Source: Microcaldota archaeon (lineage in GTDB: Archaea; Micrarchaeota; Micrarchaeia; Micrarchaeales; CABMGC01). From it: 64,000 bases of DNA. The DNA is taken from contig JAGWGW010000004.1 of the NCBI GenBank assembly GCA_028867135.1, positions 1-64,000 on the forward strand. The letters run 5' to 3'. Positions 1-64,000 of this stretch are shown in pieces; positions within the stretch are counted from its first letter, which is position 1, and each line of letters opens with the position of its first letter. The position numbers and the translations under genes are program-made. The notes under the pieces are model-generated. The model was not told the DNA's origin. It ran no database searches and was given only the letters and a program-made list of their open reading frames with translations.

Positions 1-1188
1 AAAACCTTTTCCACTATGACTGATTTTGGCAATGGAACCTTCTCTAGCGGTACATCAAAAATCTGCACGGGCAAATTCAACAACGCCATCGATAGGCCGT
101 GGCTCGCATCATATGGAAGTAGGGTGTATATTGTTTACAATGCGGGGACTGGAGCCGGCGGCACAGCAATCGATGTGTCTGCAGATGGCGGGCTTACTTT
201 CTCCCACAAGCTTGCGGTCCCTAGTAGCGAATGCGATTGCGGTGGTTCATCAACACCGCTGACTGTTGACCCTTCGGACGGAGCCCTATACATTCCATAT
301 GTCACATGGGGCTCGACATCTCTTAAGGTAGCCGTATCAACGGATGGAGGCAGTACATTCAACTACCACACAATCGTGCAAATGCCAAGCATGAATACAT
401 CTGCTTTTGCGTTGGGAGGCTTCCCATCAATCGCCATAGACAAGGAAGGAAACCTCTATGCGGTCTGGTCTGACAACTCTGCCGGTAACTATAACGTCTA
501 TATGAGCGTATCTAAAGACAAGGGGGTTTCATGGGGCACGCCAATAAAAGTAAATGCTCAGCCCGGACAGCATTTCAAGCCCTGGGCAGTTGCAGGGAAT
601 GCCGGGAATGTTGCAGTGGCATGGTATGGCACTAATGACAGCGGCACTTCACCATGGAATGCTCCCAATGCCAGATGGTATGTACACGTCTCTGTCTCTC
701 TCGATGCCCTTGCCAATCAACCCTCCTTTCAGGAAAGTACTGTAGCAAATGTCCCATTCCATATAGGATCCATATGCTCGCATACTTACACATGCGCAGA
801 TACAAACGACAGCAATGGCGAGCACAAACTCGCGGACTTCTTCCAAATTACGATTGATAAGGATGGCAGGCTAAATGTAGTGTGGACTGACACCGCGCAA
901 TATAACGGCACCACAGCACACATATTCTTTTCAAGGCAGATCAGCGGGCCAAATATATTGGGTAAATCTACATCCATGACCAGCAATCAATCTACCAGTT
1001 CGACAACCCAGACGATAACAAGTGCTACCACCTCCGGAAGTTCCCTAATGTCTTCCATCACTACCATATATACTCAACAACCTCAGCAACCTCAAAACAA
1101 TGGCATACTCATGTTTGCTTTGGTGATAATAATCGTGCTAATTATTGCGGTCGCGTATTTTTACAGATTGTCGCATAAAACTTTTTAG
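1..1188 (+). CDS. BNR/sialidase-like beta-propeller surface protein with Ser/Thr-rich linker and C-terminal TM anchor (probably 5'-truncated by window edge)
   Basis: ORF open to position 1; repeated S.DGG..F / DKEGNLYAVWSD / DKDGRLNVVWTD motifs; C-terminal STSSTTQTITSATTSGSS linker then hydrophobic helix ILMFALVIIIVLIIAVAYFYRL. Confidence 0.7.
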   Translation, partial: KTFSTMTDFGNGTFSSGTSKICTGKFNNAIDRPWLASYGSRVYIVYNAGTGAGGTAIDVSADGGLTFSHKLAVPSSECDCGGSSTPLTVDPSDGALYIPYVTWGSTSLKVAVSTDGGSTFNYHTIVQMPSMNTSAFALGGFPSIAIDKEGNLYAVWSDNSAGNYNVYMSVSKDKGVSWGTPIKVNAQPGQHFKPWAVAGNAGNVAVAWYGTNDSGTSPWNAPNARWYVHVSVSLDALANQPSFQESTVANVPFHIGSICSHTYTCADTNDSNGEHKLADFFQITIDKDGRLNVVWTDTAQYNGTTAHIFFSRQISGPNILGKSTSMTSNQSTSSTTQTITSATTSGSSLMSSITTIYTQQPQQPQNNGILMFALVIIIVLIIAVAYFYRLSHKTF

Positions 1189-1311
1189 GAAAAGTTTCAC
1201 CAAAAACCCCAGCGTGTTGATTTTTAGTATACTTAACGAGCCCACAAAACCCTTCAATGGGATTGGCGCCGGATAAGAAGATATAAATAGGCACTAACAC
1301 TTACTAAACTT

Positions 1312-1731
1312 ATGAATAAGAAAACTATTTCTGGAGTTATAGTACTCATCATCATCCTTGGTTTTGCTGCATACTACCTGCTAAATGCCATGTTCTTCGG
1401 ACCCGGCCAATCAAGCGGCCAGTATTTACACTCGCTTCAACAAGAAGCTGCTAACGCTGTAGCTACGCAAACGATTCATATCAAGAGCTGCGGGAATTAT
1501 ATATCCGTTACCGACCCGATGGTGGCCAAAATAGCTCCATATAGCAATGTAACGTGGATAAACGACGACAGCAAAAACCATACGATCTGGTTTAACCCGA
1601 ACGCAGGGCCGCTTACCGGATCTATCCCTCCGGGAGGACAGCAGACCGTAATGGTGTCGCTTGGCTCTAATAGTCTCCAAGGCTATGAATGCGACAGGAA
1701 TGCGAGTGGGCCTGGGCTTCTAGTATCATGA
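1312..1731 (+). CDS. Membrane-anchored cupredoxin-like protein
   Basis: N-terminal TM; VTWINDDSKNHTIWFN...GSIPPGGQQTVMVSLGSNSLQGYECD resembles plastocyanin/cupredoxin beta-sandwich; TATA (atataaata) at about 1282. Confidence 0.55.
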   Translation: MNKKTISGVIVLIIILGFAAYYLLNAMFFGPGQSSGQYLHSLQQEAANAVATQTIHIKSCGNYISVTDPMVAKIAPYSNVTWINDDSKNHTIWFNPNAGPLTGSIPPGGQQTVMVSLGSNSLQGYECDRNASGPGLLVS

Positions 1732-1765
1732 CTGCCGCAAGGCAAGATCCGGATGGGCGTATGGA

Positions 1766-2188
1766 ATGCAACAAAAAATTTTGATTGCTGTGATAGCTGT
1801 TTTGGTTGTGGCAGTGCTGGGTTTAATTGCAGTGCTCATGTTCCCTAGCAACATGAAGATAACTGCGAAAATCATAAACGATAAAACCGGGGTGGCAACT
1901 CCTGTGCCTTGGCCAGGGGACCAGGTAACCTCTGAGGCGTACACGGCCCTTTCCGCAGTGCACCTGGAAAGCTATCCGGCAGGCACGACCGTCCAGGCCG
2001 GGACAAGCGGAAATGCCACAAACATATTCAGGATAGGCGATCTGATGGGGGTAAGTGCAACGCTACCTTCAGGCGGAGGCTACGGCGCATGCTGCATCTC
2101 ATTTCCTCAGGAAGTTGGCAACTATACCCTTATAATTTATGCCAATAATAACGAACTCAAGAGTCTCGCCTTCCGTGTTGTTAGCTAA
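1766..2188 (+). CDS. Hypothetical secreted/membrane-anchored protein
   Basis: ORF with N-terminal hydrophobic helix. Confidence 0.55.
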   Translation: MQQKILIAVIAVLVVAVLGLIAVLMFPSNMKITAKIINDKTGVATPVPWPGDQVTSEAYTALSAVHLESYPAGTTVQAGTSGNATNIFRIGDLMGVSATLPSGGGYGACCISFPQEVGNYTLIIYANNNELKSLAFRVVS

Positions 2189-2235
2189 ATGCATCGATAG
2201 GAACTGCTGGGTCGGTTCGCACCCGGCCATGTGTT

Positions 2236-2481
2236 TTGATGATGATAAAAGTAAAAGTGACCACGAACTCCAAGGTTGAACTCGTGCGGCGGGTTGGGCC
2301 TTCGGAGTATGCGCTCAAAGTGAAGGAAAAGGCAGTTGCCGGGCGGGCAAACGCAGCGGTAATCGCCCTGCTTTCCTCCTATTTCAATGTTAAGAAATCC
2401 CAAATAATGATGATAAGAGGGCATGCGGGCAGGGAAAAGCTGATAGAGATAAGGATGCAGCTTCCTGGAACCTTGCCCTAA
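2236..2481 (+). CDS. DUF167 (YggU) family protein
   Basis: KVKVTTNSKVE...YALKVKEKAVAGRANAAVIALLSSYFNVKKSQIMMIRGHAGREKLIEI signature. Confidence 0.8.
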   Translation: MMMIKVKVTTNSKVELVRRVGPSEYALKVKEKAVAGRANAAVIALLSSYFNVKKSQIMMIRGHAGREKLIEIRMQLPGTLP

Positions 2482-2568
2482 CCTGTTCAAGCCTCGCTAG
2501 CCGTTATCCGCATTTTCAGAATGCCAGCTGCTGCATCCAGTTAAATAGATGAAACTCCACGGATTGTC

Positions 2569-3102
2569 ATGAAGAGATTCGAAATAGGGCTTTTCATCGG
2601 AAGGTTCCAGCCTTTTCATAAAGGCCATATGTACGCAATCAGGTTCTGCCTTGAGAGATGCCGCAACCTTGTTATCGGAATAGGAAGCTCCCAGGAAAGC
2701 GGAACGCAGATAAACCCCATATCGTCAAAAGACAGGATAAGGATCCTGAGGTCCGGGCTGTCAGGAGCGGGCATAGACACGGGCAGAATAAGGTTCCTGG
2801 AGATCCCAGACTTCGATGACAATGAAAAATGGCGCAATTACATAATACATAAGGAACCAGGCATAGGGATCGTATTCTCTAGAAACAGGCTTGTCGGGAG
2901 GATATTCAAAGGTCATGGCATTGAGGTCATGCTGCCACCATGGCATGAAAGGAGGAGGCTCATAGCAACCAGGATAAGGGGCATGATAAAGAAGGGGTGG
3001 CACTGGCAGGCTCTTGTACCTAGGGGCGCTGTAGAACTCATATCAAGCCACAAAAGCGAAATAATCAATGCCAGGCTCAGCAGGCATGCGAAAAAGGGAT
3101 AA
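2569..3102 (+). CDS. nadM: Nicotinamide-nucleotide adenylyltransferase
   Basis: GLFIGRFQPFHKGHMYAI nucleotidyltransferase motif; IGSSQESGT; ISSKDRI. Confidence 0.85.
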   Translation: MKRFEIGLFIGRFQPFHKGHMYAIRFCLERCRNLVIGIGSSQESGTQINPISSKDRIRILRSGLSGAGIDTGRIRFLEIPDFDDNEKWRNYIIHKEPGIGIVFSRNRLVGRIFKGHGIEVMLPPWHERRRLIATRIRGMIKKGWHWQALVPRGAVELISSHKSEIINARLSRHAKKG

Positions 3103-3114
3103 GCAGTAACATAA

Positions 3115-3525
3115 TCATGACTCTTCATCTCCCTCTTCACCATCCTTATCCTTATCGCTTGTGCGCCTTCTTCCCCTTGCTCCAATCTCCTTTCCTTCAT
3201 CCTCAGTATCCTCATCTCCCCTATTCCTGTACCTTATGCTTTCGATGCTCAAACTTGAAAGCTTCAGTTTGCTTACGAGCATTATGACTATACCAAGAAG
3301 CGCACCAACGACCCCAACACTTAAAGATTCGGTGCTCAGATACATGAACCTTGAGCCTATTGCAGTGAAGGGCACAACAGGCACTATCTGCTGCGCTGAC
3401 CATGAGAGGAATACCAGGATCAATCCGGATACAAAGAATACAGACCCGAGAGTGTTCCACCACTGCACGCTGGAAATCCTAACGTTCAGAGCGTATACAT
3501 CAGCAGCTTCCATCTTGTACGCCAT
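3115..3525 (-). CDS. Hypothetical membrane protein with charged C-terminal tail
   Basis: Two hydrophobic segments, then Arg/Asp/Glu-rich tail; longest plausible ORF of the region. Confidence 0.5.
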   Translation of the reverse strand: MAYKMEAADVYALNVRISSVQWWNTLGSVFFVSGLILVFLSWSAQQIVPVVPFTAIGSRFMYLSTESLSVGVVGALLGIVIMLVSKLKLSSLSIESIRYRNRGDEDTEDEGKEIGARGRRRTSDKDKDGEEGDEES

Positions 3526-3697
3526 TCAACCACACTCCTAATACCCGTCAACGTAATATATTGCATTAGATTTGCTTCGGTTCCTGGAAAATGGGCAGTC
3601 CGTGACCGTTCGAATCTTTATCTCGGAAAATCGAAATAATCCCGAAATAAACCCCAATTTACTTATAAATAATTTGCAACATCCTATCGGTGAGGAA

Positions 3698-4789
3698 ATG
3701 AATGTAACTAGACACGAGATTATAGGCCTTGGCATCATAGCCATGGCGCTGCTTGCAATTCCGGGAATTGCAAACGCAGAAGTCGCGCATGCCAGAGGTT
3801 TTGCCGGCGCCTCGATCAACATCTCCGTGGGCAACAGCCCGGACGATGCGAACGAGATGCACAGCCTTATCGTATCAAACAGGAGCCTGGACAACCTGAA
3901 GCGCTCCTACGGCGATGCGATATGCACGACAAACGGCACATCGATATACGCAGGATACGTAGAGGCTGCAACGAGCAACTCTACAGTGGCTGCACAGGTT
4001 TCGCTCCTTGAGAACGACACCGCGAAGCTCCAGACGCTTGCAGGAGCAGCTAACGTGAGCGGGTTCCGCAGCTACAAGGACCATGTATACGATCCGCAGC
4101 TCGAGAAGGTCACGAATTCCATAAACAACGCGATCAGCGCTGCGAACCTGTCTGACAACCAGACAGCGTACCTCAGGCAGCAGAAGCAGGCTGAGGAGCG
4201 GTACATAGCAAACTGCAAGAGCGACCAAGACACTGCGTTGAAGGTATACGCGGATGCGAAGGTGGCCCAGTATTCGCAGATAATGGGTTTCTACCAGAAC
4301 ATCGCTAACATGCTCGGCGGCAGGGGGATGTCGATTGCGAACCTGCAGGACCTGATAGGCTATGCGACGAACACCATCGTCAATCCGTTGCAGCTTGCAG
4401 TCAACAGCGCCACAAATGCCACGCAGATAAAGACGGCGTTGGGCAGCTATTGCCTGTTCGACGGCTGTGCAAACGGCACAAACGCGCACCTCTCAGCGAA
4501 GTTCAGGATAGGTGCGATACAGGACGAGATAAACATGCTTGAGGCGAACTCGAGCTTCAGCGGAAACTCGAAGCTGGCGGCAGCGCAGAACGACCTCGAC
4601 AACGCAACTGCGATCCTGAACAGCGTCGGCACGTCGGTGTACACAGGCAACCAGCTTGAGCAGATCAACGGGTACATAAAGGACGCGCAGAACAATGTGC
4701 AGAGCGCCCAGCACAGGAGCATGGAGGATGACGCGCACGAAAACGCGCAGGCCACCGTGCATGAGCACGAAAACGAGAGCGGCGAATAG
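3698..4789 (+). CDS. Secreted helical (coiled-coil-like) protein with signal peptide
   Basis: Start moved to ATG 3698 (MNVTRHEIIGLGIIAMALLAIPGIANA signal peptide); TATA acttataaat at about 3661. Confidence 0.7.
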   Translation: MNVTRHEIIGLGIIAMALLAIPGIANAEVAHARGFAGASINISVGNSPDDANEMHSLIVSNRSLDNLKRSYGDAICTTNGTSIYAGYVEAATSNSTVAAQVSLLENDTAKLQTLAGAANVSGFRSYKDHVYDPQLEKVTNSINNAISAANLSDNQTAYLRQQKQAEERYIANCKSDQDTALKVYADAKVAQYSQIMGFYQNIANMLGGRGMSIANLQDLIGYATNTIVNPLQLAVNSATNATQIKTALGSYCLFDGCANGTNAHLSAKFRIGAIQDEINMLEANSSFSGNSKLAAAQNDLDNATAILNSVGTSVYTGNQLEQINGYIKDAQNNVQSAQHRSMEDDAHENAQATVHEHENESGE

Positions 4790-4802
4790 CGGTGAATTGC
4801 TT

Positions 4803-4834
4803 GCGGCCCTTATTTTTGGGCCGCTTCTTTTCTT
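4803..4834. terminator. Hairpin + T-rich tract between convergent genes
   Basis: GCGGCCC-ttattttt-GGGCCGC perfect 7-bp stem followed by ttcttttctt. Confidence 0.6.
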
Positions 4835-4843
4835 AAGCCAATA

Positions 4844-6094
4844 TCATAAGGCCAAAAATAGCCAGTATACGATGACGTTGAGCGCCGTCACAACAGACCC
4901 GATTTTTGCAAAGTCCATGAACGACAATGTCTGCCCGTATCTCTTCTCAGCGCTCTGCAGAATTATCACATTGCTCGCTGCGCCAAGGATGAAAAGGTTA
5001 CCTGCAATCGTGCTGCCTGCTGCAAGAGCTATGCCAACCGAAACTGGAACGTGCATCGAACTCAGCAGTTTTATGTATATCATCACCATAGGCACGTTGG
5101 ATATGAACTGGCTTCCAATGACATTGGCCATAAGTATTGCAGGAACGGATTGAAGGTCAATGTTATGCCCGCTTACAAATCCCTGCAGGAAGCCTGACTG
5201 CCATACGCTTCCAACCAGGACGAAAAGGGCGATGAAAAATACTATTGTAGACCAATCTATGTCCAGCACGATCTGATACCTCTTCTTGCTGAATATAAGT
5301 ATCGGAAGCGCAGCCGCCACGGCCAAATACGCAAGGTTGGGTCTCAGCATTGAACCCGAAGATATAAGGATAATGTCAGACACTATCGCTATCGCGAGCA
5401 GCGCAAGCGACATCCTGCATAGCCTGGCCAGCTCCCTGTCCCGTATCCCCATATGCGCATGTATCAGCTGTCTGCCATTGAACTCGTTTTTATAGAAGAA
5501 CCTGAGCACCAGATATGCGATGATAAAGTTTATCGCTGTTGGTAGTGCAAGATACGAGAAGAAGGATGCAAACGGATTGCCCACAATTCCGCTTGAGGCT
5601 ATGAGTATGTTCTGCGGGTTCCCTATCGGGCTCATCGCGCTGCCTATGGTGACAGCAAAGGCGAGCGAAAGAAGCATGAGTTTCGGGTTTATGTGCTCCC
5701 TGATTGCGAAGAGCATGACTACCGGCGTTCCTATCACGGCTACCGTGTCGTTGAGCAGGAACATCGATGCAAATCCCATAGAGAACAGTATGAGCAGCAC
5801 CAGCGCGTCTACCGACCTTGCCCTCCTGAAGAGCCTGTAAACCAAGCTCCTCATGTAGCCGCTTTCAGTCAGGGCCTCGCCTACTATGAAGATGCCTATA
5901 AGAAATACGATGACCGTTGGATCTATGTATGACACTGCCGCAGCGATCGAAATCTGCCCTGTGAGAAGAACCAAGACTGCACCAATCAGCACAATCTGCC
6001 ATATCTGCAGCCTGAACCGGCCTATCTGCCTTATCGCCACGAGAATGAAGGTACCTATCAGTATCAGGACTGAGAGTGGTGGTAACTGAAACAT
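4844..6094 (-). CDS. ArsB/NhaD/SLC13-type anion permease
   Basis: Multi-TM; FMGFASMFLLNDTVAVIGTPVVMLFA; MSPIGNPQNILIASS; FISNVPMVMIYIKLL. Confidence 0.75.
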   Translation of the reverse strand: MFQLPPLSVLILIGTFILVAIRQIGRFRLQIWQIVLIGAVLVLLTGQISIAAAVSYIDPTVIVFLIGIFIVGEALTESGYMRSLVYRLFRRARSVDALVLLILFSMGFASMFLLNDTVAVIGTPVVMLFAIREHINPKLMLLSLAFAVTIGSAMSPIGNPQNILIASSGIVGNPFASFFSYLALPTAINFIIAYLVLRFFYKNEFNGRQLIHAHMGIRDRELARLCRMSLALLAIAIVSDIILISSGSMLRPNLAYLAVAAALPILIFSKKRYQIVLDIDWSTIVFFIALFVLVGSVWQSGFLQGFVSGHNIDLQSVPAILMANVIGSQFISNVPMVMIYIKLLSSMHVPVSVGIALAAGSTIAGNLFILGAASNVIILQSAEKRYGQTLSFMDFAKIGSVVTALNVIVYWLFLAL

Positions 6095-6146
6095 ACTCAG
6101 CTAATGCCGGCTAAACTCTAAAAACTTGCCTGAAGACACAAAGGGC

Positions 6147-7448
6147 CTACCTTCTGCCGTGCTCCCATCGCTTTCTTCCAGGATGACCGCCGTAATCCCT
6201 GCTGTCAGAGCTGCCGCGGTACCCTCCGCCTCCTCCCCTGAAGCCTCCCCTTCCGCCGCGGAAGCCATCACGTCCCTGGCCCATCGATTGCCTCTTGAAT
6301 GCCCTTATGTGCGCGAACTTCGCCGTGTCGAGCCTTATCTGCTCCATCCTTATGTTCGTGACGTCTTCAATGTCCCTTATGAGCCCCCTCTCGTTGTTGC
6401 TCACTATTGTGAATGCCTTGCCGTCCGCGTTCATCCTCGCCGACCTTCCGACCCTGTGCACGTATACGTGCGGGTCTTCGGGGCAGTCGAAGTTTATTAT
6501 GTCCGATATGCCGCTTATGTCTATGCCCCTTGCCGCCACGTTGGTCGCTATCAGAAGCTGGGCGCCCTTCCTGAATTCCCTCAATGAATACTCCCTCTTG
6601 GCCTGGGACAGGCCGCCGTGCAGCAATATAGCGTGTATGCCCTGCTCCTTTAGCGCCTGGTGTATGGCGTCGGCAGCGTACTGGGTCTGCACGAAGACTA
6701 TGGCCTTCTTCGGATTGTTCTGCTTTATGTAAGCGAGAAGGGTTGCGAATTTCAGGAAGTTGTCTGAAGAAGCGTAATAATGCTTTATCTTGGTCACGAC
6801 AAGCTCCTCCTCGCTGCCCACGCTTATGAATGAAGCATTCCTCATGTGGCTCCTTGCAACGCCCCTTATCCTCTCCGGCATCGTAGCCGAAAAGAGCATC
6901 GTCTGCTTCGCATGCGGCGTCTTTGACATTATGAACTCCACGTCCTCTATGAATCCCATGTCGAGCATGGTGTCAGCCTCGTCGAGCACCAGGAACCTTA
7001 TCCCCTCAAGGTGCAGCGCCCCCCTCTCTACAAGGTCTATTATCCTTCCAGGGGTTCCCACGACGATGCGGGGCCTGCGCCTTAGCGCGCTGATCTGCAC
7101 GTTTATGGAAGCGCCCCCGTATACTACTGTGATGCCCTCCCTCCTAGGGAGCAGCTTTGCCGCAAATTCGTATATCTGCAGCGCAAGCTCCCTTGTCGGC
7201 ACTATTATTATCGCCTCTGTGCTGCTGCTGGTCTGCCTGCTCTGTATTATCGGTATCAGGAACGCAGCCGTCTTCCCGGTTCCGGTCTTCGCCCTGACTA
7301 TGACATCTGTGCCGTGCAGCGCCACAGGTATCACCTGGTCCTGGACATCTGTAGCCGTTATGAAATTGACCCTTTTCAGCGCTTCGACTAACGCTGGATC
7401 TAGGTTCATCTCTGAGAAGTTCTTCAAATCTACACCGTCTGGAAACAA
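6147..7448 (-). CDS. DEAD-box RNA helicase with C-terminal RGG-rich tail
   Basis: AKTGTGKTAAFLIP, VVGTPGRIIDL, VLDEADTMLDMGF, LFSATMP, TNVAARGIDIS, HRVGRSAR; tail FRGGRGGFRGGGGGYRG. Confidence 0.92.
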   Translation of the reverse strand: MFPDGVDLKNFSEMNLDPALVEALKRVNFITATDVQDQVIPVALHGTDVIVRAKTGTGKTAAFLIPIIQSRQTSSSTEAIIIVPTRELALQIYEFAAKLLPRREGITVVYGGASINVQISALRRRPRIVVGTPGRIIDLVERGALHLEGIRFLVLDEADTMLDMGFIEDVEFIMSKTPHAKQTMLFSATMPERIRGVARSHMRNASFISVGSEEELVVTKIKHYYASSDNFLKFATLLAYIKQNNPKKAIVFVQTQYAADAIHQALKEQGIHAILLHGGLSQAKREYSLREFRKGAQLLIATNVAARGIDISGISDIINFDCPEDPHVYVHRVGRSARMNADGKAFTIVSNNERGLIRDIEDVTNIRMEQIRLDTAKFAHIRAFKRQSMGQGRDGFRGGRGGFRGGGGGYRGSSDSRDYGGHPGRKRWEHGRR

Positions 7449-7615
7449 AAGAAGCAGATATAGCCGATTGGCTAAAGCTTTTCATCCCTTCTTTTAACGG
7501 TAAAAGATGTGCTGATTAGGTATTTATACCTTCGTTTTACGGCATAAATGGCGTCGCACAACCTAATCTCAGGGTAACGTTTAAAGCATTTTCCTGAGAG
7601 CGATTTACCGATAAT

Positions 7616-7933
7616 ATGGCTGTTTCGCAAAAGCAGGACGAGAACAGGCTTGCGTACATACTGTGCTACATAGTGACATGGATATCCGGGCTGGCGATAT
7701 ACCTAACGCTGGGACAAAAGGACAGGAAGCTCAAGTTCCACGCGGTGCAGGCGATGTTTCTGGGGTTTGCGATAATGGTGCTCTGGGCCCTTGCCCATCT
7801 GCCCCTGCTTTCATGGCTGAACCTCGTAGGCATCGTCTTCTGGCTCGGCGGGATCTATGTAGGCTGGGAGGCCTCGCAGGGAAACGACGTCAACATGCCT
7901 TTCATAGCGAAGTACGCAAAGGAGTACTCTTAA
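7616..7933 (+). CDS. DUF4870-like small membrane protein
   Basis: RLAYILCYIVTWISGLAIYLTLGQKDRKLKFHAVQAMFLG. Confidence 0.65.
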   Translation: MAVSQKQDENRLAYILCYIVTWISGLAIYLTLGQKDRKLKFHAVQAMFLGFAIMVLWALAHLPLLSWLNLVGIVFWLGGIYVGWEASQGNDVNMPFIAKYAKEYS

Positions 7934-7970
7934 TAAGTTTTTTTCAATAAGACCTATGTAAGGTTAGGCA

Positions 7971-8786
7971 ATGGATTATGATGTAGGGAAAAAGAGGATA
8001 GTCATTGCAGACCTCGACGGCACGCTCACCCTTAGCAAGACGACCATGGACAGGCAGATGTCGGACCTCATATGCGAACTGCTCAACTACAAGGACTTCG
8101 CAGTGATAAGCGGGGGGGCGTACAGGCAGTTCCAGAAGCAGTTCCTGGGCGGCCTCTCCTGCAATAGCGGCAACATCTCAAGGCTGTACCTATTCCCCAC
8201 GAACGCCACGTCGTTCTACAAGTTCGACGATGGCGAATGGTCCCTCGTCTATTCAGAGCTCCTGAAGCCTGATGAGAAGAAGAGGATAGTGGAGGCGTTC
8301 GGCACGGCGCTCAAGCAGGCGAGGTTCGAGAAGCCTGCGCATACATACGGCGAGCAGATCGAGGACAGGGGCTCGCAGGTTACCTTCTCGGCATTCGGCC
8401 AGGAAACGCCATTGGAGATAAAGGGCAGCTGGGATCCTGACGGCAAGAAAAGGCTCGTCATAAAGGGCTATCTGGACAAGCTCATACCCGAATTCGAGGT
8501 AAGGATAGGAGGAACCTCATCCATAGATGTGACCAAGAAGGGCATAGACAAGGCTTACGGGATAAGGAAGATAAACGAGAACCTAGGGTACTCGATAGGG
8601 CAGATGCTTTTCCTAGGAGATGCGCTCTTCGAGGGGGGCAACGACTATCCCGTGAAGCGCGCGGGGGTGGATAGCATAAGCGTGAGCGGTCCTGAGGAGA
8701 CCAAGAAGATACTAAGGGAGATAATAGACATGTCGAAAAATAGCGAAAAGGGAAGTCACACCTCCATGCTGCTCAAGCCAAAATGA
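7971..8786 (+). CDS. HAD-IIB hydrolase / phosphomannomutase-like
   Basis: IVIADLDGTLTLSK HAD motif I; GTSSIDVTKKGIDKAYGI; FLGDALFEGGNDYPV. Confidence 0.8.
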   Translation: MDYDVGKKRIVIADLDGTLTLSKTTMDRQMSDLICELLNYKDFAVISGGAYRQFQKQFLGGLSCNSGNISRLYLFPTNATSFYKFDDGEWSLVYSELLKPDEKKRIVEAFGTALKQARFEKPAHTYGEQIEDRGSQVTFSAFGQETPLEIKGSWDPDGKKRLVIKGYLDKLIPEFEVRIGGTSSIDVTKKGIDKAYGIRKINENLGYSIGQMLFLGDALFEGGNDYPVKRAGVDSISVSGPEETKKILREIIDMSKNSEKGSHTSMLLKPK

Positions 8787-8793
8787 GGCGGGC

Positions 8794-9408
8794 CTAGAAC
8801 CCGAGCTTCTCCTTCACGATTATTACCTTTATCCTGTTGGGCCTTTCCTTATCTATTATCAGTATCTTGTTCACGCTGCTTGCCTGGCCCATGCCCGCAT
8901 TCCTTATCCTCTCGCTCTCAAGCGGCAGGGCGTGCTCGTAAATCCTTTTGAAAGCCTCGTCAAGGTTCTTCACTATCTTCTGCGCGCCCACAATCCATAT
9001 GACATTCCTGGCGCCATACACGTAGACAGGAAGCTGGCTTCCGCTCGCCGAGGCCATGACCGCCCTGCCGTCCTCGGTGAGCGCCTGAACGCTGCCTATC
9101 CCGTATTCCGGGCTTATCGAGGCCCTTCTCTTCTCGAGCCTGAGCTGCTGGTCGTCTATCGCGTTTATCTCCTTCCTCAAAGACCTGTACCTGTCGCTGT
9201 CAAGCTCCTGAACCAGCCCTATCTCGTCAAGCGTTGCAGATGTCACGCGCAGCACCTCCGCTCCTTCAGGTATCAGCTCCATCGCCATCCTCTTTGCCTC
9301 GTTGCCGTCCTTTGCGATGGCTACCTCAAAGCCCTTCTCCTTGAGCGCATTCGCAGTCCTTCCTATCGCTTCGTCATCAGCTACCTTCTCCCAGCTCATC
9401 GATATCAA
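8794..9408 (-). CDS. LUD-domain (LutC/YkgG-like) protein
   Basis: EVAIAKDGNEAKRMAMELIPEGAEVLRVTSATLDEIGL; NVIWIVGAQKIVKNLDEAFKRIYEHALPLES. Confidence 0.75.
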   Translation of the reverse strand: MISMSWEKVADDEAIGRTANALKEKGFEVAIAKDGNEAKRMAMELIPEGAEVLRVTSATLDEIGLVQELDSDRYRSLRKEINAIDDQQLRLEKRRASISPEYGIGSVQALTEDGRAVMASASGSQLPVYVYGARNVIWIVGAQKIVKNLDEAFKRIYEHALPLESERIRNAGMGQASSVNKILIIDKERPNRIKVIIVKEKLGF

Positions 9409-9452
9409 CTAAAAATAAAAGGGAAAGAAAAATTAAAAAGGAAAGGATTTGC

Positions 9453-9593
9453 TTAGTTATTCTTTTCAAGCTCCCTTATCCTTTCCGCCACTCCCTTGGC
9501 CTCGCTCTCCAGGTTCCTCTTGTATTCCTTCAGAATGCCTATCTTCTCCTCCTTTGTCAGGAAGCTTCTCATCCCGTTTTCCATTCCACACAT
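9453..9593 (-). CDS. Small conserved-type 46-aa helical protein divergent from a PadR regulator (not in ORF track)
   Basis: ATG 9593 to TAA 9453: MCGMENGMRSFLTKEEKIGILKEYKRNLESEAKGVAERIRELEKNN. Confidence 0.65.
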   Translation of the reverse strand: MCGMENGMRSFLTKEEKIGILKEYKRNLESEAKGVAERIRELEKNN

Positions 9594-9645
9594 TTTCTCA
9601 CCATCATATAGGACATCATATACATGGAGTAAAAATATTTAAATA

Positions 9646-9661
9646 TATAGGGTATCCTATA
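9646..9661. promoter_or_regulatory. Candidate PadR operator palindrome
   Basis: tatagg-gtat-cctata inverted repeat just upstream of the PadR gene; TATA-like aaatatttaaatata adjacent. Confidence 0.45.
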
Positions 9662-9669
9662 GGTAACGG

Positions 9670-10002
9670 ATGCTAACGATGCACGGGAACAAGTGCGACA
9701 TGCGCGGACTGCTGTCGTTCCAGGTGCTGTGGCTGCTCTCAAAGAGGCCTATGCACGGCGACGAGATAGCCGAGGAGATAGGCAACAGGAGGGGCGACAA
9801 GCCCAAGGCTGGAACAATCTACCCCGCATTGAAGGAGCTCAAGGAGAACAGGCTCATAAAGGGCAGCAAGAATGGCAAGATGATAACATACTCGCTGACA
9901 AATGAGGGGAAGGCCGAGCTCAAGCAGGGGGTGATGTACCTTTGCAGGTCCTTCGGCGACGTCTTCGAGGAAAGATACGGCGCAGCTGCAGCGAATAGAT
10001 AA
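9670..10002 (+). CDS. PadR family transcriptional regulator
   Basis: LSFQVLWLLSKRPMHGDEIAEEIGNRRGDKPKAGTIYPALKELKENRLI. Confidence 0.85.
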   Translation: MLTMHGNKCDMRGLLSFQVLWLLSKRPMHGDEIAEEIGNRRGDKPKAGTIYPALKELKENRLIKGSKNGKMITYSLTNEGKAELKQGVMYLCRSFGDVFEERYGAAAANR

Positions 10003-10017
10003 TCAAGAGGTTAAAGC

Positions 10018-10464
10018 ATGGTGCAAAAAAAATTGGTATACGCGATAGCGCTTACTGTTGTGGCAATGGCAGCTGCCGTCGTGCTGCTGAATTGGCACGG
10101 CAGGGGGCCTGGCACCGCGGCCCCAGCAACAGCAGCGAACCATGGCTCAAACTCGTCGAAGGTGCTCTTCAATAATACGCAGTTTGCAAGCTTCGCATAC
10201 CTTATCTATCCTGGCAGCATATCGCAGCAGTCAAAGGCTGCAATGGCGGGGTTTGGAGTATCCGTCAGCAAATTTGCTAACGGTTCCGCAGGAGTCACCT
10301 TGACATTCAACGGAACTGGAGGCAGCAATGAGGTGACCTTGTCGCCAGGATACAAGCTCTATTTCATAGAAACCAGCTTCTCCGACGACTCCTTCGATAC
10401 CGACTCGTCCCTTGGTGACGACGCGTTCGTAGTCGTCGACAACTACGGCTATGTAGCAAGCTGA
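10018..10464 (+). CDS. Hypothetical secreted protein
   Basis: N-terminal signal/TM; same operon as PadR and NqrB/RnfD-like gene. Confidence 0.6.
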   Translation: MVQKKLVYAIALTVVAMAAAVVLLNWHGRGPGTAAPATAANHGSNSSKVLFNNTQFASFAYLIYPGSISQQSKAAMAGFGVSVSKFANGSAGVTLTFNGTGGSNEVTLSPGYKLYFIETSFSDDSFDTDSSLGDDAFVVVDNYGYVAS

Positions 10465-10474
10465 CCATGATCCG

Positions 10475-11251
10475 ATGAAGATACTCAACCAGGACATAGG
10501 CTCTGTCTATATCTGGGCCATAGCGCTTCTAACGCTGCTTGCCTGCCTGTCCAGCTATGCGCTTCGCTCATTCCCGCTGCCATTAATCGTGTCTGTTGCC
10601 GCAGCGGCGCTTGCAGAGACGACTCTCTCGGGGCTGGTGCGCAGGCAGCGGACCCAGATACCCTTCTCAGGCATTATTACAGGCTTGATAATAGGTTCCG
10701 TGGCCCCGATCAACGCGCCATTGCTTGTTGTCATAGCTGCATCGCTGATAGCTGTATTGTCGAAGTTTTTCATAAAGGCAAAGCACTCAAATGTCTTCAA
10801 CCCAGCTGCGTTCGGACTTCTCATAGCCCTGTCGTTTTTTGGAATAGGCGATGAGTGGTGGGCTGCGACAAGCTACAACCTGCACGGATTCGTACTCTCA
10901 GCCACTCCGCTCCTTGCAATAGCGGCGTACAAGGCCAGAAGGCTTGCAGCATCGCTTTCCTTCGCAGCAGTCTCGATAGCCATATATCTTGTTTCCAGCC
11001 ACAGCGGCATCTCCTCAGTCTCTATCGACACGCTGCTATTTAGCGTCAATTACTATTTCGCGTTCGTAATGCTGGCCGATCCCAAGACGTCGCCTCACGG
11101 CAGGGCCATGCAGGTTATCTACGGCGTGTCCGTAGCGATGCTATACGCTATGCTTGCCGTGTACGCTGCCCCATACCCTGCATTCATCGCGCTCCTGACA
11201 GGGAACCTTCTGTACGCGCTATACAGAATCCTCAAGCGCCATGCGCAATGA
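10475..11251 (+). CDS. NqrB/RnfD-like integral membrane protein
   Basis: NVFNPAAFGLLIAL, LSATPL (FMN-attachment-like SGATPL), MLADPKTSPHG motifs; multi-TM. Confidence 0.75.
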   Translation: MKILNQDIGSVYIWAIALLTLLACLSSYALRSFPLPLIVSVAAAALAETTLSGLVRRQRTQIPFSGIITGLIIGSVAPINAPLLVVIAASLIAVLSKFFIKAKHSNVFNPAAFGLLIALSFFGIGDEWWAATSYNLHGFVLSATPLLAIAAYKARRLAASLSFAAVSIAIYLVSSHSGISSVSIDTLLFSVNYYFAFVMLADPKTSPHGRAMQVIYGVSVAMLYAMLAVYAAPYPAFIALLTGNLLYALYRILKRHAQ

Positions 11252-11313
11252 ATTCGCGCAGATGCCCGCTAACTTTATATACCTGGCATGAGTACGATAT
11301 CTCTATAAGAGGA

Positions 11314-11370
11314 ATGAAGATGGTGCGTTACTTCCAATGGCATCTGCTGCGCAAGTCGACCGCAGCGTAA
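11314..11370 (+). CDS. Putative 18-aa leader ORF
   Basis: ATG...TAA MKMVRYFQWHLLRKSTAA about 35 nt downstream of TATA (ctttatatacc, about 11273). Confidence 0.25.
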   Translation: MKMVRYFQWHLLRKSTAA

Positions 11371-11510
11371 AGCATAACGTTCATCTCCTCGATCAGTGCA
11401 GCATTCTCATCCTTCGAGGAACGATGGAAAAACCATGCTTAGTTAAACACAGTCGCCATCTTGACAACTTCATGCTAAAAGGGTTTTGAACATGCAAACG
11501 AATACGAGCA

Positions 11511-12176
11511 ATGGCGCGCAAGGCATTGGAGAAAAGGTTTCAACTGAAAACGCTTTTCGGTGGCGCGTTCAGAACTGATTATTCCATACAAAGGCTGGCC
11601 GCAGGCCGACCGGACAGGAAACTGATGGCAGGGCTTGTGCGCACCGGCCTTGAAAGCTTTGGAAAGGGCATGACCGACAAGGAGATCATGGAACATGTGC
11701 TGAGCTGCGACGTAATATTCGTCGCCTTTGCAGGCGCAGGCAAGCCGATCGGCTTCGGCGGTTCCAGATATCTCGGCAGTGATAGCAGCGCGCACGGAAG
11801 GCGCATCGATCTTGCAGGCGCAGCTGTTGCTGAGGAAGGGCAGGGCAACGGCATATACAAAGCCCTTACAAGGGCGCGCATCATGCAAGGCCTTGACGCA
11901 GGCTGCAGCATCATCACGACAAGGACCCAGAATCCCAGCGTCGAATCAGGAATCATCGATGTCATGAAAGAGCTCAAGGCCGCGGGAAGCATTATGTCAT
12001 ATGGCTTGTCCAGAAGGCTTGCGCCTGCGGCATACGGGAGGATGCTCACAGATTCTGTCCCGAAATCCACCAGAGAGGATATAAACATCCTCTACAAGAG
12101 CCTAAATTACGCTGCAGGTGACGCATACGTCCTCGAATTCGAGGTCGTCAAATGCGACATCATGCACAGCACGTGA
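11511..12176 (+). CDS. GNAT family N-acetyltransferase
   Basis: IDLAGAAVAEEGQGNGIYKALTRARIMQG acetyl-CoA-binding-like motif. Confidence 0.6.
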   Translation: MARKALEKRFQLKTLFGGAFRTDYSIQRLAAGRPDRKLMAGLVRTGLESFGKGMTDKEIMEHVLSCDVIFVAFAGAGKPIGFGGSRYLGSDSSAHGRRIDLAGAAVAEEGQGNGIYKALTRARIMQGLDAGCSIITTRTQNPSVESGIIDVMKELKAAGSIMSYGLSRRLAPAAYGRMLTDSVPKSTREDINILYKSLNYAAGDAYVLEFEVVKCDIMHST

Positions 12177-12185
12177 GGTCTTTGT

Positions 12186-12893
12186 ATGGTAATAGACATA
12201 CACACGCATACCGGGAATAAGCCGATAAGGTCGACGCTGAATGATATAGCAGCCAGCATGAAGGCATACGGCATAGATAAGTCAGCAGTCTCTCCAATGC
12301 GCCAGCCTTCTTCAAGCATGCTCATCGCAGAGAGCAAAAGAAACCTGTCGGCAAACGACGCAAGATTCCTCTGCTTCCTGCGTTTCGACCCGAACAGAGT
12401 CCATGTAGACGAGCTAATGGGAATAAGCAACGGCTTCGATGGTTTCAAACTCCATCCTAGGTCGGAGAAATTCAATCCGTTGGATAAAAAATTCAAAGGC
12501 ATGTTCAGGTTCTTCGAAGACGCAGGCAAGCCGGTGCTCATCCACTCGAGGAAGGAGGACTATCCATACTCAGATCCGGTAATGATGCTGAAGCTCGCCA
12601 AAAGATATGCTGGCACGAACTTCATATTCGGGCACTTCGCGAGCGACTCAGACAGGTTCTTCGATGACGCCTACGCGCTGGACAATGTCTTTGTCGATAC
12701 GTCCATAGTCTCATCGCCAAAGATAATCGAATTCAGGGTTGATAGCTTCGGTGCTGACAGGATGCTCTTTGGCTCCGACTTTCCGTTTTCTGACCAGGAG
12801 ATAGAGCTCCTTAAGATAAAGAAGGCCGGGATAAAGGACAGCCAGAAGGATATGATACTGCATTCAAACGCAGCAAGGCTGCTCAGCATCTAG
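12186..12893 (+). CDS. Amidohydrolase / TatD-like metal-dependent hydrolase
   Basis: MVIDIHTHTG; GFKLHPR; PVLIHSRKEDYPYSD; DRMLFGSDFPFSDQE. Confidence 0.8.
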   Translation: MVIDIHTHTGNKPIRSTLNDIAASMKAYGIDKSAVSPMRQPSSSMLIAESKRNLSANDARFLCFLRFDPNRVHVDELMGISNGFDGFKLHPRSEKFNPLDKKFKGMFRFFEDAGKPVLIHSRKEDYPYSDPVMMLKLAKRYAGTNFIFGHFASDSDRFFDDAYALDNVFVDTSIVSSPKIIEFRVDSFGADRMLFGSDFPFSDQEIELLKIKKAGIKDSQKDMILHSNAARLLSI

Positions 12894-12910
12894 GACTGCA
12901 AGCCTGCTCA

Positions 12911-14323
12911 TCACAGGCTGTACCTGTGCGCCTCAACGAAGGTCCTTAGCGCGTCATCCCTGCCCTCCGATTCCTTGCCTATGCTGACAAGCCTCTTCCT
13001 GCTCCTGTCCGCAGGGCTCTCCATCCTCTCGAGGTTCCTGAACAGTGGAGCAAGGTATCCTACATCCTCACCTATTGACGACAGTCCCGCGCTCGCTATC
13101 CCAAGCATACCCTCTGCAAACGCATGCAGCTCGCCGCCCCCTATCCTTGCGCGCACCCCGTTTGCCATCGCGTCCGCCCTAGCAGCCTCTATCTCGCGTA
13201 GCGAATACCGCGTTATCATCCTCTCAGCTTCCCTGCTGTTCTCGACAAGCCCCAGCGCCGCGGCGTTTATCGCCATAAGGTCATTAGTGCTGGGCTGGAA
13301 CGAGCAGGGCCTGAGCTCCACAGTGCCGTATACGCCCTTGGGCCTCGCGTCCCACCATACCGTGCCTTCAAGGAAGAACATGTCCACGAGCTCTGGCTTT
13401 ATGTCCATCCTGGAGCCGTTCAGTATAGAGTGCGTCTCTGTCTTCCCGTTCGCAAGATACTCGCGCATGCTGGATACCCTGCCGTTGTATCCGTAATATT
13501 CGCCGTTGCGCTTCGTGAATATGGGCCTGAAGTCGAGCATGCATTCGTAGCATTCCTCGATAGTGCCGAACCTGTCGGCTATGCCCACCCTTTTCGCCTC
13601 TATGCCGCCAGAGCGCACCAGCGAATCGTACGCCCTTCCCCTGAATTCGAGATATTCCGTGAATTCACCGCCGACTATCGTTGAGTTGGCCGTCAGGGCT
13701 ATGAGGGCCGGCGAGAAGCCGTTCAGCACGTTAAGCACCCTTGGAAGCTCGTCCGATGACACCTCTATGTGGCACTGCGCCGCGGAACTCAGGGCTATCT
13801 CCCCGATGTTCCTCCCGAACACCTTTTCTGTGAAATACGTGTATCTCGGCTTCGGCATTACGAGGTTGCTGCTCGGCTCGGACACGGGCGAGAACCCGAG
13901 CCCCAGTATGTATATGCCGCTCATATCCGCAACCTCGCACACCATGCCCATTATGTCCTTGATATGCCGTTCAGCTTCCTTTAGCGAAACTGACGGCGGT
14001 ATGCACGCCTCTATGGTTCCTGTGCCCACATCGGTTGTCACAAGCACGTTGTAGCCGCCGATTCGCTTCGATGCGCCCGTGCATGCCTCCTCGAGCCCTC
14101 CATCCGTCATCAGCACCTCCTTCTCAGCCTTCCAGCCGTCCCTCGCTGCCATGTTCTCGAAAAGCTTAGTCACCTGCGCCACGCTCGGCTCCCTCAGCGT
14201 CTCCTTGCAAACCGCTGTGCACTCTATCTCAGGGCCGATCCTCCTCGACCGCAGCGGCCTGTCGAAGTTTTTTGTATACTCCTTGAGCATGGATTCCTTC
14301 CTGCTAGTCCTAATCACCATCAA
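12911..14323 (-). CDS. Glutamate-cysteine ligase-like (GCS2 / carboxylate-amine ligase family)
   Basis: IGPEIECTAVCKE; IYILGLGFSPVSEPS; AAQCHIEVSSDELPRVLNVLNGFSPALIALTANS; TVELRPCSFQPSTNDL. Confidence 0.75.
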   Translation of the reverse strand: MMVIRTSRKESMLKEYTKNFDRPLRSRRIGPEIECTAVCKETLREPSVAQVTKLFENMAARDGWKAEKEVLMTDGGLEEACTGASKRIGGYNVLVTTDVGTGTIEACIPPSVSLKEAERHIKDIMGMVCEVADMSGIYILGLGFSPVSEPSSNLVMPKPRYTYFTEKVFGRNIGEIALSSAAQCHIEVSSDELPRVLNVLNGFSPALIALTANSTIVGGEFTEYLEFRGRAYDSLVRSGGIEAKRVGIADRFGTIEECYECMLDFRPIFTKRNGEYYGYNGRVSSMREYLANGKTETHSILNGSRMDIKPELVDMFFLEGTVWWDARPKGVYGTVELRPCSFQPSTNDLMAINAAALGLVENSREAERMITRYSLREIEAARADAMANGVRARIGGGELHAFAEGMLGIASAGLSSIGEDVGYLAPLFRNLERMESPADRSRKRLVSIGKESEGRDDALRTFVEAHRYSL

Positions 14324-14399
14324 TATCCACCACAGCCAAGCGTTCCTGCCGAAGCGCAGTCCATGCTCGGGCTAAAGAGCATGCATTCATAATAGAGAA

Positions 14400-14525
14400 A
14401 CCGGGTGCGGCTTGGGCCTGGAGCTAGCTTGTTTCTCGCATTCCAGTGTCCGTTATGGGTGTTGTTGCTGCAAACACCACATGCAATTGGATCGGCATCG
14501 CCTTGCACCCTGCTTAACCGTAAAA
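14400..14525 (-). ncRNA. Candidate structured ncRNA of unknown family
   Basis: Minus-strand TATA (tttatatatttg, about 14541-14552) upstream; ends pair GCAGGGTGC-AA-GGC / GCC-GCACCC; internal GGTGTT...AACACC stem; no convincing ORF. Confidence 0.3.
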
Positions 14526-14627
14526 GGATGTGCAAATATCAAATATATAAAGCATGCGCATCGACGGCTCCCGAAGAATCTTACCATACCTTTTAATAAA
14601 GGATTGCAATATATACTTGGCGATGAT

Positions 14628-14768
14628 ATGGAAGCATATTGTGTCAAGTGCAAGCAAAAGCAGGATATGAAGGACCCGAAGGAGGTCACCATGAAGAACG
14701 GAAAGAAGGCCATGACGGGCTCATGTCCGGTCTGCGGCACGAAGATGTTCAAGATAGGAGGCAAGTGA
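14628..14768 (+). CDS. DUF5679-like small zinc-ribbon protein
   Basis: MEAYCVKCKQKQDMKDPKEVTMKNGKKAMTGSCPVCGTKMFKIGGK; start reassigned from ORF track. Confidence 0.8.
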   Translation: MEAYCVKCKQKQDMKDPKEVTMKNGKKAMTGSCPVCGTKMFKIGGK

Positions 14769-14864
14769 TCAAAGGAGGCATGGCGTCTGTTCATCCAGAG
14801 ACAGATGCCATTGCGCCCGCAACTGCACCAATGCCTGCTCCTGAATCCGCTTTTTCCTGTTTGT

Positions 14865-15449
14865 TTACTTTTTCTGTATTCCGACTACCTTCACGCTGAA
14901 TACCAGCGTCTTTCCCGCAAGCGGCGGGTTGAAGTCTATGGTCGCGTTCGTGGAGTTTACGCTGGTGACATAGCCGCGCATCTGCTGCCCGTTCGAGCTC
15001 CCCTCAACGCTCATCCCGACGCTGACGTTCTGGCCAGCGAAGCTGCTTAGCGGAACATGCATGATGAGATGGGGGTTTACCGGCCCGTACGCCTGGTCAG
15101 GCGACACAGTCACGTTCCTCACCTGGTCCAGCTTCATGCCCAGGACAGCGCTGTCAAAGCCCGGTATTACCTGCCCTGTGCCAACAGTGAACTGCAATGG
15201 CTGCCCACCAACGTTCGAGTCGAATATGGTGCCGTTGGTGAAGCTGCCTGTATAATAAACGGAGACATTGTCTCCATCAACGACCGTGGGAACCGAGGCG
15301 TAGAACGCCCAGTAGACTCCTCCCAGAAGCGCGACTGCAACTATGGCCGCAACCGCAATGTAATGCGACCTGCTCTTCAGAGGGCCAAGATCCATAGAAT
15401 CGTACCATATGGCGCATAATAAACTTAAAATACCAGCGGAGTCCTGCAT
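14865..15449 (-). CDS. Membrane-anchored FKBP-type peptidyl-prolyl isomerase
   Basis: VSVYYTGSFTNGTIFDSN...LQFTVGTGQVIPGFDSAVLGM; MDFNPPLAGKTLVFSVKV-type FKBP/SlyD features. Confidence 0.85.
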   Translation of the reverse strand: MQDSAGILSLLCAIWYDSMDLGPLKSRSHYIAVAAIVAVALLGGVYWAFYASVPTVVDGDNVSVYYTGSFTNGTIFDSNVGGQPLQFTVGTGQVIPGFDSAVLGMKLDQVRNVTVSPDQAYGPVNPHLIMHVPLSSFAGQNVSVGMSVEGSSNGQQMRGYVTSVNSTNATIDFNPPLAGKTLVFSVKVVGIQKK

Positions 15450-15623
15450 GCTGCCGAAGAAGCAGCCTGAAGGGTGGCGCGTTTTATAATATTTTCAACC
15501 GCCAGTGGGGGAATCTACGCAGACATGTCCCTTGTGGCGATATGCTTACAGTCAGGACGGTAAAGTCCTTCCATACTGCGAAATGATGGCCAATACGCTG
15601 TAGATAAGGGATATATTACTAAC

Positions 15624-16841
15624 ATGAGCAATAAGCTAGACTCATTACCAATCAGCGATGCATCCATGGGGATATCAAAGCGCGCCGAAGCGGTGCGGGA
15701 AAGCGAAACAATAGCCATAGACGCAAAGGCCAAGCGTCTCCTAAAGGAAGGCTTCGAAGTCATAAACTTCAGCATAGGCGAGCCTGACATAGGCACGCCC
15801 AACAACGTAAAGGCGAAGACGATAGAGGCTGTTAGAAAGGACATCACCAAATACTCGCCAGCGGCTGGCAGGCTCGACCTAAGGGAAGCGATAGCCAAGA
15901 AGCTCAAGGATGACAATTCGCTCGATTATCCTCCCGAAGGGATAATCGTATCGAGCGGAGCGAAGCAATCACTGTACAGCGCAATCATGGCAACGATAAA
16001 TCCCGGAGACGAGGTGATGATACCTAGGCCGTACTGGGTAAGCTACCCGGAGCAGGTGAAACTGTGCGGCGGGGTGCCTGTGTTCGCAGACACAGGCGAG
16101 GGCTTCATGCCTTCTGCAGAATCCATCAGGCAAAAGATCACGAGAAGGACGAGAATGCTGATACTGAACAGTCCGAACAACCCGACAGGCATGGTCTACG
16201 GCGAGAAGCTGCTGAAGGAGATAGCGAAGATAGCGGTGGAGAACGGCATTCTTGTGATAAGCGACGAAATATACGAAAAATTCATCTACGGGAGCAAGCA
16301 CAGGAGCATCGCATCGCTAGGCAGCGACATAAAGGAACTTACCATAACGATCAACGGGGTCTCGAAAAGCCATTCGATGACAGGCTACAGGATAGGCTAC
16401 GCGGCTGCCTCCAGCGAGATCGTAAAGGCGATGGCCCGCATACAGAGCCATACATCTGGGCCTTCATCGATATCGCAGTACGCTGCGGTCGAGGCGCTCT
16501 CAGGAAACAAGGATAGCGTTGAAAGAACAAGGAAAATCTTCGAGAGGAGGAGGGACATGATTGCAAAAGGGCTGTCCTCAATCCCGGGAATAAGGCTTGC
16601 CAAGCCTCTAGGTGCGTTCTACGCATTTCCTGACATAACGGAAGCGTTTGCAAGGAGATTCGGCAGGCTGCAAGGCCAGTCCATGAGCAGGACTTTTGCA
16701 GAGAAGCTGCTTGACGACCAAAAGGTCGCTACCATAGCAGGAGAGGCGTTTGGAGACGACAGGTGCATAAGGCTGAGCTACGCGCTGCCTGAAGACAAGA
16801 TAGATGAAGGCATGGCGAGGATAAGCAGGTTCGTAGGATGA
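15624..16841 (+). CDS. Aspartate/aromatic aminotransferase (PLP class I/II)
   Basis: NFSIGEPDIGTP; LNSPNNPTGMVY; VISDEIYEKFIYG; NGVSKSHSMTGYRIGY. Confidence 0.9.
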   Translation: MSNKLDSLPISDASMGISKRAEAVRESETIAIDAKAKRLLKEGFEVINFSIGEPDIGTPNNVKAKTIEAVRKDITKYSPAAGRLDLREAIAKKLKDDNSLDYPPEGIIVSSGAKQSLYSAIMATINPGDEVMIPRPYWVSYPEQVKLCGGVPVFADTGEGFMPSAESIRQKITRRTRMLILNSPNNPTGMVYGEKLLKEIAKIAVENGILVISDEIYEKFIYGSKHRSIASLGSDIKELTITINGVSKSHSMTGYRIGYAAASSEIVKAMARIQSHTSGPSSISQYAAVEALSGNKDSVERTRKIFERRRDMIAKGLSSIPGIRLAKPLGAFYAFPDITEAFARRFGRLQGQSMSRTFAEKLLDDQKVATIAGEAFGDDRCIRLSYALPEDKIDEGMARISRFVG

Positions 16842-16845
16842 GAGC

Positions 16846-18336
16846 ATGAACAGGACCGTTCCAAGGACCATGAGCACGCAGCACCCCGACAACGTGCACA
16901 TGCCGTTCTTCGCAGACGGCAGCGTCATCGAAGGGGAGGACGAGATAAAGGAAGCTTTCTACGCATTCAGCCACATAAGGAGCAGGGAGCAGCTATGGGA
17001 CTTCGAAGGAAAGGAGGTAGACAACTATGTCGTCAAGAAGCTCCTGTCAAGGTACGAAAACTTCTTTTCGAGGAACAAGCTTGGCAGGGACATCTTCCTG
17101 ACCTTCAGGGTCCCCAACCCTACCGTAGAGAAGAACGAGGCAAAGGTGCTGATCGAGACGCTGGAATCAATACCAAGGAGCTACGATGCCGCAAAGACGT
17201 TCTACGGCTCATACGACGACGCAATCGCGCCCGTGTTTGAGGTCGCACAGCCGATGACATCGGACAGCATATCCCTCATCAGGATAAAAGAGTACTACAG
17301 GAAAATAGTAGTAGGCAAGGAAAGCACAAGCATAGCGGATGACGATGTACCGATAAGGTCATGGATCGGCGAGTTCTGCCCCAAGGAAATAAATGTCATA
17401 CCGCTGTTCGAGGACACCAACGGCATACTAAACGCGCACAGCATAACCATGGAATACCTCCAGTCCATGAGAGATATGCCTGAATACCAGAGGGTGTGGC
17501 TTGCAAGGAGCGACCCTGCACTCAACTACAGCTCGCTCGCCGCAACCCTTCTCAACAAGATAGCGCTCAAAAGGCTGGAGGACCTTGAGAACGAGCTGTC
17601 CGTTGCGATATTGCCGATATTGGGCACCGGATCGGCGCCGTTCAGGGGAAATCTCAAGCCGACGAATTCATATGATATACTCAGGGCTTATCCAAGCGTG
17701 CAGACGTTCACCATACAGTCGGCATTCAAGTACGATTATCCAGAAAAGCAGGTCTTCGAGAGCGTCAGCTCAATGGAGGAATCGAAAAGGGGGAAAGCCA
17801 CGGCTATAGGCGACGAAGACAAGATCATCGACATTATAAGGAGATTATCCGCGCAATACCAGAAGGAGATAAACCTGCTTGCCGGGATCGTGAATGATTT
17901 TGCGCGCTTCATACCATCAAGGAGGAAAAGGAAGTTGCACATAGGCCTCTTCGGCTATTCAAGATCCGTAGGCGAGCTCAAACTGCCCCGTGCTATAACC
18001 TTCTGCGCTTCTCTCTACAGCATGGGCCTGCCCCCAGAGCTGCTTGGACTGAGTGCGCTCAGCGGAAAAGATCTGGAGACGGTCAGGGAATCGACATCGT
18101 TCTTTGATAAGGACATGGAGGAATCGCTGAGATACCTAAACAAAGACAACCTCAGGTACTTCCCCAAGAGCGTGCAGGACAACTCGCTGAAGATCAGCGG
18201 CATGTTCAAGCATGAGCCGGACCCCAAGCACCAGAAAATAACCGGCATAATAATGGACGACTATTCGAAGGGCAACTTCAACCCCATAAACGAGAACATA
18301 ATCAGGGCAGCTTCGATCAGGGGCTTCCTGGGATGA
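16846..18336 (+). CDS. ppcA: Phosphoenolpyruvate carboxylase, archaeal type
   Basis: MSTQHPDNVHMPFFADG...; IPLFEDTNGILNAHSI; GTGSAPFRGNLKP; HIGLFGYSRSVG. Confidence 0.92.
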   Translation: MNRTVPRTMSTQHPDNVHMPFFADGSVIEGEDEIKEAFYAFSHIRSREQLWDFEGKEVDNYVVKKLLSRYENFFSRNKLGRDIFLTFRVPNPTVEKNEAKVLIETLESIPRSYDAAKTFYGSYDDAIAPVFEVAQPMTSDSISLIRIKEYYRKIVVGKESTSIADDDVPIRSWIGEFCPKEINVIPLFEDTNGILNAHSITMEYLQSMRDMPEYQRVWLARSDPALNYSSLAATLLNKIALKRLEDLENELSVAILPILGTGSAPFRGNLKPTNSYDILRAYPSVQTFTIQSAFKYDYPEKQVFESVSSMEESKRGKATAIGDEDKIIDIIRRLSAQYQKEINLLAGIVNDFARFIPSRRKRKLHIGLFGYSRSVGELKLPRAITFCASLYSMGLPPELLGLSALSGKDLETVRESTSFFDKDMEESLRYLNKDNLRYFPKSVQDNSLKISGMFKHEPDPKHQKITGIIMDDYSKGNFNPINENIIRAASIRGFLG

Positions 18337-18340
18337 CCAT

Positions 18341-18946
18341 ATGGCTACGATGCCGATTGCTATAAAAGCTGGCACTTCAGAAAACAGGATGCCTATAGAG
18401 ATAGTCAGGCAGAAGGCAGACTACGTGCAAGCACAAGCGATAGCGAGGGCGAACGGCGGCAGATTGATCACGTTGCAGGAGGCTATGCGGCTCGCCAGGA
18501 CAGATCCCAAGCTCTTCAGCAGGCTCGAAAGCGGACAATTCTACCTTGGAGATGGCAAGGGCACTGCCATGGACGGCCATTACAGGATAGACTACGAAAA
18601 AGAGGCTTTCGCAAAAGTGGCAAAGGAAGAATGGCAAAGGCTTCCGTTCAATGGCAGGGCTTGCGCTCGCGGCGGCGACAGGCCGCTGTCTCTGTTTGTC
18701 CATCGCCCGTACTACAGCGATGCCAGGATGTACCTCTATGCTGACGACTGGCCAGAATCCATAGTTCCCATCGTTGTTGTCGCACAACAGACAAATCCCA
18801 ATCTTTCGCCAGCTGGCATCAACCCCAAACTGATCTCCAGCTCCTTATCCGCCATAGCCGAACTTGAGGCTGCAGAGAGAGACGGACGGCTCAAGCCAGG
18901 ATTGACATACCCTCTAAAGGAGCTGCTCAGGTCCGTCAATCCCTAA
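18341..18946 (+). CDS. Hypothetical protein co-oriented with PEPC
   Basis: 4-nt spacing from ppcA; intact 201-aa ORF. Confidence 0.6.
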   Translation: MATMPIAIKAGTSENRMPIEIVRQKADYVQAQAIARANGGRLITLQEAMRLARTDPKLFSRLESGQFYLGDGKGTAMDGHYRIDYEKEAFAKVAKEEWQRLPFNGRACARGGDRPLSLFVHRPYYSDARMYLYADDWPESIVPIVVVAQQTNPNLSPAGINPKLISSSLSAIAELEAAERDGRLKPGLTYPLKELLRSVNP

Positions 18947-19048
18947 CGCAGCGCATAATGTCAAGAATGCCAAGAAGCAAGAAAGAGGATCAATACTATT
19001 TTGCCACAGCCTTTATATATCTATTTTTGATATAGTGTAAATGGATAT

Positions 19049-19471
19049 ATGCACGGAATCGAGATCAGGAGCCTGACCAAGCTGTACGCTGTGCTGCTTC
19101 TCAGCGAAAGGAACATGCATGGCTATGAGATAATGAAGGAGATAGGGAACAAGCTTGGCAGGAAGCCCAGTCCCGGCCAGATATACCCGTTCCTAAGGCA
19201 GCTTGAGCAGCACTGCTACATAAGCTCGAAAGGAAGGTCAGAAAGGGAAAAGAAGGTGTATCAACTGACTCCAGAGGGCAAGAAGTTCCTGAGCGCCCTG
19301 TCAGACAGGCTCGGCGAGGTGCTCGAGATTGCGGTAAAGCGGAATCTCACAAAATGCGCCCACTGCGAATGCGAGATATACAAAGGAGGCGTAAGGGAGA
19401 AGATAAATGGCAGATACCTTGACTTCTGCTGCAGGAACTGCGCAAAGGCGTATGTCGCGATGAAAAAGTAA
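19049..19471 (+). CDS. PadR-type wHTH regulator with C-terminal TRASH-like metal-binding domain
   Basis: N-term MHGYEIMKEIGNKLGRKPSPGQIYPFLRQLEQ; C-term CAHCECEIYKGGVREKINGRYLDFCCRNCAKAY. Confidence 0.8.
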   Translation: MHGIEIRSLTKLYAVLLLSERNMHGYEIMKEIGNKLGRKPSPGQIYPFLRQLEQHCYISSKGRSEREKKVYQLTPEGKKFLSALSDRLGEVLEIAVKRNLTKCAHCECEIYKGGVREKINGRYLDFCCRNCAKAYVAMKK

Positions 19472-19482
19472 TTGGTGGAAAA

Positions 19483-19830
19483 ATGGCTAAAGCATTCTCT
19501 GAGATAAATGTGAAGGCAGCTGCAATAACCGGAGCCGTCATAGGCTTTCTTTGCTGGCTGCTGGTAATCCCGTACAGTTTCCCTGGATACGGGATGATGG
19601 GCCCCGCAAGCGGCAACTATCCGTACTACGGGGGCATGATGGGATACCCATACAACGGATCCGGCGCTGCGTATCCATATTACTACGGCATGATGGGATA
19701 CATGTCGAACATGATGGGCGGCGCATTCCACAACTACAGCGCAGGCTCGATATTGCTGGATGTAATACTAGGGGCCGTTGCAGGCGCACTCATAGGGATC
19801 CTGTACAACTGGCTGTTGAAGCTGAAGTGA
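19483..19830 (+). CDS. Membrane protein with Tyr/Gly/Met-rich loop (YxGMMG repeats)
   Basis: YGMMGPASGNYPYYGGMMGYPYNGSGAAYPYYYGMMGYMSNMMGG between two TM segments. Confidence 0.65.
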   Translation: MAKAFSEINVKAAAITGAVIGFLCWLLVIPYSFPGYGMMGPASGNYPYYGGMMGYPYNGSGAAYPYYYGMMGYMSNMMGGAFHNYSAGSILLDVILGAVAGALIGILYNWLLKLK

Positions 19831-19836
19831 AAGGTG

Positions 19837-19965
19837 ATGGAAATGAAGGATCCGATATGCGGGATGGAGGTAAGCGACAAGTCGAAATTCAAGAGCGCCA
19901 GAAACGGCAAAACATATTATTTCTGTTCCCAATCATGCAAGGACAGGTTCGACAGCTCCAAATGA
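19837..19965 (+). CDS. Stand-alone YHS-domain protein, 42 aa (not in ORF track)
   Basis: MEMKDPICGMEVSDKSKFKSARNGKTYYFCSQSCKDRFDSSK. Confidence 0.8.
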   Translation: MEMKDPICGMEVSDKSKFKSARNGKTYYFCSQSCKDRFDSSK

Positions 19966-19971
19966 TGCCAT

Positions 19972-20145
19972 ATGAAAAAGGCCCAAGAGCATGAGAATAG
20001 GCAGTGCAGCATATGCGGTCTGCATTACAAGGACAAGGAGCTTGCAGAGGAGTGCCATGCATGGTGCTCCACGCACAAAAGCTGCAACCTGAAAATCGCA
20101 ACGCAGTCCCTCGAGGCGCAGAAAAGGCGATTCGATGGCAACTGA
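19972..20145 (+). CDS. Cys-rich 57-aa small protein (not in ORF track)
   Basis: [57 protein letters not shown]; stop overlaps start of P-type ATPase gene. Confidence 0.7.
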
Positions 20146-22225
20146 TCCCGTATGCGGAATGTATGTTGACGAGAAGAGCACAACCCTAGCGAGCTCAAGG
20201 GAGGGCAGGAAATACTACTTCTGCAGCACCAACTGCAAAATCCAGTTCGAAAGGCCTGAAAGGGAGCTCAGGAACCTAAAGACATCCCTGGCTGTCTCGT
20301 GGCCGCTCACTATAATAGTCGCGATACTCACGTATGTCCTGCAACTCGGCTACGGTCCATACATAATGCTGGTGCTTGCAAGCATAGTGCAGTTCTATGC
20401 TGGCCAGAGGTTCTACGCAGGCATACTCGACGCGGTAAAGAACAGGTCTGCAAACATGGACACATTGATAGCGATAGGCACGACAGCCGCATGGGGCTAT
20501 AGCACCGTTGTAGCCTTGTTTCCCTCATTCTTCCCTACGGGCGGCGTCTACTTCGACACATCAACAATAATAATATCGCTGATACTTACCGGCACATATA
20601 TGCAAAGGCTGGCAGAGTCAAAGGCATCCACTGCCATTTCTGCGCTCATAGCGCTGCAGCCGAAAACTGCGCATGTGCTGAAAGGAAACGAGGTTATCGA
20701 GGTGCAGATTGAGAGGATCAGGCTCGGGGATCTCCTCCTTGTGAAGCCTGGCGAGAAGGTACCTACCGATTCCGTTGTCATGGAGGGAGAAAGCTCAGTA
20801 GACGAGTCGATGATTACAGGGGAGAGCATGCCTGTAACAAAGAGGAAGGGCGACAAGGTCATCGGTGGAACCATAAATGCGACAGGCCCTCTAAGAATAA
20901 AGGCCTCGAAGGTCGGGGAGGACACCGCGCTAGCTCAGATAATACGGATTGTCCAGGACGCGGCCTCTAGCAAGGTCCCGATACAGAAGCTTGCAGACAC
21001 AATATCCTCATATTTTGTGCCTGCTGTAATAGCCATCGGCATTGCGGCATCCGCGCTGTGGTACTTCATAGGAGGAGTGGGGCTTAACGTTGCAATACTC
21101 ATATTCGTCAGCGTGCTGATAATAGCCTGTCCCTGCGCACTCGGGATAGCGACCCCCGCAGCGCTGTTGGTATCATCTGGAAAGGCCGCAAGGAACGGCA
21201 TACTGGTAAAGAGCGGCGAGAGCCTGCAGGCAGCAAGCAAGGTGGACACGGTAGTCCTTGACAAGACCGGAACCCTGACAAAGGGCAGGCCCGAAGTCAC
21301 GGATGTCATAGCGACCAGCGGCTACAGCGCAAGGGAGGTCATCAGGCTCGCAGCGGCCGCGGAGGTCAATTCGGAGCATGTCATAGGCAAGGCAATCGTT
21401 GAAAAAGCAAGGAAGGAAAAGGCCAAGATAGAATTCCCGAAAAAGTTCAGCTACATTCAGGGCAGCGGCGTAACTGCCGTTGACAGGGAAGGCAGGAAAA
21501 TCACGCTGGGCAACAGGGATCTGTTCGCGAAGAAGGACCTGGCCGATATCGAGTCCAGGCTCAAAACGCTTGAGGAAGAGGGCAGGACAAGCCTCATAAT
21601 GGGGGTCGACGGGAAGGTCGTAGGCATAATCTCGCTCTCGGATTCGCTCAAGGAGGACAGCATGAAGGCGATAAAGGCGCTCCAAGGCTCTGGCAAGGAG
21701 GTATGGCTCATAACAGGGGACAACGAGAAAGTGGCAAGGGCTGTAGCGAACGAGCTTGGCATAAGGAATGTCATCGCGCATGCAAAGCCGGGGGAAAAGA
21801 TGCGCAAGATAGCCGAACTGCAGAAGGAGGGGAAGGTGGTTGCGATGATAGGCGACGGAGTGAACGACGCTCCGGCCCTGACCAAGGCTGACCTGGGCAT
21901 AGCCATAGGCGCAGGCACGGAGGTCGCGATACAATCTGGCGGTATAATCCTGATAAGGAACAGCGTATACGATGCAGCTGTGGCCCTTGAGCTCGGCAGG
22001 AGGACCATGCACAAGATAAGGCAAAACCTATTCTGGGCGTTTGGCTACAACATAATCCTGATTCCTGTGGCCGCAGGCGCGCTGATCCCCTTCTTCACTA
22101 TAAGCATCTACGGCTTCCTGCCCCTGCTCGCGGCGTTCGCGATGGCATTCAGCTCTGTGACTGTTGTATCCAACTCGCTTCTGCTGGGCCTGGGAAAGCC
22201 TGCAGCGCGATTGCAAGGTTTATAA
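20135..22225 (+). CDS. Heavy-metal (Cu-type) P1B ATPase with N-terminal YHS domain
   Basis: [14 protein letters not shown]...[58 protein letters not shown]. Confidence 0.93.
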
Positions 22226-22259
22226 GAATAAAGCCCGGAACCAAATCATAGGCTATACT

Positions 22260-22682
22260 ATGGATAATGTATCTATGGCCCCGAAGCTGGCCAGAATGTT
22301 CATGGCGATAGGGTTCATCTACCTGTTCCTCGGTTCCCTTCTGCTCGCGCTCCGGACCTTCGGCATCATACAGATAGAGATGGACTCGATATTCATAATG
22401 GAGCTGTACGGTTTCGTGACGATGCTGATCTTCGGCCTTTCATACATGTTCGCACCAGGGCTGTCCCATACCTCATACGCGAATTACAAGGTTACGATCG
22501 CGGAGCTCATCCTGCTGAACATCGGTATAATCCTGATATTCTCGGCAATGTCAGGGATCGCAGGCCAAGCAAAACAGCCCGCGACGCTTCTCGGGTTCTC
22601 ATCGCTCCTGCTGGCGATCGCAATGCACTCTGTCAGCATATGGCACATAATCGGCAAGAACAAGAAGCCGCAGCAGCCATAG
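22260..22682 (+). CDS. Multi-TM hypothetical membrane protein
   Basis: Four hydrophobic segments; start ATG 22260 (MDNVSMAPKLARMF). Confidence 0.6.
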   Translation: MDNVSMAPKLARMFMAIGFIYLFLGSLLLALRTFGIIQIEMDSIFIMELYGFVTMLIFGLSYMFAPGLSHTSYANYKVTIAELILLNIGIILIFSAMSGIAGQAKQPATLLGFSSLLLAIAMHSVSIWHIIGKNKKPQQP

Positions 22683-22858
22683 AGAGCTCAGGACAACCAT
22701 CAAGATGCGCCCGATGCATAAGCTTCATATCTCTTTATTCTTACCTATCTCATAATGAAAAGGAAGGGATTGAGATAGAGGTGCAATCCCCTTATGGGCT
22801 ATATAAATTCGAAGAAAGTTTTAAGAATTAGAATAACCACATAGTAACAGGCGATATC

Positions 22859-23095
22859 ATGGTACAGATACAGGTGCAGAAAAGCGAGGTCAAGCGTCTT
22901 GATGCTAGGCTTGATGACATAACTAGGCTATTGAACAAACTAGTCATGGAACTAGAGGAAATTAGCAGCTCTGGGGCAGGAATTAGGCTTAGCAGGAAGG
23001 CAAGAGCCGAAATTGACAAAGGTCTTAAGGAGCTGAATAGCGGCAAAGGAAGAACGTATAAGAACGTAGCCGAGATGGATAGAGCGCTGGCCTAG
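22859..23095 (+). CDS. Putative RelB-like antitoxin
   Basis: Small helical protein directly upstream of RelE-like toxin; SRKARAEIDKGLKELNSGK. Confidence 0.6.
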   Translation: MVQIQVQKSEVKRLDARLDDITRLLNKLVMELEEISSSGAGIRLSRKARAEIDKGLKELNSGKGRTYKNVAEMDRALA

Positions 23096-23112
23096 TCTTT
23101 CTGGTGTTTTGG

Positions 23113-23373
23113 ATGCCATACACCATAACCAACGCACCACGCGTAGATAAGCTATTCGGGAAGATTAAAAGAAAGGATAAGGAGACGTACAGGGAGATTC
23201 TGAGGAAACTGGATAAGATTGCTGAAAATCCCTATCACTTTGGGAAACCAATGCGTAGTGGGTATAAGGGAGTGTGGGAAGTCCACATCAAGAACAATGT
23301 CTTGTACTATAGGATTAACGAGATCAAGAAAAGTGTCGAAGTAGTGGCCTATCTTGATCATGACTTAATGTGA
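23113..23373 (+). CDS. RelE/ParE-family mRNA interferase-like toxin
   Basis: LDKIAENPYHFGKPMRSGYKGVWEVHIKNNVLYYRINEIKKSVEVVAYLDHDLM; possible upstream GTG start at 23104. Confidence 0.75.
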   Translation: MPYTITNAPRVDKLFGKIKRKDKETYREILRKLDKIAENPYHFGKPMRSGYKGVWEVHIKNNVLYYRINEIKKSVEVVAYLDHDLM

Positions 23374-23508
23374 CTAATCTAGTCGACCATGTAAGCCCTC
23401 TTTCAATAAGAGTGACCTTCTCGGTTCCTTTGCATTGGATAGATCTACCAATAGCTTCCAGTGCTTCTTAATCTCCTTTTTAAGCAACTCTTTCAGACTA
23501 TCTTCCAT
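23374..23508 (-). CDS. Possible 44-aa small ORF (low support)
   Basis: MEDSLKELLKKEIKKHWKLLVDLSNAKEPRRSLLLKEGLHGRLD; ends immediately next to the toxin stop codon. Confidence 0.25.
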   Translation of the reverse strand: MEDSLKELLKKEIKKHWKLLVDLSNAKEPRRSLLLKEGLHGRLD

Positions 23509-23555
23509 TTCTATCGATATTTATTATCCAATTCAAGGTATATACGCCTTTATTA

Positions 23556-23627
23556 CGCCCGATGCAGGGATTGAACCTGCGACATCCTGGTTAACAGCCA
23601 GGCGCTCTACCACTGAGCTAATCGGGC
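23556..23627 (-). tRNA. tRNA-Asn (anticodon GUU)
   Basis: Reverse complement GCCCGAT-TA-GCTCAGTGGTAGAGC-GCCTGGCTGTTAACCAGGA-TGTC-GCAGGTTCAATCCCTGC-ATCGGGC-G: acceptor, D, anticodon and T arms all form. Confidence 0.95.
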
Positions 23628-24307
23628 ATTTTGAAGAATGAGAATGGCTCTGCAAGATTTATTATCTTGACATAGATATAAGAGTATTCTCCTATCACGT
23701 CAGTGAAATCGAACCTGTTTGCGGTGTAGCTCCATCTTATGAATCCTGAGCTCTCCTTCTTGTCAATGACGGCATAGTAAAGTATCCTCTTGTCGTCATT
23801 CAGTCCCTCTATGAGGTCGAATCCGCATAGTATCCTCTTTTTCCTGAACTCGAACGAATACAGGTATGGAAGCGACTCGTTTCTCATGCCCTTCCTTATC
23901 GCTGCGTTCACTATGCTGTCCGGCTTGCGCATCTCCACCTGCATGACATCCTTTGCATTCAGTCTCTTGGCCTTCCTGATGTCCTTGAAGCTTATGTCTA
24001 TCACGCTTATGTAGTTGCCAGGCTGCGGGTCCACGCTCTCTACGAACTCGATGCTTTCGCCCCATTTCCCAAACTCCGGGAACTTGTAGATTATGATGGG
24101 CTTTTCCTCTTTCGTTTCGACATAGTAGCCTATCGTTACGTTGCCTGCCTGCTCCCCCAGTGCAACAAGTCTCCTTGAGCTTCCCTCGCCGGCCCGCAGC
24201 AGCATGTCCGTGTTGAAGTCGTATCCGCAGCAGTACCTGCAGAGGTCCGTTGTGGAGCTAACCTTGACGTAGAGTATGCTCTTTCCTTGCGCAGTTTTGG
24301 GTGCCAT
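23618..24307 (-). CDS. Hypothetical protein whose stop codon lies inside the downstream tRNA-Asn gene
   Basis: ORF MAPKTAQGKSILYV...FFKMPD*; TAG stop is the tRNA UAGCUC. Confidence 0.6.
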   Translation of the reverse strand: MAPKTAQGKSILYVKVSSTTDLCRYCCGYDFNTDMLLRAGEGSSRRLVALGEQAGNVTIGYYVETKEEKPIIIYKFPEFGKWGESIEFVESVDPQPGNYISVIDISFKDIRKAKRLNAKDVMQVEMRKPDSIVNAAIRKGMRNESLPYLYSFEFRKKRILCGFDLIEGLNDDKRILYYAVIDKKESSGFIRWSYTANRFDFTDVIGEYSYIYVKIINLAEPFSFFKMPD

Positions 24308-24317
24308 TACTAACACT

Positions 24318-25160
24318 TTACTGATTAGTCAGAGCCTTGTAGATATCGGACAGAAGCAGCATGAGCGAATACGACGGCTGGAATATTACCGGAGACAGCA
24401 CAACCCCCTGGCCCACTGCGCTGTAATCGTTTAGCAGGCTTGCCTGCGCGACCATCCTCATCGCGAAGTCGCTGTGTATCAGGGGGCTTGTAGATGAGCT
24501 TACTATCATGTTGAAATTGTACGTTCCAGGCTCGTTGACGTATACAGGATATATGTAGGTGCCCTTCGTAGAGTGCAATGCGATGACCTGGTCAGAGACG
24601 TTCCATGCAGGAAGGCCCCTTGCGGATATGTAGAACGGGTCGTCGGATATGCCCGTGTTGTTTATCGTTATCCTTATGTTGGTCGGCTGCCCGGTGCCTA
24701 CCGATATGTTCGTTGGGGAGACGGTGAAATCGACGACGTTCTGGGTCACGTTGACCTTTGCGTTTATCGTCAGGTTGCCAAGCTTCGAGTAGTTCTGGAC
24801 ATTCACAGCCCTTATGACTATGGTGTATACCCCATTCGGGGTGTCAGGGGCGGTCGTTATCTTCAGTTTCATCGGGTTCTCGTAAAGCGGCGATGCCTGG
24901 GCCGACCATCCGCTAGGCAGGCTCGAGTTCACGGCCTGGAGCGTGTCCCAGCCGATGTTTACCGTCGCGCCGCTCGCGTTGGTCGTAGTGGCGCTTGCCA
25001 TCACGTAGAAGCTCTCTCCAGGGCCAACGCTGCCAAGGGCTATGGTGCCGTTGTCATACAGCATTCCGGAGACAGGGCCCTGTATGCTGAGGTACGTGGC
25101 ACCCGCAATTCCCGAGAGCAACGCGACCGCAGCCGCGACCATGGGAAGATAAGCCTTCAT
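24318..25160 (-). CDS. Secreted protein with Ig-like/NPCBM-associated beta-sandwich repeats
   Basis: Signal peptide MKAYLPMVAAAVALLSGIAGATY; LGSVGPGESFYVMASATTTNASGATVNIGW; VDFTVSPTNISVGTGQPTNIRITINNTG. Confidence 0.65.
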   Translation of the reverse strand: MKAYLPMVAAAVALLSGIAGATYLSIQGPVSGMLYDNGTIALGSVGPGESFYVMASATTTNASGATVNIGWDTLQAVNSSLPSGWSAQASPLYENPMKLKITTAPDTPNGVYTIVIRAVNVQNYSKLGNLTINAKVNVTQNVVDFTVSPTNISVGTGQPTNIRITINNTGISDDPFYISARGLPAWNVSDQVIALHSTKGTYIYPVYVNEPGTYNFNMIVSSSTSPLIHSDFAMRMVAQASLLNDYSAVGQGVVLSPVIFQPSYSLMLLLSDIYKALTNQ

Positions 25161-25275
25161 TGAACCATTAGTCGTATTCGAGCCCAAAACTTATTAATAT
25201 ATTTATGTTTCATATAAAAACCATATTTTGCGACCAAGTGAACGAAAAGCGAAATCCTTACTGCTAGGTGAATAA

Positions 25276-25470
25276 ATGAAACATAGAGAAAAAGAAACGG
25301 AGAGTGTAACCGAACATGAAAAGAAGGCGGGCCCCGCAGGCAAGGAGGAGGTATCCGCAAGCGAGGTCACTGCAAGGCTCGAAAGCCACAGGGCCCAGCG
25401 CGAAGCCATAAGGAACATAGCCGGAAGATCCAGCCCTCTGAGGATGGCCTTCCGCAGCGCGAAGGCATGA
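25276..25470 (+). CDS. Small charged hypothetical protein
   Basis: 64-aa ORF downstream of divergent promoter. Confidence 0.35.
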   Translation: MKHREKETESVTEHEKKAGPAGKEEVSASEVTARLESHRAQREAIRNIAGRSSPLRMAFRSAKA

Positions 25471-25498
25471 AAAACAGAAAGAAGAGAAGCGGCGGGGC

Positions 25499-25804
25499 CT
25501 ATGCCACGTCTATGCTCTCTTCCGGATATCCCATATGCAGCAGCGCTTTCTTGACGTTGTCCTTGTGCTCTCCCTGCAGTTCGATTATGCCGTTCTTGTA
25601 CGTGCCACCGCAGGCCAGTATCCTCTTGAGCTCCTTGGCGGTCTTCTCGAGCTCCTCCCCCGTGAGTCCTTCTACAACGGTCATGTACTTCCTGAACTTC
25701 TTCCTCTCCAAATAGACCTTTATCCTGCGGTTGGTCTCCCTGTCAAGGATATCGCATACGCATATCTCCTTTGGCAAACCGCATTTTGGACAGATTTCCG
25801 GCAT
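25499..25804 (-). CDS. Translation initiation factor SUI1/aIF1
   Basis: MTVVEGLTGEELEKTAKELKRILACGGTYKNGIIELQGEHKDNVKKALLHMG. Confidence 0.92.
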   Translation of the reverse strand: MPEICPKCGLPKEICVCDILDRETNRRIKVYLERKKFRKYMTVVEGLTGEELEKTAKELKRILACGGTYKNGIIELQGEHKDNVKKALLHMGYPEESIDVA

Positions 25805-26001
25805 TAAGCCTTTGCACCCTTTTCTCTGAGAATGGTAAGTATCTGGGCAACGGTCCTTCGCATCTCCCTTGTCTTTATCTTCTTGCTCGCGACCCCCGTG
25901 CTCGCTATCCTTCTTTTTTCTATGCCTGTCTCGAGCCTGAGTTCGCCGAGCTTGGCAATAAGAGCTTCGTTGGAAAGCGACCTAAGATCCTTTATCCTCA
26001 T
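25804..26001 (-). CDS. rpl29: Ribosomal protein uL29
   Basis: LRSLSNEALIAKLGELRLETGIEKRR...MRRTVAQILTILREK; position in S10 cluster. Confidence 0.9.
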   Translation of the reverse strand: MRIKDLRSLSNEALIAKLGELRLETGIEKRRIASTGVASKKIKTREMRRTVAQILTILREKGAKA

Positions 26002-26039
26002 CTTTATACCCCTGAATATTGTTTTTCTGATTATTATAG

Positions 26040-26684
26040 CTATTGGTTCGGGTGCCCTATGCTCGCAGCAGCTATGCTCTTGGGCAGCTCTATCTTCTTG
26101 ACCTGCCTGTCAGGGAACTTCGTCCCGGGCTGCACTATCCTGACCTGTATGCCTATAGCGCCGTACTTCGGATACGAGGCCACCTTGGCCTCGTCTATCA
26201 GCTTCACGACGTCCCCCGCTTTTGGCAGGTATCCCAGCCTTACCTTTATGGACTTTGCCTTCGCCCCCTTTGCGGCAAGCTTCCCCTGCGCCACTATCTC
26301 AGCTCCAAGCGCGCCGTTGTTCATTATGTCCCTTATCACCGAATGGAGCAGCCTCCTTGCGTTCACTCCCCTCTCCAGAGAGTTCGCGACATACTTTGCC
26401 ACGAGCCTGGGCTCGAGCTTCTGGTTCCTTACCTCTGTTACGCTTATCTGCGGATTCTCTATGCTGAACTTCTTCTTCATGTCCTCTGTAAGCGCGTCGA
26501 TGGTCTCTCCTCCCCTTCCTATGACCCTTCCTGGATTTGTCACGTATGTCGTTATCCTTGTGATTATCGGTGTCTTCTGTATGTCCACTCTCGAATAGCC
26601 TGCCTTCGAGAGCCTCCTCTCGAGGTACTTAGATATGTTGTGCTTTATCATCAAGTCTTCTATGAATTTTCTCTCCACTACCAT
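26040..26684 (-). CDS. rps3: Ribosomal protein uS3
   Basis: VVERKFIEDLMIKHNISKYLERRLSKAGYS...VTNPGRVIGRGGETIDAL (KH domain). Confidence 0.93.
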   Translation of the reverse strand: MVVERKFIEDLMIKHNISKYLERRLSKAGYSRVDIQKTPIITRITTYVTNPGRVIGRGGETIDALTEDMKKKFSIENPQISVTEVRNQKLEPRLVAKYVANSLERGVNARRLLHSVIRDIMNNGALGAEIVAQGKLAAKGAKAKSIKVRLGYLPKAGDVVKLIDEAKVASYPKYGAIGIQVRIVQPGTKFPDRQVKKIELPKSIAAASIGHPNQ

Positions 26685-26688
26685 CTAT

Positions 26689-27396
26689 TCACTTCCTATC
26701 CTCTTTCCTCTCTTCCTTATTGGCTGTTATCGCGAGCGGCGCGGTCTTGCCAGCTATCATCTTCGCCTCATCCTTTTGCGCGCCTGCTTTCTGCACATCA
26801 ACCTTTGCTTCTCCTCTTTTATCCTCTTTCTTTTTCTGCGGTTTACTGGCTTCCTGCGTTTTAAGCGTTCGTGAGTTCTTCCTTATGAAATACCTCATGT
26901 TGCTGGTGAGGAACTGTGCATCAGGCTCAGACAACCCTATCTCTATCTTCGCATACTCTATGTCGCTGTGGTTGAGCGACGACCTTCCGTACATGCCCCT
27001 GCCCCAGGCAAGGCTTCCCTTGGACGGATACCTTCTCTCTATCCTTGTCTTGTTGGCAACGGCGTGTATGACAAACACGGATTCTGCATCCATGCCGCTA
27101 TTCGATGCGTTCGCGATTGCGTTTACAAGCGTGTGCTTGACCTCCGCGGCCGCTTTCTTGGGGTATCCTCCCTTGGCTCCTCCCAGTTCATGCCTTGAGC
27201 CCATGTGCTTGTTGTGCCTCTTGTAGGGCACCGGCATCTCCATCGCTATCACCCTGTCGAGCAGCGCGAGCGCCATGTCCGCCCTTGTGTACCTTATCGC
27301 GTCGCAGACGGCGCCCAGGTCCTTGTAGCTGGCGTTGACGTCCTTGCTCTGCGCCTTGGCTATCCCTTCGTTCTTTACGTTCATCGAGTATTTCAT
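26689..27396 (-). CDS. rpl22: Ribosomal protein uL22 with long charged C-terminal extension
   Basis: GKGMYGRSSLNHSDIEYAKIEIGL-type terminus; KDLGAVCDAIRY; ANKTRIERRYPSKG; order S19-L22-S3. Confidence 0.85.
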   Translation of the reverse strand: MKYSMNVKNEGIAKAQSKDVNASYKDLGAVCDAIRYTRADMALALLDRVIAMEMPVPYKRHNKHMGSRHELGGAKGGYPKKAAAEVKHTLVNAIANASNSGMDAESVFVIHAVANKTRIERRYPSKGSLAWGRGMYGRSSLNHSDIEYAKIEIGLSEPDAQFLTSNMRYFIRKNSRTLKTQEASKPQKKKEDKRGEAKVDVQKAGAQKDEAKMIAGKTAPLAITANKEERKEDRK

Positions 27397-27795
27397 TCAC
27401 TTCACCGCGAGGAACTTGCTTCCCCTCGTTGCCCTTATTCCAGGGGCAGAATGCTGCACGTGCTTGACTGTGTAAGCGTACTCACCGAGCCTGTGGCCCA
27501 TCATCTCCGGGGCAATGTTTATCTCATCGAATGACTTGCCGTTGTAGATCGCGAACTTCATGCCTATCCATGAAGGGAGTATGACGGCTTCCCTTATGTG
27601 CGTCCTTATGGTCTTCCCGGCTCCTTTCTTCTTTGCCTTCTCTATCTTTACTATTAGCTGCTTGTATTGCACGCCCATCCTCTTTATGGCCCTCCTCTGC
27701 CTGCTCTTGAGCAGCTTCGAGAACTCCTCGTTGCTCAGCTTCTGCAGTTCCTCGACGCTCCTGCCCCTAAAGCTGAATGTTCTTACCATAATCAA
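27397..27795 (-). CDS. rps19: Ribosomal protein uS19
   Basis: IRTHIREAVILPSWIGMKFAIYNGKSFDEINIAPEMMGHRLGEYA. Confidence 0.93.
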   Translation of the reverse strand: MIMVRTFSFRGRSVEELQKLSNEEFSKLLKSRQRRAIKRMGVQYKQLIVKIEKAKKKGAGKTIRTHIREAVILPSWIGMKFAIYNGKSFDEINIAPEMMGHRLGEYAYTVKHVQHSAPGIRATRGSKFLAVK

Positions 27796-28511
27796 CCACG
27801 CTTCTTCCTTCCTACCCTTCTTGCGGCTATGTGCCCTACCTTTGCTCCAGGAGGCGCGTGCCTCGAGACCATGCTCGAAGCTCCCTTGTGGTGCTGCTTC
27901 CCTCCGAACGGGTGATCTACAGGGTTCATCTTGACTCCCCTATGCACGGGCCATCCGTCATTTGTGGCATGGTGCATGTAATGCGACTTTCCTGCCTTCA
28001 TGATTGGCTGCGCGTAGACTCCGCCGCCTGCAACAGCGCCTATCTCGGCCCTGCACTCCTGCGGTATGTCGAGCGCGTGTTTCGAGGGCATCATTACGCT
28101 GACCTTGCCAGGCATGTGCGCGAGTATGGTCGCGTAGCTGCCTGCGCTTCTGGCCATCTTTCCTCCGTCGCCCGGCTTCACCTCGATGTTGTATATCGGC
28201 ATCCCGTCAGGTATCTTCTCAAGCGGGAGTATGCTCCCAAGGAGTATGTCAGCGCCCCTTCCTTCCTGTATCCTGTCCCCTACCTTTATGCCCTCGGGCG
28301 CTATGAGCGTGTTCTCGGTCCCGTCCTCGTATTTTATCCTCATCAGAGGAGCGGTATGCCCCGGGTCGTCTATGAATTCCATTACCTCTCCCACTATCCT
28401 GTTAGGCACAAGCCTGCTGCCGAAATTAACGTCGGCCTTGAAGCTGATTGGCGGCTTTGTATAGGCGTTGCTGCCCTTTCCTCTCCTTTGCATCCTTAGT
28501 CTTTTTCCCAT
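27792..28511 (-). CDS. rpl2: Ribosomal protein uL2
   Basis: MGKRLRMQRRGKGSNAYTKPP...GVKMNPVDHPFGGKQHHKG. Confidence 0.95.
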   Translation of the reverse strand: MGKRLRMQRRGKGSNAYTKPPISFKADVNFGSRLVPNRIVGEVMEFIDDPGHTAPLMRIKYEDGTENTLIAPEGIKVGDRIQEGRGADILLGSILPLEKIPDGMPIYNIEVKPGDGGKMARSAGSYATILAHMPGKVSVMMPSKHALDIPQECRAEIGAVAGGGVYAQPIMKAGKSHYMHHATNDGWPVHRGVKMNPVDHPFGGKQHHKGASSMVSRHAPPGAKVGHIAARRVGRKKRG

Positions 28512-28523
28512 AGCTTCACCATA

Positions 28524-28775
28524 TCAAACAAGCTTCAGCCTTCTGGCTATGTCGCTTGCCTTGTAATCCTTATTAAGCTTTATGTAGGCCCTCTTGACGT
28601 TCCTTATGCTTATCGCTGTCCTGACCTTTTCCACCTTTACATTGAAGGTGCCCTCGAACTCCTTCTTTATCTCGTTCTTCTTGCTCCTTATGTCTACGAC
28701 GTAAGAGATTATGTTCTCCCTGTCTACAACGTTGAGCGCCTTTTCTGTCGCAAGCGGATAGAGTAGTGCCTTCAT
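28524..28775 (-). CDS. rpl23: Ribosomal protein uL23
   Basis: LYPLATEKALNVVDRENIISYVVDIRSKKNEIKKEFEGTFNVKVEKVRT. Confidence 0.93.
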   Translation of the reverse strand: MKALLYPLATEKALNVVDRENIISYVVDIRSKKNEIKKEFEGTFNVKVEKVRTAISIRNVKRAYIKLNKDYKASDIARRLKLV

Positions 28776-28779
28776 ATCA

Positions 28780-29571
28780 TCATCTCAGTTTTTTGCTCTC
28801 CACGGCAGCCTTCACGTCGGCAAGCGCGTTCTCGGACCACACTGTCAGCCTTGGGAGCCCGCCTGGCGCGAGCCTTCGTATTGTAAGCTCGTTTACCCCG
28901 CACACCTCCACTCCAGGTATGTTCCTTCCCGCCTTCGAGATATTGCCTGCGTCTTTCGCGACTATCAGCACGCTCCTCCTGAAGTGCCTCAGCTGCGCCT
29001 TCCTTCTCATCCCCTTCGCAAGCCTTGGGCTGTGCGAAGCGTCAAGGTCATCAGATAGCCCCAGCTTGCCGAGTATCCGCATAAGTTCCTTGGTCTTTGA
29101 AACGCTCTCTATCTTCTGGTCTATTATTATCGGGGCATCGCCGCTGAACCTGTGCCTCTCCCTTATCATCTCGGATTCGCCGCATCCTGATATCGCTGCG
29201 AATATCGCCTTTACGTATTCCCTGTTGTTTATCCTTTCCACAACTGTCTTCTCTATCTTGTGCGGATGCGCCCTCCTTCCCTTGGTCGCAGAAGGTATCC
29301 TCCTCACGTCTCCCTGCGCACCTCCTCCAAGCTTCTGCCTTGGCCTGATCGCTATTCCCATGTGCCTTCCGGTCCTGTACGATTTGTAATTGCCTACATA
29401 GACTGCCGTTGTCCTCAATCCTGCCATTACGTCATGGCCCTGCGGCTGGTAGTCGAGGCTCTGCTCCGCGAGCAATGCCCTTTTCACAAGGTCCTCCCTG
29501 AATCCTGCAGAGAATGCCTCAGGCAGCTCAATGCTCTTCTCGACTTTTCCTTCAAGATCGTATACGTTCAT
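28780..29571 (-). CDS. rpl4: Ribosomal protein uL4
   Basis: MNVYDLEGKVEKSIELPEAF...GGGAQGDVRRIPSATKGRRAHPHKIEK. Confidence 0.93.
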   Translation of the reverse strand: MNVYDLEGKVEKSIELPEAFSAGFREDLVKRALLAEQSLDYQPQGHDVMAGLRTTAVYVGNYKSYRTGRHMGIAIRPRQKLGGGAQGDVRRIPSATKGRRAHPHKIEKTVVERINNREYVKAIFAAISGCGESEMIRERHRFSGDAPIIIDQKIESVSKTKELMRILGKLGLSDDLDASHSPRLAKGMRRKAQLRHFRRSVLIVAKDAGNISKAGRNIPGVEVCGVNELTIRRLAPGGLPRLTVWSENALADVKAAVESKKLR

Positions 29572-29572
29572 T

Positions 29573-30541
29573 TCAAGATCCCTGCTTTGATGCTGTAGAT
29601 ATGTAATTTATCTGCGGTTCCTTCTTCGCCTTCTTGTTCCTGAGCGCCTTCCTTATCCTCACGAGCCTTTTCGCAGGCCCGGGAATGGAGCCCTGAAGCA
29701 CCACGAAATCGTTCTTGACAGATCCATAGTTGACGAATCCGCCGCTGACGTTTATTGCTGGGGCGTCCTTCGCCGTGCCCATCTTGAGCACCCTCTTGTT
29801 CCTCTCCAACCTGTAATTGTATCCCATGTGACCTGAATGGGGCACTGTGTAGAGCACCTTTGCAGGATGCCACGCTCCCAGCACCCCAAGGTGCCTTATC
29901 TTGCCTGTTGCCTTTCTGTACCCTCTCGCAACCCCGAACCTCTTAATCACGCCTGCCCATCCCTTTCCCTTTGTTATGGACTTCACGTCAATGTAATCCC
30001 CTGTTCCTATGACATCGCTTATCTTGAGCTCCTTGCCCATCCATTTCTCTATGAACGCGATCCTCTCCTGGACGTCCTTGCCGCCGACGCCCATCTCGAA
30101 TCTCCTGATCCTCTTGTTGGCTATGCCGAGCTCCGCAGGGTCTATGAAGGCAAGGGCTCGCACGTTGACCGCGTCCTTCTGCTCCTTCAGCCTTGAAATG
30201 TCAGCATTCTTGGTGTCCTTTATGCCGACCCTTTTGGCCAGCTCCTTGTCGTATGCGACCATATCCGGCTCTATGTATTCGTACCTCTTCTTGTAGGTCC
30301 TCATCCCGTATATGTAGATTTTGGGCATCTCCAGCACAGTTACCGGCTTCATTACCTCAGTGCCCTTTGCAGGCGAATTCGTGTCATCGACCATCGCTAC
30401 GTGCGTCATGCCCGCCTTGAAGCCCACGAATCCGAGGAACCCCGGCTCAGCTACGTTTTGCCATGTCCTTATCCTCGGCATCTGCGCTTTTGCCCGTCTA
30501 TGGGGCCAATATTCCAGGGAACCTTTTCTCATGCCCTTCAC
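29573..30541 (-). CDS. rpl3: Ribosomal protein uL3
   Basis: RKGSLEYWPHRRAKAQMPRIRTW...FLGFVGFKAGMTHV; GKGWAGVIKRFGV. Confidence 0.95.
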   Translation of the reverse strand: MKGMRKGSLEYWPHRRAKAQMPRIRTWQNVAEPGFLGFVGFKAGMTHVAMVDDTNSPAKGTEVMKPVTVLEMPKIYIYGMRTYKKRYEYIEPDMVAYDKELAKRVGIKDTKNADISRLKEQKDAVNVRALAFIDPAELGIANKRIRRFEMGVGGKDVQERIAFIEKWMGKELKISDVIGTGDYIDVKSITKGKGWAGVIKRFGVARGYRKATGKIRHLGVLGAWHPAKVLYTVPHSGHMGYNYRLERNKRVLKMGTAKDAPAINVSGGFVNYGSVKNDFVVLQGSIPGPAKRLVRIRKALRNKKAKKEPQINYISTASKQGS

Positions 30542-30591
30542 TTTTAAAGGAATCAGAAAGTACTACTATTATCTTTGATATATTTATAATC

Positions 30592-30840
30592 TTATCGCTG
30601 CCTCTTCTTGACCTTCCTTTCTATGAGGGAACCTACGCTTTCAACGACCTTCAGCTGCTTGAGCATTATGCCTACTGCGGAGATGAGCGCCCCCGAATCC
30701 GCGGCCTCGATCTCCATCTCAATGGACCGGTTCCTTCCCCTGCTCCTGACGGTCACGCCGCTCAGCTTGGGCTTGTCCAATACCTCCACATAATCCTTCG
30801 AATTGCTTCCGAGCTCCAGCCTTATGTTAGCCTTTGGCAA
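30592..30840 (-). CDS. pcc1: KEOPS complex subunit Pcc1
   Basis: RSIEMEIEAADSGALISAVGIMLKQLKVVESV; adjacency to eL15. Confidence 0.7.
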   Translation of the reverse strand: MPKANIRLELGSNSKDYVEVLDKPKLSGVTVRSRGRNRSIEMEIEAADSGALISAVGIMLKQLKVVESVGSLIERKVKKRQR

Positions 30841-30850
30841 GATAGCACCA

Positions 30851-31402
30851 TCAAATTCCGCGGTGCTTCCTTCCGGAGCTTGTCAGTCCCCTAAAGCTCC
30901 TTCCCCTCCTGCTTGCAACCTGCCTATGTAGGTCTCCGGACATCGCCGCAGGATTGCTCCTGTCGACGAGTATGGCCTCGAAGAACTTGAACTTTCCGTC
31001 CTCCCCTGCATAATAAGAATTGACAACTTCGCAGTTCAGGAACTTCCTTGCTGCTCTCTCCTCCGCAATGGACTGCATCGACTTGTCGTATGCGAAGAAC
31101 CTTCCGGCCTTTGACGGCTTCCTCCCTCCCCTTGCCTTCTCCCTTTTTCTAAGTCCCTTCTTTATCCTTACCCTTGCGACCACGATGCCCTGCTTTGCCT
31201 TGTATCCCAGCTCCCTCGCCCTTGCGAGGTTGGTCGGTCTCTCAATCCTGAATACCGAGGGCTGGTCCCTCCACACAGCCGCGCGGCTCTTGAAAACCTG
31301 GTCTCTCTCCTTGTACCTGTTCTGAATGCTCTCTCTTATGTATTTGTAAGCTCCCATCGGGACCACAGAAAACTGTGCACTTATCGAATGAATAAGCAGC
31401 AA
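30851..31402 (-). CDS. rpl15e: Ribosomal protein eL15
   Basis: MGAYKYIRESIQNRYKERDQVFKSRAAVWRDQPSVFRIERPTNLARARELGYKAKQGIVVARVRI; true start probably MGAYKYI. Confidence 0.93.
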   Translation of the reverse strand: MLLIHSISAQFSVVPMGAYKYIRESIQNRYKERDQVFKSRAAVWRDQPSVFRIERPTNLARARELGYKAKQGIVVARVRIKKGLRKREKARGGRKPSKAGRFFAYDKSMQSIAEERAARKFLNCEVVNSYYAGEDGKFKFFEAILVDRSNPAAMSGDLHRQVASRRGRSFRGLTSSGRKHRGI

Positions 31403-31445
31403 GAAACATTCTGCTGTAAATTATATATACCTTTTTATTAAGGCT

Positions 31446-32351
31446 GTGAAAATAACAATCATGAAAGCCGAACCTAGAAAACCAACTAGTGTAAAGCTGC
31501 AGTCCGCAATGGAGTATCTCATGACATACGGCTGGGCAATCATCGCAATTGCAATCGTGATGGTCTCGCTCTACAGCCTCGGCATATTCAACCTCCAGAG
31601 CCTTGCGCCAACTGCGACACCCGGCTCATGCCAAGTCATAAGGACAGCGGCTCAGACCAGCCTTGCTGGGCAGTGCGGAAATCTAATACCCAGATACGTT
31701 TCGCAAGATATCGGACTGTCATCTACATCTGTGGCTGATAGCCCAGCCCTTCAGTTTTCTGGCACGTCACCGTTTACAATCATATTCTGGATAGACATAA
31801 AATCGTACAATTCTGCGTATATTAGGCAACTGGATCACGATCCAACCGATGGGAACGGAAGGGAGGGCTGGCTTGTATATACAGAAAAAAATGCGCATAC
31901 TGAATGCCTGCAACGTTTCTTATCAGGTTCCGCAGACACGATATGCACGTCTGCACCCTCTCTTAACAAATGGTATTTTGTTGCATTTACGTATGATGGA
32001 TCCACGATGAAATCATACCTAAACAATACTTTGTCGCAATCGGTTTCATCGACAAAAAGCCTTACTACAACGACGCAGAACCTTTACATAGGTGGATATG
32101 GTGGCAACAATGACGGCCAATATCTTCACAGTAATATCCAGCTCTACAACACGTCACTCGATAATACGACCTTAAAGATGTTATACCAAGAGGGCATCGG
32201 AGGAGCGCCGATAGACCTGCAACATCTGATTGGTTGGTGGCCGCTGAACGGGAACACAAACGACTACTCTGGAAATTTTAGGAATGGCGCATCGTCAACC
32301 TTGAAATGGAGCGCAAACTGGCAGGGCGATTACAGCCAGCCTGCAACATGA
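31446..32351 (+). CDS. Type-IV-pilin/class III signal peptide N-terminus fused to LamG/concanavalin-like domain
   Basis: LQSAMEYLMTYGWAIIAIAIVMVSLYSLGIFN; GSCQVIRT; PFTIIFWIDIKSY...DNTTLKMLYQEGIGGAPIDLQHLIGWWPLNGNTNDYSGN. Confidence 0.8.
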   Translation: MKITIMKAEPRKPTSVKLQSAMEYLMTYGWAIIAIAIVMVSLYSLGIFNLQSLAPTATPGSCQVIRTAAQTSLAGQCGNLIPRYVSQDIGLSSTSVADSPALQFSGTSPFTIIFWIDIKSYNSAYIRQLDHDPTDGNGREGWLVYTEKNAHTECLQRFLSGSADTICTSAPSLNKWYFVAFTYDGSTMKSYLNNTLSQSVSSTKSLTTTTQNLYIGGYGGNNDGQYLHSNIQLYNTSLDNTTLKMLYQEGIGGAPIDLQHLIGWWPLNGNTNDYSGNFRNGASSTLKWSANWQGDYSQPAT

Positions 32352-32428
32352 CGATAATTTTAAGACCCATAGGTTCCTGGATGTGGATATGTTTGCGGAT
32401 CCAACACGTTTCTTTTCTGCACAAAAGT

Positions 32429-32436
32429 TTTATATA
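32429..32436 (+). promoter_or_regulatory. Archaeal TATA box for peptide/ATP-grasp operon
   Basis: agttttatatagct, about 40 nt upstream of ATG 32470. Confidence 0.55.
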
Positions 32437-32469
32437 GCTAAAGAGCGGGAGATTCTGCAAAGTGCTAAT

Positions 32470-32562
32470 ATGCAAAAGCCTCTAATCAGGATTCTCCAGA
32501 CCGATTCCGTATGCACGGTTAGCACCGCTCTTCCTACAACGGTCGGAACATCAGCTGCATAA
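32470..32562 (+). CDS. Putative 30-aa Ser/Thr/Cys-rich peptide (RiPP-precursor-like or attenuator leader peptide)
   Basis: MQKPLIRILQTDSVCTVSTALPTTVGTSAA; first ORF after TATA; stop abuts hairpin. Confidence 0.4.
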   Translation: MQKPLIRILQTDSVCTVSTALPTTVGTSAA

Positions 32563-32588
32563 GATCCATCTCTCCTTCGGATCTTTTT
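32561..32588 (+). terminator. Hairpin + T-tract between peptide ORF and downstream genes (attenuator-like)
   Basis: AAGATCC-atctctccttc-GGATCTT followed by TTT. Confidence 0.55.
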
Positions 32589-32604
32589 GCAAAATGTGAT
32601 AATA

Positions 32605-32742
32605 ATGAGGCTAAAATATAAAAAAATACGATTTATCGGTCTGCGGCTAGCCCCAGAGACGGAACTTGAATCGATTACCGGATCAGCTGCAGCTCTGGCC
32701 GCGCAGATGGAGGGATCTGCTATCATGTTGGTGAAAATATGA
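32605..32742 (+). CDS. Putative 45-aa peptide overlapping start of ATP-grasp gene
   Basis: MRLKYKKIRFIGLRLAPETELESITGSAAALAAQMEGSAIMLVKI; ATGA overlap with next gene. Confidence 0.45.
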   Translation: MRLKYKKIRFIGLRLAPETELESITGSAAALAAQMEGSAIMLVKI

Positions 32743-34049
32743 ACGCAATATCTGAATCTTCGTATGATGTGCCGCGCAATGTCCTGCTTCAGGCAAGTAC
32801 CGACGTTGTCGTATCGGAAAGGGGAGGGATACACTTCGTGGACTTCAACAGGTTCCAGGAGGGCTACTCCCTGCAGCTGCTCAACAGCGGACCTGCTGTC
32901 GAGGCTGCATTTGCGAGGGAAACGGAAGGAATCATGAAAGGGAAGAAGGTGCATCTTGTAGGGAGCACATCCTGGCCAGAGCTGAACTACGGTGAGATAT
33001 ACGGCCTCACCATAAAGTACCTGCTCAAGGATGTCGCGGGGGCCTCTGACGTCTCAATAACATACGGCCTTGGCGGCCTTGACGTAAGGAAGGGCAGGTT
33101 TACAGTGACCGGCGAGGAGAGGGCGATATTCTACTACAGGGATTTCGAGGCCAAGAGCAACAGGCAGAAGCTCGACTCAGACCTCAAGAAGCTCTTCAGC
33201 CTTATCAGGAGAGCGCCTGATTTCGAGGCTTCGCTTGAGCAGGGCTGGGTGAACTGGCCTACCGCATGCTGGTGCCCCGCCAACATGTCCATAGACGCGC
33301 TGATGACAAAATCCGAGATATACAGGAATGCGGGCAGCGCAGGGTTCGACGTCCCGACGTACGTACTCATAAATGACAGGCAACACGACGCTGAGCTCAG
33401 GGAGGTGCTGCACTCCATGCTCAAGGAGCACGGCATAGTGATAGTGAAGCCGGACAAGGTCGGCGGAAGAGCGGTCGGCGTCAGCGTGATACACGACAGC
33501 AAGGACATAGAAGGCTTCATCGGCAGCTTCAGGCAGCTGAAACTCGAGAACTGGCTTGTCGAAGGCCATATCCCTAGGGAGGTGCTGGTCATAGACGGAA
33601 AGAGGATAATCTACGACCTCATACCTCTGGTTGTCGGCGCAGAGGCTGTTGGCACCTACGCGAAGTACTCGATAGTCGAGAACGGCGTTGCGAAGAAGAT
33701 GCCCGGCCAGAATCCTGCGGTCTTCATGTTCCCCGGATTGGAGAACCAGGAGCATCTAACAGACAGGGCCATGTCTTTGATGGACAAGGTCGGGTTCAAG
33801 GGCGGCGGAAGCGCAGCGCACGACAGGAACGAAAGGATGAGGCAGTTCGGCGCTGTCGAAGGACCCGAGGCCGAAGGCCTGCGGGACTACTTCAGGAACG
33901 GAAAGGGAAAGGATACCATAAGGAAGGCCGAGGCTGCAGCTGTGCATGTCAAGAGGATGCTGATGGAGATGGCAAGGGACAAGGCGCCCGCGCTCAAGGA
34001 TTCCTTGGGAAGCCATATAGCCGCGCAGAAGCTCAGGCAGAAGGCCTGA
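32739..34049 (+). CDS. ATP-grasp-like ligase
   Basis: HGIVIVKPDKVGGRAVGVSVI; NWLVEGHIPREVLVIDGKRIIYDLIP; downstream metal-binding region divergent. Confidence 0.6.
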   Translation: MNAISESSYDVPRNVLLQASTDVVVSERGGIHFVDFNRFQEGYSLQLLNSGPAVEAAFARETEGIMKGKKVHLVGSTSWPELNYGEIYGLTIKYLLKDVAGASDVSITYGLGGLDVRKGRFTVTGEERAIFYYRDFEAKSNRQKLDSDLKKLFSLIRRAPDFEASLEQGWVNWPTACWCPANMSIDALMTKSEIYRNAGSAGFDVPTYVLINDRQHDAELREVLHSMLKEHGIVIVKPDKVGGRAVGVSVIHDSKDIEGFIGSFRQLKLENWLVEGHIPREVLVIDGKRIIYDLIPLVVGAEAVGTYAKYSIVENGVAKKMPGQNPAVFMFPGLENQEHLTDRAMSLMDKVGFKGGGSAAHDRNERMRQFGAVEGPEAEGLRDYFRNGKGKDTIRKAEAAAVHVKRMLMEMARDKAPALKDSLGSHIAAQKLRQKA

Positions 34050-34072
34050 ACGCAAGCGAGGAGTCGCGGCGC

Positions 34073-35251
34073 TTATCCGATAGCGAAGCGCATGAGCGTT
34101 TCCTTCGCCTTTTTCATGTCTTCTATTACAACGTATTCGTTGGCTGCATGGTCCGTGCTGTTGCCTAATGGAATTCCGTACGCCATTGTCGGCACACCGT
34201 ATTCCGCGAAGAACCTCCCATCGAGGCCGCCCCATGTTCCGTATACCTTGCCCGTACCATCGGCCTTGATGAAATCCTTCACAAGCTTGTTGCCAAGGTC
34301 GGTTATGTACCCATCCCATTCTGCAGTTATCTCAAGTTCGGCGTCTATCCTTGCTTTATCCACAACCCTTCTCATAAAGCTCTTGAGCTCTGCTACTGCA
34401 GTTCCTGGCTTCTCCTCAGGTATGAGCCTCATGTCGAAGCTTGCCTCGAACTCTCCAGGAAGGACGTTCAGAACATGTCCGCTCCTTATCATCGTGATGT
34501 TGAACCTTCCGAAGATGCTCTTGCATGGCGCGTCGGTCTCCGAAAGCCTGAGCCTCGAAATGTGCTTCGCCCTGACCTTCTTGAATTCCTGCATCGCTTC
34601 CACGAATCTCATGCCATCAAGTATCGCGTTCTTCCCTTTCCAGTCCTCCCCAGCGTGCCATTGCATGCCCCTTATCCTGAACTTTCCCTGCACCACGCCG
34701 CTGCATCCTGCGATCGGCACCCTGTGCGCATCCATCACAAGGGCAAGGTCTATGCCTTTTACCCCTTTTTTCTTCAGAAGGTACTTGAGCCCCATCTCGC
34801 TGCCAATCTCCTCGTCGCACGTAAGAACCAGCTTTATGTTGTACTTCCTATTCTTTGCGCTGTTCAATTCCCTGACAAGTCCCATGGACAGTGCAAGCGG
34901 TCCTTTATCATCGCATGTCCCCCTTCCGTAAAGCTTCCCGTTCTTCGCCAGCATGCTGAAAGGCTTGCTTTTCCATCCGTCTCCTGAAGGCACGACATCA
35001 TAATGGCAGTTTATCGCCACGGTCTTTTCCATTCCGTAGTCGAAGTCTGCAACTATGTTCGGCTTCGGCTTGTCCGAATCCCCGTTCTTGTACGGGTCAA
35101 CGACCGACACGTTCCCGCCAAGCTTCTTTGCCGTTGATACCAGGAATGATTCCATATCCCTGTACGCCTTGCCGTCCCCAGATACTGTGGGGATAGACAC
35201 AAGCTTTCCAAGGAACTTCAGCTCCCAGTCAAGGTCCATAAAATGCACCAT
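34073..35251 (-). CDS. M20 family metallopeptidase (ArgE/DapE-like)
   Basis: VAINCHYDVVPSGDGWKS; LYGRGTCDDKGPLALSM; LVLTCDEEIGSEMG. Confidence 0.88.
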   Translation of the reverse strand: MVHFMDLDWELKFLGKLVSIPTVSGDGKAYRDMESFLVSTAKKLGGNVSVVDPYKNGDSDKPKPNIVADFDYGMEKTVAINCHYDVVPSGDGWKSKPFSMLAKNGKLYGRGTCDDKGPLALSMGLVRELNSAKNRKYNIKLVLTCDEEIGSEMGLKYLLKKKGVKGIDLALVMDAHRVPIAGCSGVVQGKFRIRGMQWHAGEDWKGKNAILDGMRFVEAMQEFKKVRAKHISRLRLSETDAPCKSIFGRFNITMIRSGHVLNVLPGEFEASFDMRLIPEEKPGTAVAELKSFMRRVVDKARIDAELEITAEWDGYITDLGNKLVKDFIKADGTGKVYGTWGGLDGRFFAEYGVPTMAYGIPLGNSTDHAANEYVVIEDMKKAKETLMRFAIG

Positions 35252-35285
35252 TACATTGTGCCAGCAATTTTAATAAAAGATATCT

Positions 35286-36446
35286 TCAGAAAACGAACCT
35301 GGCAAGGCCCTTGAGATACAGATACAGCGCAACGTATATCGGTACAGTCACCTCTGCGCTCTTGTAAGGCCCGTAGTGCTGCCCGTTCATTATCACCCCG
35401 TACCTTGAATCTGCGAATATTGTCATCTGTCTCTTCCTGAACGCTACCGCATCCTTCATCGGGTCGAATTTGCCGAGTTCTGCAACGCTCTTAACCTTCT
35501 TCGCAATCAGGCCCGTTTCCCCGTGTATGGAATTAGGGAGGCGTATCAGGTGGCTGGGATCCTTCGTGACGTTCCTGTCTATCCTGTCGCTCTGCATGAT
35601 CGCCTGCACGTTGCTTATCCTGTTCCAGAACTCCACCTTGTTCTTTATGTATACCATGTCCCAGTTGCCCCTGTTTATGCCCAGCTCTATCAGGGCGCGC
35701 TTGCCGTAAAGCCTTGTCGCCATCTGCCTGTCTATCCCCAGTTCAGCAAGCGCATCCGTGGAGTCGTTGAGCCTCTTGAGGAAGTTCCTCGCTATCTTGC
35801 CTCCCCATCCGCTGTCAGTAGGCCTGGGCCCTATCAGGGCCGTGCCCTTCCTCCCCGATGTTGGGAAGAAGTCCGATACCTCTATGCCTGTCCCTGAAAT
35901 GTACTCGCTTATCTGGTTCCTTGCATGGGAATCCAGCCTTAGGATGTCATCCCTGTCGACATGGACGTGGTATCCCCTGTTGCCGCTGAAGTTGACCTCG
36001 AGGTCCTTCTCAGAGAACCCAAAATCCGGGATGAGAAAATCCTCTATAAGCTTTATGGTCTCCTGCTTCACGCTTTCCAGGCAGTTGTCGCACACCCAGG
36101 ACTTCTCATGGACAAGGTGGCAGCTGAGGTTCATGTCCGTGACGTCGAGGTCGAAGACCAGCTCCGAGCCCAGCCAACCTTTCGTTTCCATGGGTCTCGA
36201 AGCGGGCTCCTTGTAGTAAGCAGCAGAGTATGAGACATACGGCGGAGGGTTCGCGACAAGATAGTTCTTCAGCGCCTCCTTCCCAGAGAAGCTGAAGTGC
36301 CTGTAAGCGATCTTGACATCCCAGTTTCCGAATCCGAATTCCCTACTCTCTGTCTTCCTAGGCGCTATGTCCTCTGCGCTCTTGTAGTACTCCTTGATCA
36401 GGTTCAGGACCAACGGCAGTCCTTCCCTGTCCATGAATTCTGGCAT
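35286..36446 (-). CDS. priS: DNA primase small subunit
   Basis: REFGFGNWDVKIAYRHFSF; SELVFDLDVTDMN; FSGNRGYHVHV; RLPNSIHGETGLIAKKV. Confidence 0.9.
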   Translation of the reverse strand: MPEFMDREGLPLVLNLIKEYYKSAEDIAPRKTESREFGFGNWDVKIAYRHFSFSGKEALKNYLVANPPPYVSYSAAYYKEPASRPMETKGWLGSELVFDLDVTDMNLSCHLVHEKSWVCDNCLESVKQETIKLIEDFLIPDFGFSEKDLEVNFSGNRGYHVHVDRDDILRLDSHARNQISEYISGTGIEVSDFFPTSGRKGTALIGPRPTDSGWGGKIARNFLKRLNDSTDALAELGIDRQMATRLYGKRALIELGINRGNWDMVYIKNKVEFWNRISNVQAIMQSDRIDRNVTKDPSHLIRLPNSIHGETGLIAKKVKSVAELGKFDPMKDAVAFRKRQMTIFADSRYGVIMNGQHYGPYKSAEVTVPIYVALYLYLKGLARFVF

Positions 36447-36477
36447 GCTAATGTATTGCTGTTCGCTAATAAAACCG

Positions 36478-37539
36478 TTACGCAGTCCTCCTGAGCCCGT
36501 GCATGACCTTCTGCACAAGGTGGCTCTCGCGGTGCTCGCTCTCCCTAAGGAACCTCACCACCTCTTCGTTGAACAGCTGCGGACTGTCCTTGTGCGCCAT
36601 GTGCCCTCCAGGTATCGGCACTACCTTCGCGTTTTCCAGCTTCCCATATGCGCTCTTCGCTTTCTCATGCGGTATCAGCCTGTCGTCCGTGCCATGTATG
36701 ACAAGCATCTTGATTCCGCTGGCATTGAGCTCCTCAATCCTGTCCGTGTAATCCGACTTGACCTTGTCAACAGGCTTCAGCGAGGGCACCCGTATTCCCT
36801 TTCCGTGAACCATGACCTCCCTGGGGCGCGAAAGATCGTCCTTGACGAACTCGAATGTGGATTCGTTGACCTTGTCCTCATGGAAGAAGGCGCTCACGTC
36901 TCTTGCTTCAGCTGCAGTTATCTTCCTGCCCTGAATGCCCATGTTCATCGCCATGCCCACGACCCTCGGCGGGAACCTGTACATGTGCTCGACAACCCAT
37001 TTCATGCCCTTTGGCGTGAATAGTTGGACGCCCATGTGGGCTGTCCTGCTGAGCGGGTTGCTGTAGAAGCCGTAGCTGTCAACAAGGATCAGGCTCGAGA
37101 CGTTGCCAGGATTGCGCAACGTGTACTGCACCGCAACTCCCCCTCCTAGGGAACTGCCCATCAGGCTGATCTCCTTCAGGCCAAGGTGCTTGACGAAGCC
37201 ATCAAGGAACTCTGCATATGAATCCATGCTGTGCCTTTTCACCATCCTTTCGCTCTTTCCAAAACCAGGAAGGTCTGGCGCTATGACCCTGAAGCCGGCC
37301 CGCTCAAAATGCTCCATGTGCAGGTTCCACGAGCGTTCTGCTGTGGACGCGGCGCCATGCACCAGCAGCATCGTCCTCGCATGATGCCTGCCAATGTCAT
37401 AGTAGTGCACATTCCTGCCGTTTATGCTCTCGTATACCTCATCATTCGGAGTCTCTCTGTCCTTCCTAAAAAACGTCCGCAGATGCGCTATGTGCTCTAA
37501 CCGCTTGGGAACCTGATGCCTGCTCCAGCCAAGGAGCAC
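36478..37539 (-). CDS. Alpha/beta hydrolase
   Basis: MLLVHGAASTAERSW; VIAPDLPGFGKS; SLMGSSLGGGVAVQYTL nucleophile elbow; VPIPGGHMAHKDSP. Confidence 0.88.
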   Translation of the reverse strand: MLLGWSRHQVPKRLEHIAHLRTFFRKDRETPNDEVYESINGRNVHYYDIGRHHARTMLLVHGAASTAERSWNLHMEHFERAGFRVIAPDLPGFGKSERMVKRHSMDSYAEFLDGFVKHLGLKEISLMGSSLGGGVAVQYTLRNPGNVSSLILVDSYGFYSNPLSRTAHMGVQLFTPKGMKWVVEHMYRFPPRVVGMAMNMGIQGRKITAAEARDVSAFFHEDKVNESTFEFVKDDLSRPREVMVHGKGIRVPSLKPVDKVKSDYTDRIEELNASGIKMLVIHGTDDRLIPHEKAKSAYGKLENAKVVPIPGGHMAHKDSPQLFNEEVVRFLRESEHRESHLVQKVMHGLRRTA

Positions 37540-37660
37540 AGCCGCCTCTATTCCAACACCAACATCCCAATGTCAATGTATAAGACTAAAAAGGTTTTGT
37601 CCTCACATGGCGATTGTCTATTAGCAAGGTTTAAATGATTCCTCATATCATTCTCTAAGC

Positions 37661-38017
37661 ATGGACGAGATCAAGCAGGTGATAATCATAAGGACGGACA
37701 TAGACATGGGCAAGGGGAAGTCCATAGCCCAGGGATCTCACGCATCCTTGATGAGCTACTTCGAGGTTGTCAAGGTTGACAAAGATGTCGCACAGGAATG
37801 GATTGACAGAGGCGAGAAGAAGATAGTGCTGAAAGTGCCGAGCGACAAGGAGCTGAAAAGACTTGCAGAAGGGTTCAAGTACAAGAAGATACCCCACGCC
37901 CTTGTCACGGACGCGGGGCTCACCGAACTTCCTCCCGGAACGGTCACCGCCCTGGGCGCAGGCCCTTGGAATAGCAAGGAGATAGACGCACTGACTTCGG
38001 GGCTCAAGCTGTTGTGA
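37661..38017 (+). CDS. pth2: Peptidyl-tRNA hydrolase Pth2
   Basis: IIRTDIDMGKGKSIAQGSHAS; VTDAGLTELPPGTVTALGAGPWNSKEID. Confidence 0.93.
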   Translation: MDEIKQVIIIRTDIDMGKGKSIAQGSHASLMSYFEVVKVDKDVAQEWIDRGEKKIVLKVPSDKELKRLAEGFKYKKIPHALVTDAGLTELPPGTVTALGAGPWNSKEIDALTSGLKLL

Positions 38018-38021
38018 CCAA

Positions 38022-38618
38022 ATGATCGACAATCTTATTCTGGTAAGGCACGGCGAATCCGAGGCTAATGCGAACCGCATACTGGCAGGAAGGCTCCCAT
38101 ATCCCCTTACAAAGTCAGGAAGGAAGCAGGCAAGGCATCTCGCGCAGATGCTGAAATACGTCAAGATATCGGAGATATACAGCAGCCCTGTGAAAAGGGC
38201 ATACGACACAGCGGCAGCTGTGGGGAAGCTGAAAGGAATCAAGGTGAAGATCAACGAAGCGTTCACCGAGACTGATGTGGGCGCGCACCAGGGAGAGCCT
38301 CTCCCGCTGCCAGCGAAGAAATGGAAGATGAACAACCCCGGTTACGGGGAGCAGTTCTCGGACCTTCAGAAAAGGACAATCCCTGCGATAGAGAGGATAA
38401 TAAAAAAGGGCAGGGGAAACGCGATGGTCGTCAGCCACGGGGATCCCCTCATGGCGCTCGTGTATCATTTCATAGGCTTCAAGCCCCCAAGGAGCCACAG
38501 GTTCAGCATGTACCCGCAATATGCGGCGATAACCATAGTCTCGTTCAAGCTGGGGCGTCCAAGGCTTCTTGTCTTCAACTACTCAGGCATGGTCTACAAG
38601 CAGCTTCTGTATGCGTAA
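38022..38618 (+). CDS. Histidine phosphatase / phosphoglycerate mutase family
   Basis: LVRHGESEANANRILAGRLPYPLTKSGRKQA; VVSHGDPLMAL. Confidence 0.88.
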   Translation: MIDNLILVRHGESEANANRILAGRLPYPLTKSGRKQARHLAQMLKYVKISEIYSSPVKRAYDTAAAVGKLKGIKVKINEAFTETDVGAHQGEPLPLPAKKWKMNNPGYGEQFSDLQKRTIPAIERIIKKGRGNAMVVSHGDPLMALVYHFIGFKPPRSHRFSMYPQYAAITIVSFKLGRPRLLVFNYSGMVYKQLLYA

Positions 38619-38631
38619 GAGGCACTTCTGC

Positions 38632-38640
38632 ATTGCCAAG
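38632..38640. repeat. Left 9-bp target-site duplication ATTGCCAAG
   Basis: Identical to 39330-39338. Confidence 0.85.
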
Positions 38641-39329
38641 GGCTTTGTTGAATAAATACTATTTTGTTGAAATAATGCCTTTTTTATCTTTTCATGATGC
38701 CTTATAAGCCTCTCAAATAGCCTATCAACAAGTTTATAAACATTTCAAATTAGCTATCATTGACCTCAAATGACCAAGCCCATAGTAGATTTTGCATATT
38801 TTAGGAAGGCAGTAGAAATAATGGTATCCTTCAACACGATTACTATTGGAGTTATCAGTTTTTTCATACCTTACTTATTGCAAATTTCAACTCAGAATAC
38901 ACAACAGAATTACATATTTCTTGTAAATGACATAAGCCTTTTCACCATACTACCCTTATTGTTTTCGGGTTTCTTTTTGGTGCTTTCCTATCTATATAAA
39001 GCAAAAGAAGCCTCCACATTTTATGCAGGTGTAGCTTCAATCATATCTTTTGGATTTGGTATATTTATTATATCAGCAAATGTTATACAATACGTTAGTT
39101 ATTTTATGTCTATTATCTTTTTGGCATTTGGACTTCCTATAGCATTTATAGAGTATATTTCATTAGCCCATGCATATCATGATAGCTGTTGGAAAAACGA
39201 CAAGAACCTCTTTAAAGAAATCCATCAACAGCTAAAACGAACTTTTGAAGGGAGGCAAGTTTAGAGCAAAACATATCTGTTGAAATAATCCCAAAAGTGT
39301 TGAAATAACCCTATTTATTCAACAAAGCC
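38641..39329. mobile_element. Transposase-less IS-like/MITE-like element carrying one membrane-protein gene
   Basis: Perfect 18-bp TIRs GGCTTTGTTGAATAAATA (38641-38658) / TATTTATTCAACAAAGCC (39312-39329), flanked by 9-bp TSD ATTGCCAAG (38632-38640 and 39330-39338). Confidence 0.88.
38770..39264 (+). CDS. Four-TM-like membrane protein, cargo of the IS-like element
   Basis: MTKPIVDFAYFRKAVEIMVSFNTITIGVISFFIP...; own TATA (gtttataaac, about 38731); AT-rich codon usage. Confidence 0.7.
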   Translation: MTKPIVDFAYFRKAVEIMVSFNTITIGVISFFIPYLLQISTQNTQQNYIFLVNDISLFTILPLLFSGFFLVLSYLYKAKEASTFYAGVASIISFGFGIFIISANVIQYVSYFMSIIFLAFGLPIAFIEYISLAHAYHDSCWKNDKNLFKEIHQQLKRTFEGRQV

Positions 39330-39338
39330 ATTGCCAAG
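39330..39338. repeat. Right 9-bp target-site duplication ATTGCCAAG
   Basis: Identical to 38632-38640. Confidence 0.85.
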
Positions 39339-39419
39339 AAAAGCTTTTTATACTTTGATGAGTGATGTCTATCATCTGATTTTCCCGCAATCACTGCAAG
39401 ATTGCAGGAGGGATTCATC

Positions 39420-40049
39420 ATGGCAGGAGACATAGAGAAGTTCAGCAGCTTTATCGCTGAGAATAAGGGCAAGAGGAAGTTCAAACAGACAGTAGAGCTA
39501 GCCGTGAACTTCAAGGGCATAGACTTCACGAAGCAGGACAACAAGCTCAACGTAGAGGTATCGCTTCCGTACTCGAAGGGCAAGGTCAAGAGGATAGCAG
39601 TTTTCGCAACTGACAAGAGCATAATGGACGAGGCCGCAAGGAACGGCGTCCAGGTGCTCGACGGCAACGAGATAGCCGCAATAGCCGCGGACTCGAAGAG
39701 GCTCAATTCGCTGCTCGAATACGACCTTGTTGCGCAGCCCAACCTCATGCCTCTAATCGCAAAGAACCTCGGCCAGTTCCTCGGCCCCAGGAACAAGATG
39801 CCCAAGCCACTCATAGGAGTCACGCTTTCAGGAATAGCGAACGAGCTCAACAAGAGGATCTCGGTGAGGAACAGGGGCAAGAACCTCCCGACGATACACT
39901 GCGTTGTGGGCACCGAGGACATGGACCCGAAGCAGATATACGATAACGTCAACGAGGTAGTAGGCTCTCTGACCAAAAAGGTGGGTAGCAGCCACATAAG
40001 GAGCGCGTATGTAAAGCTGACGATGAGCAAGCCGTTCAGGCTTATGTGA
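39420..40049 (+). CDS. rpl1: Ribosomal protein uL1
   Basis: FKQTVELAVNFKGIDF; FLGPRNKMPKPL; start at ATG 39420. Confidence 0.93.
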   Translation: MAGDIEKFSSFIAENKGKRKFKQTVELAVNFKGIDFTKQDNKLNVEVSLPYSKGKVKRIAVFATDKSIMDEAARNGVQVLDGNEIAAIAADSKRLNSLLEYDLVAQPNLMPLIAKNLGQFLGPRNKMPKPLIGVTLSGIANELNKRISVRNRGKNLPTIHCVVGTEDMDPKQIYDNVNEVVGSLTKKVGSSHIRSAYVKLTMSKPFRLM

Positions 40050-40054
40050 TATTT

Positions 40055-40936
40055 ATGATGTTGAAAGCACAGAAGGTAGAGTTCGTAAAGAAGCTCAAGA
40101 AAGAGGCCAAGGAGAGCAAGACGATAGGCATAATGCCGATAGACGCGGTGCCTGACAGGCTTGTGCAGAGGCTCAGGAATGAGCTGAAGCCGAAGGTAAA
40201 GTTCGTTATCGCGAGGAAGAGCCTCATCATGCGAACCCTGGAAGGCGACGAAAGGCTCTCAAAGCTCAAGGACTATGCCGACGGCAACTTCGCGCTTATG
40301 CTCACGGACATGGAGCCGACAGAGCTCAACAGCTTGGTCAAGAGGAACAGGATGAGGCTCGGCGCAAAGCCCAACCAGATATCCCCTGACGACATACACA
40401 TAGAGAGCGGCGAGACAACGATACCGCCAGGACAGGCAGTAACGGACCTCAAGACAGCGGGCATAGACGTAAAGATAGACAAGGGCAAGGTGGTCATATC
40501 CAAGAGCAAGGTGCTCGTGACAAAGGGCATGAAGATCAGCACGGCTATCGCAAAGGCGCTGAAGATGCTCGACATAATGCCGTTCGAGACCGGGACAACC
40601 CTCAGGGTAGCGCTCAACGAGAACATACTGTTCACCAGCGGGGCGCTCGGGGTGGACGCAATATTCGTCACTAACGAGATAACAAGAAGCTTCGGCGAGG
40701 CCAACTCGCTGTCGCTTGCAATAGGCTTCGTGACCCCCTACAACGCTGACATGCTGATAAGGAAAGGGTACCTCTCAGCGCTCGGGCTCGGGTTGTCCGC
40801 GAAGATATACGAGCCTGGGATAACGGACAAGCTGCTCGCGAACGCGGTCAGGGAGGCGCTCAGCATAAGGCCCCTGATAAAGGAGGAGGCAAAGGAGGTC
40901 AAGGAAGAGGCCAAGAAGGAAGAGCCTGCAAAATGA
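40055..40936 (+). CDS. rpl10: Ribosomal protein uL10 (P0)
   Basis: LRNELKPKVKFVIARKSLIMRTLEG; SPDDIHIESGETTIPPGQAV. Confidence 0.93.
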   Translation: MMLKAQKVEFVKKLKKEAKESKTIGIMPIDAVPDRLVQRLRNELKPKVKFVIARKSLIMRTLEGDERLSKLKDYADGNFALMLTDMEPTELNSLVKRNRMRLGAKPNQISPDDIHIESGETTIPPGQAVTDLKTAGIDVKIDKGKVVISKSKVLVTKGMKISTAIAKALKMLDIMPFETGTTLRVALNENILFTSGALGVDAIFVTNEITRSFGEANSLSLAIGFVTPYNADMLIRKGYLSALGLGLSAKIYEPGITDKLLANAVREALSIRPLIKEEAKEVKEEAKKEEPAK

Positions 40937-40948
40937 TACTTAGGTGAA

Positions 40949-41257
40949 ATGGAAATGGAATACATCTATGCTGCACTTTTGCTTGATGCAGCAGGAAAGG
41001 AAGTGGACGAGAAGAATCTCGTCAACGTGGTAAAGGCAGCTGGCGTGACCCCTGATGAGGCCATGGCGAAGTCCGTGGCTAGCTCCCTAAAGGGAGTGAA
41101 CATAAAGGACGTCATAAAGAACGCGCAGGCGGTACAGGTAGCGCAGCCGGCAGCAGCACCAGCCGCAGGAGCAGCCCAGCCAAAGAAGGAGGAGAAGGAG
41201 GAGAAGGCAGTTAGCGAAGAGGAAGCTGCGGGCGGATTGGCAAGCCTATTCGGCTAG
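40949..41257 (+). CDS. rpl12: Ribosomal protein P1/L12
   Basis: [24 protein letters not shown]...AGGLASLFG. Confidence 0.93.
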
Positions 41258-41260
41258 ACC

Positions 41261-41313
41261 ATGGAAGGCACGAGCCATCAATGCCCTTGCATTGGCCAGC
41301 GCAAGCCTTGCGC
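41261..41313 (+). terminator. Tandem hairpins after rpl12
   Basis: ATGG..CCAT (41261-41278); CAATGC-cctt-GCATTG (41279-41294); GCGCAAG-c-CTTGCGC (41299-41313). Confidence 0.4.
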
Positions 41314-41398
41314 GCCATCTTCTGGCATTCCATTCCCGGAATTCGTGGTAAAGTTTTATAACCTGAGCATGTCATTATCAGCCATAGCGGTGTAATAG

Positions 41399-41755
41399 AT
41401 GCAAGTTTACGTTGAAAAGCCAAAGTGCACAGGCTGCGCCCACTGCTTCGACGTCTGCCCCGTTGCCGTCTTCGAAATGAAGGACAGGAGCGGCCCAGAT
41501 GCCAACAACGATGTCGCGCCGGAGAACGACAAGTGGAAAGGACAGACCGTTCCTGAAGTCAAGACAAAATGGGAGAACGTGCAGGACGGGCACAAGCATT
41601 TCCAGGAGAAGTATGAGGGCGGAAGCGGAGGCCTCTCAGTCGCAGTGCAAGGTCCGGCATGCATACTATGCCAGGCATGCCTCATAGAGTGCGAAGGGGA
41701 ATGCATAGTCATTACGGACGACACGAACAACGTGTACCATTCGATATACAAGTAG
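41399..41755 (+). CDS. 4Fe-4S ferredoxin-like protein
   Basis: KCTGCAHCFDVCPVAVFE; GPACILCQACLIECEGECI. Confidence 0.88.
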   Translation: MQVYVEKPKCTGCAHCFDVCPVAVFEMKDRSGPDANNDVAPENDKWKGQTVPEVKTKWENVQDGHKHFQEKYEGGSGGLSVAVQGPACILCQACLIECEGECIVITDDTNNVYHSIYK

Positions 41756-41758
41756 CAT

Positions 41759-42190
41759 CTATCCTATTCTTGCGAAAAGCTCCTTGTAGCTCTCCCTTGC
41801 GTCGGTATATGCGTTGACCAGGGTTTCGGTCGGCATCACCCTTATCCCGTCGCGGAGGAGCTCGTTTACGTGCTTCAATATCCTGTCAGCGTACAGTACG
41901 TGCTGCTCCTCGAAAGGCCCGATTTCCGAACGGCCCTTCTCCTCCCTCCTGAAAACGGAGAGCAGCTGCGCCCTCCTGTTTGCGTTTATCCTTGACGAGG
42001 CGCTGTCGCTCAGCCCAAGTAGCCTTTCAATGCCGTCCAACGAATCCTCCATCTTCACGCAGAACTGCGCTATGGCTGCCCTGTTGTTCGAATGGCCCAT
42101 CCTTTCGATGAAGCCGTTCGCCCTGCTCAGTATGCCGAGCAGTTCAGCCTGCACGTCCTTGGGCCCCTTTTGCCTATCCATGTTTACCAA
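41759..42190 (-). CDS. Hypothetical helical protein
   Basis: Intact ORF. Confidence 0.55.
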   Translation of the reverse strand: MVNMDRQKGPKDVQAELLGILSRANGFIERMGHSNNRAAIAQFCVKMEDSLDGIERLLGLSDSASSRINANRRAQLLSVFRREEKGRSEIGPFEEQHVLYADRILKHVNELLRDGIRVMPTETLVNAYTDARESYKELFARIG

Positions 42191-42247
42191 TTCTTATCGC
42201 TTTTTCCTGATATTTAAAGATGCAAAAACTGTTAGGTTAATGATGAA

Positions 42248-42607
42248 TCAGAGGTTGTCGTAATGGAACAGCACTATCTCTGTCCTCTTCGCAAGCATCA
42301 TCGCGTCGTACAGCAGCTTCCTCTCCTCAGGAGTTTTGCCCATCACCTGCCAGCTGGTTTCGACTGTAGGCAGCGCTTCCTGCACCTTGGCCAGCGTGCA
42401 GTCGAGCCTGGCAAGCCCCTTGATCTCCTCCAGCATGTGCCTTTCAGATATCTGCTTGAGGTAATCGGTGGTCTTTCTCAGCCGTGAAGTCAGCTCTGCC
42501 TGCACCTCGCGCGACGTGAAATTCCCCTGGAGCCTCATCGCCATCGCGCTAACCATCCTGAAGCTTTCTTCAGGCGTCAGCTTTGGCCTAGCGTATCTGG
42601 AATTCAT
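42248..42607 (-). CDS. Hypothetical helical protein
   Basis: Intact ORF, same orientation as 41759-42190. Confidence 0.55.
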   Translation of the reverse strand: MNSRYARPKLTPEESFRMVSAMAMRLQGNFTSREVQAELTSRLRKTTDYLKQISERHMLEEIKGLARLDCTLAKVQEALPTVETSWQVMGKTPEERKLLYDAMMLAKRTEIVLFHYDNL

Positions 42608-42673
42608 GCTGATAAAGGGGATTTACATGGTATTTAAGCATAGCTATTCCTCAATATTTACTGAATGTATTTG

Positions 42674-43516
42674 TTATTTTGATACCTTTCTACCGAGCAC
42701 AAAGTCTATGACCACCTCGCTTTCCATCGGCGAGTAAGGTCTCACTATCCTCTTCCCGGTTATCCTAAGCTTTCTTTTTCGATTGAAGAATCTCTTCAGC
42801 GCGTCTATTGCCCTTTTGTAAGGATCATCGATATCACCGAACGCATAGTAGTGCACAACGCACCCAGCGGCTGCGGCATAATCCACAGACCGCAGGAACT
42901 TGTGGGATTCCATTGGAAGCGGCATTATTATCCTGTCCGCGAATCCGGGGTGCCTTTTCACAAGTCTCTTGACGTCTCCCAGCTCCTGCACCACGTTCGT
43001 CGTCCTGTTCAATGCGATGTTGTTTGCCATGTACCTGTACGAATTCCTGTTCAGCTCCATTGCTATTATCCTCGAATTCCTGCTCCTCTTAGCGATCTCT
43101 ATGGCGAAGGGGCCCACGCCAGCGAACATCACGATGACGTTCTCGCGGTCCTTCGATAGCCTTGCTATCCTGTCCCTCTCGAATGCGAGCCTTGGGGAGA
43201 AGAAGGTCTTCCTTATGTCGAATCTGAACACGCAGTTGTTCTCGCGGTATGTGGCAATGAAGTTCCTCTCGCCTGCAACATGCTCGTACTTTCGTGTCCT
43301 GTATCTTCCGCTGACCGCGCCTATTTTCCTCACAACTGTCTTGACATTCTTGTTGACCCTGAAAATCGCCTTTGCCTTCTTCAACGCCGTCTTCCTGTCG
43401 CCTTCGGTTATCGCTATGTTGCCGAGAACGTCGTAGCTCTTGGTTATGCTGTCGTAATCCCTGCCAAACTCTTTCCTCAGCTCATCCCTATAACTGACTC
43501 TATCCAAAGGCACCAC
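42674..43516 (-). CDS. trm5: tRNA (guanine37-N1)-methyltransferase Trm5-like
   Basis: YDVLGNIAI; KYEHVAGERNFIATYRENNCVFRFDIRKTFFSPRLAFERDRIA; VIVMFAGVGPFAIEIAK; MPLPMESHKFL. Confidence 0.85.
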   Translation of the reverse strand: MVPLDRVSYRDELRKEFGRDYDSITKSYDVLGNIAITEGDRKTALKKAKAIFRVNKNVKTVVRKIGAVSGRYRTRKYEHVAGERNFIATYRENNCVFRFDIRKTFFSPRLAFERDRIARLSKDRENVIVMFAGVGPFAIEIAKRSRNSRIIAMELNRNSYRYMANNIALNRTTNVVQELGDVKRLVKRHPGFADRIIMPLPMESHKFLRSVDYAAAAGCVVHYYAFGDIDDPYKRAIDALKRFFNRKRKLRITGKRIVRPYSPMESEVVIDFVLGRKVSK

Positions 43517-43612
43517 AACGAATGTTATAAATTCCTTGCGCTCTATTAAATATTGCTTATTTGCACCCCTACCTGAGGCAGGGCTGTTTAAGCGCCATTA
43601 CTGGGTGAATAG

Positions 43613-44059
43613 TTGTATTTCATAGTAAGAGTAACCGCAAGCCAGGAGAAGATCACATCCGATATCCTGCAGAACAAGGTCGGCAACACCAACCAGGACA
43701 TATACTCGATAGTCATGCCATACGGCATGCGGGGCTACATCATAGTGGAAGCCAAGGACGAGATAGCCTGCAGGGAGCTCATAATGAACGAGCCCCACGT
43801 CAAGGGCATGCTTCCCTCATCGCTGTCGGAAGCCGAGCTCGACAAGATGCTGGCGCAGAAGAAGGAGGTCCAGGAGATAGGCGTCAATGACGTCGTGGAG
43901 TTCTTCTCAGGGCCGTACAAGGGCTACAAGGCAAAGGTAATAAAGGTGAACACCACAAAGGAGGAGATGACCGTGCTGCTGATGGATGTGCCTGTGCAGA
44001 TCCCTGTAACGACAAAGTCCAACATGGCCAAGATAATACAAAAGGCCGAGAGTGCTTGA
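43613..44059 (+). CDS. spt5: Transcription elongation factor Spt5 (NusG-like, NGN+KOW)
   Basis: YFIVRVTASQEK; PYGMRGYIIVEAKDEIACRELI; VNDVVEFFSGPYKGYKAKVIKVN; TTG start. Confidence 0.88.
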   Translation: MYFIVRVTASQEKITSDILQNKVGNTNQDIYSIVMPYGMRGYIIVEAKDEIACRELIMNEPHVKGMLPSSLSEAELDKMLAQKKEVQEIGVNDVVEFFSGPYKGYKAKVIKVNTTKEEMTVLLMDVPVQIPVTTKSNMAKIIQKAESA

Positions 44060-44060
44060 T

Positions 44061-44531
44061 ATGGCTGAAGTGACGATAAACGGATTGATAGAAGGAGGAA
44101 AGGCTACCGGAGGAGCGCCTTTCGGGCCAGCGTTGGGCCCCCTTGGCGTCAACGTCCAGAAGATAATAGAAGAGATAAACGCGAAGACTGCCGCGTTCGA
44201 GGGGATCAAGATCCCTGTAAAGGTCATGGTCAACGCAGCTACAAAGTCGTACAGGATAGAGGTAGGCTCCCCTCCCACGAGCGCGCTGATACTGAAGGAG
44301 CTGGGATTACAGAAAGGCGCGAAGGGCAAGGAGGAGGTTGCCGGCAACATAACGATTGAGCAGGTCAAGAAGGTAGCGAAGGCCAAGGAGCTCTCGATAT
44401 ACGGCAACTCCACAGAATCGAAGGTCAAGCAGGTGCTCGGCACGTGCAAGAGCATGAACGTAACAGTCGAAGGAACAGACGCAAGGGAATACCTGAGAAA
44501 GGTAGCAAGCGGGGAAATAAGGCTGCAATAA
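44061..44531 (+). CDS. rpl11: Ribosomal protein uL11
   Basis: INGLIEGGKATGGAPFGPALGPLGVNV. Confidence 0.93.
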   Translation: MAEVTINGLIEGGKATGGAPFGPALGPLGVNVQKIIEEINAKTAAFEGIKIPVKVMVNAATKSYRIEVGSPPTSALILKELGLQKGAKGKEEVAGNITIEQVKKVAKAKELSIYGNSTESKVKQVLGTCKSMNVTVEGTDAREYLRKVASGEIRLQ

Positions 44532-44540
44532 CGGCATCTC

Positions 44541-45536
44541 GTGGTACAGATGCTTTTGGAGGACAAGATTTACGGCAGGGAGGACATACAAGACAGCGTA
44601 CTCATAGAGCTGATAAACTCAAAGGCCGTGCAGAGGCTCAAGGGAATATCGCAGAGAGGCTATCCCGAATCCACAGAGATGGGCACCGACAATCCCCCGT
44701 ATTATACCAGGTACGAACATAGCGTAGGCTGCATGCTGCTTCTCAGGAAACTGGGCGCGGGCATAGACGAGCAGATCGCAGGGCTCTTGCATGACCTTTC
44801 GCACACTGCCTTCTCGCATGTCGCAGACTGGGCGATAGGGGATCCGCAGAAGGAGGACTACCAGGACAGCATCCTCGGCGAATACGTCACAAAATCCGAC
44901 GCAGCCGCGATAATAACCAGGTACGGGCACGATCTCCAGCGCATATGCAACATGGAGATCGAGGGCAAATTCGGCCTGCTCGAAAGGAATGCGCCTGACG
45001 TATGCGCGGACAGGGTCGATTACGCGCTAAGGGACTCTTACAATCTCCAGGCCGGCAACGTGAAGAAGGCCTTCAACGGCCTTGTCGCGCGCAACGGCGA
45101 GATAGTCTTCAAGTCCATCGATGCCGCAAGGGCGTTTGCAGACTGTTACGTGGCGGACATACGGGAGAGCTATGCTGCCCCAGAGAACCTCCTCAGGTAT
45201 CATCTGCTGGGCAGCGCGCTCAAGTACGCGATAGACAACAAGGTCATAAGCATGGGAGACCTGCACAAGGACGAGAAAACAGTCATGGAGAAGATAAACC
45301 ATTCCGGAAACGAGACTGCAGCGCAGATGCTCAAGGCATCCCTTGGAAGGCTGAAGTTCTCCGTCTCCAATGGCAGGGGCGTGCTCCTGAAATACAAGCT
45401 GAGGTACGTAGACCCGAAGTTCATCCATGGGGACAGGCTTGAGAGGCTCAGCTCCGCAGACCCTGAATACTCTAAGATAATAAGCGAGGAGAAGGAGAGG
45501 CACGCCAGGGGGGTCTACATAGAGATGATTAAATAA
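44541..45536 (+). CDS. HD-domain phosphohydrolase
   Basis: TRYEHSVGCMLLLRKL...IAGLLHDLSHTAFSHVADW. Confidence 0.88.
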   Translation: MVQMLLEDKIYGREDIQDSVLIELINSKAVQRLKGISQRGYPESTEMGTDNPPYYTRYEHSVGCMLLLRKLGAGIDEQIAGLLHDLSHTAFSHVADWAIGDPQKEDYQDSILGEYVTKSDAAAIITRYGHDLQRICNMEIEGKFGLLERNAPDVCADRVDYALRDSYNLQAGNVKKAFNGLVARNGEIVFKSIDAARAFADCYVADIRESYAAPENLLRYHLLGSALKYAIDNKVISMGDLHKDEKTVMEKINHSGNETAAQMLKASLGRLKFSVSNGRGVLLKYKLRYVDPKFIHGDRLERLSSADPEYSKIISEEKERHARGVYIEMIK

Positions 45537-45568
45537 AAAGGCTCAATCTCGATGCGCTTTACAAGGCG

Positions 45569-46195
45569 ATGAGGAAAAGGTTCGGCTTCAGGGATTGGTG
45601 GCCGGGGGACACCAAGGACGAGATAATAATAGGCGCCATGCTCACGCAGCAGGCCTCATGGTCCAACGTGGAGAAGGCAATATCGAACCTCAAGAGCAGC
45701 GCCGGCGTAGATCTCCGCAAGATAAGCGCTATGGATATCAGGAAGCTCGAAATGTTGGTAAGGCCGAGCGGGTTCTACAGGCAGAAGGCGAGAAGGCTGA
45801 AGGGCATTGCGTCGTACATATTCGGCAATTATCCGAGCCTTGGTCGGATGTTCAGCAAGGAGACAGGTGAGCTCAGGCAGGAACTTCTATCCCTTGACGG
45901 AATAGGGCCCGAGACAGCAGATTCCATATTGCTGTACGCCGCAGGAAAGCCCAGCTTCGTAATAGACGCGTATACAAAAAGGATAATGAACCGGGTTTAT
46001 GGAATAGGCCTAGACATGGACTACGACAATCTGAAAACCCTAATCACAGATAATATAAAGGATGATATTGAGCTATATAGCGACTTCCATGCTCAGTTTG
46101 TCGAGCTTGGCAAGAGATACTGCAGAACGAGGCCAATCTGCAAGGATTGTCCTGCGTCCGGACTCTGCAGATACAAAAGGATGAATGCTAAATGA
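45569..46195 (+). CDS. Endonuclease III-like HhH-GPD DNA glycosylase with Fe-S cluster
   Basis: AMLTQQASWSNVEKAI; LLSLDGIGPETADSILLYAAGKPSFVIDAYTKRI; CRTRPICKDCPASGLC. Confidence 0.88.
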   Translation: MRKRFGFRDWWPGDTKDEIIIGAMLTQQASWSNVEKAISNLKSSAGVDLRKISAMDIRKLEMLVRPSGFYRQKARRLKGIASYIFGNYPSLGRMFSKETGELRQELLSLDGIGPETADSILLYAAGKPSFVIDAYTKRIMNRVYGIGLDMDYDNLKTLITDNIKDDIELYSDFHAQFVELGKRYCRTRPICKDCPASGLCRYKRMNAK

Positions 46196-47214
46196 ACTTC
46201 AAGGAATACATAGAGGTCCACAGGAAAGCGATCTATTCGAGGATATGCGAATACATACCTTTGAAGGAGCCTGTGGAACACTACAAGATAGTAAGGGAAT
46301 ACAGCGACAGGCAGGGTTCATACAGGAGGCCCGCGCTGCTGATGCTTAGCGGTCAGATGTTCGGCGCGAAACCCGAGGAGCTGGTGCTGCCTGCTGCTGC
46401 GATGCAGCTATCCGAGGACTGGATACTGATCCATGACGACATAGAGGACCATTCGGACATGAGAAGGGGAAAGCCTACGCTCCACAAGATTTATGGTGCA
46501 GAGATATCGATAAACGCTGGAGACGCCGCTCACATGGCAATGTGGAAGATGGCCAACGACTATGTAGCGAAGGTCGGCATAGAGAAGGGAAAGAGGTTCT
46601 TCGACAAGTTCTACAAGATACTTGAGCATACCGTGGAAGGGCAGTATCTCGAAGACAACTTCATATACAACGTAAGGGACCTTTCAAGGGCGTCAGAGGA
46701 GCTTTACTACAAGATAATCGATGCCAAGACCTGCTGCTATACTGTCTACGGTCCGATGCAGCTTGGCGCGATAGTCGCAGGGCAGCCGGATTCAACGCTC
46801 GAGACCCTCGAGCATATAACGAAGCCTGCTGGAAGGGCCTTCCAGATTGTCGACGACGTGCTGGACATGACCGCAGACGAGAAGGTGTTCGGCAAGAAGA
46901 GGTACGGCGATCTCTATGAAGGCAAGATAACGCTCATGGTGCTTCACGCTTATTCAAAGGCGGCCGAGAATGAGAGGGCGGAGCTCAACAGGATATACGG
47001 GAAGGACAGGGAGCAGAAGACAAAGAATGAGATAGAGTACATAGTGGGGATGATCCAGAAGTACAAGAGTCTTGAATACGCGCAGAACGAGGCCGCAAAG
47101 TACAGGGAGCAGGCAAGGCAGGCTGTCGAACAGAGGATGAAGGACCTGCCCAACAACGAGTATACTCCCATAATGATGTCGGCAATGGGCGAGCTCTCGG
47201 TAAGGCACAAATAG
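46192..47214 (+). CDS. Polyprenyl (GGPP-type) synthetase
   Basis: LIHDDIEDHSDMRRGKPTLH; FQIVDDVLDMTADEKVFGK. Confidence 0.92.
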   Translation: MNFKEYIEVHRKAIYSRICEYIPLKEPVEHYKIVREYSDRQGSYRRPALLMLSGQMFGAKPEELVLPAAAMQLSEDWILIHDDIEDHSDMRRGKPTLHKIYGAEISINAGDAAHMAMWKMANDYVAKVGIEKGKRFFDKFYKILEHTVEGQYLEDNFIYNVRDLSRASEELYYKIIDAKTCCYTVYGPMQLGAIVAGQPDSTLETLEHITKPAGRAFQIVDDVLDMTADEKVFGKKRYGDLYEGKITLMVLHAYSKAAENERAELNRIYGKDREQKTKNEIEYIVGMIQKYKSLEYAQNEAAKYREQARQAVEQRMKDLPNNEYTPIMMSAMGELSVRHK

Positions 47215-47220
47215 AATAGT

Positions 47221-47335
47221 GCCAAACAGCAATATGCTTTCCCACCCGTTAGGGCAGTATTGCATATCGTGAACAGGCTTAGCTTCCAAGTTCGGTATGT
47301 GTTTGGGCGTTTCCCCGTTCCTATGGCCGTTTGAC
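47221..47335 (-). rRNA. rrf: 5S rRNA (unlinked to 16S/23S)
   Basis: Minus strand GUCAAACGGCCAUAGGAACGGGGAAACGCCC...CAUACCGAACUUGGAAGCUAAGCC...AAUACUGCCCUAACGGGUGGGAAAGC...GCUGUUUGGC; terminal helix closes; TATA tttata about 25 nt upstream. Confidence 0.88.
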
Positions 47336-47348
47336 AGATATCTATGGA

Positions 47349-49964
47349 CTATAAATCTTTAATATCTTTCGGAAAGCCATGGTTGGCGACCTTCAAACCA
47401 TGCGAAACCTTTCCCGGATCAGCCCCGTCAACCGCCATCCCGGAGCCGAAAACCAGGCCCAGAACAGCTGCCACTACCGCCCTCAGCAAACCCCTGGAGC
47501 TGCGGGCAGCGGCTCTTCCGCCCATCGCCTTTGAAGGCTCATTGGGCTGGCCGATAATAGGTCGGTACGCATTGTCCTTTTCTCCAGTTGTTTTTGCCAT
47601 AATCCCTTTGCCGATCCGCTGCCTGTTTTCTACAGCGGCGGGAAGGCCGTTTTTCCTGCGCGCTTCAGGCTCCTGAGCTGTTGATGCGATTACCTGAACG
47701 CCCACAGCTCTAGCCTTTGGCGATTTTTGCGCTTCAAAGGTATCGGCCCTGCGAATCATGCTTAGATTGCGGCTCGGCATGTAGTGCAGACCTATTGCAC
47801 TGCTGTTTTTCATCGAAACAGCTGAAACCGCAATGTTCTTTTCAGCTGCTATCGCCTTTTGCTGCTCCTTTCCATCCTTTAGGACATTCCTTTGTGCCTT
47901 ATTGTCCGCAGTTTCCTGGCCTCCGCGCATCCTCATGCCGGAAACCGTATAAGAAACAGCCAAATTGCTGTATGCAATTCTACTCCTAGACCGCATCTCA
48001 TCAAGCGCCTTCCTGTTGGAAGCCTTGTAATTCATAGAAGCCAATGCAAAAGTGCCGTCTGCCTGCTTTCTTACGCTATCGTTTTTGGTTAGAACGCTAG
48101 CTCCATATTGGTTGGTTGCAATGGCCGGCGCAGCCTTACCAAAACGCATGACCGCCTCATGGTGCATGGCCCCAACAGTTTGGATCTGCGTAGCATAGGC
48201 ATGCCTTGCGTGCTCATATCTGCCATTGGCGAAATGCACGGCACTGTTGAGATACTGATGCAGGAACGAAATTTCGGAGTTGCCGCCCAAGGTTGAAGCG
48301 CCAACCCTGAACTCGCAGGCTGCAACCTCCATGCATCTCTTGTAAACCGCATTATGGCTAGCTGCGTTTTGCGCATTCGCGAATAACATAGGACCGTCTC
48401 CAGCATGCTGCGTACTGCTAGAAATAATAGTGCCATGAATCGAATGGCCATTCGGAGTGACATGCACGCTGGGCTTTCCTGCGACCTTCTCCTCGGTATG
48501 CATGCCAGAAGCATCATGCTGCATCTTTGAGCCTGCTTTTTGGCCGTTTTTCAGCATGTGCATGGGCAGCGGCATGGAATATTGTAGGCCATGCGCTCCG
48601 GCATTGGCGTGATGCATCGACTGAGGGCCGGTAAACTGCCGCGCCTTCTGGTTATGCGCTTCCAACACCGCCCTATCGGCAAGCCTATAGCCTCCCTCCT
48701 GAATTCTGGTATTCAACTCGCCCTTGTGCACGGCGCTTCCATTCAGGAACTCGAGCATGCTCCCGCTCTTGCTGAACAATCTGATGCCGCTCTGCTCAAG
48801 CTCCCTCGCTGCATCTGGGGCAATGATCCCTCCTCCGAAAATCTGTATTCCGGACAGGTCGTGGCTCTTAACAGCGCTGACGGTCTCCAAGGCGACATCC
48901 TTGTGGAGATTGCTGGTCATGCTGAACCCTATCGCGCTTGCGCCCTCCTTCAGCGCTGCGGCAAGGATCTCCCCGTGGCTTTGCGCATTGCCCAGATAGA
49001 TGACATTGTGCCCTGCGTCAAACAGCGCCTGCATCGCCAGTTTCGCTCCCCTGTCATGGTACTCGTCTCCCGGCTTTGCCATCACGACCTTGCCCAAACC
49101 ATCCTTTCCATTGTCGAATATCCTTGCAATGTCCTTCCACAGCTCAGTTGCTCCATTGGCGAGGGATCTGAATGTAGAGCCGTCCGTAAGCTCATCCACC
49201 TTCCTGGTGCACCATATCGCTGAAAGGTACTCTGACGCGAATGACGTATCTGAGTTCTTCATGAAGTTCAGGAATCCGCTGCCGGTGAGCGCGTCTATCC
49301 TGCCAGTTTCCCCTACCGCCTTGGAGAACTCGCTCGATACCTTCCCGTCCTGCCTTATCACATCAATGACATCGTTGCTCATCACGCCCCTGTCTGTCAG
49401 CGCAGCAACGTTGCCGGTATCCCCTATCGAATAGAACCATTCGCTCGCCGCTTCTGTGCCTAGCCTGTTGAAGAAGCCTGCGGCATGCTGTTCAAACAGC
49501 CTTTCGTCGGTCAGCGCAGCAACGTTGCCTGTTGCCCTTACCTCAAACAGGAGCGAGCCGGCTATGTCGTCATCCAGGCTCTTCATCGAGTTGAGGAAAG
49601 CGCCGTCTGTCAATGCCTTGACGTCCTTAGTCTCCTGTATTGCAAATAGCAGCTCCCCCGCAACGAGCGCATCGAGCCTTTTTATCGCATCCCTGATTTC
49701 GCTCACCTTTTCCCCAGAGATTCCCGGTGAGGCGGCCTCTATTATCTCAGACGCATTGGATTCCACGAACTCCTTGGCCTGCTCCTTCAGCTCCTTCGCT
49801 ACCTTCTTCTTTTCAGTGTCCGTCAGTTTCAACCCCGTCTTGGCGGATACGCCGCAGGAAAAGCAGTCTACGCTGTTTCTGAGCTGTTCCATCCTGTTGG
49901 CTGATTTAACTGCTGACATAAAAGCTCCCCCGGCAATCTCCAGATAATGCGGCGCATGGGCCAT
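47349..49964 (-). CDS. 871-aa protein: about 5 degenerate ALTD repeats + B12-binding-like domain + long low-complexity C-terminus with TM
   Basis: ETKDVKALTDGAFLNSM / ATGNVAALTDERLF / DTGNVAALTDRGVM / ETGRIDALTGSGFLNFM / CTRKVDELTDGSTF; DEYHDRGAKLAMQALFDAGHNVIYLGNAQSHGEILAAALKEGASAIGFSMTSNL...IQIFGGGIIAPDAARELEQSGI. Confidence 0.7.
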   Translation of the reverse strand: MAHAPHYLEIAGGAFMSAVKSANRMEQLRNSVDCFSCGVSAKTGLKLTDTEKKKVAKELKEQAKEFVESNASEIIEAASPGISGEKVSEIRDAIKRLDALVAGELLFAIQETKDVKALTDGAFLNSMKSLDDDIAGSLLFEVRATGNVAALTDERLFEQHAAGFFNRLGTEAASEWFYSIGDTGNVAALTDRGVMSNDVIDVIRQDGKVSSEFSKAVGETGRIDALTGSGFLNFMKNSDTSFASEYLSAIWCTRKVDELTDGSTFRSLANGATELWKDIARIFDNGKDGLGKVVMAKPGDEYHDRGAKLAMQALFDAGHNVIYLGNAQSHGEILAAALKEGASAIGFSMTSNLHKDVALETVSAVKSHDLSGIQIFGGGIIAPDAARELEQSGIRLFSKSGSMLEFLNGSAVHKGELNTRIQEGGYRLADRAVLEAHNQKARQFTGPQSMHHANAGAHGLQYSMPLPMHMLKNGQKAGSKMQHDASGMHTEEKVAGKPSVHVTPNGHSIHGTIISSSTQHAGDGPMLFANAQNAASHNAVYKRCMEVAACEFRVGASTLGGNSEISFLHQYLNSAVHFANGRYEHARHAYATQIQTVGAMHHEAVMRFGKAAPAIATNQYGASVLTKNDSVRKQADGTFALASMNYKASNRKALDEMRSRSRIAYSNLAVSYTVSGMRMRGGQETADNKAQRNVLKDGKEQQKAIAAEKNIAVSAVSMKNSSAIGLHYMPSRNLSMIRRADTFEAQKSPKARAVGVQVIASTAQEPEARRKNGLPAAVENRQRIGKGIMAKTTGEKDNAYRPIIGQPNEPSKAMGGRAAARSSRGLLRAVVAAVLGLVFGSGMAVDGADPGKVSHGLKVANHGFPKDIKDL

Positions 49965-50015
49965 ATTACCGGATAAATCATACTACTTCCGAATCAAAAG
50001 TTTATATAGATGCCT

Positions 50016-50771
50016 TTATCCTGAACCTGCATCCCAGACATCTGCTGATATCCTCTCTGGCTTCACTCCCAGTGAGACCAGCGCATCCTTTATCGCCTTC
50101 ACGAATGCCGGGGGCCCGCATATGTAGCATGCCCTTTCGGCAACATCCTGCGAATGCCTCCTTATCATCTCCGCATCGATGTGGCCCTTCTCGCCGCTCC
50201 AGTTGTCTGTAGGCTGCGGCCTCGTGACCGTTATCGTGGCCTTGAGGTTTATGCTCTTCGCCAGCTGCCCGAGCTCCTCCTTCCTTATTATCTCTGTAGG
50301 GTACTTCACGCTGTACAATAGGTCTACGTCATTTCCTGACTTGAGCCTGTCTATCTGCCTAAGCATCGACACGAATGGCGCAAGGCCCGTCCCCCCCGCA
50401 ACGAACAGCACCTTCCTGTTCTCGCTCGGAATGAACCTGAACTGCCCGTACGGCCCCTTTACGTAATAGCTGTCGCCTATGCCGGCGTCAACGAAATGCG
50501 ACGTATGCTCAAGCGCGGTTCCCATATGCGACCTCTTGACTATGTAGAGCTCCATGACAGCCGACGCAGGGTCGGACGCGATCGAGAACGATTTCGCAAG
50601 GTACCTCTTGTTGTCCTTGTCGATTCCCGCTATCATTATGAACATGCCTGGGTCGAAGCCCATCTCGGCGCCGTCTTCGGGGGCAAGCCTTATCGTCAGC
50701 ACCTCCGGAGTCTCGTCTATCTTCTCAGTAAGCCTGTAGAGCTTCTCCGATACCTGCACAGGTTGAGCCAT
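50016..50771 (-). CDS. FAD/NAD(P)-binding ferredoxin/flavodoxin reductase-like oxidoreductase
   Basis: YLAKSFSIASDP; YYVKGPYGQFRF; VLFVAGGTGLAPFVSMLR; ACYICGPPAFVKAIKDAL. Confidence 0.88.
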   Translation of the reverse strand: MAQPVQVSEKLYRLTEKIDETPEVLTIRLAPEDGAEMGFDPGMFIMIAGIDKDNKRYLAKSFSIASDPASAVMELYIVKRSHMGTALEHTSHFVDAGIGDSYYVKGPYGQFRFIPSENRKVLFVAGGTGLAPFVSMLRQIDRLKSGNDVDLLYSVKYPTEIIRKEELGQLAKSINLKATITVTRPQPTDNWSGEKGHIDAEMIRRHSQDVAERACYICGPPAFVKAIKDALVSLGVKPERISADVWDAGSG

Positions 50772-50876
50772 CCAAACCACACCAATTAAATTGCGCCTGC
50801 AATGCACAGGCTAATGCCAAAAGGACATTAGTCAAGTTATATAAAGGCAAGAACATATTAAATCCTTATTGGTTTT

Positions 50877-51350
50877 ATGAAGCTGGACAAGCTCGACATG
50901 CGCATACTGGAGCTGCTTCAGGAATCCTCGATGCTCTCTCCAAGGCTGTCCAAGATAGCGGAGAAGGCGGACACGACCAACGCCACGATATACAGGCGGA
51001 TAGAGGCTATGAGGAAGGAAGGCATAATAATAGGCCACACCACAAGGATAGACTCGAACCTCATCTCTAGGAAGCTCGAGGCGCTGATATACATCAAGCT
51101 TCAGAGGAACGCGTCAAAGGACGATAGGGACAGGGTATCGACCACGCTCTACAAGTCAAACAACGTCGATTCGCTCTACGTGCCGATAGGCAGCTGGAAC
51201 TTCATAATAAAGACCGGGCACCAGAGCCTGGACGAACTGAGCAACTTCATAAGAGATGAAATAGATAAGCTGCCCGTCAACGAGATGAGAGTTGAGATAA
51301 TCTCGAAGACCATGAAGGAATCCCAGGGCAACATACCTGAAAAAGCCTAG
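50877..51350 (+). CDS. Lrp/AsnC family regulator
   Basis: LDMRILELLQESSMLSPRLSKIAEKADTTNATIYRRIEAMRKEGIIIGHT. Confidence 0.85.
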   Translation: MKLDKLDMRILELLQESSMLSPRLSKIAEKADTTNATIYRRIEAMRKEGIIIGHTTRIDSNLISRKLEALIYIKLQRNASKDDRDRVSTTLYKSNNVDSLYVPIGSWNFIIKTGHQSLDELSNFIRDEIDKLPVNEMRVEIISKTMKESQGNIPEKA

Positions 51351-51682
51351 CTGCTCTTCGCATTCGTTATGCTGTCGACTATTCTCTCGAACTTCTCTAC
51401 CGACTTTATGACATCCTTGAGCTTCGGGTTTATGTTGTACCCAAGGTCGTATCCCCTTTCAGTCCTTATGTGCGTAGGCTGCAGCACGCTCAGGTTCATG
51501 GAAAGGTTCCTGAGGGTTATGATAAGCGTCTTTCTGGTGAATTTCTTGCCGAGTATCGTATAAAGTTCTCTTGTAGTTCTGGGAGACTTTACCATCAGCA
51601 GCTTCAGGACCGCGTAGTTCGGCTTGCTCAGCAGCTTTCTTATAAGCCATATTTCGTCATTATCTTTCTCTCTCCTTGACAT
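51347..51682 (-). CDS. Winged-helix transcriptional regulator-like
   Basis: LLMVKSPRTTRELYTILGKKFTRKTLIITLRNLSM. Confidence 0.6.
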   Translation of the reverse strand: MSRREKDNDEIWLIRKLLSKPNYAVLKLLMVKSPRTTRELYTILGKKFTRKTLIITLRNLSMNLSVLQPTHIRTERGYDLGYNINPKLKDVIKSVEKFERIVDSITNAKSS

Positions 51683-51871
51683 TAATATCCGATTATACCA
51701 TACAGGTTAGATTTTATAAATATATACAATTATTTAGCCGAAAATAAAACAAAACCCAAAATCCGCCTTTTAATGAAGCGACCAGAAAGATATAAATATC
51801 TTTTTCTATATATCTAAGTATAAGTTTAGATACTTAAATAAAATAATAATTAATCTAACTAACGTAATCTA

Positions 51872-52747
51872 TTAAGATGCGATATACCCATATTGCCAGT
51901 TCGCGTTCCAAATTACGTTAGTTGGAATTCCTTGGTTGTTGTTCCCCGAATAGTCGTTTGCGTCACCATTCAGCGGCCACCATGCAACGAGATGCTGTAG
52001 ATCTATTGGCACACCAGCAATTCCTTCCTGATAAAGCGCTTTTATCGTGTTATTGTCAATGGAGATATTGTACATCTGTATATTTGACATGGATCCATTG
52101 AAGTAATTATAAGTGCAGCAGAATCCAGATTCGCTGCCAATAGCAAGTCCATTCAGGTCAAGATTTGGTAATGCATTTTGTGCCACGATTCCAACTTGTT
52201 TTCCATTAACATAAAAAACAACATCTATGCCATTGTAGGTATAGCCAATCTGATTCCATTTATTGCTAGATACACTTGCACTGCTTTGAGGCCATACGCC
52301 TCCAGCGCCGCAATCATCCAACAACATCTGATAAGGTGAATTGCTCTGAACCTTGAATAGATAACCATTATTGCAAACCCCTATTGTGGGTCCTATCAGC
52401 GGATTGCCAGAAGGAGAATACGTGCCAGAGATATATGCCCACAAGAGCATTGTCCTATTTCTTGTTAAGATTACTGAGGATGATACCAGAAGTAGGCCAT
52501 TGTCGCTTCCAAATTTTGCGACATATTTCGGAATCAAATTATTACACTGTCCAGCAAGGCTGGTCCCTGCTAATGTTCTTATTACTTGACACGACCCTGG
52601 GGTTGCTGTTGGTTGCAGATTGACAAGATTAAATATTCCGATACTATAAAGCAACACCATGACTATAGCAATTGCAAGTATAGCCCAACCATAAGTCATC
52701 AGGTACTCCATCGCTGATTGGACTCTATACTTCATTACTTCACTCAA
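51872..52747 (-). CDS. Type-IV-pilin-like N-terminus fused to LamG-like domain (paralog of 31446-32351)
   Basis: VQSAMEYLMTYGWAILAIAIVMVLLYSIGIFN; GSCQVIRTLAGTSLAGQCNNLIPKYVAKF; LYQEGIAGVPIDLQHLVAWWPLNGDANDYSGN. Confidence 0.8.
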   Translation of the reverse strand: MSEVMKYRVQSAMEYLMTYGWAILAIAIVMVLLYSIGIFNLVNLQPTATPGSCQVIRTLAGTSLAGQCNNLIPKYVAKFGSDNGLLLVSSSVILTRNRTMLLWAYISGTYSPSGNPLIGPTIGVCNNGYLFKVQSNSPYQMLLDDCGAGGVWPQSSASVSSNKWNQIGYTYNGIDVVFYVNGKQVGIVAQNALPNLDLNGLAIGSESGFCCTYNYFNGSMSNIQMYNISIDNNTIKALYQEGIAGVPIDLQHLVAWWPLNGDANDYSGNNNQGIPTNVIWNANWQYGYIAS

Positions 52748-52809
52748 GGTTAATTGACTATACTCTATTTTTACAAAGTTAGAATATATAAACTTTACAC
52801 TGAGTAACT

Positions 52810-53073
52810 ATGTCATCCAACGATTTGGCAATTAAGGATATAGTACTCCAACCATATGTTGTTGAGATACTAAAAGAACTAAAAACTCCTAAACGATTTA
52901 AAGACTTAATAAAAATAACTACAGCACAAACCTTATCTGTAAAACTTACAAAATTGAAGAAATACGGTTTAATAACATCAGTGCCCGTTTCAATAAAGGA
53001 TAACTACGCAAATGGTTATGTCCTTACTGATAAAGGTAGAAAAATAATCAAAGTCCTAGAAACCATAAAGTAG
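52810..53073 (+). CDS. Winged-helix transcriptional regulator, divergent from pilin-LamG gene
   Basis: VVEILKELKTPKRFKDLIKITTAQTLSVKLTKLKKYGLITS...YVLTDKGRKII. Confidence 0.7.
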   Translation: MSSNDLAIKDIVLQPYVVEILKELKTPKRFKDLIKITTAQTLSVKLTKLKKYGLITSVPVSIKDNYANGYVLTDKGRKIIKVLETIK

Positions 53074-53085
53074 TCCGAGAATCAG

Positions 53086-53175
53086 CTAGGCAATGGTGCC
53101 ATAGCCAGACAGTCTCCATCTCTGGGCGAAGTTCCTCAGTACTGATATCTTCGACTTCCTGTCTATGCATATCAT
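53086..53175 (-). pseudogene. Fragment of an aIF2-gamma gene (3'-terminal 29 codons + stop)
   Basis: MICIDRKSKISVLRNFAQRWRLSGYGTIA* vs intact gene end MICIDRKSKISILRNFAQRWRLSGYGTLV* (57886-57974). Confidence 0.88.
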
Positions 53176-53272
53176 GAGGCAAGAACATGAACAAAGCAAA
53201 ATATCTACCTATACATATTCACATCCAAAGCCTTTAATACTTAGTCATATAAGTAATACATGTGTGATTTGT

Positions 53273-53500
53273 ATGGATATCACGATAAGGGGCCTGCAGG
53301 ATGCAGTATTCAGGAAGTTCAAGGCCAAGGCAGCGGAAGAGGACATGAGGCTAGGCGATGCGCTTACACAGGCAATCGAACTGTGGCTCAAGGGACGGAA
53401 TAAAAGACCAAAAGGCAGGCTCAGCGATATAAGCATAACGAATTGGGGCAAGGGCACTGAGCATTCAAGCACCGAAGTCGATAAGATAGTCTACGGTTAG
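53273..53500 (+). CDS. VapB-like antitoxin
   Basis: MDITIRGLQDAVFRKFKAKAAEEDMRLGDALTQAIELWL; directly upstream of PIN-domain toxin. Confidence 0.7.
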   Translation: MDITIRGLQDAVFRKFKAKAAEEDMRLGDALTQAIELWLKGRNKRPKGRLSDISITNWGKGTEHSSTEVDKIVYG

Positions 53501-53503
53501 CGC

Positions 53504-53914
53504 ATGATCTTCATTGATACAAGCCTCATAGTGGCTTATGCAAACGCAGAAGACGAATTTCATAGCAGAGCCGTCGAGATAGTGACAGAAATTGATGGAG
53601 GAAAGTACGGTATGGGGGTAATTACAGATTATATATTTGACGAGATCATGACGACATTGCTCGCAAGAACAAGGAACCTTAAATTGGTTGTGGAAAACGG
53701 TAACAAGTTGCTGGATGCGACCCTTTTCATAAACCTGAATATCGACTCTGACATATTTGGAAGCACATGGAAGATCTTCAAGGAGCAGCAAAAATCCAGG
53801 CTCAGCTTCACGGACTGCAGCATAATTGCAACATGCCGAGCAAACGGAATAGCGAACTTGGCTACCTTTGATAGGGCGTTAAAGGAGAGCAGCAAACTTA
53901 CCATAGTTGACTAA
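53504..53914 (+). CDS. VapC-like PIN-domain toxin
   Basis: MIFIDTSLIVAYANAEDEFHSRA; LSFTDCSIIATCRANGIANLATFDRAL. Confidence 0.85.
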   Translation: MIFIDTSLIVAYANAEDEFHSRAVEIVTEIDGGKYGMGVITDYIFDEIMTTLLARTRNLKLVVENGNKLLDATLFINLNIDSDIFGSTWKIFKEQQKSRLSFTDCSIIATCRANGIANLATFDRALKESSKLTIVD

Positions 53915-54191
53915 ATCGCCACTATTCTTGAATTGATTCGACAGCGATGATCTAGCAATTTTCTAAATACGTTAACTATAACATCAGCTATTCAAATATG
54001 TAGATCATTTACGCGAATACATAGCTAGAAATTTCAAAGGGAGGTTCGGAGAAGCTCTTTGCTATTACGTATATAAAAAGTAGCATTATCGTATCAGCAA
54101 ACGGCACAGAAAGGCTTTATATCCTTTTTCTTCTCTAATCATATATACGTTATTCTCGGGGAACGTACTTTCTCATGTTTTTGGAATATCT

Positions 54192-56354
54192 ATGGCTAGC
54201 GAGATAGAGCTTACAGTCGCCGACGCTCTTGTGACCGATTCTGGAAGGTCCATTGCTAGGATAGACACCAAATCAAGGCAGGACCTAGACCTTCTCACGG
54301 GAGATATCGTAGAGCTGAAGCGCAAGGGCAAGTCCACAGCTGCTGTCGTATGGCAGGCGCATCCCAGCGACGAAGGACTGGGATTCATAAGAATTGACGG
54401 TTACCTGAGGCAGAACCTGGGGGTAGGGATAGGGGACAAGATATTCGTATCAAAGGCAACGATAAAGGATGCGGAAAAGGTCATCCTCGCGCCGCCTCCA
54501 GGCCAGAAGCCCCCCCTTTCACCTGACTTTGCAGAATACGCAAAGAGAAGGCTCGAGAACAGGCCTATCGTGAAGGGAGACTCGATACCAATACCAATGT
54601 TCGGGCTTATCTTTAACTTCCTGGTGATACAGGTTCTGCCTCACGGGATAACAAAGGTCACAAGGGATACGAAGGTCATAGTCAAGGAGGAGCCAGTATC
54701 AGAATCGCAGGTCAAGATCGCAGAAGTGCATTACGAAGATATAGGAGGGCTTGACGATGTCAAGCAGAAGATAAGGGAGATGGTGGAGCTGCCGATAAGG
54801 TATCCTGAGCTCTTCGAAAGATTGGGAATAGAACCACCCAAGGGGGTGCTTCTGTACGGCCCTCCAGGAACAGGAAAGACGCTGCTTGCGAAAGCGGTCG
54901 CAAACGAGAGCGATGTCAACTTCATATCAATCTCTGGCCCTGAGCTTGTCAGCAAGTTCGTCGGAGAGAGCGAGGAGAAGCTGAGGGAGATATTCAAGAG
55001 TGCGAACGAGAAGGCACCCACAATCCTATTCATGGATGAGATAGACGCGATAGCGCCAAAGAGGGAGGAATCGACGAACGAGGTTGAGAGGAGGATGGTA
55101 TCGCAGCTTCTTACGCTAATGGACGGAATGGCCCAGCGCGGCCAGGTCATAGTCCTCGCAGCCACGAACAGGCCTGATGCAATAGACCCCGCCTTGAGAA
55201 GGCCAGGAAGGTTCGACCGTGAGATAGAAATAGGCGTGCCGAACAGGGATGCGAGGAAGCAGATACTGCAGGTGCACACTAGGCACATGCCGATATCAAA
55301 GGATGTAAATGTAGACGAGCTTGCTAACATGACCCATGGGTACACGGGCGCCGACATCACGGCTCTTGTGAGAGAGGCCGCAATGTCAACCCTCAGAAGG
55401 TTCCTGCCTCAGATACTCGACAAGCAGACGATACCAAACGAGATCCTCGAGAAGCTTTACCTTACAAGGGACGATTTCATCTATGCTCTCAAGAGCATAC
55501 AGCCGAGCGCGCTACGTGAGGTCTTCATAGAGAGGCCCAACGTTCACTGGAACGACGTCGGAGGCCTTAACAAGGCCAAGGAGGACCTCAAGGAAGCAAT
55601 AGACATGCCGCTTAAGTACGCTGAAGACTTCGCTAAGATGGGGATAAGGCCGATAAAGGGCATACTGCTGGTAGGGCCTCCGGGAACAGGAAAGACGCTG
55701 CTCGCAAAGGCGATCGCCACTGAGCGCGAGACGAACTTCATAGCAATCAACGGGCCAGAGGTTCTCAACAAGTTCGTCGGAGAGAGCGAAAGGACCATTA
55801 GGGAGATATTCAGGAAGGCGAGGCTCGCTGCCCCGTGCATCATTTTCATAGACGAGATAGACTCGATAACCAATACTGTCGATTATCCTGGAGGAGAGGG
55901 AGGAGTGCCTGTAGCGGAGAGGGTGGTCGCAACGCTGCTCACCGAGATGGACGGGCTTGAGGAATCAAAGAACGTTTTCGTGCTTGCAGCGACCAACAGC
56001 CCCGAAAAGATAGAGCCTGCGCTGCTGAGGGCCGGTAGGTTCGACAAGATAATAGAGATCCCCATGCCCGACGGCGACGCGCGCCTCGAGATATTCAAGA
56101 TACACACGAAGAGGATGCCTCTTGACAAGGATGTAGACCTCGGCCAGCTTGCAGACGAGACCGAGAACTACACCAGCGCCGAGATAGAGAACATATGCCG
56201 TGAAGCTGGGATGAACGCGATAAGGAACAAGAAGGACATAGTCAACATGAAGGACTTCGACAAGGCGCTCAAGGAGATAAAGCCCTCCATACCAAAGGAG
56301 GTGAGCGAGAGGATAAAGAGGTTCAAGGATGAGCCCGAAAGCATGTACAGGTAG
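54192..56354 (+). CDS. Cdc48/VCP-type AAA+ ATPase (two AAA domains)
   Basis: GPPGTGKTLLAKAVANES and GPPGTGKTLLAKAIATER; FMDEIDAIAPKRE; FIDEIDSI; N-terminal double-psi-barrel-like region. Confidence 0.95.
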   Translation: MASEIELTVADALVTDSGRSIARIDTKSRQDLDLLTGDIVELKRKGKSTAAVVWQAHPSDEGLGFIRIDGYLRQNLGVGIGDKIFVSKATIKDAEKVILAPPPGQKPPLSPDFAEYAKRRLENRPIVKGDSIPIPMFGLIFNFLVIQVLPHGITKVTRDTKVIVKEEPVSESQVKIAEVHYEDIGGLDDVKQKIREMVELPIRYPELFERLGIEPPKGVLLYGPPGTGKTLLAKAVANESDVNFISISGPELVSKFVGESEEKLREIFKSANEKAPTILFMDEIDAIAPKREESTNEVERRMVSQLLTLMDGMAQRGQVIVLAATNRPDAIDPALRRPGRFDREIEIGVPNRDARKQILQVHTRHMPISKDVNVDELANMTHGYTGADITALVREAAMSTLRRFLPQILDKQTIPNEILEKLYLTRDDFIYALKSIQPSALREVFIERPNVHWNDVGGLNKAKEDLKEAIDMPLKYAEDFAKMGIRPIKGILLVGPPGTGKTLLAKAIATERETNFIAINGPEVLNKFVGESERTIREIFRKARLAAPCIIFIDEIDSITNTVDYPGGEGGVPVAERVVATLLTEMDGLEESKNVFVLAATNSPEKIEPALLRAGRFDKIIEIPMPDGDARLEIFKIHTKRMPLDKDVDLGQLADETENYTSAEIENICREAGMNAIRNKKDIVNMKDFDKALKEIKPSIPKEVSERIKRFKDEPESMYR

Positions 56355-56373
56355 TTTGCACTAACGTGATTTG

Positions 56374-56763
56374 ATGAAGATAGTATACTCTGACAAGAAA
56401 AGCGGCAAGACAGCACAGCAGGAGGTAAGCAAGGAGAGCGAAGGAACGCTTATCGGAAAGAAGATGGGCGAGGTGATAGACGGCTTCGCAATAGGGCTTG
56501 AAGGGTTCAAGCTTCAGATAACAGGGCTGAGCGACAACACAGGGGCGCCATCGAGACCCGAGATAGAAGGCACGAGGAAGGCAAGGCCTTTGCTGAGCTC
56601 GGGTCCTGGAATAAGGAAGAGCAAATCAGGGTTCAGGACCAGGAGAATGCTAAGGGGAAACACGATAAGCGCAGATACCGTGCAGATAAACACCGTCATA
56701 ACCGAATACGGCCAGAAACCTTTGGAGGAGCTGTTCAAGCCTAAGGCGAAGGCTGAGCAATGA
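56374..56763 (+). CDS. rps6e: Ribosomal protein eS6
   Basis: GTLIGKKMGEVIDG...GFKLQITGLSDNTGAPSRPEIEG; start ATG 56374. Confidence 0.9.
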   Translation: MKIVYSDKKSGKTAQQEVSKESEGTLIGKKMGEVIDGFAIGLEGFKLQITGLSDNTGAPSRPEIEGTRKARPLLSSGPGIRKSKSGFRTRRMLRGNTISADTVQINTVITEYGQKPLEELFKPKAKAEQ

Positions 56764-57974
56764 TGAAGATGCTTAAGCAGAGCGAGCTCAACATAGGCAC
56801 GTTGGGCCATGTGGACCACGGGAAGACCACCCTTACATCAGCATTGACGCACACGTGGACCGATGTCCACAGCGAATCGGTCAAGAGGAGCATGACGATA
56901 AAGCTCGGATATGCCGATGCCGTCATAATGAGGTGCGAGGGAAAGGAGGGCGTCACATACACGACGGGCGCGTGCCCCGAAGGCGCCGAGTCAAGGGAGG
57001 TCAGGAGGATATCCCTGCTGGACTCGCCTGGGCACGAAACGCTCATGGCGACAGCCATCGCAGGCTCCAGCATAATCGACGCTGCGCTGTTCGTCATTTC
57101 GTCCACAGAAGCGGTCCCGATGCCGCAGACAAAGGAGCACCTGATGGTCATAAGCGCGCTCGGGATAAAGAACGTCATAATAGTCCAGACAAAGATAGAT
57201 ATAGTCGGGAAGGAGAAGGCAAGGGCTAACTACAAGCAGATAAAGCAGTTCGTGAAAGGCAGCTCCATAGAGAATGCCCCCGTTGTTCCCGTCATGGCGA
57301 ACAAGAACGTGAACGTCGACATACTTCTTGAGGAGATAGCGAATATGAAGCTTCCGGAGAGGGACACGGCATCAGATCCCGTGATGTACGTCGCGAGATC
57401 CTTTGACGTCAACAGGCCCGGGACCCCCATTAAGGACATCTCAGGAGGTGTGATCGGCGGCTCCATAATAAGGGGCAAGTTCAGGATAGGGGACGAGATA
57501 GAGATAAGACCCGGGATAAACACGGCCAAGGACAAGACCAAGAAGGAGTCGTACATGCCTATAATAACCAAGATAGAGTCGCTTTCGGCGGGCAAGGAGC
57601 ACCTTGATGAGGCCATAGCGGGAGGGCTCATAGCCATAGGAACGGATCTTGACCCGTCGCTTACAAAGGCGGACGGTCTTGTAGGCCAGATAGTGGGTCA
57701 TACGGGCAAGCTTCCCGAATCGTACAACGAGATAACGCTCGATTATACCTCGCTCAACAGGGATGACATACCGAAACAGGGATTCCGGGAGAACGAGCCT
57801 GTGCTTCTGGGAATAGGCACCGGAACAGCTGTTGGATACGTCAAGAGAGCGAGAAGGAACAAGCTCGAGATGGAGCTGAAGCATATGATATGCATAGACA
57901 GGAAGTCGAAGATATCAATCCTCAGGAACTTCGCCCAGAGATGGAGGCTCTCCGGCTACGGAACGCTGGTCTGA
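56760..57974 (+). CDS. Translation initiation factor aIF2 gamma subunit
   Basis: LNIGTLGHVDHGKTTLTSALT; LLDSPGHETLMATAIAG; AVPMPQTKEHLM; C-terminal domain. Confidence 0.95.
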   Translation: MMKMLKQSELNIGTLGHVDHGKTTLTSALTHTWTDVHSESVKRSMTIKLGYADAVIMRCEGKEGVTYTTGACPEGAESREVRRISLLDSPGHETLMATAIAGSSIIDAALFVISSTEAVPMPQTKEHLMVISALGIKNVIIVQTKIDIVGKEKARANYKQIKQFVKGSSIENAPVVPVMANKNVNVDILLEEIANMKLPERDTASDPVMYVARSFDVNRPGTPIKDISGGVIGGSIIRGKFRIGDEIEIRPGINTAKDKTKKESYMPIITKIESLSAGKEHLDEAIAGGLIAIGTDLDPSLTKADGLVGQIVGHTGKLPESYNEITLDYTSLNRDDIPKQGFRENEPVLLGIGTGTAVGYVKRARRNKLEMELKHMICIDRKSKISILRNFAQRWRLSGYGTLV

Positions 57975-59030
57975 TCACTTCTGCTCCTTTGCAATAGCCA
58001 TGCTGTCTGTTGTCCACCTCACTATGTTGTACTCCTTCTTCGTATCTATGGCCCTCAGCGGAAGCCTCCCAAGCAGAACCTTCTCCAGCGTGCCGTATGA
58101 TACTTTTGGCTTCTGGTCAACCATGGTCTTCTTGTAGTTTCCTATCCCATACCTGCGCGCAGCCTTCTCATCGTCGAACATACCCATTGCGAAGAAATCT
58201 GCGCTTCCTATCAGCTGGCAGCAGAACGGGTACCTGCTGATCATTGAGTACTCGTCGTCTGACATCAGGTTCTTCCTGCTCTGCACAGCGTTCGCCTCAA
58301 ACTTCCCAGATATCGTGTAGCTGCCGAAGTAGACGAGTATTGAGGTAGAATCAGGCTTGTCCATGAGTATTGTGAACCTCTTTATGTATCCGGTGTCCTG
58401 CAGCTTCTTGAAGTTGTACGCAACGGTATTGAAGTGCATCTCCAACACTTTGGATATGCCGTTAAAGGATATCCTTGCATTTGAGTTCAGCACTTTTGCT
58501 ATGCCCTTATACTTGTCCGGTATCGACGTCTTGTCTAGCAGCTCGCCGCGCAGCGGGAAGAAGCCGAGCTGCCTGTGCGCTATCTCCGAGGACCTCCATT
58601 TGACGCCATAATCGGATAGCAGCTGCTGCATGCCCTTGTCCCAATGGACATAATCCTGCCTTGAAGGCGCGTTCGCATATATCATCATGTCATAGTCGCC
58701 CTTCACAGAGGCGGCGAACTGCGGTATGTAAGATGCCTTCAACAGTTCAGCGACGTGGCTCCAGTCTGGGACCTTGCTGAAGCTCACCCTTATGAGATGA
58801 GGATTGAATAAACCCAGCTTCTCCTCATTGAACTCCAGCGCGTACGAGATTCCAATCTCCTTCTCAAGCCTCCTTATCCTCTCCACAACTGACTTTCTTG
58901 AGATCTTCAATGCAAGCGACATGCTTGATACGGACGCGCGAGAGTTCTCGGACAGCATCCTCAGTATCCTCCTGGTGACAAGGTTGTACCTGTCATTGAA
59001 GCTGCTCTTGAAATCGTACTTGATGTCCAT
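57975..59030 (-). CDS. Tandem Lrp/AsnC-like regulator (two wHTH + ligand-binding-like halves)
   Basis: ILRMLSENSRASVSSMSLALKISRKSVVERIRRLEKE and KGIAKVLNSNARISFNGISKVLEMHFNTVAYNFKKLQDTGYI. Confidence 0.7.
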   Translation of the reverse strand: MDIKYDFKSSFNDRYNLVTRRILRMLSENSRASVSSMSLALKISRKSVVERIRRLEKEIGISYALEFNEEKLGLFNPHLIRVSFSKVPDWSHVAELLKASYIPQFAASVKGDYDMMIYANAPSRQDYVHWDKGMQQLLSDYGVKWRSSEIAHRQLGFFPLRGELLDKTSIPDKYKGIAKVLNSNARISFNGISKVLEMHFNTVAYNFKKLQDTGYIKRFTILMDKPDSTSILVYFGSYTISGKFEANAVQSRKNLMSDDEYSMISRYPFCCQLIGSADFFAMGMFDDEKAARRYGIGNYKKTMVDQKPKVSYGTLEKVLLGRLPLRAIDTKKEYNIVRWTTDSMAIAKEQK

Positions 59031-59094
59031 ACACGAATATCTGCAGCTCCACCTTTATTAGCCTTTTCCCATTTTAACAAAAAAAGGCACAAAA

Positions 59095-60375
59095 TTGTCA
59101 TTTTTGGATGTGTTTAAAAGCGCCCTTCGCGATTTAGAATCGGTTGACATGCAGATAAAGAGCAGGGCTTATGCTTTCGTAATAACATCCCTATTCACCG
59201 GATCGCTATTGCCGATAATGCTGTTCTTCTCGAGCAGCGTCGACATCTTTGAGTTCTTCATGGTCACTTATCTTATAGCGATAGCCTTCGCCATGGCCCT
59301 TGTGGTAAAGACGAAGAAGATGGATACGGTCGTATCATACCTTAAGGACTGGAAGAAGCTTGGGACGATAGCGCTTATAGGTCTGCTGAGCTACATACCG
59401 ATTGAGTACGCGATAGCCTATGCAGAGCACTTCGTTAGTGCATCGCTTGCAACAGTGGTATTCAGGACAAACCCGTTGCTTATGCTGCTGCTCCTGCCCG
59501 TGGTGCTCAGGGAGAGGCTGACAAAGTACCAGATAGGCGCGCTATTGCTCGCGTTTGCAGGACTTTACATAGCCGTTACTGGAGGCGACCTCTTCGGCCT
59601 GTGGGGCAATGCGGACATATACATAGTCCTGTTCCTTATAGCAGCTGCGCTAGCGTACGCGTTCTCTAGCGTGCTGATGAAGAAGCATGTTTTCGACATT
59701 GACGCATCGATACTCCTGTTCAACGTCACTATGTTTGCTTTCTCCGCAATCATGTTCCTAGCTACCGGAGTGCATTTCTCGAGCATAAGCCCTCTTGTGC
59801 TGCTTGCGATGTTCTATGTCGGGGTTGCAAACAACATAGTCGGCTTCTATACCTACTTCTACGGCTTCAGGATACTCAAGGCAACCGTCGTGACCAACAT
59901 ATTCTTCCTGTCGCCGTTCATGACGATACTGTTCGCGCACATCATACTTGGCGAGACGATACACCTGTACTACATAGCCATAGCTGTGCTTGTATCGATA
60001 GGCATGATGATACAGAGGCTGGACAAGCACGGCGGCACGTACCACTCATCTTCATCCAACAGGTTCACGATATTCGATGTCACCGGAGCTTTCGCAAACA
60101 CCGGCGAGCTGGCCATAAACAGGGCCATAGACAACGGCGGAAGGGTCTTCGCCGTGAAGCTCGAGGGCAGGCACAGGCAGAAGCTCGACGAGTTGCTCAG
60201 AGAAGGCAACCATGCTAACGTATACATGGGGGACAACCCGCAGATATCCGGAGAGTCGACATTCTGCAAGGACATCATGGGCGTCAAGGATGATGACCAT
60301 GTGGTGCTCAGGGTTGGGGACACAAAATCCAACGAGGAGTTCTTCTCAGACCTAAGCTCAAGGATAGAGTACTGA
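59095..60375 (+). CDS. EamA/DMT-type transporter with about 110-aa soluble C-terminal extension
   Basis: Ten-TM-like hydrophobic pattern; PNPLLMLLLLPVVLRERLTKYQIGALLLAFAGLYIAVTGGD-type motif; TTG start or ATG 59149. Confidence 0.8.
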   Translation: MSFLDVFKSALRDLESVDMQIKSRAYAFVITSLFTGSLLPIMLFFSSSVDIFEFFMVTYLIAIAFAMALVVKTKKMDTVVSYLKDWKKLGTIALIGLLSYIPIEYAIAYAEHFVSASLATVVFRTNPLLMLLLLPVVLRERLTKYQIGALLLAFAGLYIAVTGGDLFGLWGNADIYIVLFLIAAALAYAFSSVLMKKHVFDIDASILLFNVTMFAFSAIMFLATGVHFSSISPLVLLAMFYVGVANNIVGFYTYFYGFRILKATVVTNIFFLSPFMTILFAHIILGETIHLYYIAIAVLVSIGMMIQRLDKHGGTYHSSSSNRFTIFDVTGAFANTGELAINRAIDNGGRVFAVKLEGRHRQKLDELLREGNHANVYMGDNPQISGESTFCKDIMGVKDDDHVVLRVGDTKSNEEFFSDLSSRIEY

Positions 60376-61368
60376 TCAGTCGTATATCTCATTTATAGTG
60401 CTCTGGATAAGGTCAGCAACCTTCTCCCTGTCTATCTTCTTCCTGAAGCCGTTGTGCTCCTTGAGGCTGAAGTAGAATCCTGCTGCCTTTGGATGGCCTC
60501 CTCCACCCAGCTTCCTCGCAAGCTCCGAGTAATCCCCCTTCAGTGCACGCAGGTGCCCTGTCCCTGTCCTCAGGTTTATGTACATCCCTATGTTCTTGTT
60601 GCTCCTCTCTATTATCCTCATGCATGCGTCAGTCGTCTGCACGTCATTCGAGAAGCCCAGCGCGAAATCCCTCCTTATGTAGAGTTCCTTGAGCATGTCA
60701 TTCGTCCTTTTCTTGTTCAGCATGTCAAATCTTCTTGCATCGCTCTCTATCCTTTTGTCTGTGAACTTGGAGCTGCTTATCACATCGACTATGTGCCTGA
60801 GCATCCTATTCGTATACGACCTTGGGCCCTTCATCTCGTACGACGCGATGCTCAGCGCATACGTGCCTATGAGCCTCCTAGTCTTGACATCCTTTGGCTT
60901 CAGGTTGAAATCCGAGTAATGCACCAGCCCTACGAACCTGTCAAGGAACCAGTTCCTCAATCCAAGCTCCTTGTATGCTATCTCTGTTGCGCAGTAGTCC
61001 TTGTTCTCCCCAACTATAGCTACATCGCACCTGCCCGCCAGCTTCCTTATCGACTCCTTGGTCCACGGATGGTGGTCGAACCATATGACGGTTCCGTTAC
61101 TTCTCTTGACGCTGTTGATGATCCTGAGAAAATTGCCGATTATCCTCTCATTGACGCCAAGGTCTGCAAGGAAGAGCGTCATGCCCTGCGCATGCCTCTT
61201 CTTCATCTCCTTCTCAACGTACTCGACGCTTTCCTTCGAGTAATTGGTGAAGAGCATGTTCTTCGACGGCACTCCGTACTTGGCCCCTATCAGGGCGGCG
61301 CTTCCTACACCGTCTATATCGCTGGAATGCGATATGACGAATACATTTTGCATTAGACTATCTCTCAA
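60376..61368 (-). CDS. DHH-family phosphoesterase
   Basis: VISHSSDIDGVGSAALIGAKYG; VIWFDHHPWTKES; GGGGHPKAAGF. Confidence 0.88.
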   Translation of the reverse strand: MRDSLMQNVFVISHSSDIDGVGSAALIGAKYGVPSKNMLFTNYSKESVEYVEKEMKKRHAQGMTLFLADLGVNERIIGNFLRIINSVKRSNGTVIWFDHHPWTKESIRKLAGRCDVAIVGENKDYCATEIAYKELGLRNWFLDRFVGLVHYSDFNLKPKDVKTRRLIGTYALSIASYEMKGPRSYTNRMLRHIVDVISSSKFTDKRIESDARRFDMLNKKRTNDMLKELYIRRDFALGFSNDVQTTDACMRIIERSNKNIGMYINLRTGTGHLRALKGDYSELARKLGGGGHPKAAGFYFSLKEHNGFRKKIDREKVADLIQSTINEIYD

Positions 61369-61578
61369 TACCGAATATAAAGCTTATCTCAGCAGGAAGC
61401 GGGCTAAAATTTATAAAAGGGCGACGAAGTTCGCCCGCATGCCTTATATATTGGCTCGATTTAATCATCATACAGTGATTATGGTGAACAGAAGGGCGAT
61501 TCTTGGCCAACACGAGATGGGAAGGCTAGAGTTAGCGCTTCCCAGGTCCAAGAAGAGCAGCTTGCAGGGCTAAGCGCA

Positions 61579-61818
61579 TTGATAGCCAAGGCAATCACCA
61601 AAAACCAACTGCTCATCCTTTCCGAGGCTGCAAATAACCCATATCCCATAACGACCCTCCTGCGCAATTTGTCAAGAAGGGAGAGGATATCCATTTCCAC
61701 CCTCAAAAGCAGCGCAAGGAGCCTGAAGGAACTTGGAATGATCGCCTTTGGGAACTCGGAAACCGCAAGGCTTACCTCCGCAGGAAAACTGCTTATTCAA
61801 ATAGTAGCGATTAGGTGA
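61579..61818 (+). CDS. wHTH regulator-like protein (TTG start; possible 5' frameshift)
   Basis: KNQLLILSEAANNPYPITTLLRNLSRRERISISTLKSSARSLKELGMI. Confidence 0.5.
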   Translation: MIAKAITKNQLLILSEAANNPYPITTLLRNLSRRERISISTLKSSARSLKELGMIAFGNSETARLTSAGKLLIQIVAIR

Positions 61819-61822
61819 CACG

Positions 61823-62566
61823 ATGCAAAACGAGATAAGGATAAGGAACAATGTGGTTGTAAGGCCGTGCTCAGATAAGGAGCTTACAGCGATGAAAAGG
61901 GGCGTGTCGGGCCTCTACATCCGCGTATTCTCTGACGAGCCGTGGTACGAAAGATACCTTGTAAAGATGAACGGAAGCTGGAGACGTATGGGAAAGCCGG
62001 ACGAATTGCTGTTAATGGACAGGATGCTGGCTGAGGGCAAGCTTAGCAAGAGGGACATCAAGCCATTCTATACCAGAGAGGTGATAGCCGAAGCGATAAC
62101 CAGAGCATCCCAGTCTGGCGGCTTTGCCTCAACGATAGCTGTGGACACGCAGGAAGGTAGGGTAATCGGCGTGTCATGGGGCATGTCCGCAATGCAGATT
62201 CCCGTAGACGAGAAAGCTGCAAATGCGGAACAGATAATATGCAGCAACGGCCTTCCTCCAGAGAAGACCTTCTATTTCGATGAAACTTTCGTCGACATGA
62301 AGTACAGGGGGATTGGCGTAGGGAAAGGCCTGATAGGAATGAGGGGATCCATTATTGCAGCTTCAGGGTTCGAATATGCTATCGTGAGGACCATAAACTC
62401 GGTCCAGGTCAGCAATCTACTCGGGGTCTTCGGCGATGCGAATGTAACCGCTGTATACAGTAACCCCAATGACATGCAGCCAGACAGGAAATACTACCTT
62501 ATAGACCTGATGAAGGCGAAAAGGGCCAAAGAGAACTTTATCGAGGATTCGGCAAATAAGATTTAA
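61823..62566 (+). CDS. GNAT-like N-acetyltransferase
   Basis: YFDETFVDMKYRGIGVGKGLIGMRGSIIAASGFEYAIVRTINSV. Confidence 0.65.
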   Translation: MQNEIRIRNNVVVRPCSDKELTAMKRGVSGLYIRVFSDEPWYERYLVKMNGSWRRMGKPDELLLMDRMLAEGKLSKRDIKPFYTREVIAEAITRASQSGGFASTIAVDTQEGRVIGVSWGMSAMQIPVDEKAANAEQIICSNGLPPEKTFYFDETFVDMKYRGIGVGKGLIGMRGSIIAASGFEYAIVRTINSVQVSNLLGVFGDANVTAVYSNPNDMQPDRKYYLIDLMKAKRAKENFIEDSANKI

Positions 62567-62596
62567 AGGTTATTATGCGCAATATATCTGATTCCT

Positions 62597-63703
62597 ATGA
62601 AAACAGATGCGGTGAGCATTACTAGGGACCTTGTCAGCATAAACTCCGACCCGCACGAATCCGGAGAGAAAGAGGTTGCGAAGTACATAAATGGCTATCT
62701 CGAGAACCTCGGCATAAGCTCAAAGATAATCGAGTTTGAGAAGAACAGGTGCAATGTTACCGCCTCTTTCGGCCATGGCGAAGGGCTCATGCTCAACGGG
62801 CACATGGACACGGTTCCTCTCGGAGATGCAACAAAATGGAAGTACGGGTTCGAGGGCACTGTTGTCAATGGCAAGGTCTACGGGAGAGGAGCATCGGACA
62901 TGAAGGGAGGCATTGCGACAATCCTGGCCGCATTGCCAAGCATAAAGACGAATGGACTGAAGAGAAGGCTGCTGCTGACTTTTGTGGCCGACGAAGAGGG
63001 TATGCTGAAGGGATCAACATGGCTGCTCAAGAACGAGAGGACGCTGTTCAAGGATGTGAAATACGGGATAGTGGCCGAGCCCACAGATCTCAAGATACAG
63101 ATCGCCCAGAAAGGGGTGATGGAGATGAGGATAGTAGTCAACGGCAAGAGCGCACACTCTTCAAGGCCATGGCTGGGCGTGAATGCGATAGACGGGATGG
63201 CGAAGGTAATAGCAGCGCTGGATGGCTTGTCAAGGAACATGAAGGTCAATGACCCGCTCCTCGGAAAAGGCACGATAAACGTGGGCGAGATTCGCGGAGG
63301 AACCGCTTCAAACGTCGTACCAGACTTCTGCGAGATACTTGTCAACAGGAGGCTGGTCAACGGAGAGAGTCCCGGGTCTGCGCTATCGGAAATCGACAAG
63401 AAGGTCAAGAACCTCAAGTTAAGCTACGGCATCGAGACCCTCCATTCGCAGTTGCCATACAGCATGAGACAGGACTCGTACATAATCAAGATGCTCAAGT
63501 CCATGGTTCAGGACGAGCTGACCATTGCAAACGGCTATACCGAGGCCGAGCTTTACAATCGCATGGCGGGAATAGACTGCGCGGTCTTCGGCCCAGGAAC
63601 GAAGAAGAACATACACGCGCCGAACGAATACATAAGCGTAAGTAACCTGACGAGGGGAACGAAATACTTCTCTGAAATAATGGGCAGATGGCTAAGCCAT
63701 TAG
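62597..63703 (+). CDS. M20 family peptidase (ArgE/DapE/ACY1-like)
   Basis: MLNGHMDTVPLGDATKW; VYGRGASDMKGGIATIL; TFVADEEGMLKGS. Confidence 0.88.
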   Translation: MKTDAVSITRDLVSINSDPHESGEKEVAKYINGYLENLGISSKIIEFEKNRCNVTASFGHGEGLMLNGHMDTVPLGDATKWKYGFEGTVVNGKVYGRGASDMKGGIATILAALPSIKTNGLKRRLLLTFVADEEGMLKGSTWLLKNERTLFKDVKYGIVAEPTDLKIQIAQKGVMEMRIVVNGKSAHSSRPWLGVNAIDGMAKVIAALDGLSRNMKVNDPLLGKGTINVGEIRGGTASNVVPDFCEILVNRRLVNGESPGSALSEIDKKVKNLKLSYGIETLHSQLPYSMRQDSYIIKMLKSMVQDELTIANGYTEAELYNRMAGIDCAVFGPGTKKNIHAPNEYISVSNLTRGTKYFSEIMGRWLSH

Positions 63704-63769
63704 GGCGCTGGCCAAGGCTGGGAGTATAATCCTGGCAAGAGGAAAAGAAAGAAGCTTATTAATCATAAA

Positions 63770-63792
63770 GGCCTGCTTGGGGAGAGCAGGCC
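63770..63792. terminator. Strong hairpin between convergent genes
   Basis: GGCCTGCT-tggggag-AGCAGGCC perfect 8-bp stem. Confidence 0.5.
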
Positions 63793-63802
63793 CAAGTTCC
63801 CA

Positions 63803-64000
63803 TTACTGTGGAGGTGATATAATAAGCTTTTTGGTCGCCTTGCCAGCATCAAACCTGTAGTAAACCTTGTGCCCCATTTGGTACCTGTTCAGGAATCCAT
63901 ACTTGCAGAGCATGTTGAGCCTTGCACAAGCGGCATTCTTTCCCTTGTAATTCATGAATGACTTGACATCATCTGCGCAGACCAGGTCCTTTGTCTGCAC
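63803..64000 (-). CDS. Winged-helix-like protein (possibly truncated at window edge)
   Basis: NAACARLNMLCKYGFLNRYQMGHKVYYRFDAGKATKKLI. Confidence 0.5.
   Translation of the reverse strand: MQTKDLVCADDVKSFMNYKGKNAACARLNMLCKYGFLNRYQMGHKVYYRFDAGKATKKLIISPPQ

Follow-up and report, generated by a model that had tools for sequence, protein, structure and literature searches.

A putative translation-dependent leader ahead of a divergent ATP-grasp-like gene resembles a leader module recurring across one Micrarchaeota family

Control by leader peptides is well known in bacteria, and amide ligases with a paired hydrolase include NAGGN synthetase with an M42 hydrolase, LysX-LysK, and carnosine synthase-carnosinase. 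Attenuation leaders and translational coupling through RNA unfolding have been reviewed (PMC12548453), and coupling of overlapping gene pairs by termination-reinitiation at ATGA has been shown in Haloferax volcanii (PMC6728339). Graspetide precursors are marked by a conserved leader motif and a core of Thr/Ser plus Asp/Glu (PMC8939145). A limited literature search returned no described leader-peptide control in Micrarchaeota. Here we analyze a 64,000-nt stretch ("the window") on contig C17 of G000, a 961-kb Micrarchaeota MAG, and propose that an ATP-grasp gene there probably has a translation-dependent leader at positions 32429 to 32742, one that diverges from the other copies of a leader module of its Micrarchaeota family.

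An earlier note on this DNA had listed a TATA box, a 30-aa ORF with a hairpin and T-tract at its stop, a 45-aa ORF, and a 436-aa gene overlapping it by ATGA, and we found every one of these where it had placed them. The TATA box lies at 32429 to 32436 on the forward strand, within a 14-nt matrix site scoring 12.9 bits against a promoter matrix trained on genomes of the Micrarchaeota set itself, and the predicted transcription start falls at about 32457 to 32462. The first small ORF (uORF1, 32470 to 32562, forward strand, 30 aa, MQKPLIRILQTDSVCTVSTALPTTVGTSAA) begins 41 nt after the TATA box, the spacing seen in the leader module elsewhere, and its terminal GCA-TAA lies 128 nt downstream of the box. 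Its C terminus reads SAA, with the stop of TGCATAAG inside a stem; in position, length, and Ala-stop within a hairpin arm it matches leader ORFs elsewhere. The hairpin (32556 to 32591, forward strand), whose 5' arm contains the uORF1 stop, has an outer stem, TGCA/TGCA (32556-32559/32588-32591), and a perfect 7-bp inner stem, AAGATCC/GGATCTT (32561-32567/32579-32585), which runs into a T-run on the 3' side (32584-32588). A second small ORF (uORF2, 32587 to 32742, forward strand, 51 aa, beginning MQNVIIMRLKYKK) starts with TTG at 32587 in the 3' arm, or alternatively with ATG at 32605 to give 45 aa, and its TGA overlaps the ATG of the enzyme gene (32739 to 34049, forward strand, 436 aa). An M20-family peptidase/deacylase gene (ArgE/DapE-like; 34073 to 35251, reverse strand; Pfam E 8e-29, with NCBIfam support) is convergent with the ligase gene.

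This layout resembles that of attenuation and RNA-unfolding leaders in having a short leader ORF, a hairpin at its stop, and, in the opposite arm, the region of the downstream start, so that a ribosome reading the first ORF would make the second accessible (PMC12548453). It differs from the known attenuation leaders that we found in that the sequences of the window-family leaders, their hairpin family, and the genes that they would control match none of them; Rfam gave no match for the window leader, the ATP-grasp loci, or the regulator loci described below. The ATGA overlap of uORF2 and the enzyme gene is likewise shared with the Haloferax volcanii pairs; those have an ordinary gene as their upstream partner, whereas in the window this partner is a short ORF starting in a hairpin arm (PMC6728339). 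A stop codon in one arm and the next start in the other suggest translation-dependent opening. Transcription would start about 10 nt ahead of uORF1, and a ribosome completing uORF1, whose stop lies in the 5' arm, would hold the hairpin open and expose the next start in the 3' arm (uORF2 in the window, the gene itself at regulator loci), so that translation could go on at uORF2 and then, via the ATGA overlap, at the enzyme. The T-tract suggests an added terminator role in the window, where the hairpin may double as a partial terminator if uORF1 is untranslated. The switch mechanism, the signal to which it would respond, and the working of the window copy in the manner of the other copies are inferred.

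The enzyme is present in 7 of 303 genomes of the phylum, the window's included, and the viral contigs searched held no homolog. DNA upstream of the ATP-grasp homologs is unconserved, and a DNA-level search of 99 relatives with the window leader gave short chance matches only. Four of the six homologs besides the window's (G051, G025, G106, and G263) are preceded by a distant TATA box, a short ORF that begins some 40 nt further on, and a hairpin at the ORF stop; counts from the ATP-grasp loci alone are post hoc, because the pattern was first spotted in these same loci. The G106 homolog is also preceded by a 36-aa ORF starting MQK, with an ATGA overlap as in the window, and G025 has an additional strong TATA box 40 nt upstream of the ligase gene. 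We rejected an alternative ORF from GTG in G106, which does not end within the hairpin. The uORF1 peptides of these loci are unalignable, with no detectable shared sequence, and their codon usage is noncoding-like; whole-leader folding is significant among ATP-grasp loci in G051 and G263 only, the overall structure of the window leader being not unusual. The closest homolog, in G001 of the same genus as the window (55% identity), lacks a leader, its 151-nt gap holding its own near TATA box and neither small peptide ORF. An unrelated ATP-grasp gene next to an M20 gene in G117 stands behind the same layout, its hairpin, TGCATAAAG..CTTTATGCA, likewise carrying an Ala-stop on the 5' side.

A pattern derived from this G117 locus (GCATAARR-N8-38-YYTTATGC, with no ORF criterion) provided a route independent of the window's ATP-grasp homologs, and in 79 genomes of the Micrarchaeota family this hairpin-only search gave many more matches than a reversed control. 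All data are MAGs, and a simple ORF caller was used for the controls. A TATA box lies 110 to 185 nt upstream of 35 hairpins (both strands of the retrieved loci counted), and 29 of these 35 have an ORF of 31 to 46 codons that starts 28 to 52 nt after the TATA box, typically about 40 nt downstream, and runs to precisely the Ala-stop carried by the 5' arm. The gene downstream usually starts within the 3' arm. Most commonly it encodes a winged-helix-like regulator of 108 to 120 aa, found in 68 of the 79 family genomes, for which Pfam and NCBIfam matches are subthreshold only and the best PDB match is AF_1382 (E 0.01), followed by ArsR-type repressors (E 0.11). The leader was recovered at most regulator loci examined, including that of the window genome (L153), whose regulator gene lies at G000:C16:15779-16126. 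In genus g25 the module precedes large unannotated proteins (L135, L138, L140, L141, and L146) and the G117 ATP-grasp gene, and several g25 leader peptides share a pattern like N..L.FSV..V..LQ...L...SA. Of the 303 phylum genomes, 49 contain matches to R1, a covariance model of the element, and every one of the 49 belongs to this one Micrarchaeota family; in the window genome R1 scores 57.8 bits at the regulator and 30 bits at serA. A further R1 match there, on contig C24, was discarded, as it lies inside a coding region and has no TATA box.

Substitution patterns at the regulator loci bear on whether the leader ORFs are coding. Across nine pairs, dN/dS ranges from 0.21 to 0.67, the pairing of the window genome with G001 giving 0.27 (pS 0.42, pN 0.15); pooled over six pairs sharing no genome and summed by hand (G000/G001, G045/G002, G043/G035, G114/G044, G107/G042, and G116/G117), pS is 38.4/141.3 and pN is 60.6/509.7. 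Ratios below one indicate that leader peptides are made, at least there, and on this evidence we take the leader ORFs at regulator loci to be translated. The purifying selection on small ORFs that the earlier note had named as a check could be shown for leader ORFs at regulator loci only, the search having turned up no close homolog of the window copy for such a comparison. Whether such peptides act in trans, as a signal or small functional protein, with the hairpin only shaping the transcript, is a question raised by the peptide center MPISLIVIAMKTTN, which is conserved in G000/G001 at the regulator loci, by dN/dS below one, and by a partner gene that is a regulator. Yet peptides ahead of different genes within one genome differ greatly, and the selection equally fits a nascent chain acting in cis; we therefore consider a trans-acting role improbable.

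Covariation was assessed on 32 hairpins, a set that left out the window and the ATP-grasp loci. Their 10-bp helix is 95.9% paired, and the covariation score exceeds those of all 500 shuffles and of all slid versions. Invariant pairs prove nothing here, because the arms were picked by pattern; the signal is carried by variable pairs (columns 13 to 16), at two of which the pattern demanded purine/pyrimidine. A serious rival, though on balance an unlikely one, is that the element is a DNA operator, a conserved palindrome bound by the winged-helix-like regulator for autoregulation and control of a small regulon, with the leader ORF incidental or separate. It would account for the element's place at the start of the regulator gene itself, seen in most of the genomes examined, and at serA-like genes (L108, at G000:C6:19553-19602; L149; L085), where the hairpin covers the start codon and no leader ORF ends in it, and the resemblance of the regulator to winged-helix repressors fits it as well. 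On the other hand, the arm spacing varies widely, which is odd for a dimer site, some helix pairs switch to G-U, which suits RNA, and in 29 of 35 cases the frame of the leader ORF stays open right up to the stop in the hairpin, the ORF being under purifying selection. More broadly, we tentatively suggest, as something that may hold but on which we would not insist, a family-wide form of archaeal control in which a rapidly evolving leader peptide is translated and read out via a hairpin containing its stop and the next start codon, setting the expression of the winged-helix regulator and several peptide-ligase-type metabolic genes, possibly via nascent-peptide ribosome arrest. With its recurrence across this DPANN-type family and leader peptides whose translation selection supports, the module brings such control within reach of experiment in archaea, and it offers a way into small-molecule ligase genes that otherwise lack annotation.

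The window leader shows the module's TATA distance, a leader ORF start at +41, and an Ala-stop inside the 5' arm, and on these sequence features it is likely a member. A generic scan (TATA, ORF at +28 to +52, 25 to 50 codons, GCN-stop, and a stop codon within a stem of 7 or more pairs), whose limits were fixed after these loci had been seen, gave 8 matches in 418 kb of real sequence and 0 in 12 shuffled copies; the matches comprise four ATP-grasp leaders (G000, G025, G106, and G263), one regulator leader, and three others. The layout thus fits 4 of 6 ATP-grasp homolog leaders, the window's counted. The window copy escaped a stricter module scan that demanded 8 or more Watson-Crick pairs. Under R1 it scores 8.2 bits (E 0.52), part of its outer stem being broken, and this is the best match within 31000 to 36000 (5 kb) and in the expected place; an R1 search of the whole window genome did not report the window copy, and R1 does not recover the leaders of G106, G263, and G051. 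The weak R1 score is one reason to ask whether the window layout is a coincidence or a decayed remnant, with the gene served by a weaker TATA-like site 122 nt upstream and the ORFs untranslated, and the absence of the leader in G001 is another. Codon usage gives no coding support for uORF1, a test that is not decisive because a real pilin/LamG gene upstream scores low too, and ORFs of this size often arise randomly: 52% of gap shuffles contain an ATG ORF of 30 or more codons, and 5.8% contain one placed about 41 nt past the TATA box, so the small ORFs are singly within chance expectation. The hairpin is rare, however, a perfect 7-bp hairpin arising in 0.25% of gap shuffles and twice in the 64-kb window on both strands, once in the leader. 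None of the 12 shuffled copies of the 418 kb contains the full combination, which is present at three further, distant homologs, and we regard coincidence or decay as unlikely. The upstream gene used in the codon comparison (31446 to 32351, forward strand) encodes a type IV pilin-like N terminus and, after it, a LamG/ConA-like domain (Pfam E 7e-15); its codon usage differs from that of the remaining contig, and it was possibly acquired.

The 436-aa enzyme has no Pfam match, and the earlier description of it as ATP-grasp-like holds weakly, through subthreshold matches to Ddl (D-Ala ligases), NAGGN synthetase, and RimK, those to Ddl and NAGGN synthetase falling in the same region. With hhalign, RimK (E 0.0007 over 143 columns) and DdlB (E 0.0013) stand out against decoys outside the ATP-grasp superfamily (E 0.1 to 0.6), and the search did not detect GshB (E 0.14) or the G117 ATP-grasp protein (E 0.57), both of which are ATP-grasp. 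K191, K237, and E275 are invariant in the enzyme family. An AlphaFold model was too poor to use (pLDDT 41), and Foldseek was uninformative. From the profile comparisons, the enzyme is likely a divergent ATP-grasp protein of the RimK/Ddl kind.

Small ORFs beside an ATP-grasp gene had led the earlier note to propose a RiPP-like locus. On that reading, uORF1 or uORF2 would be the precursor modified by the ATP-grasp enzyme and the M20 protein the processing peptidase; some graspetide loci likewise have a peptidase gene nearby (PMC8939145). Small ORFs do stand upstream in four to five of six homologs, so that homologous ligases cannot be said never to have them, G001 having none. The M20 gene adjoins the ligase in most homologs, ABC transporter genes lie upstream in G263, and PLIRI in uORF1, judged by eye, agrees with Phhx(1,2)h, a loose motif of graspetide leaders (PMC8939145). 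Against this, the module is mostly found without any ATP-grasp gene and precedes the regulator and several other enzyme genes, the uORF1 peptides show no similarity to one another, and both peptides are absent at the nearest homolog, in G001. A single residue of the window peptide is acidic, by eye against the published motifs the peptide has no Thr/Ser..Asp/Glu core (PMC8939145), and window-type loci have no conserved leader or core motif. Pfam and NCBIfam profiles gave no match of the enzyme to graspetide ligases (MdnB/C type), and PADLOC found nothing. A precursor role is therefore very improbable, and where a small ORF stands beside an ATP-grasp gene it is advisable to check for that small ORF elsewhere before calling a RiPP locus. 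The other half of the earlier proposal, an attenuated enzyme gene, survives in a broad sense: across the family, a uORF with a stop-codon hairpin is found before the regulator and before several enzyme genes, consistent with a leader that acts in cis.

Gene neighborhoods suggest what the enzyme behind this putative leader may do. An M20 peptidase gene adjoins the ligase in 6 of 7 homologs (window genome counted), convergently in G000, G001, G051, and G025 and directly downstream of it in G100 and G263. The arrangement is like that of known ligase/hydrolase pairs in setting an ATP-grasp ligase with a weak NAGGN synthetase match beside a metallo-peptidase, and unlike them in that the enzyme is divergent, the hydrolase is M20 rather than M42, and no carrier protein was found. 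Related M20 genes in 19 other genomes do not have the window's ATP-grasp family adjacent. Some are convergent to other carboxylate-amine ligases, namely, an unrelated ATP-grasp (G117, L086) and a GCS2-like protein (G038, L091), and the place beside related M20 genes looks as if it were a slot for ligases. Together with the M20 adjacency, these other ligases fit an enzyme that forms small-molecule amides or dipeptides and is matched by a hydrolase. The enzyme is thus probably a small-molecule or dipeptide-type amide ligase partnered with the neighboring M20 hydrolase, the kind of substrate being suggested by sequence likeness and gene order. In G106 (L027:5862-7532), an asparagine synthase B gene is convergent with the ATP-grasp homolog in place of M20, and in G263 (L030:1413-4099), genes for an ABC transporter ATPase and for two permease-like proteins are found immediately upstream of the leader and the ATP-grasp/M20 pair.
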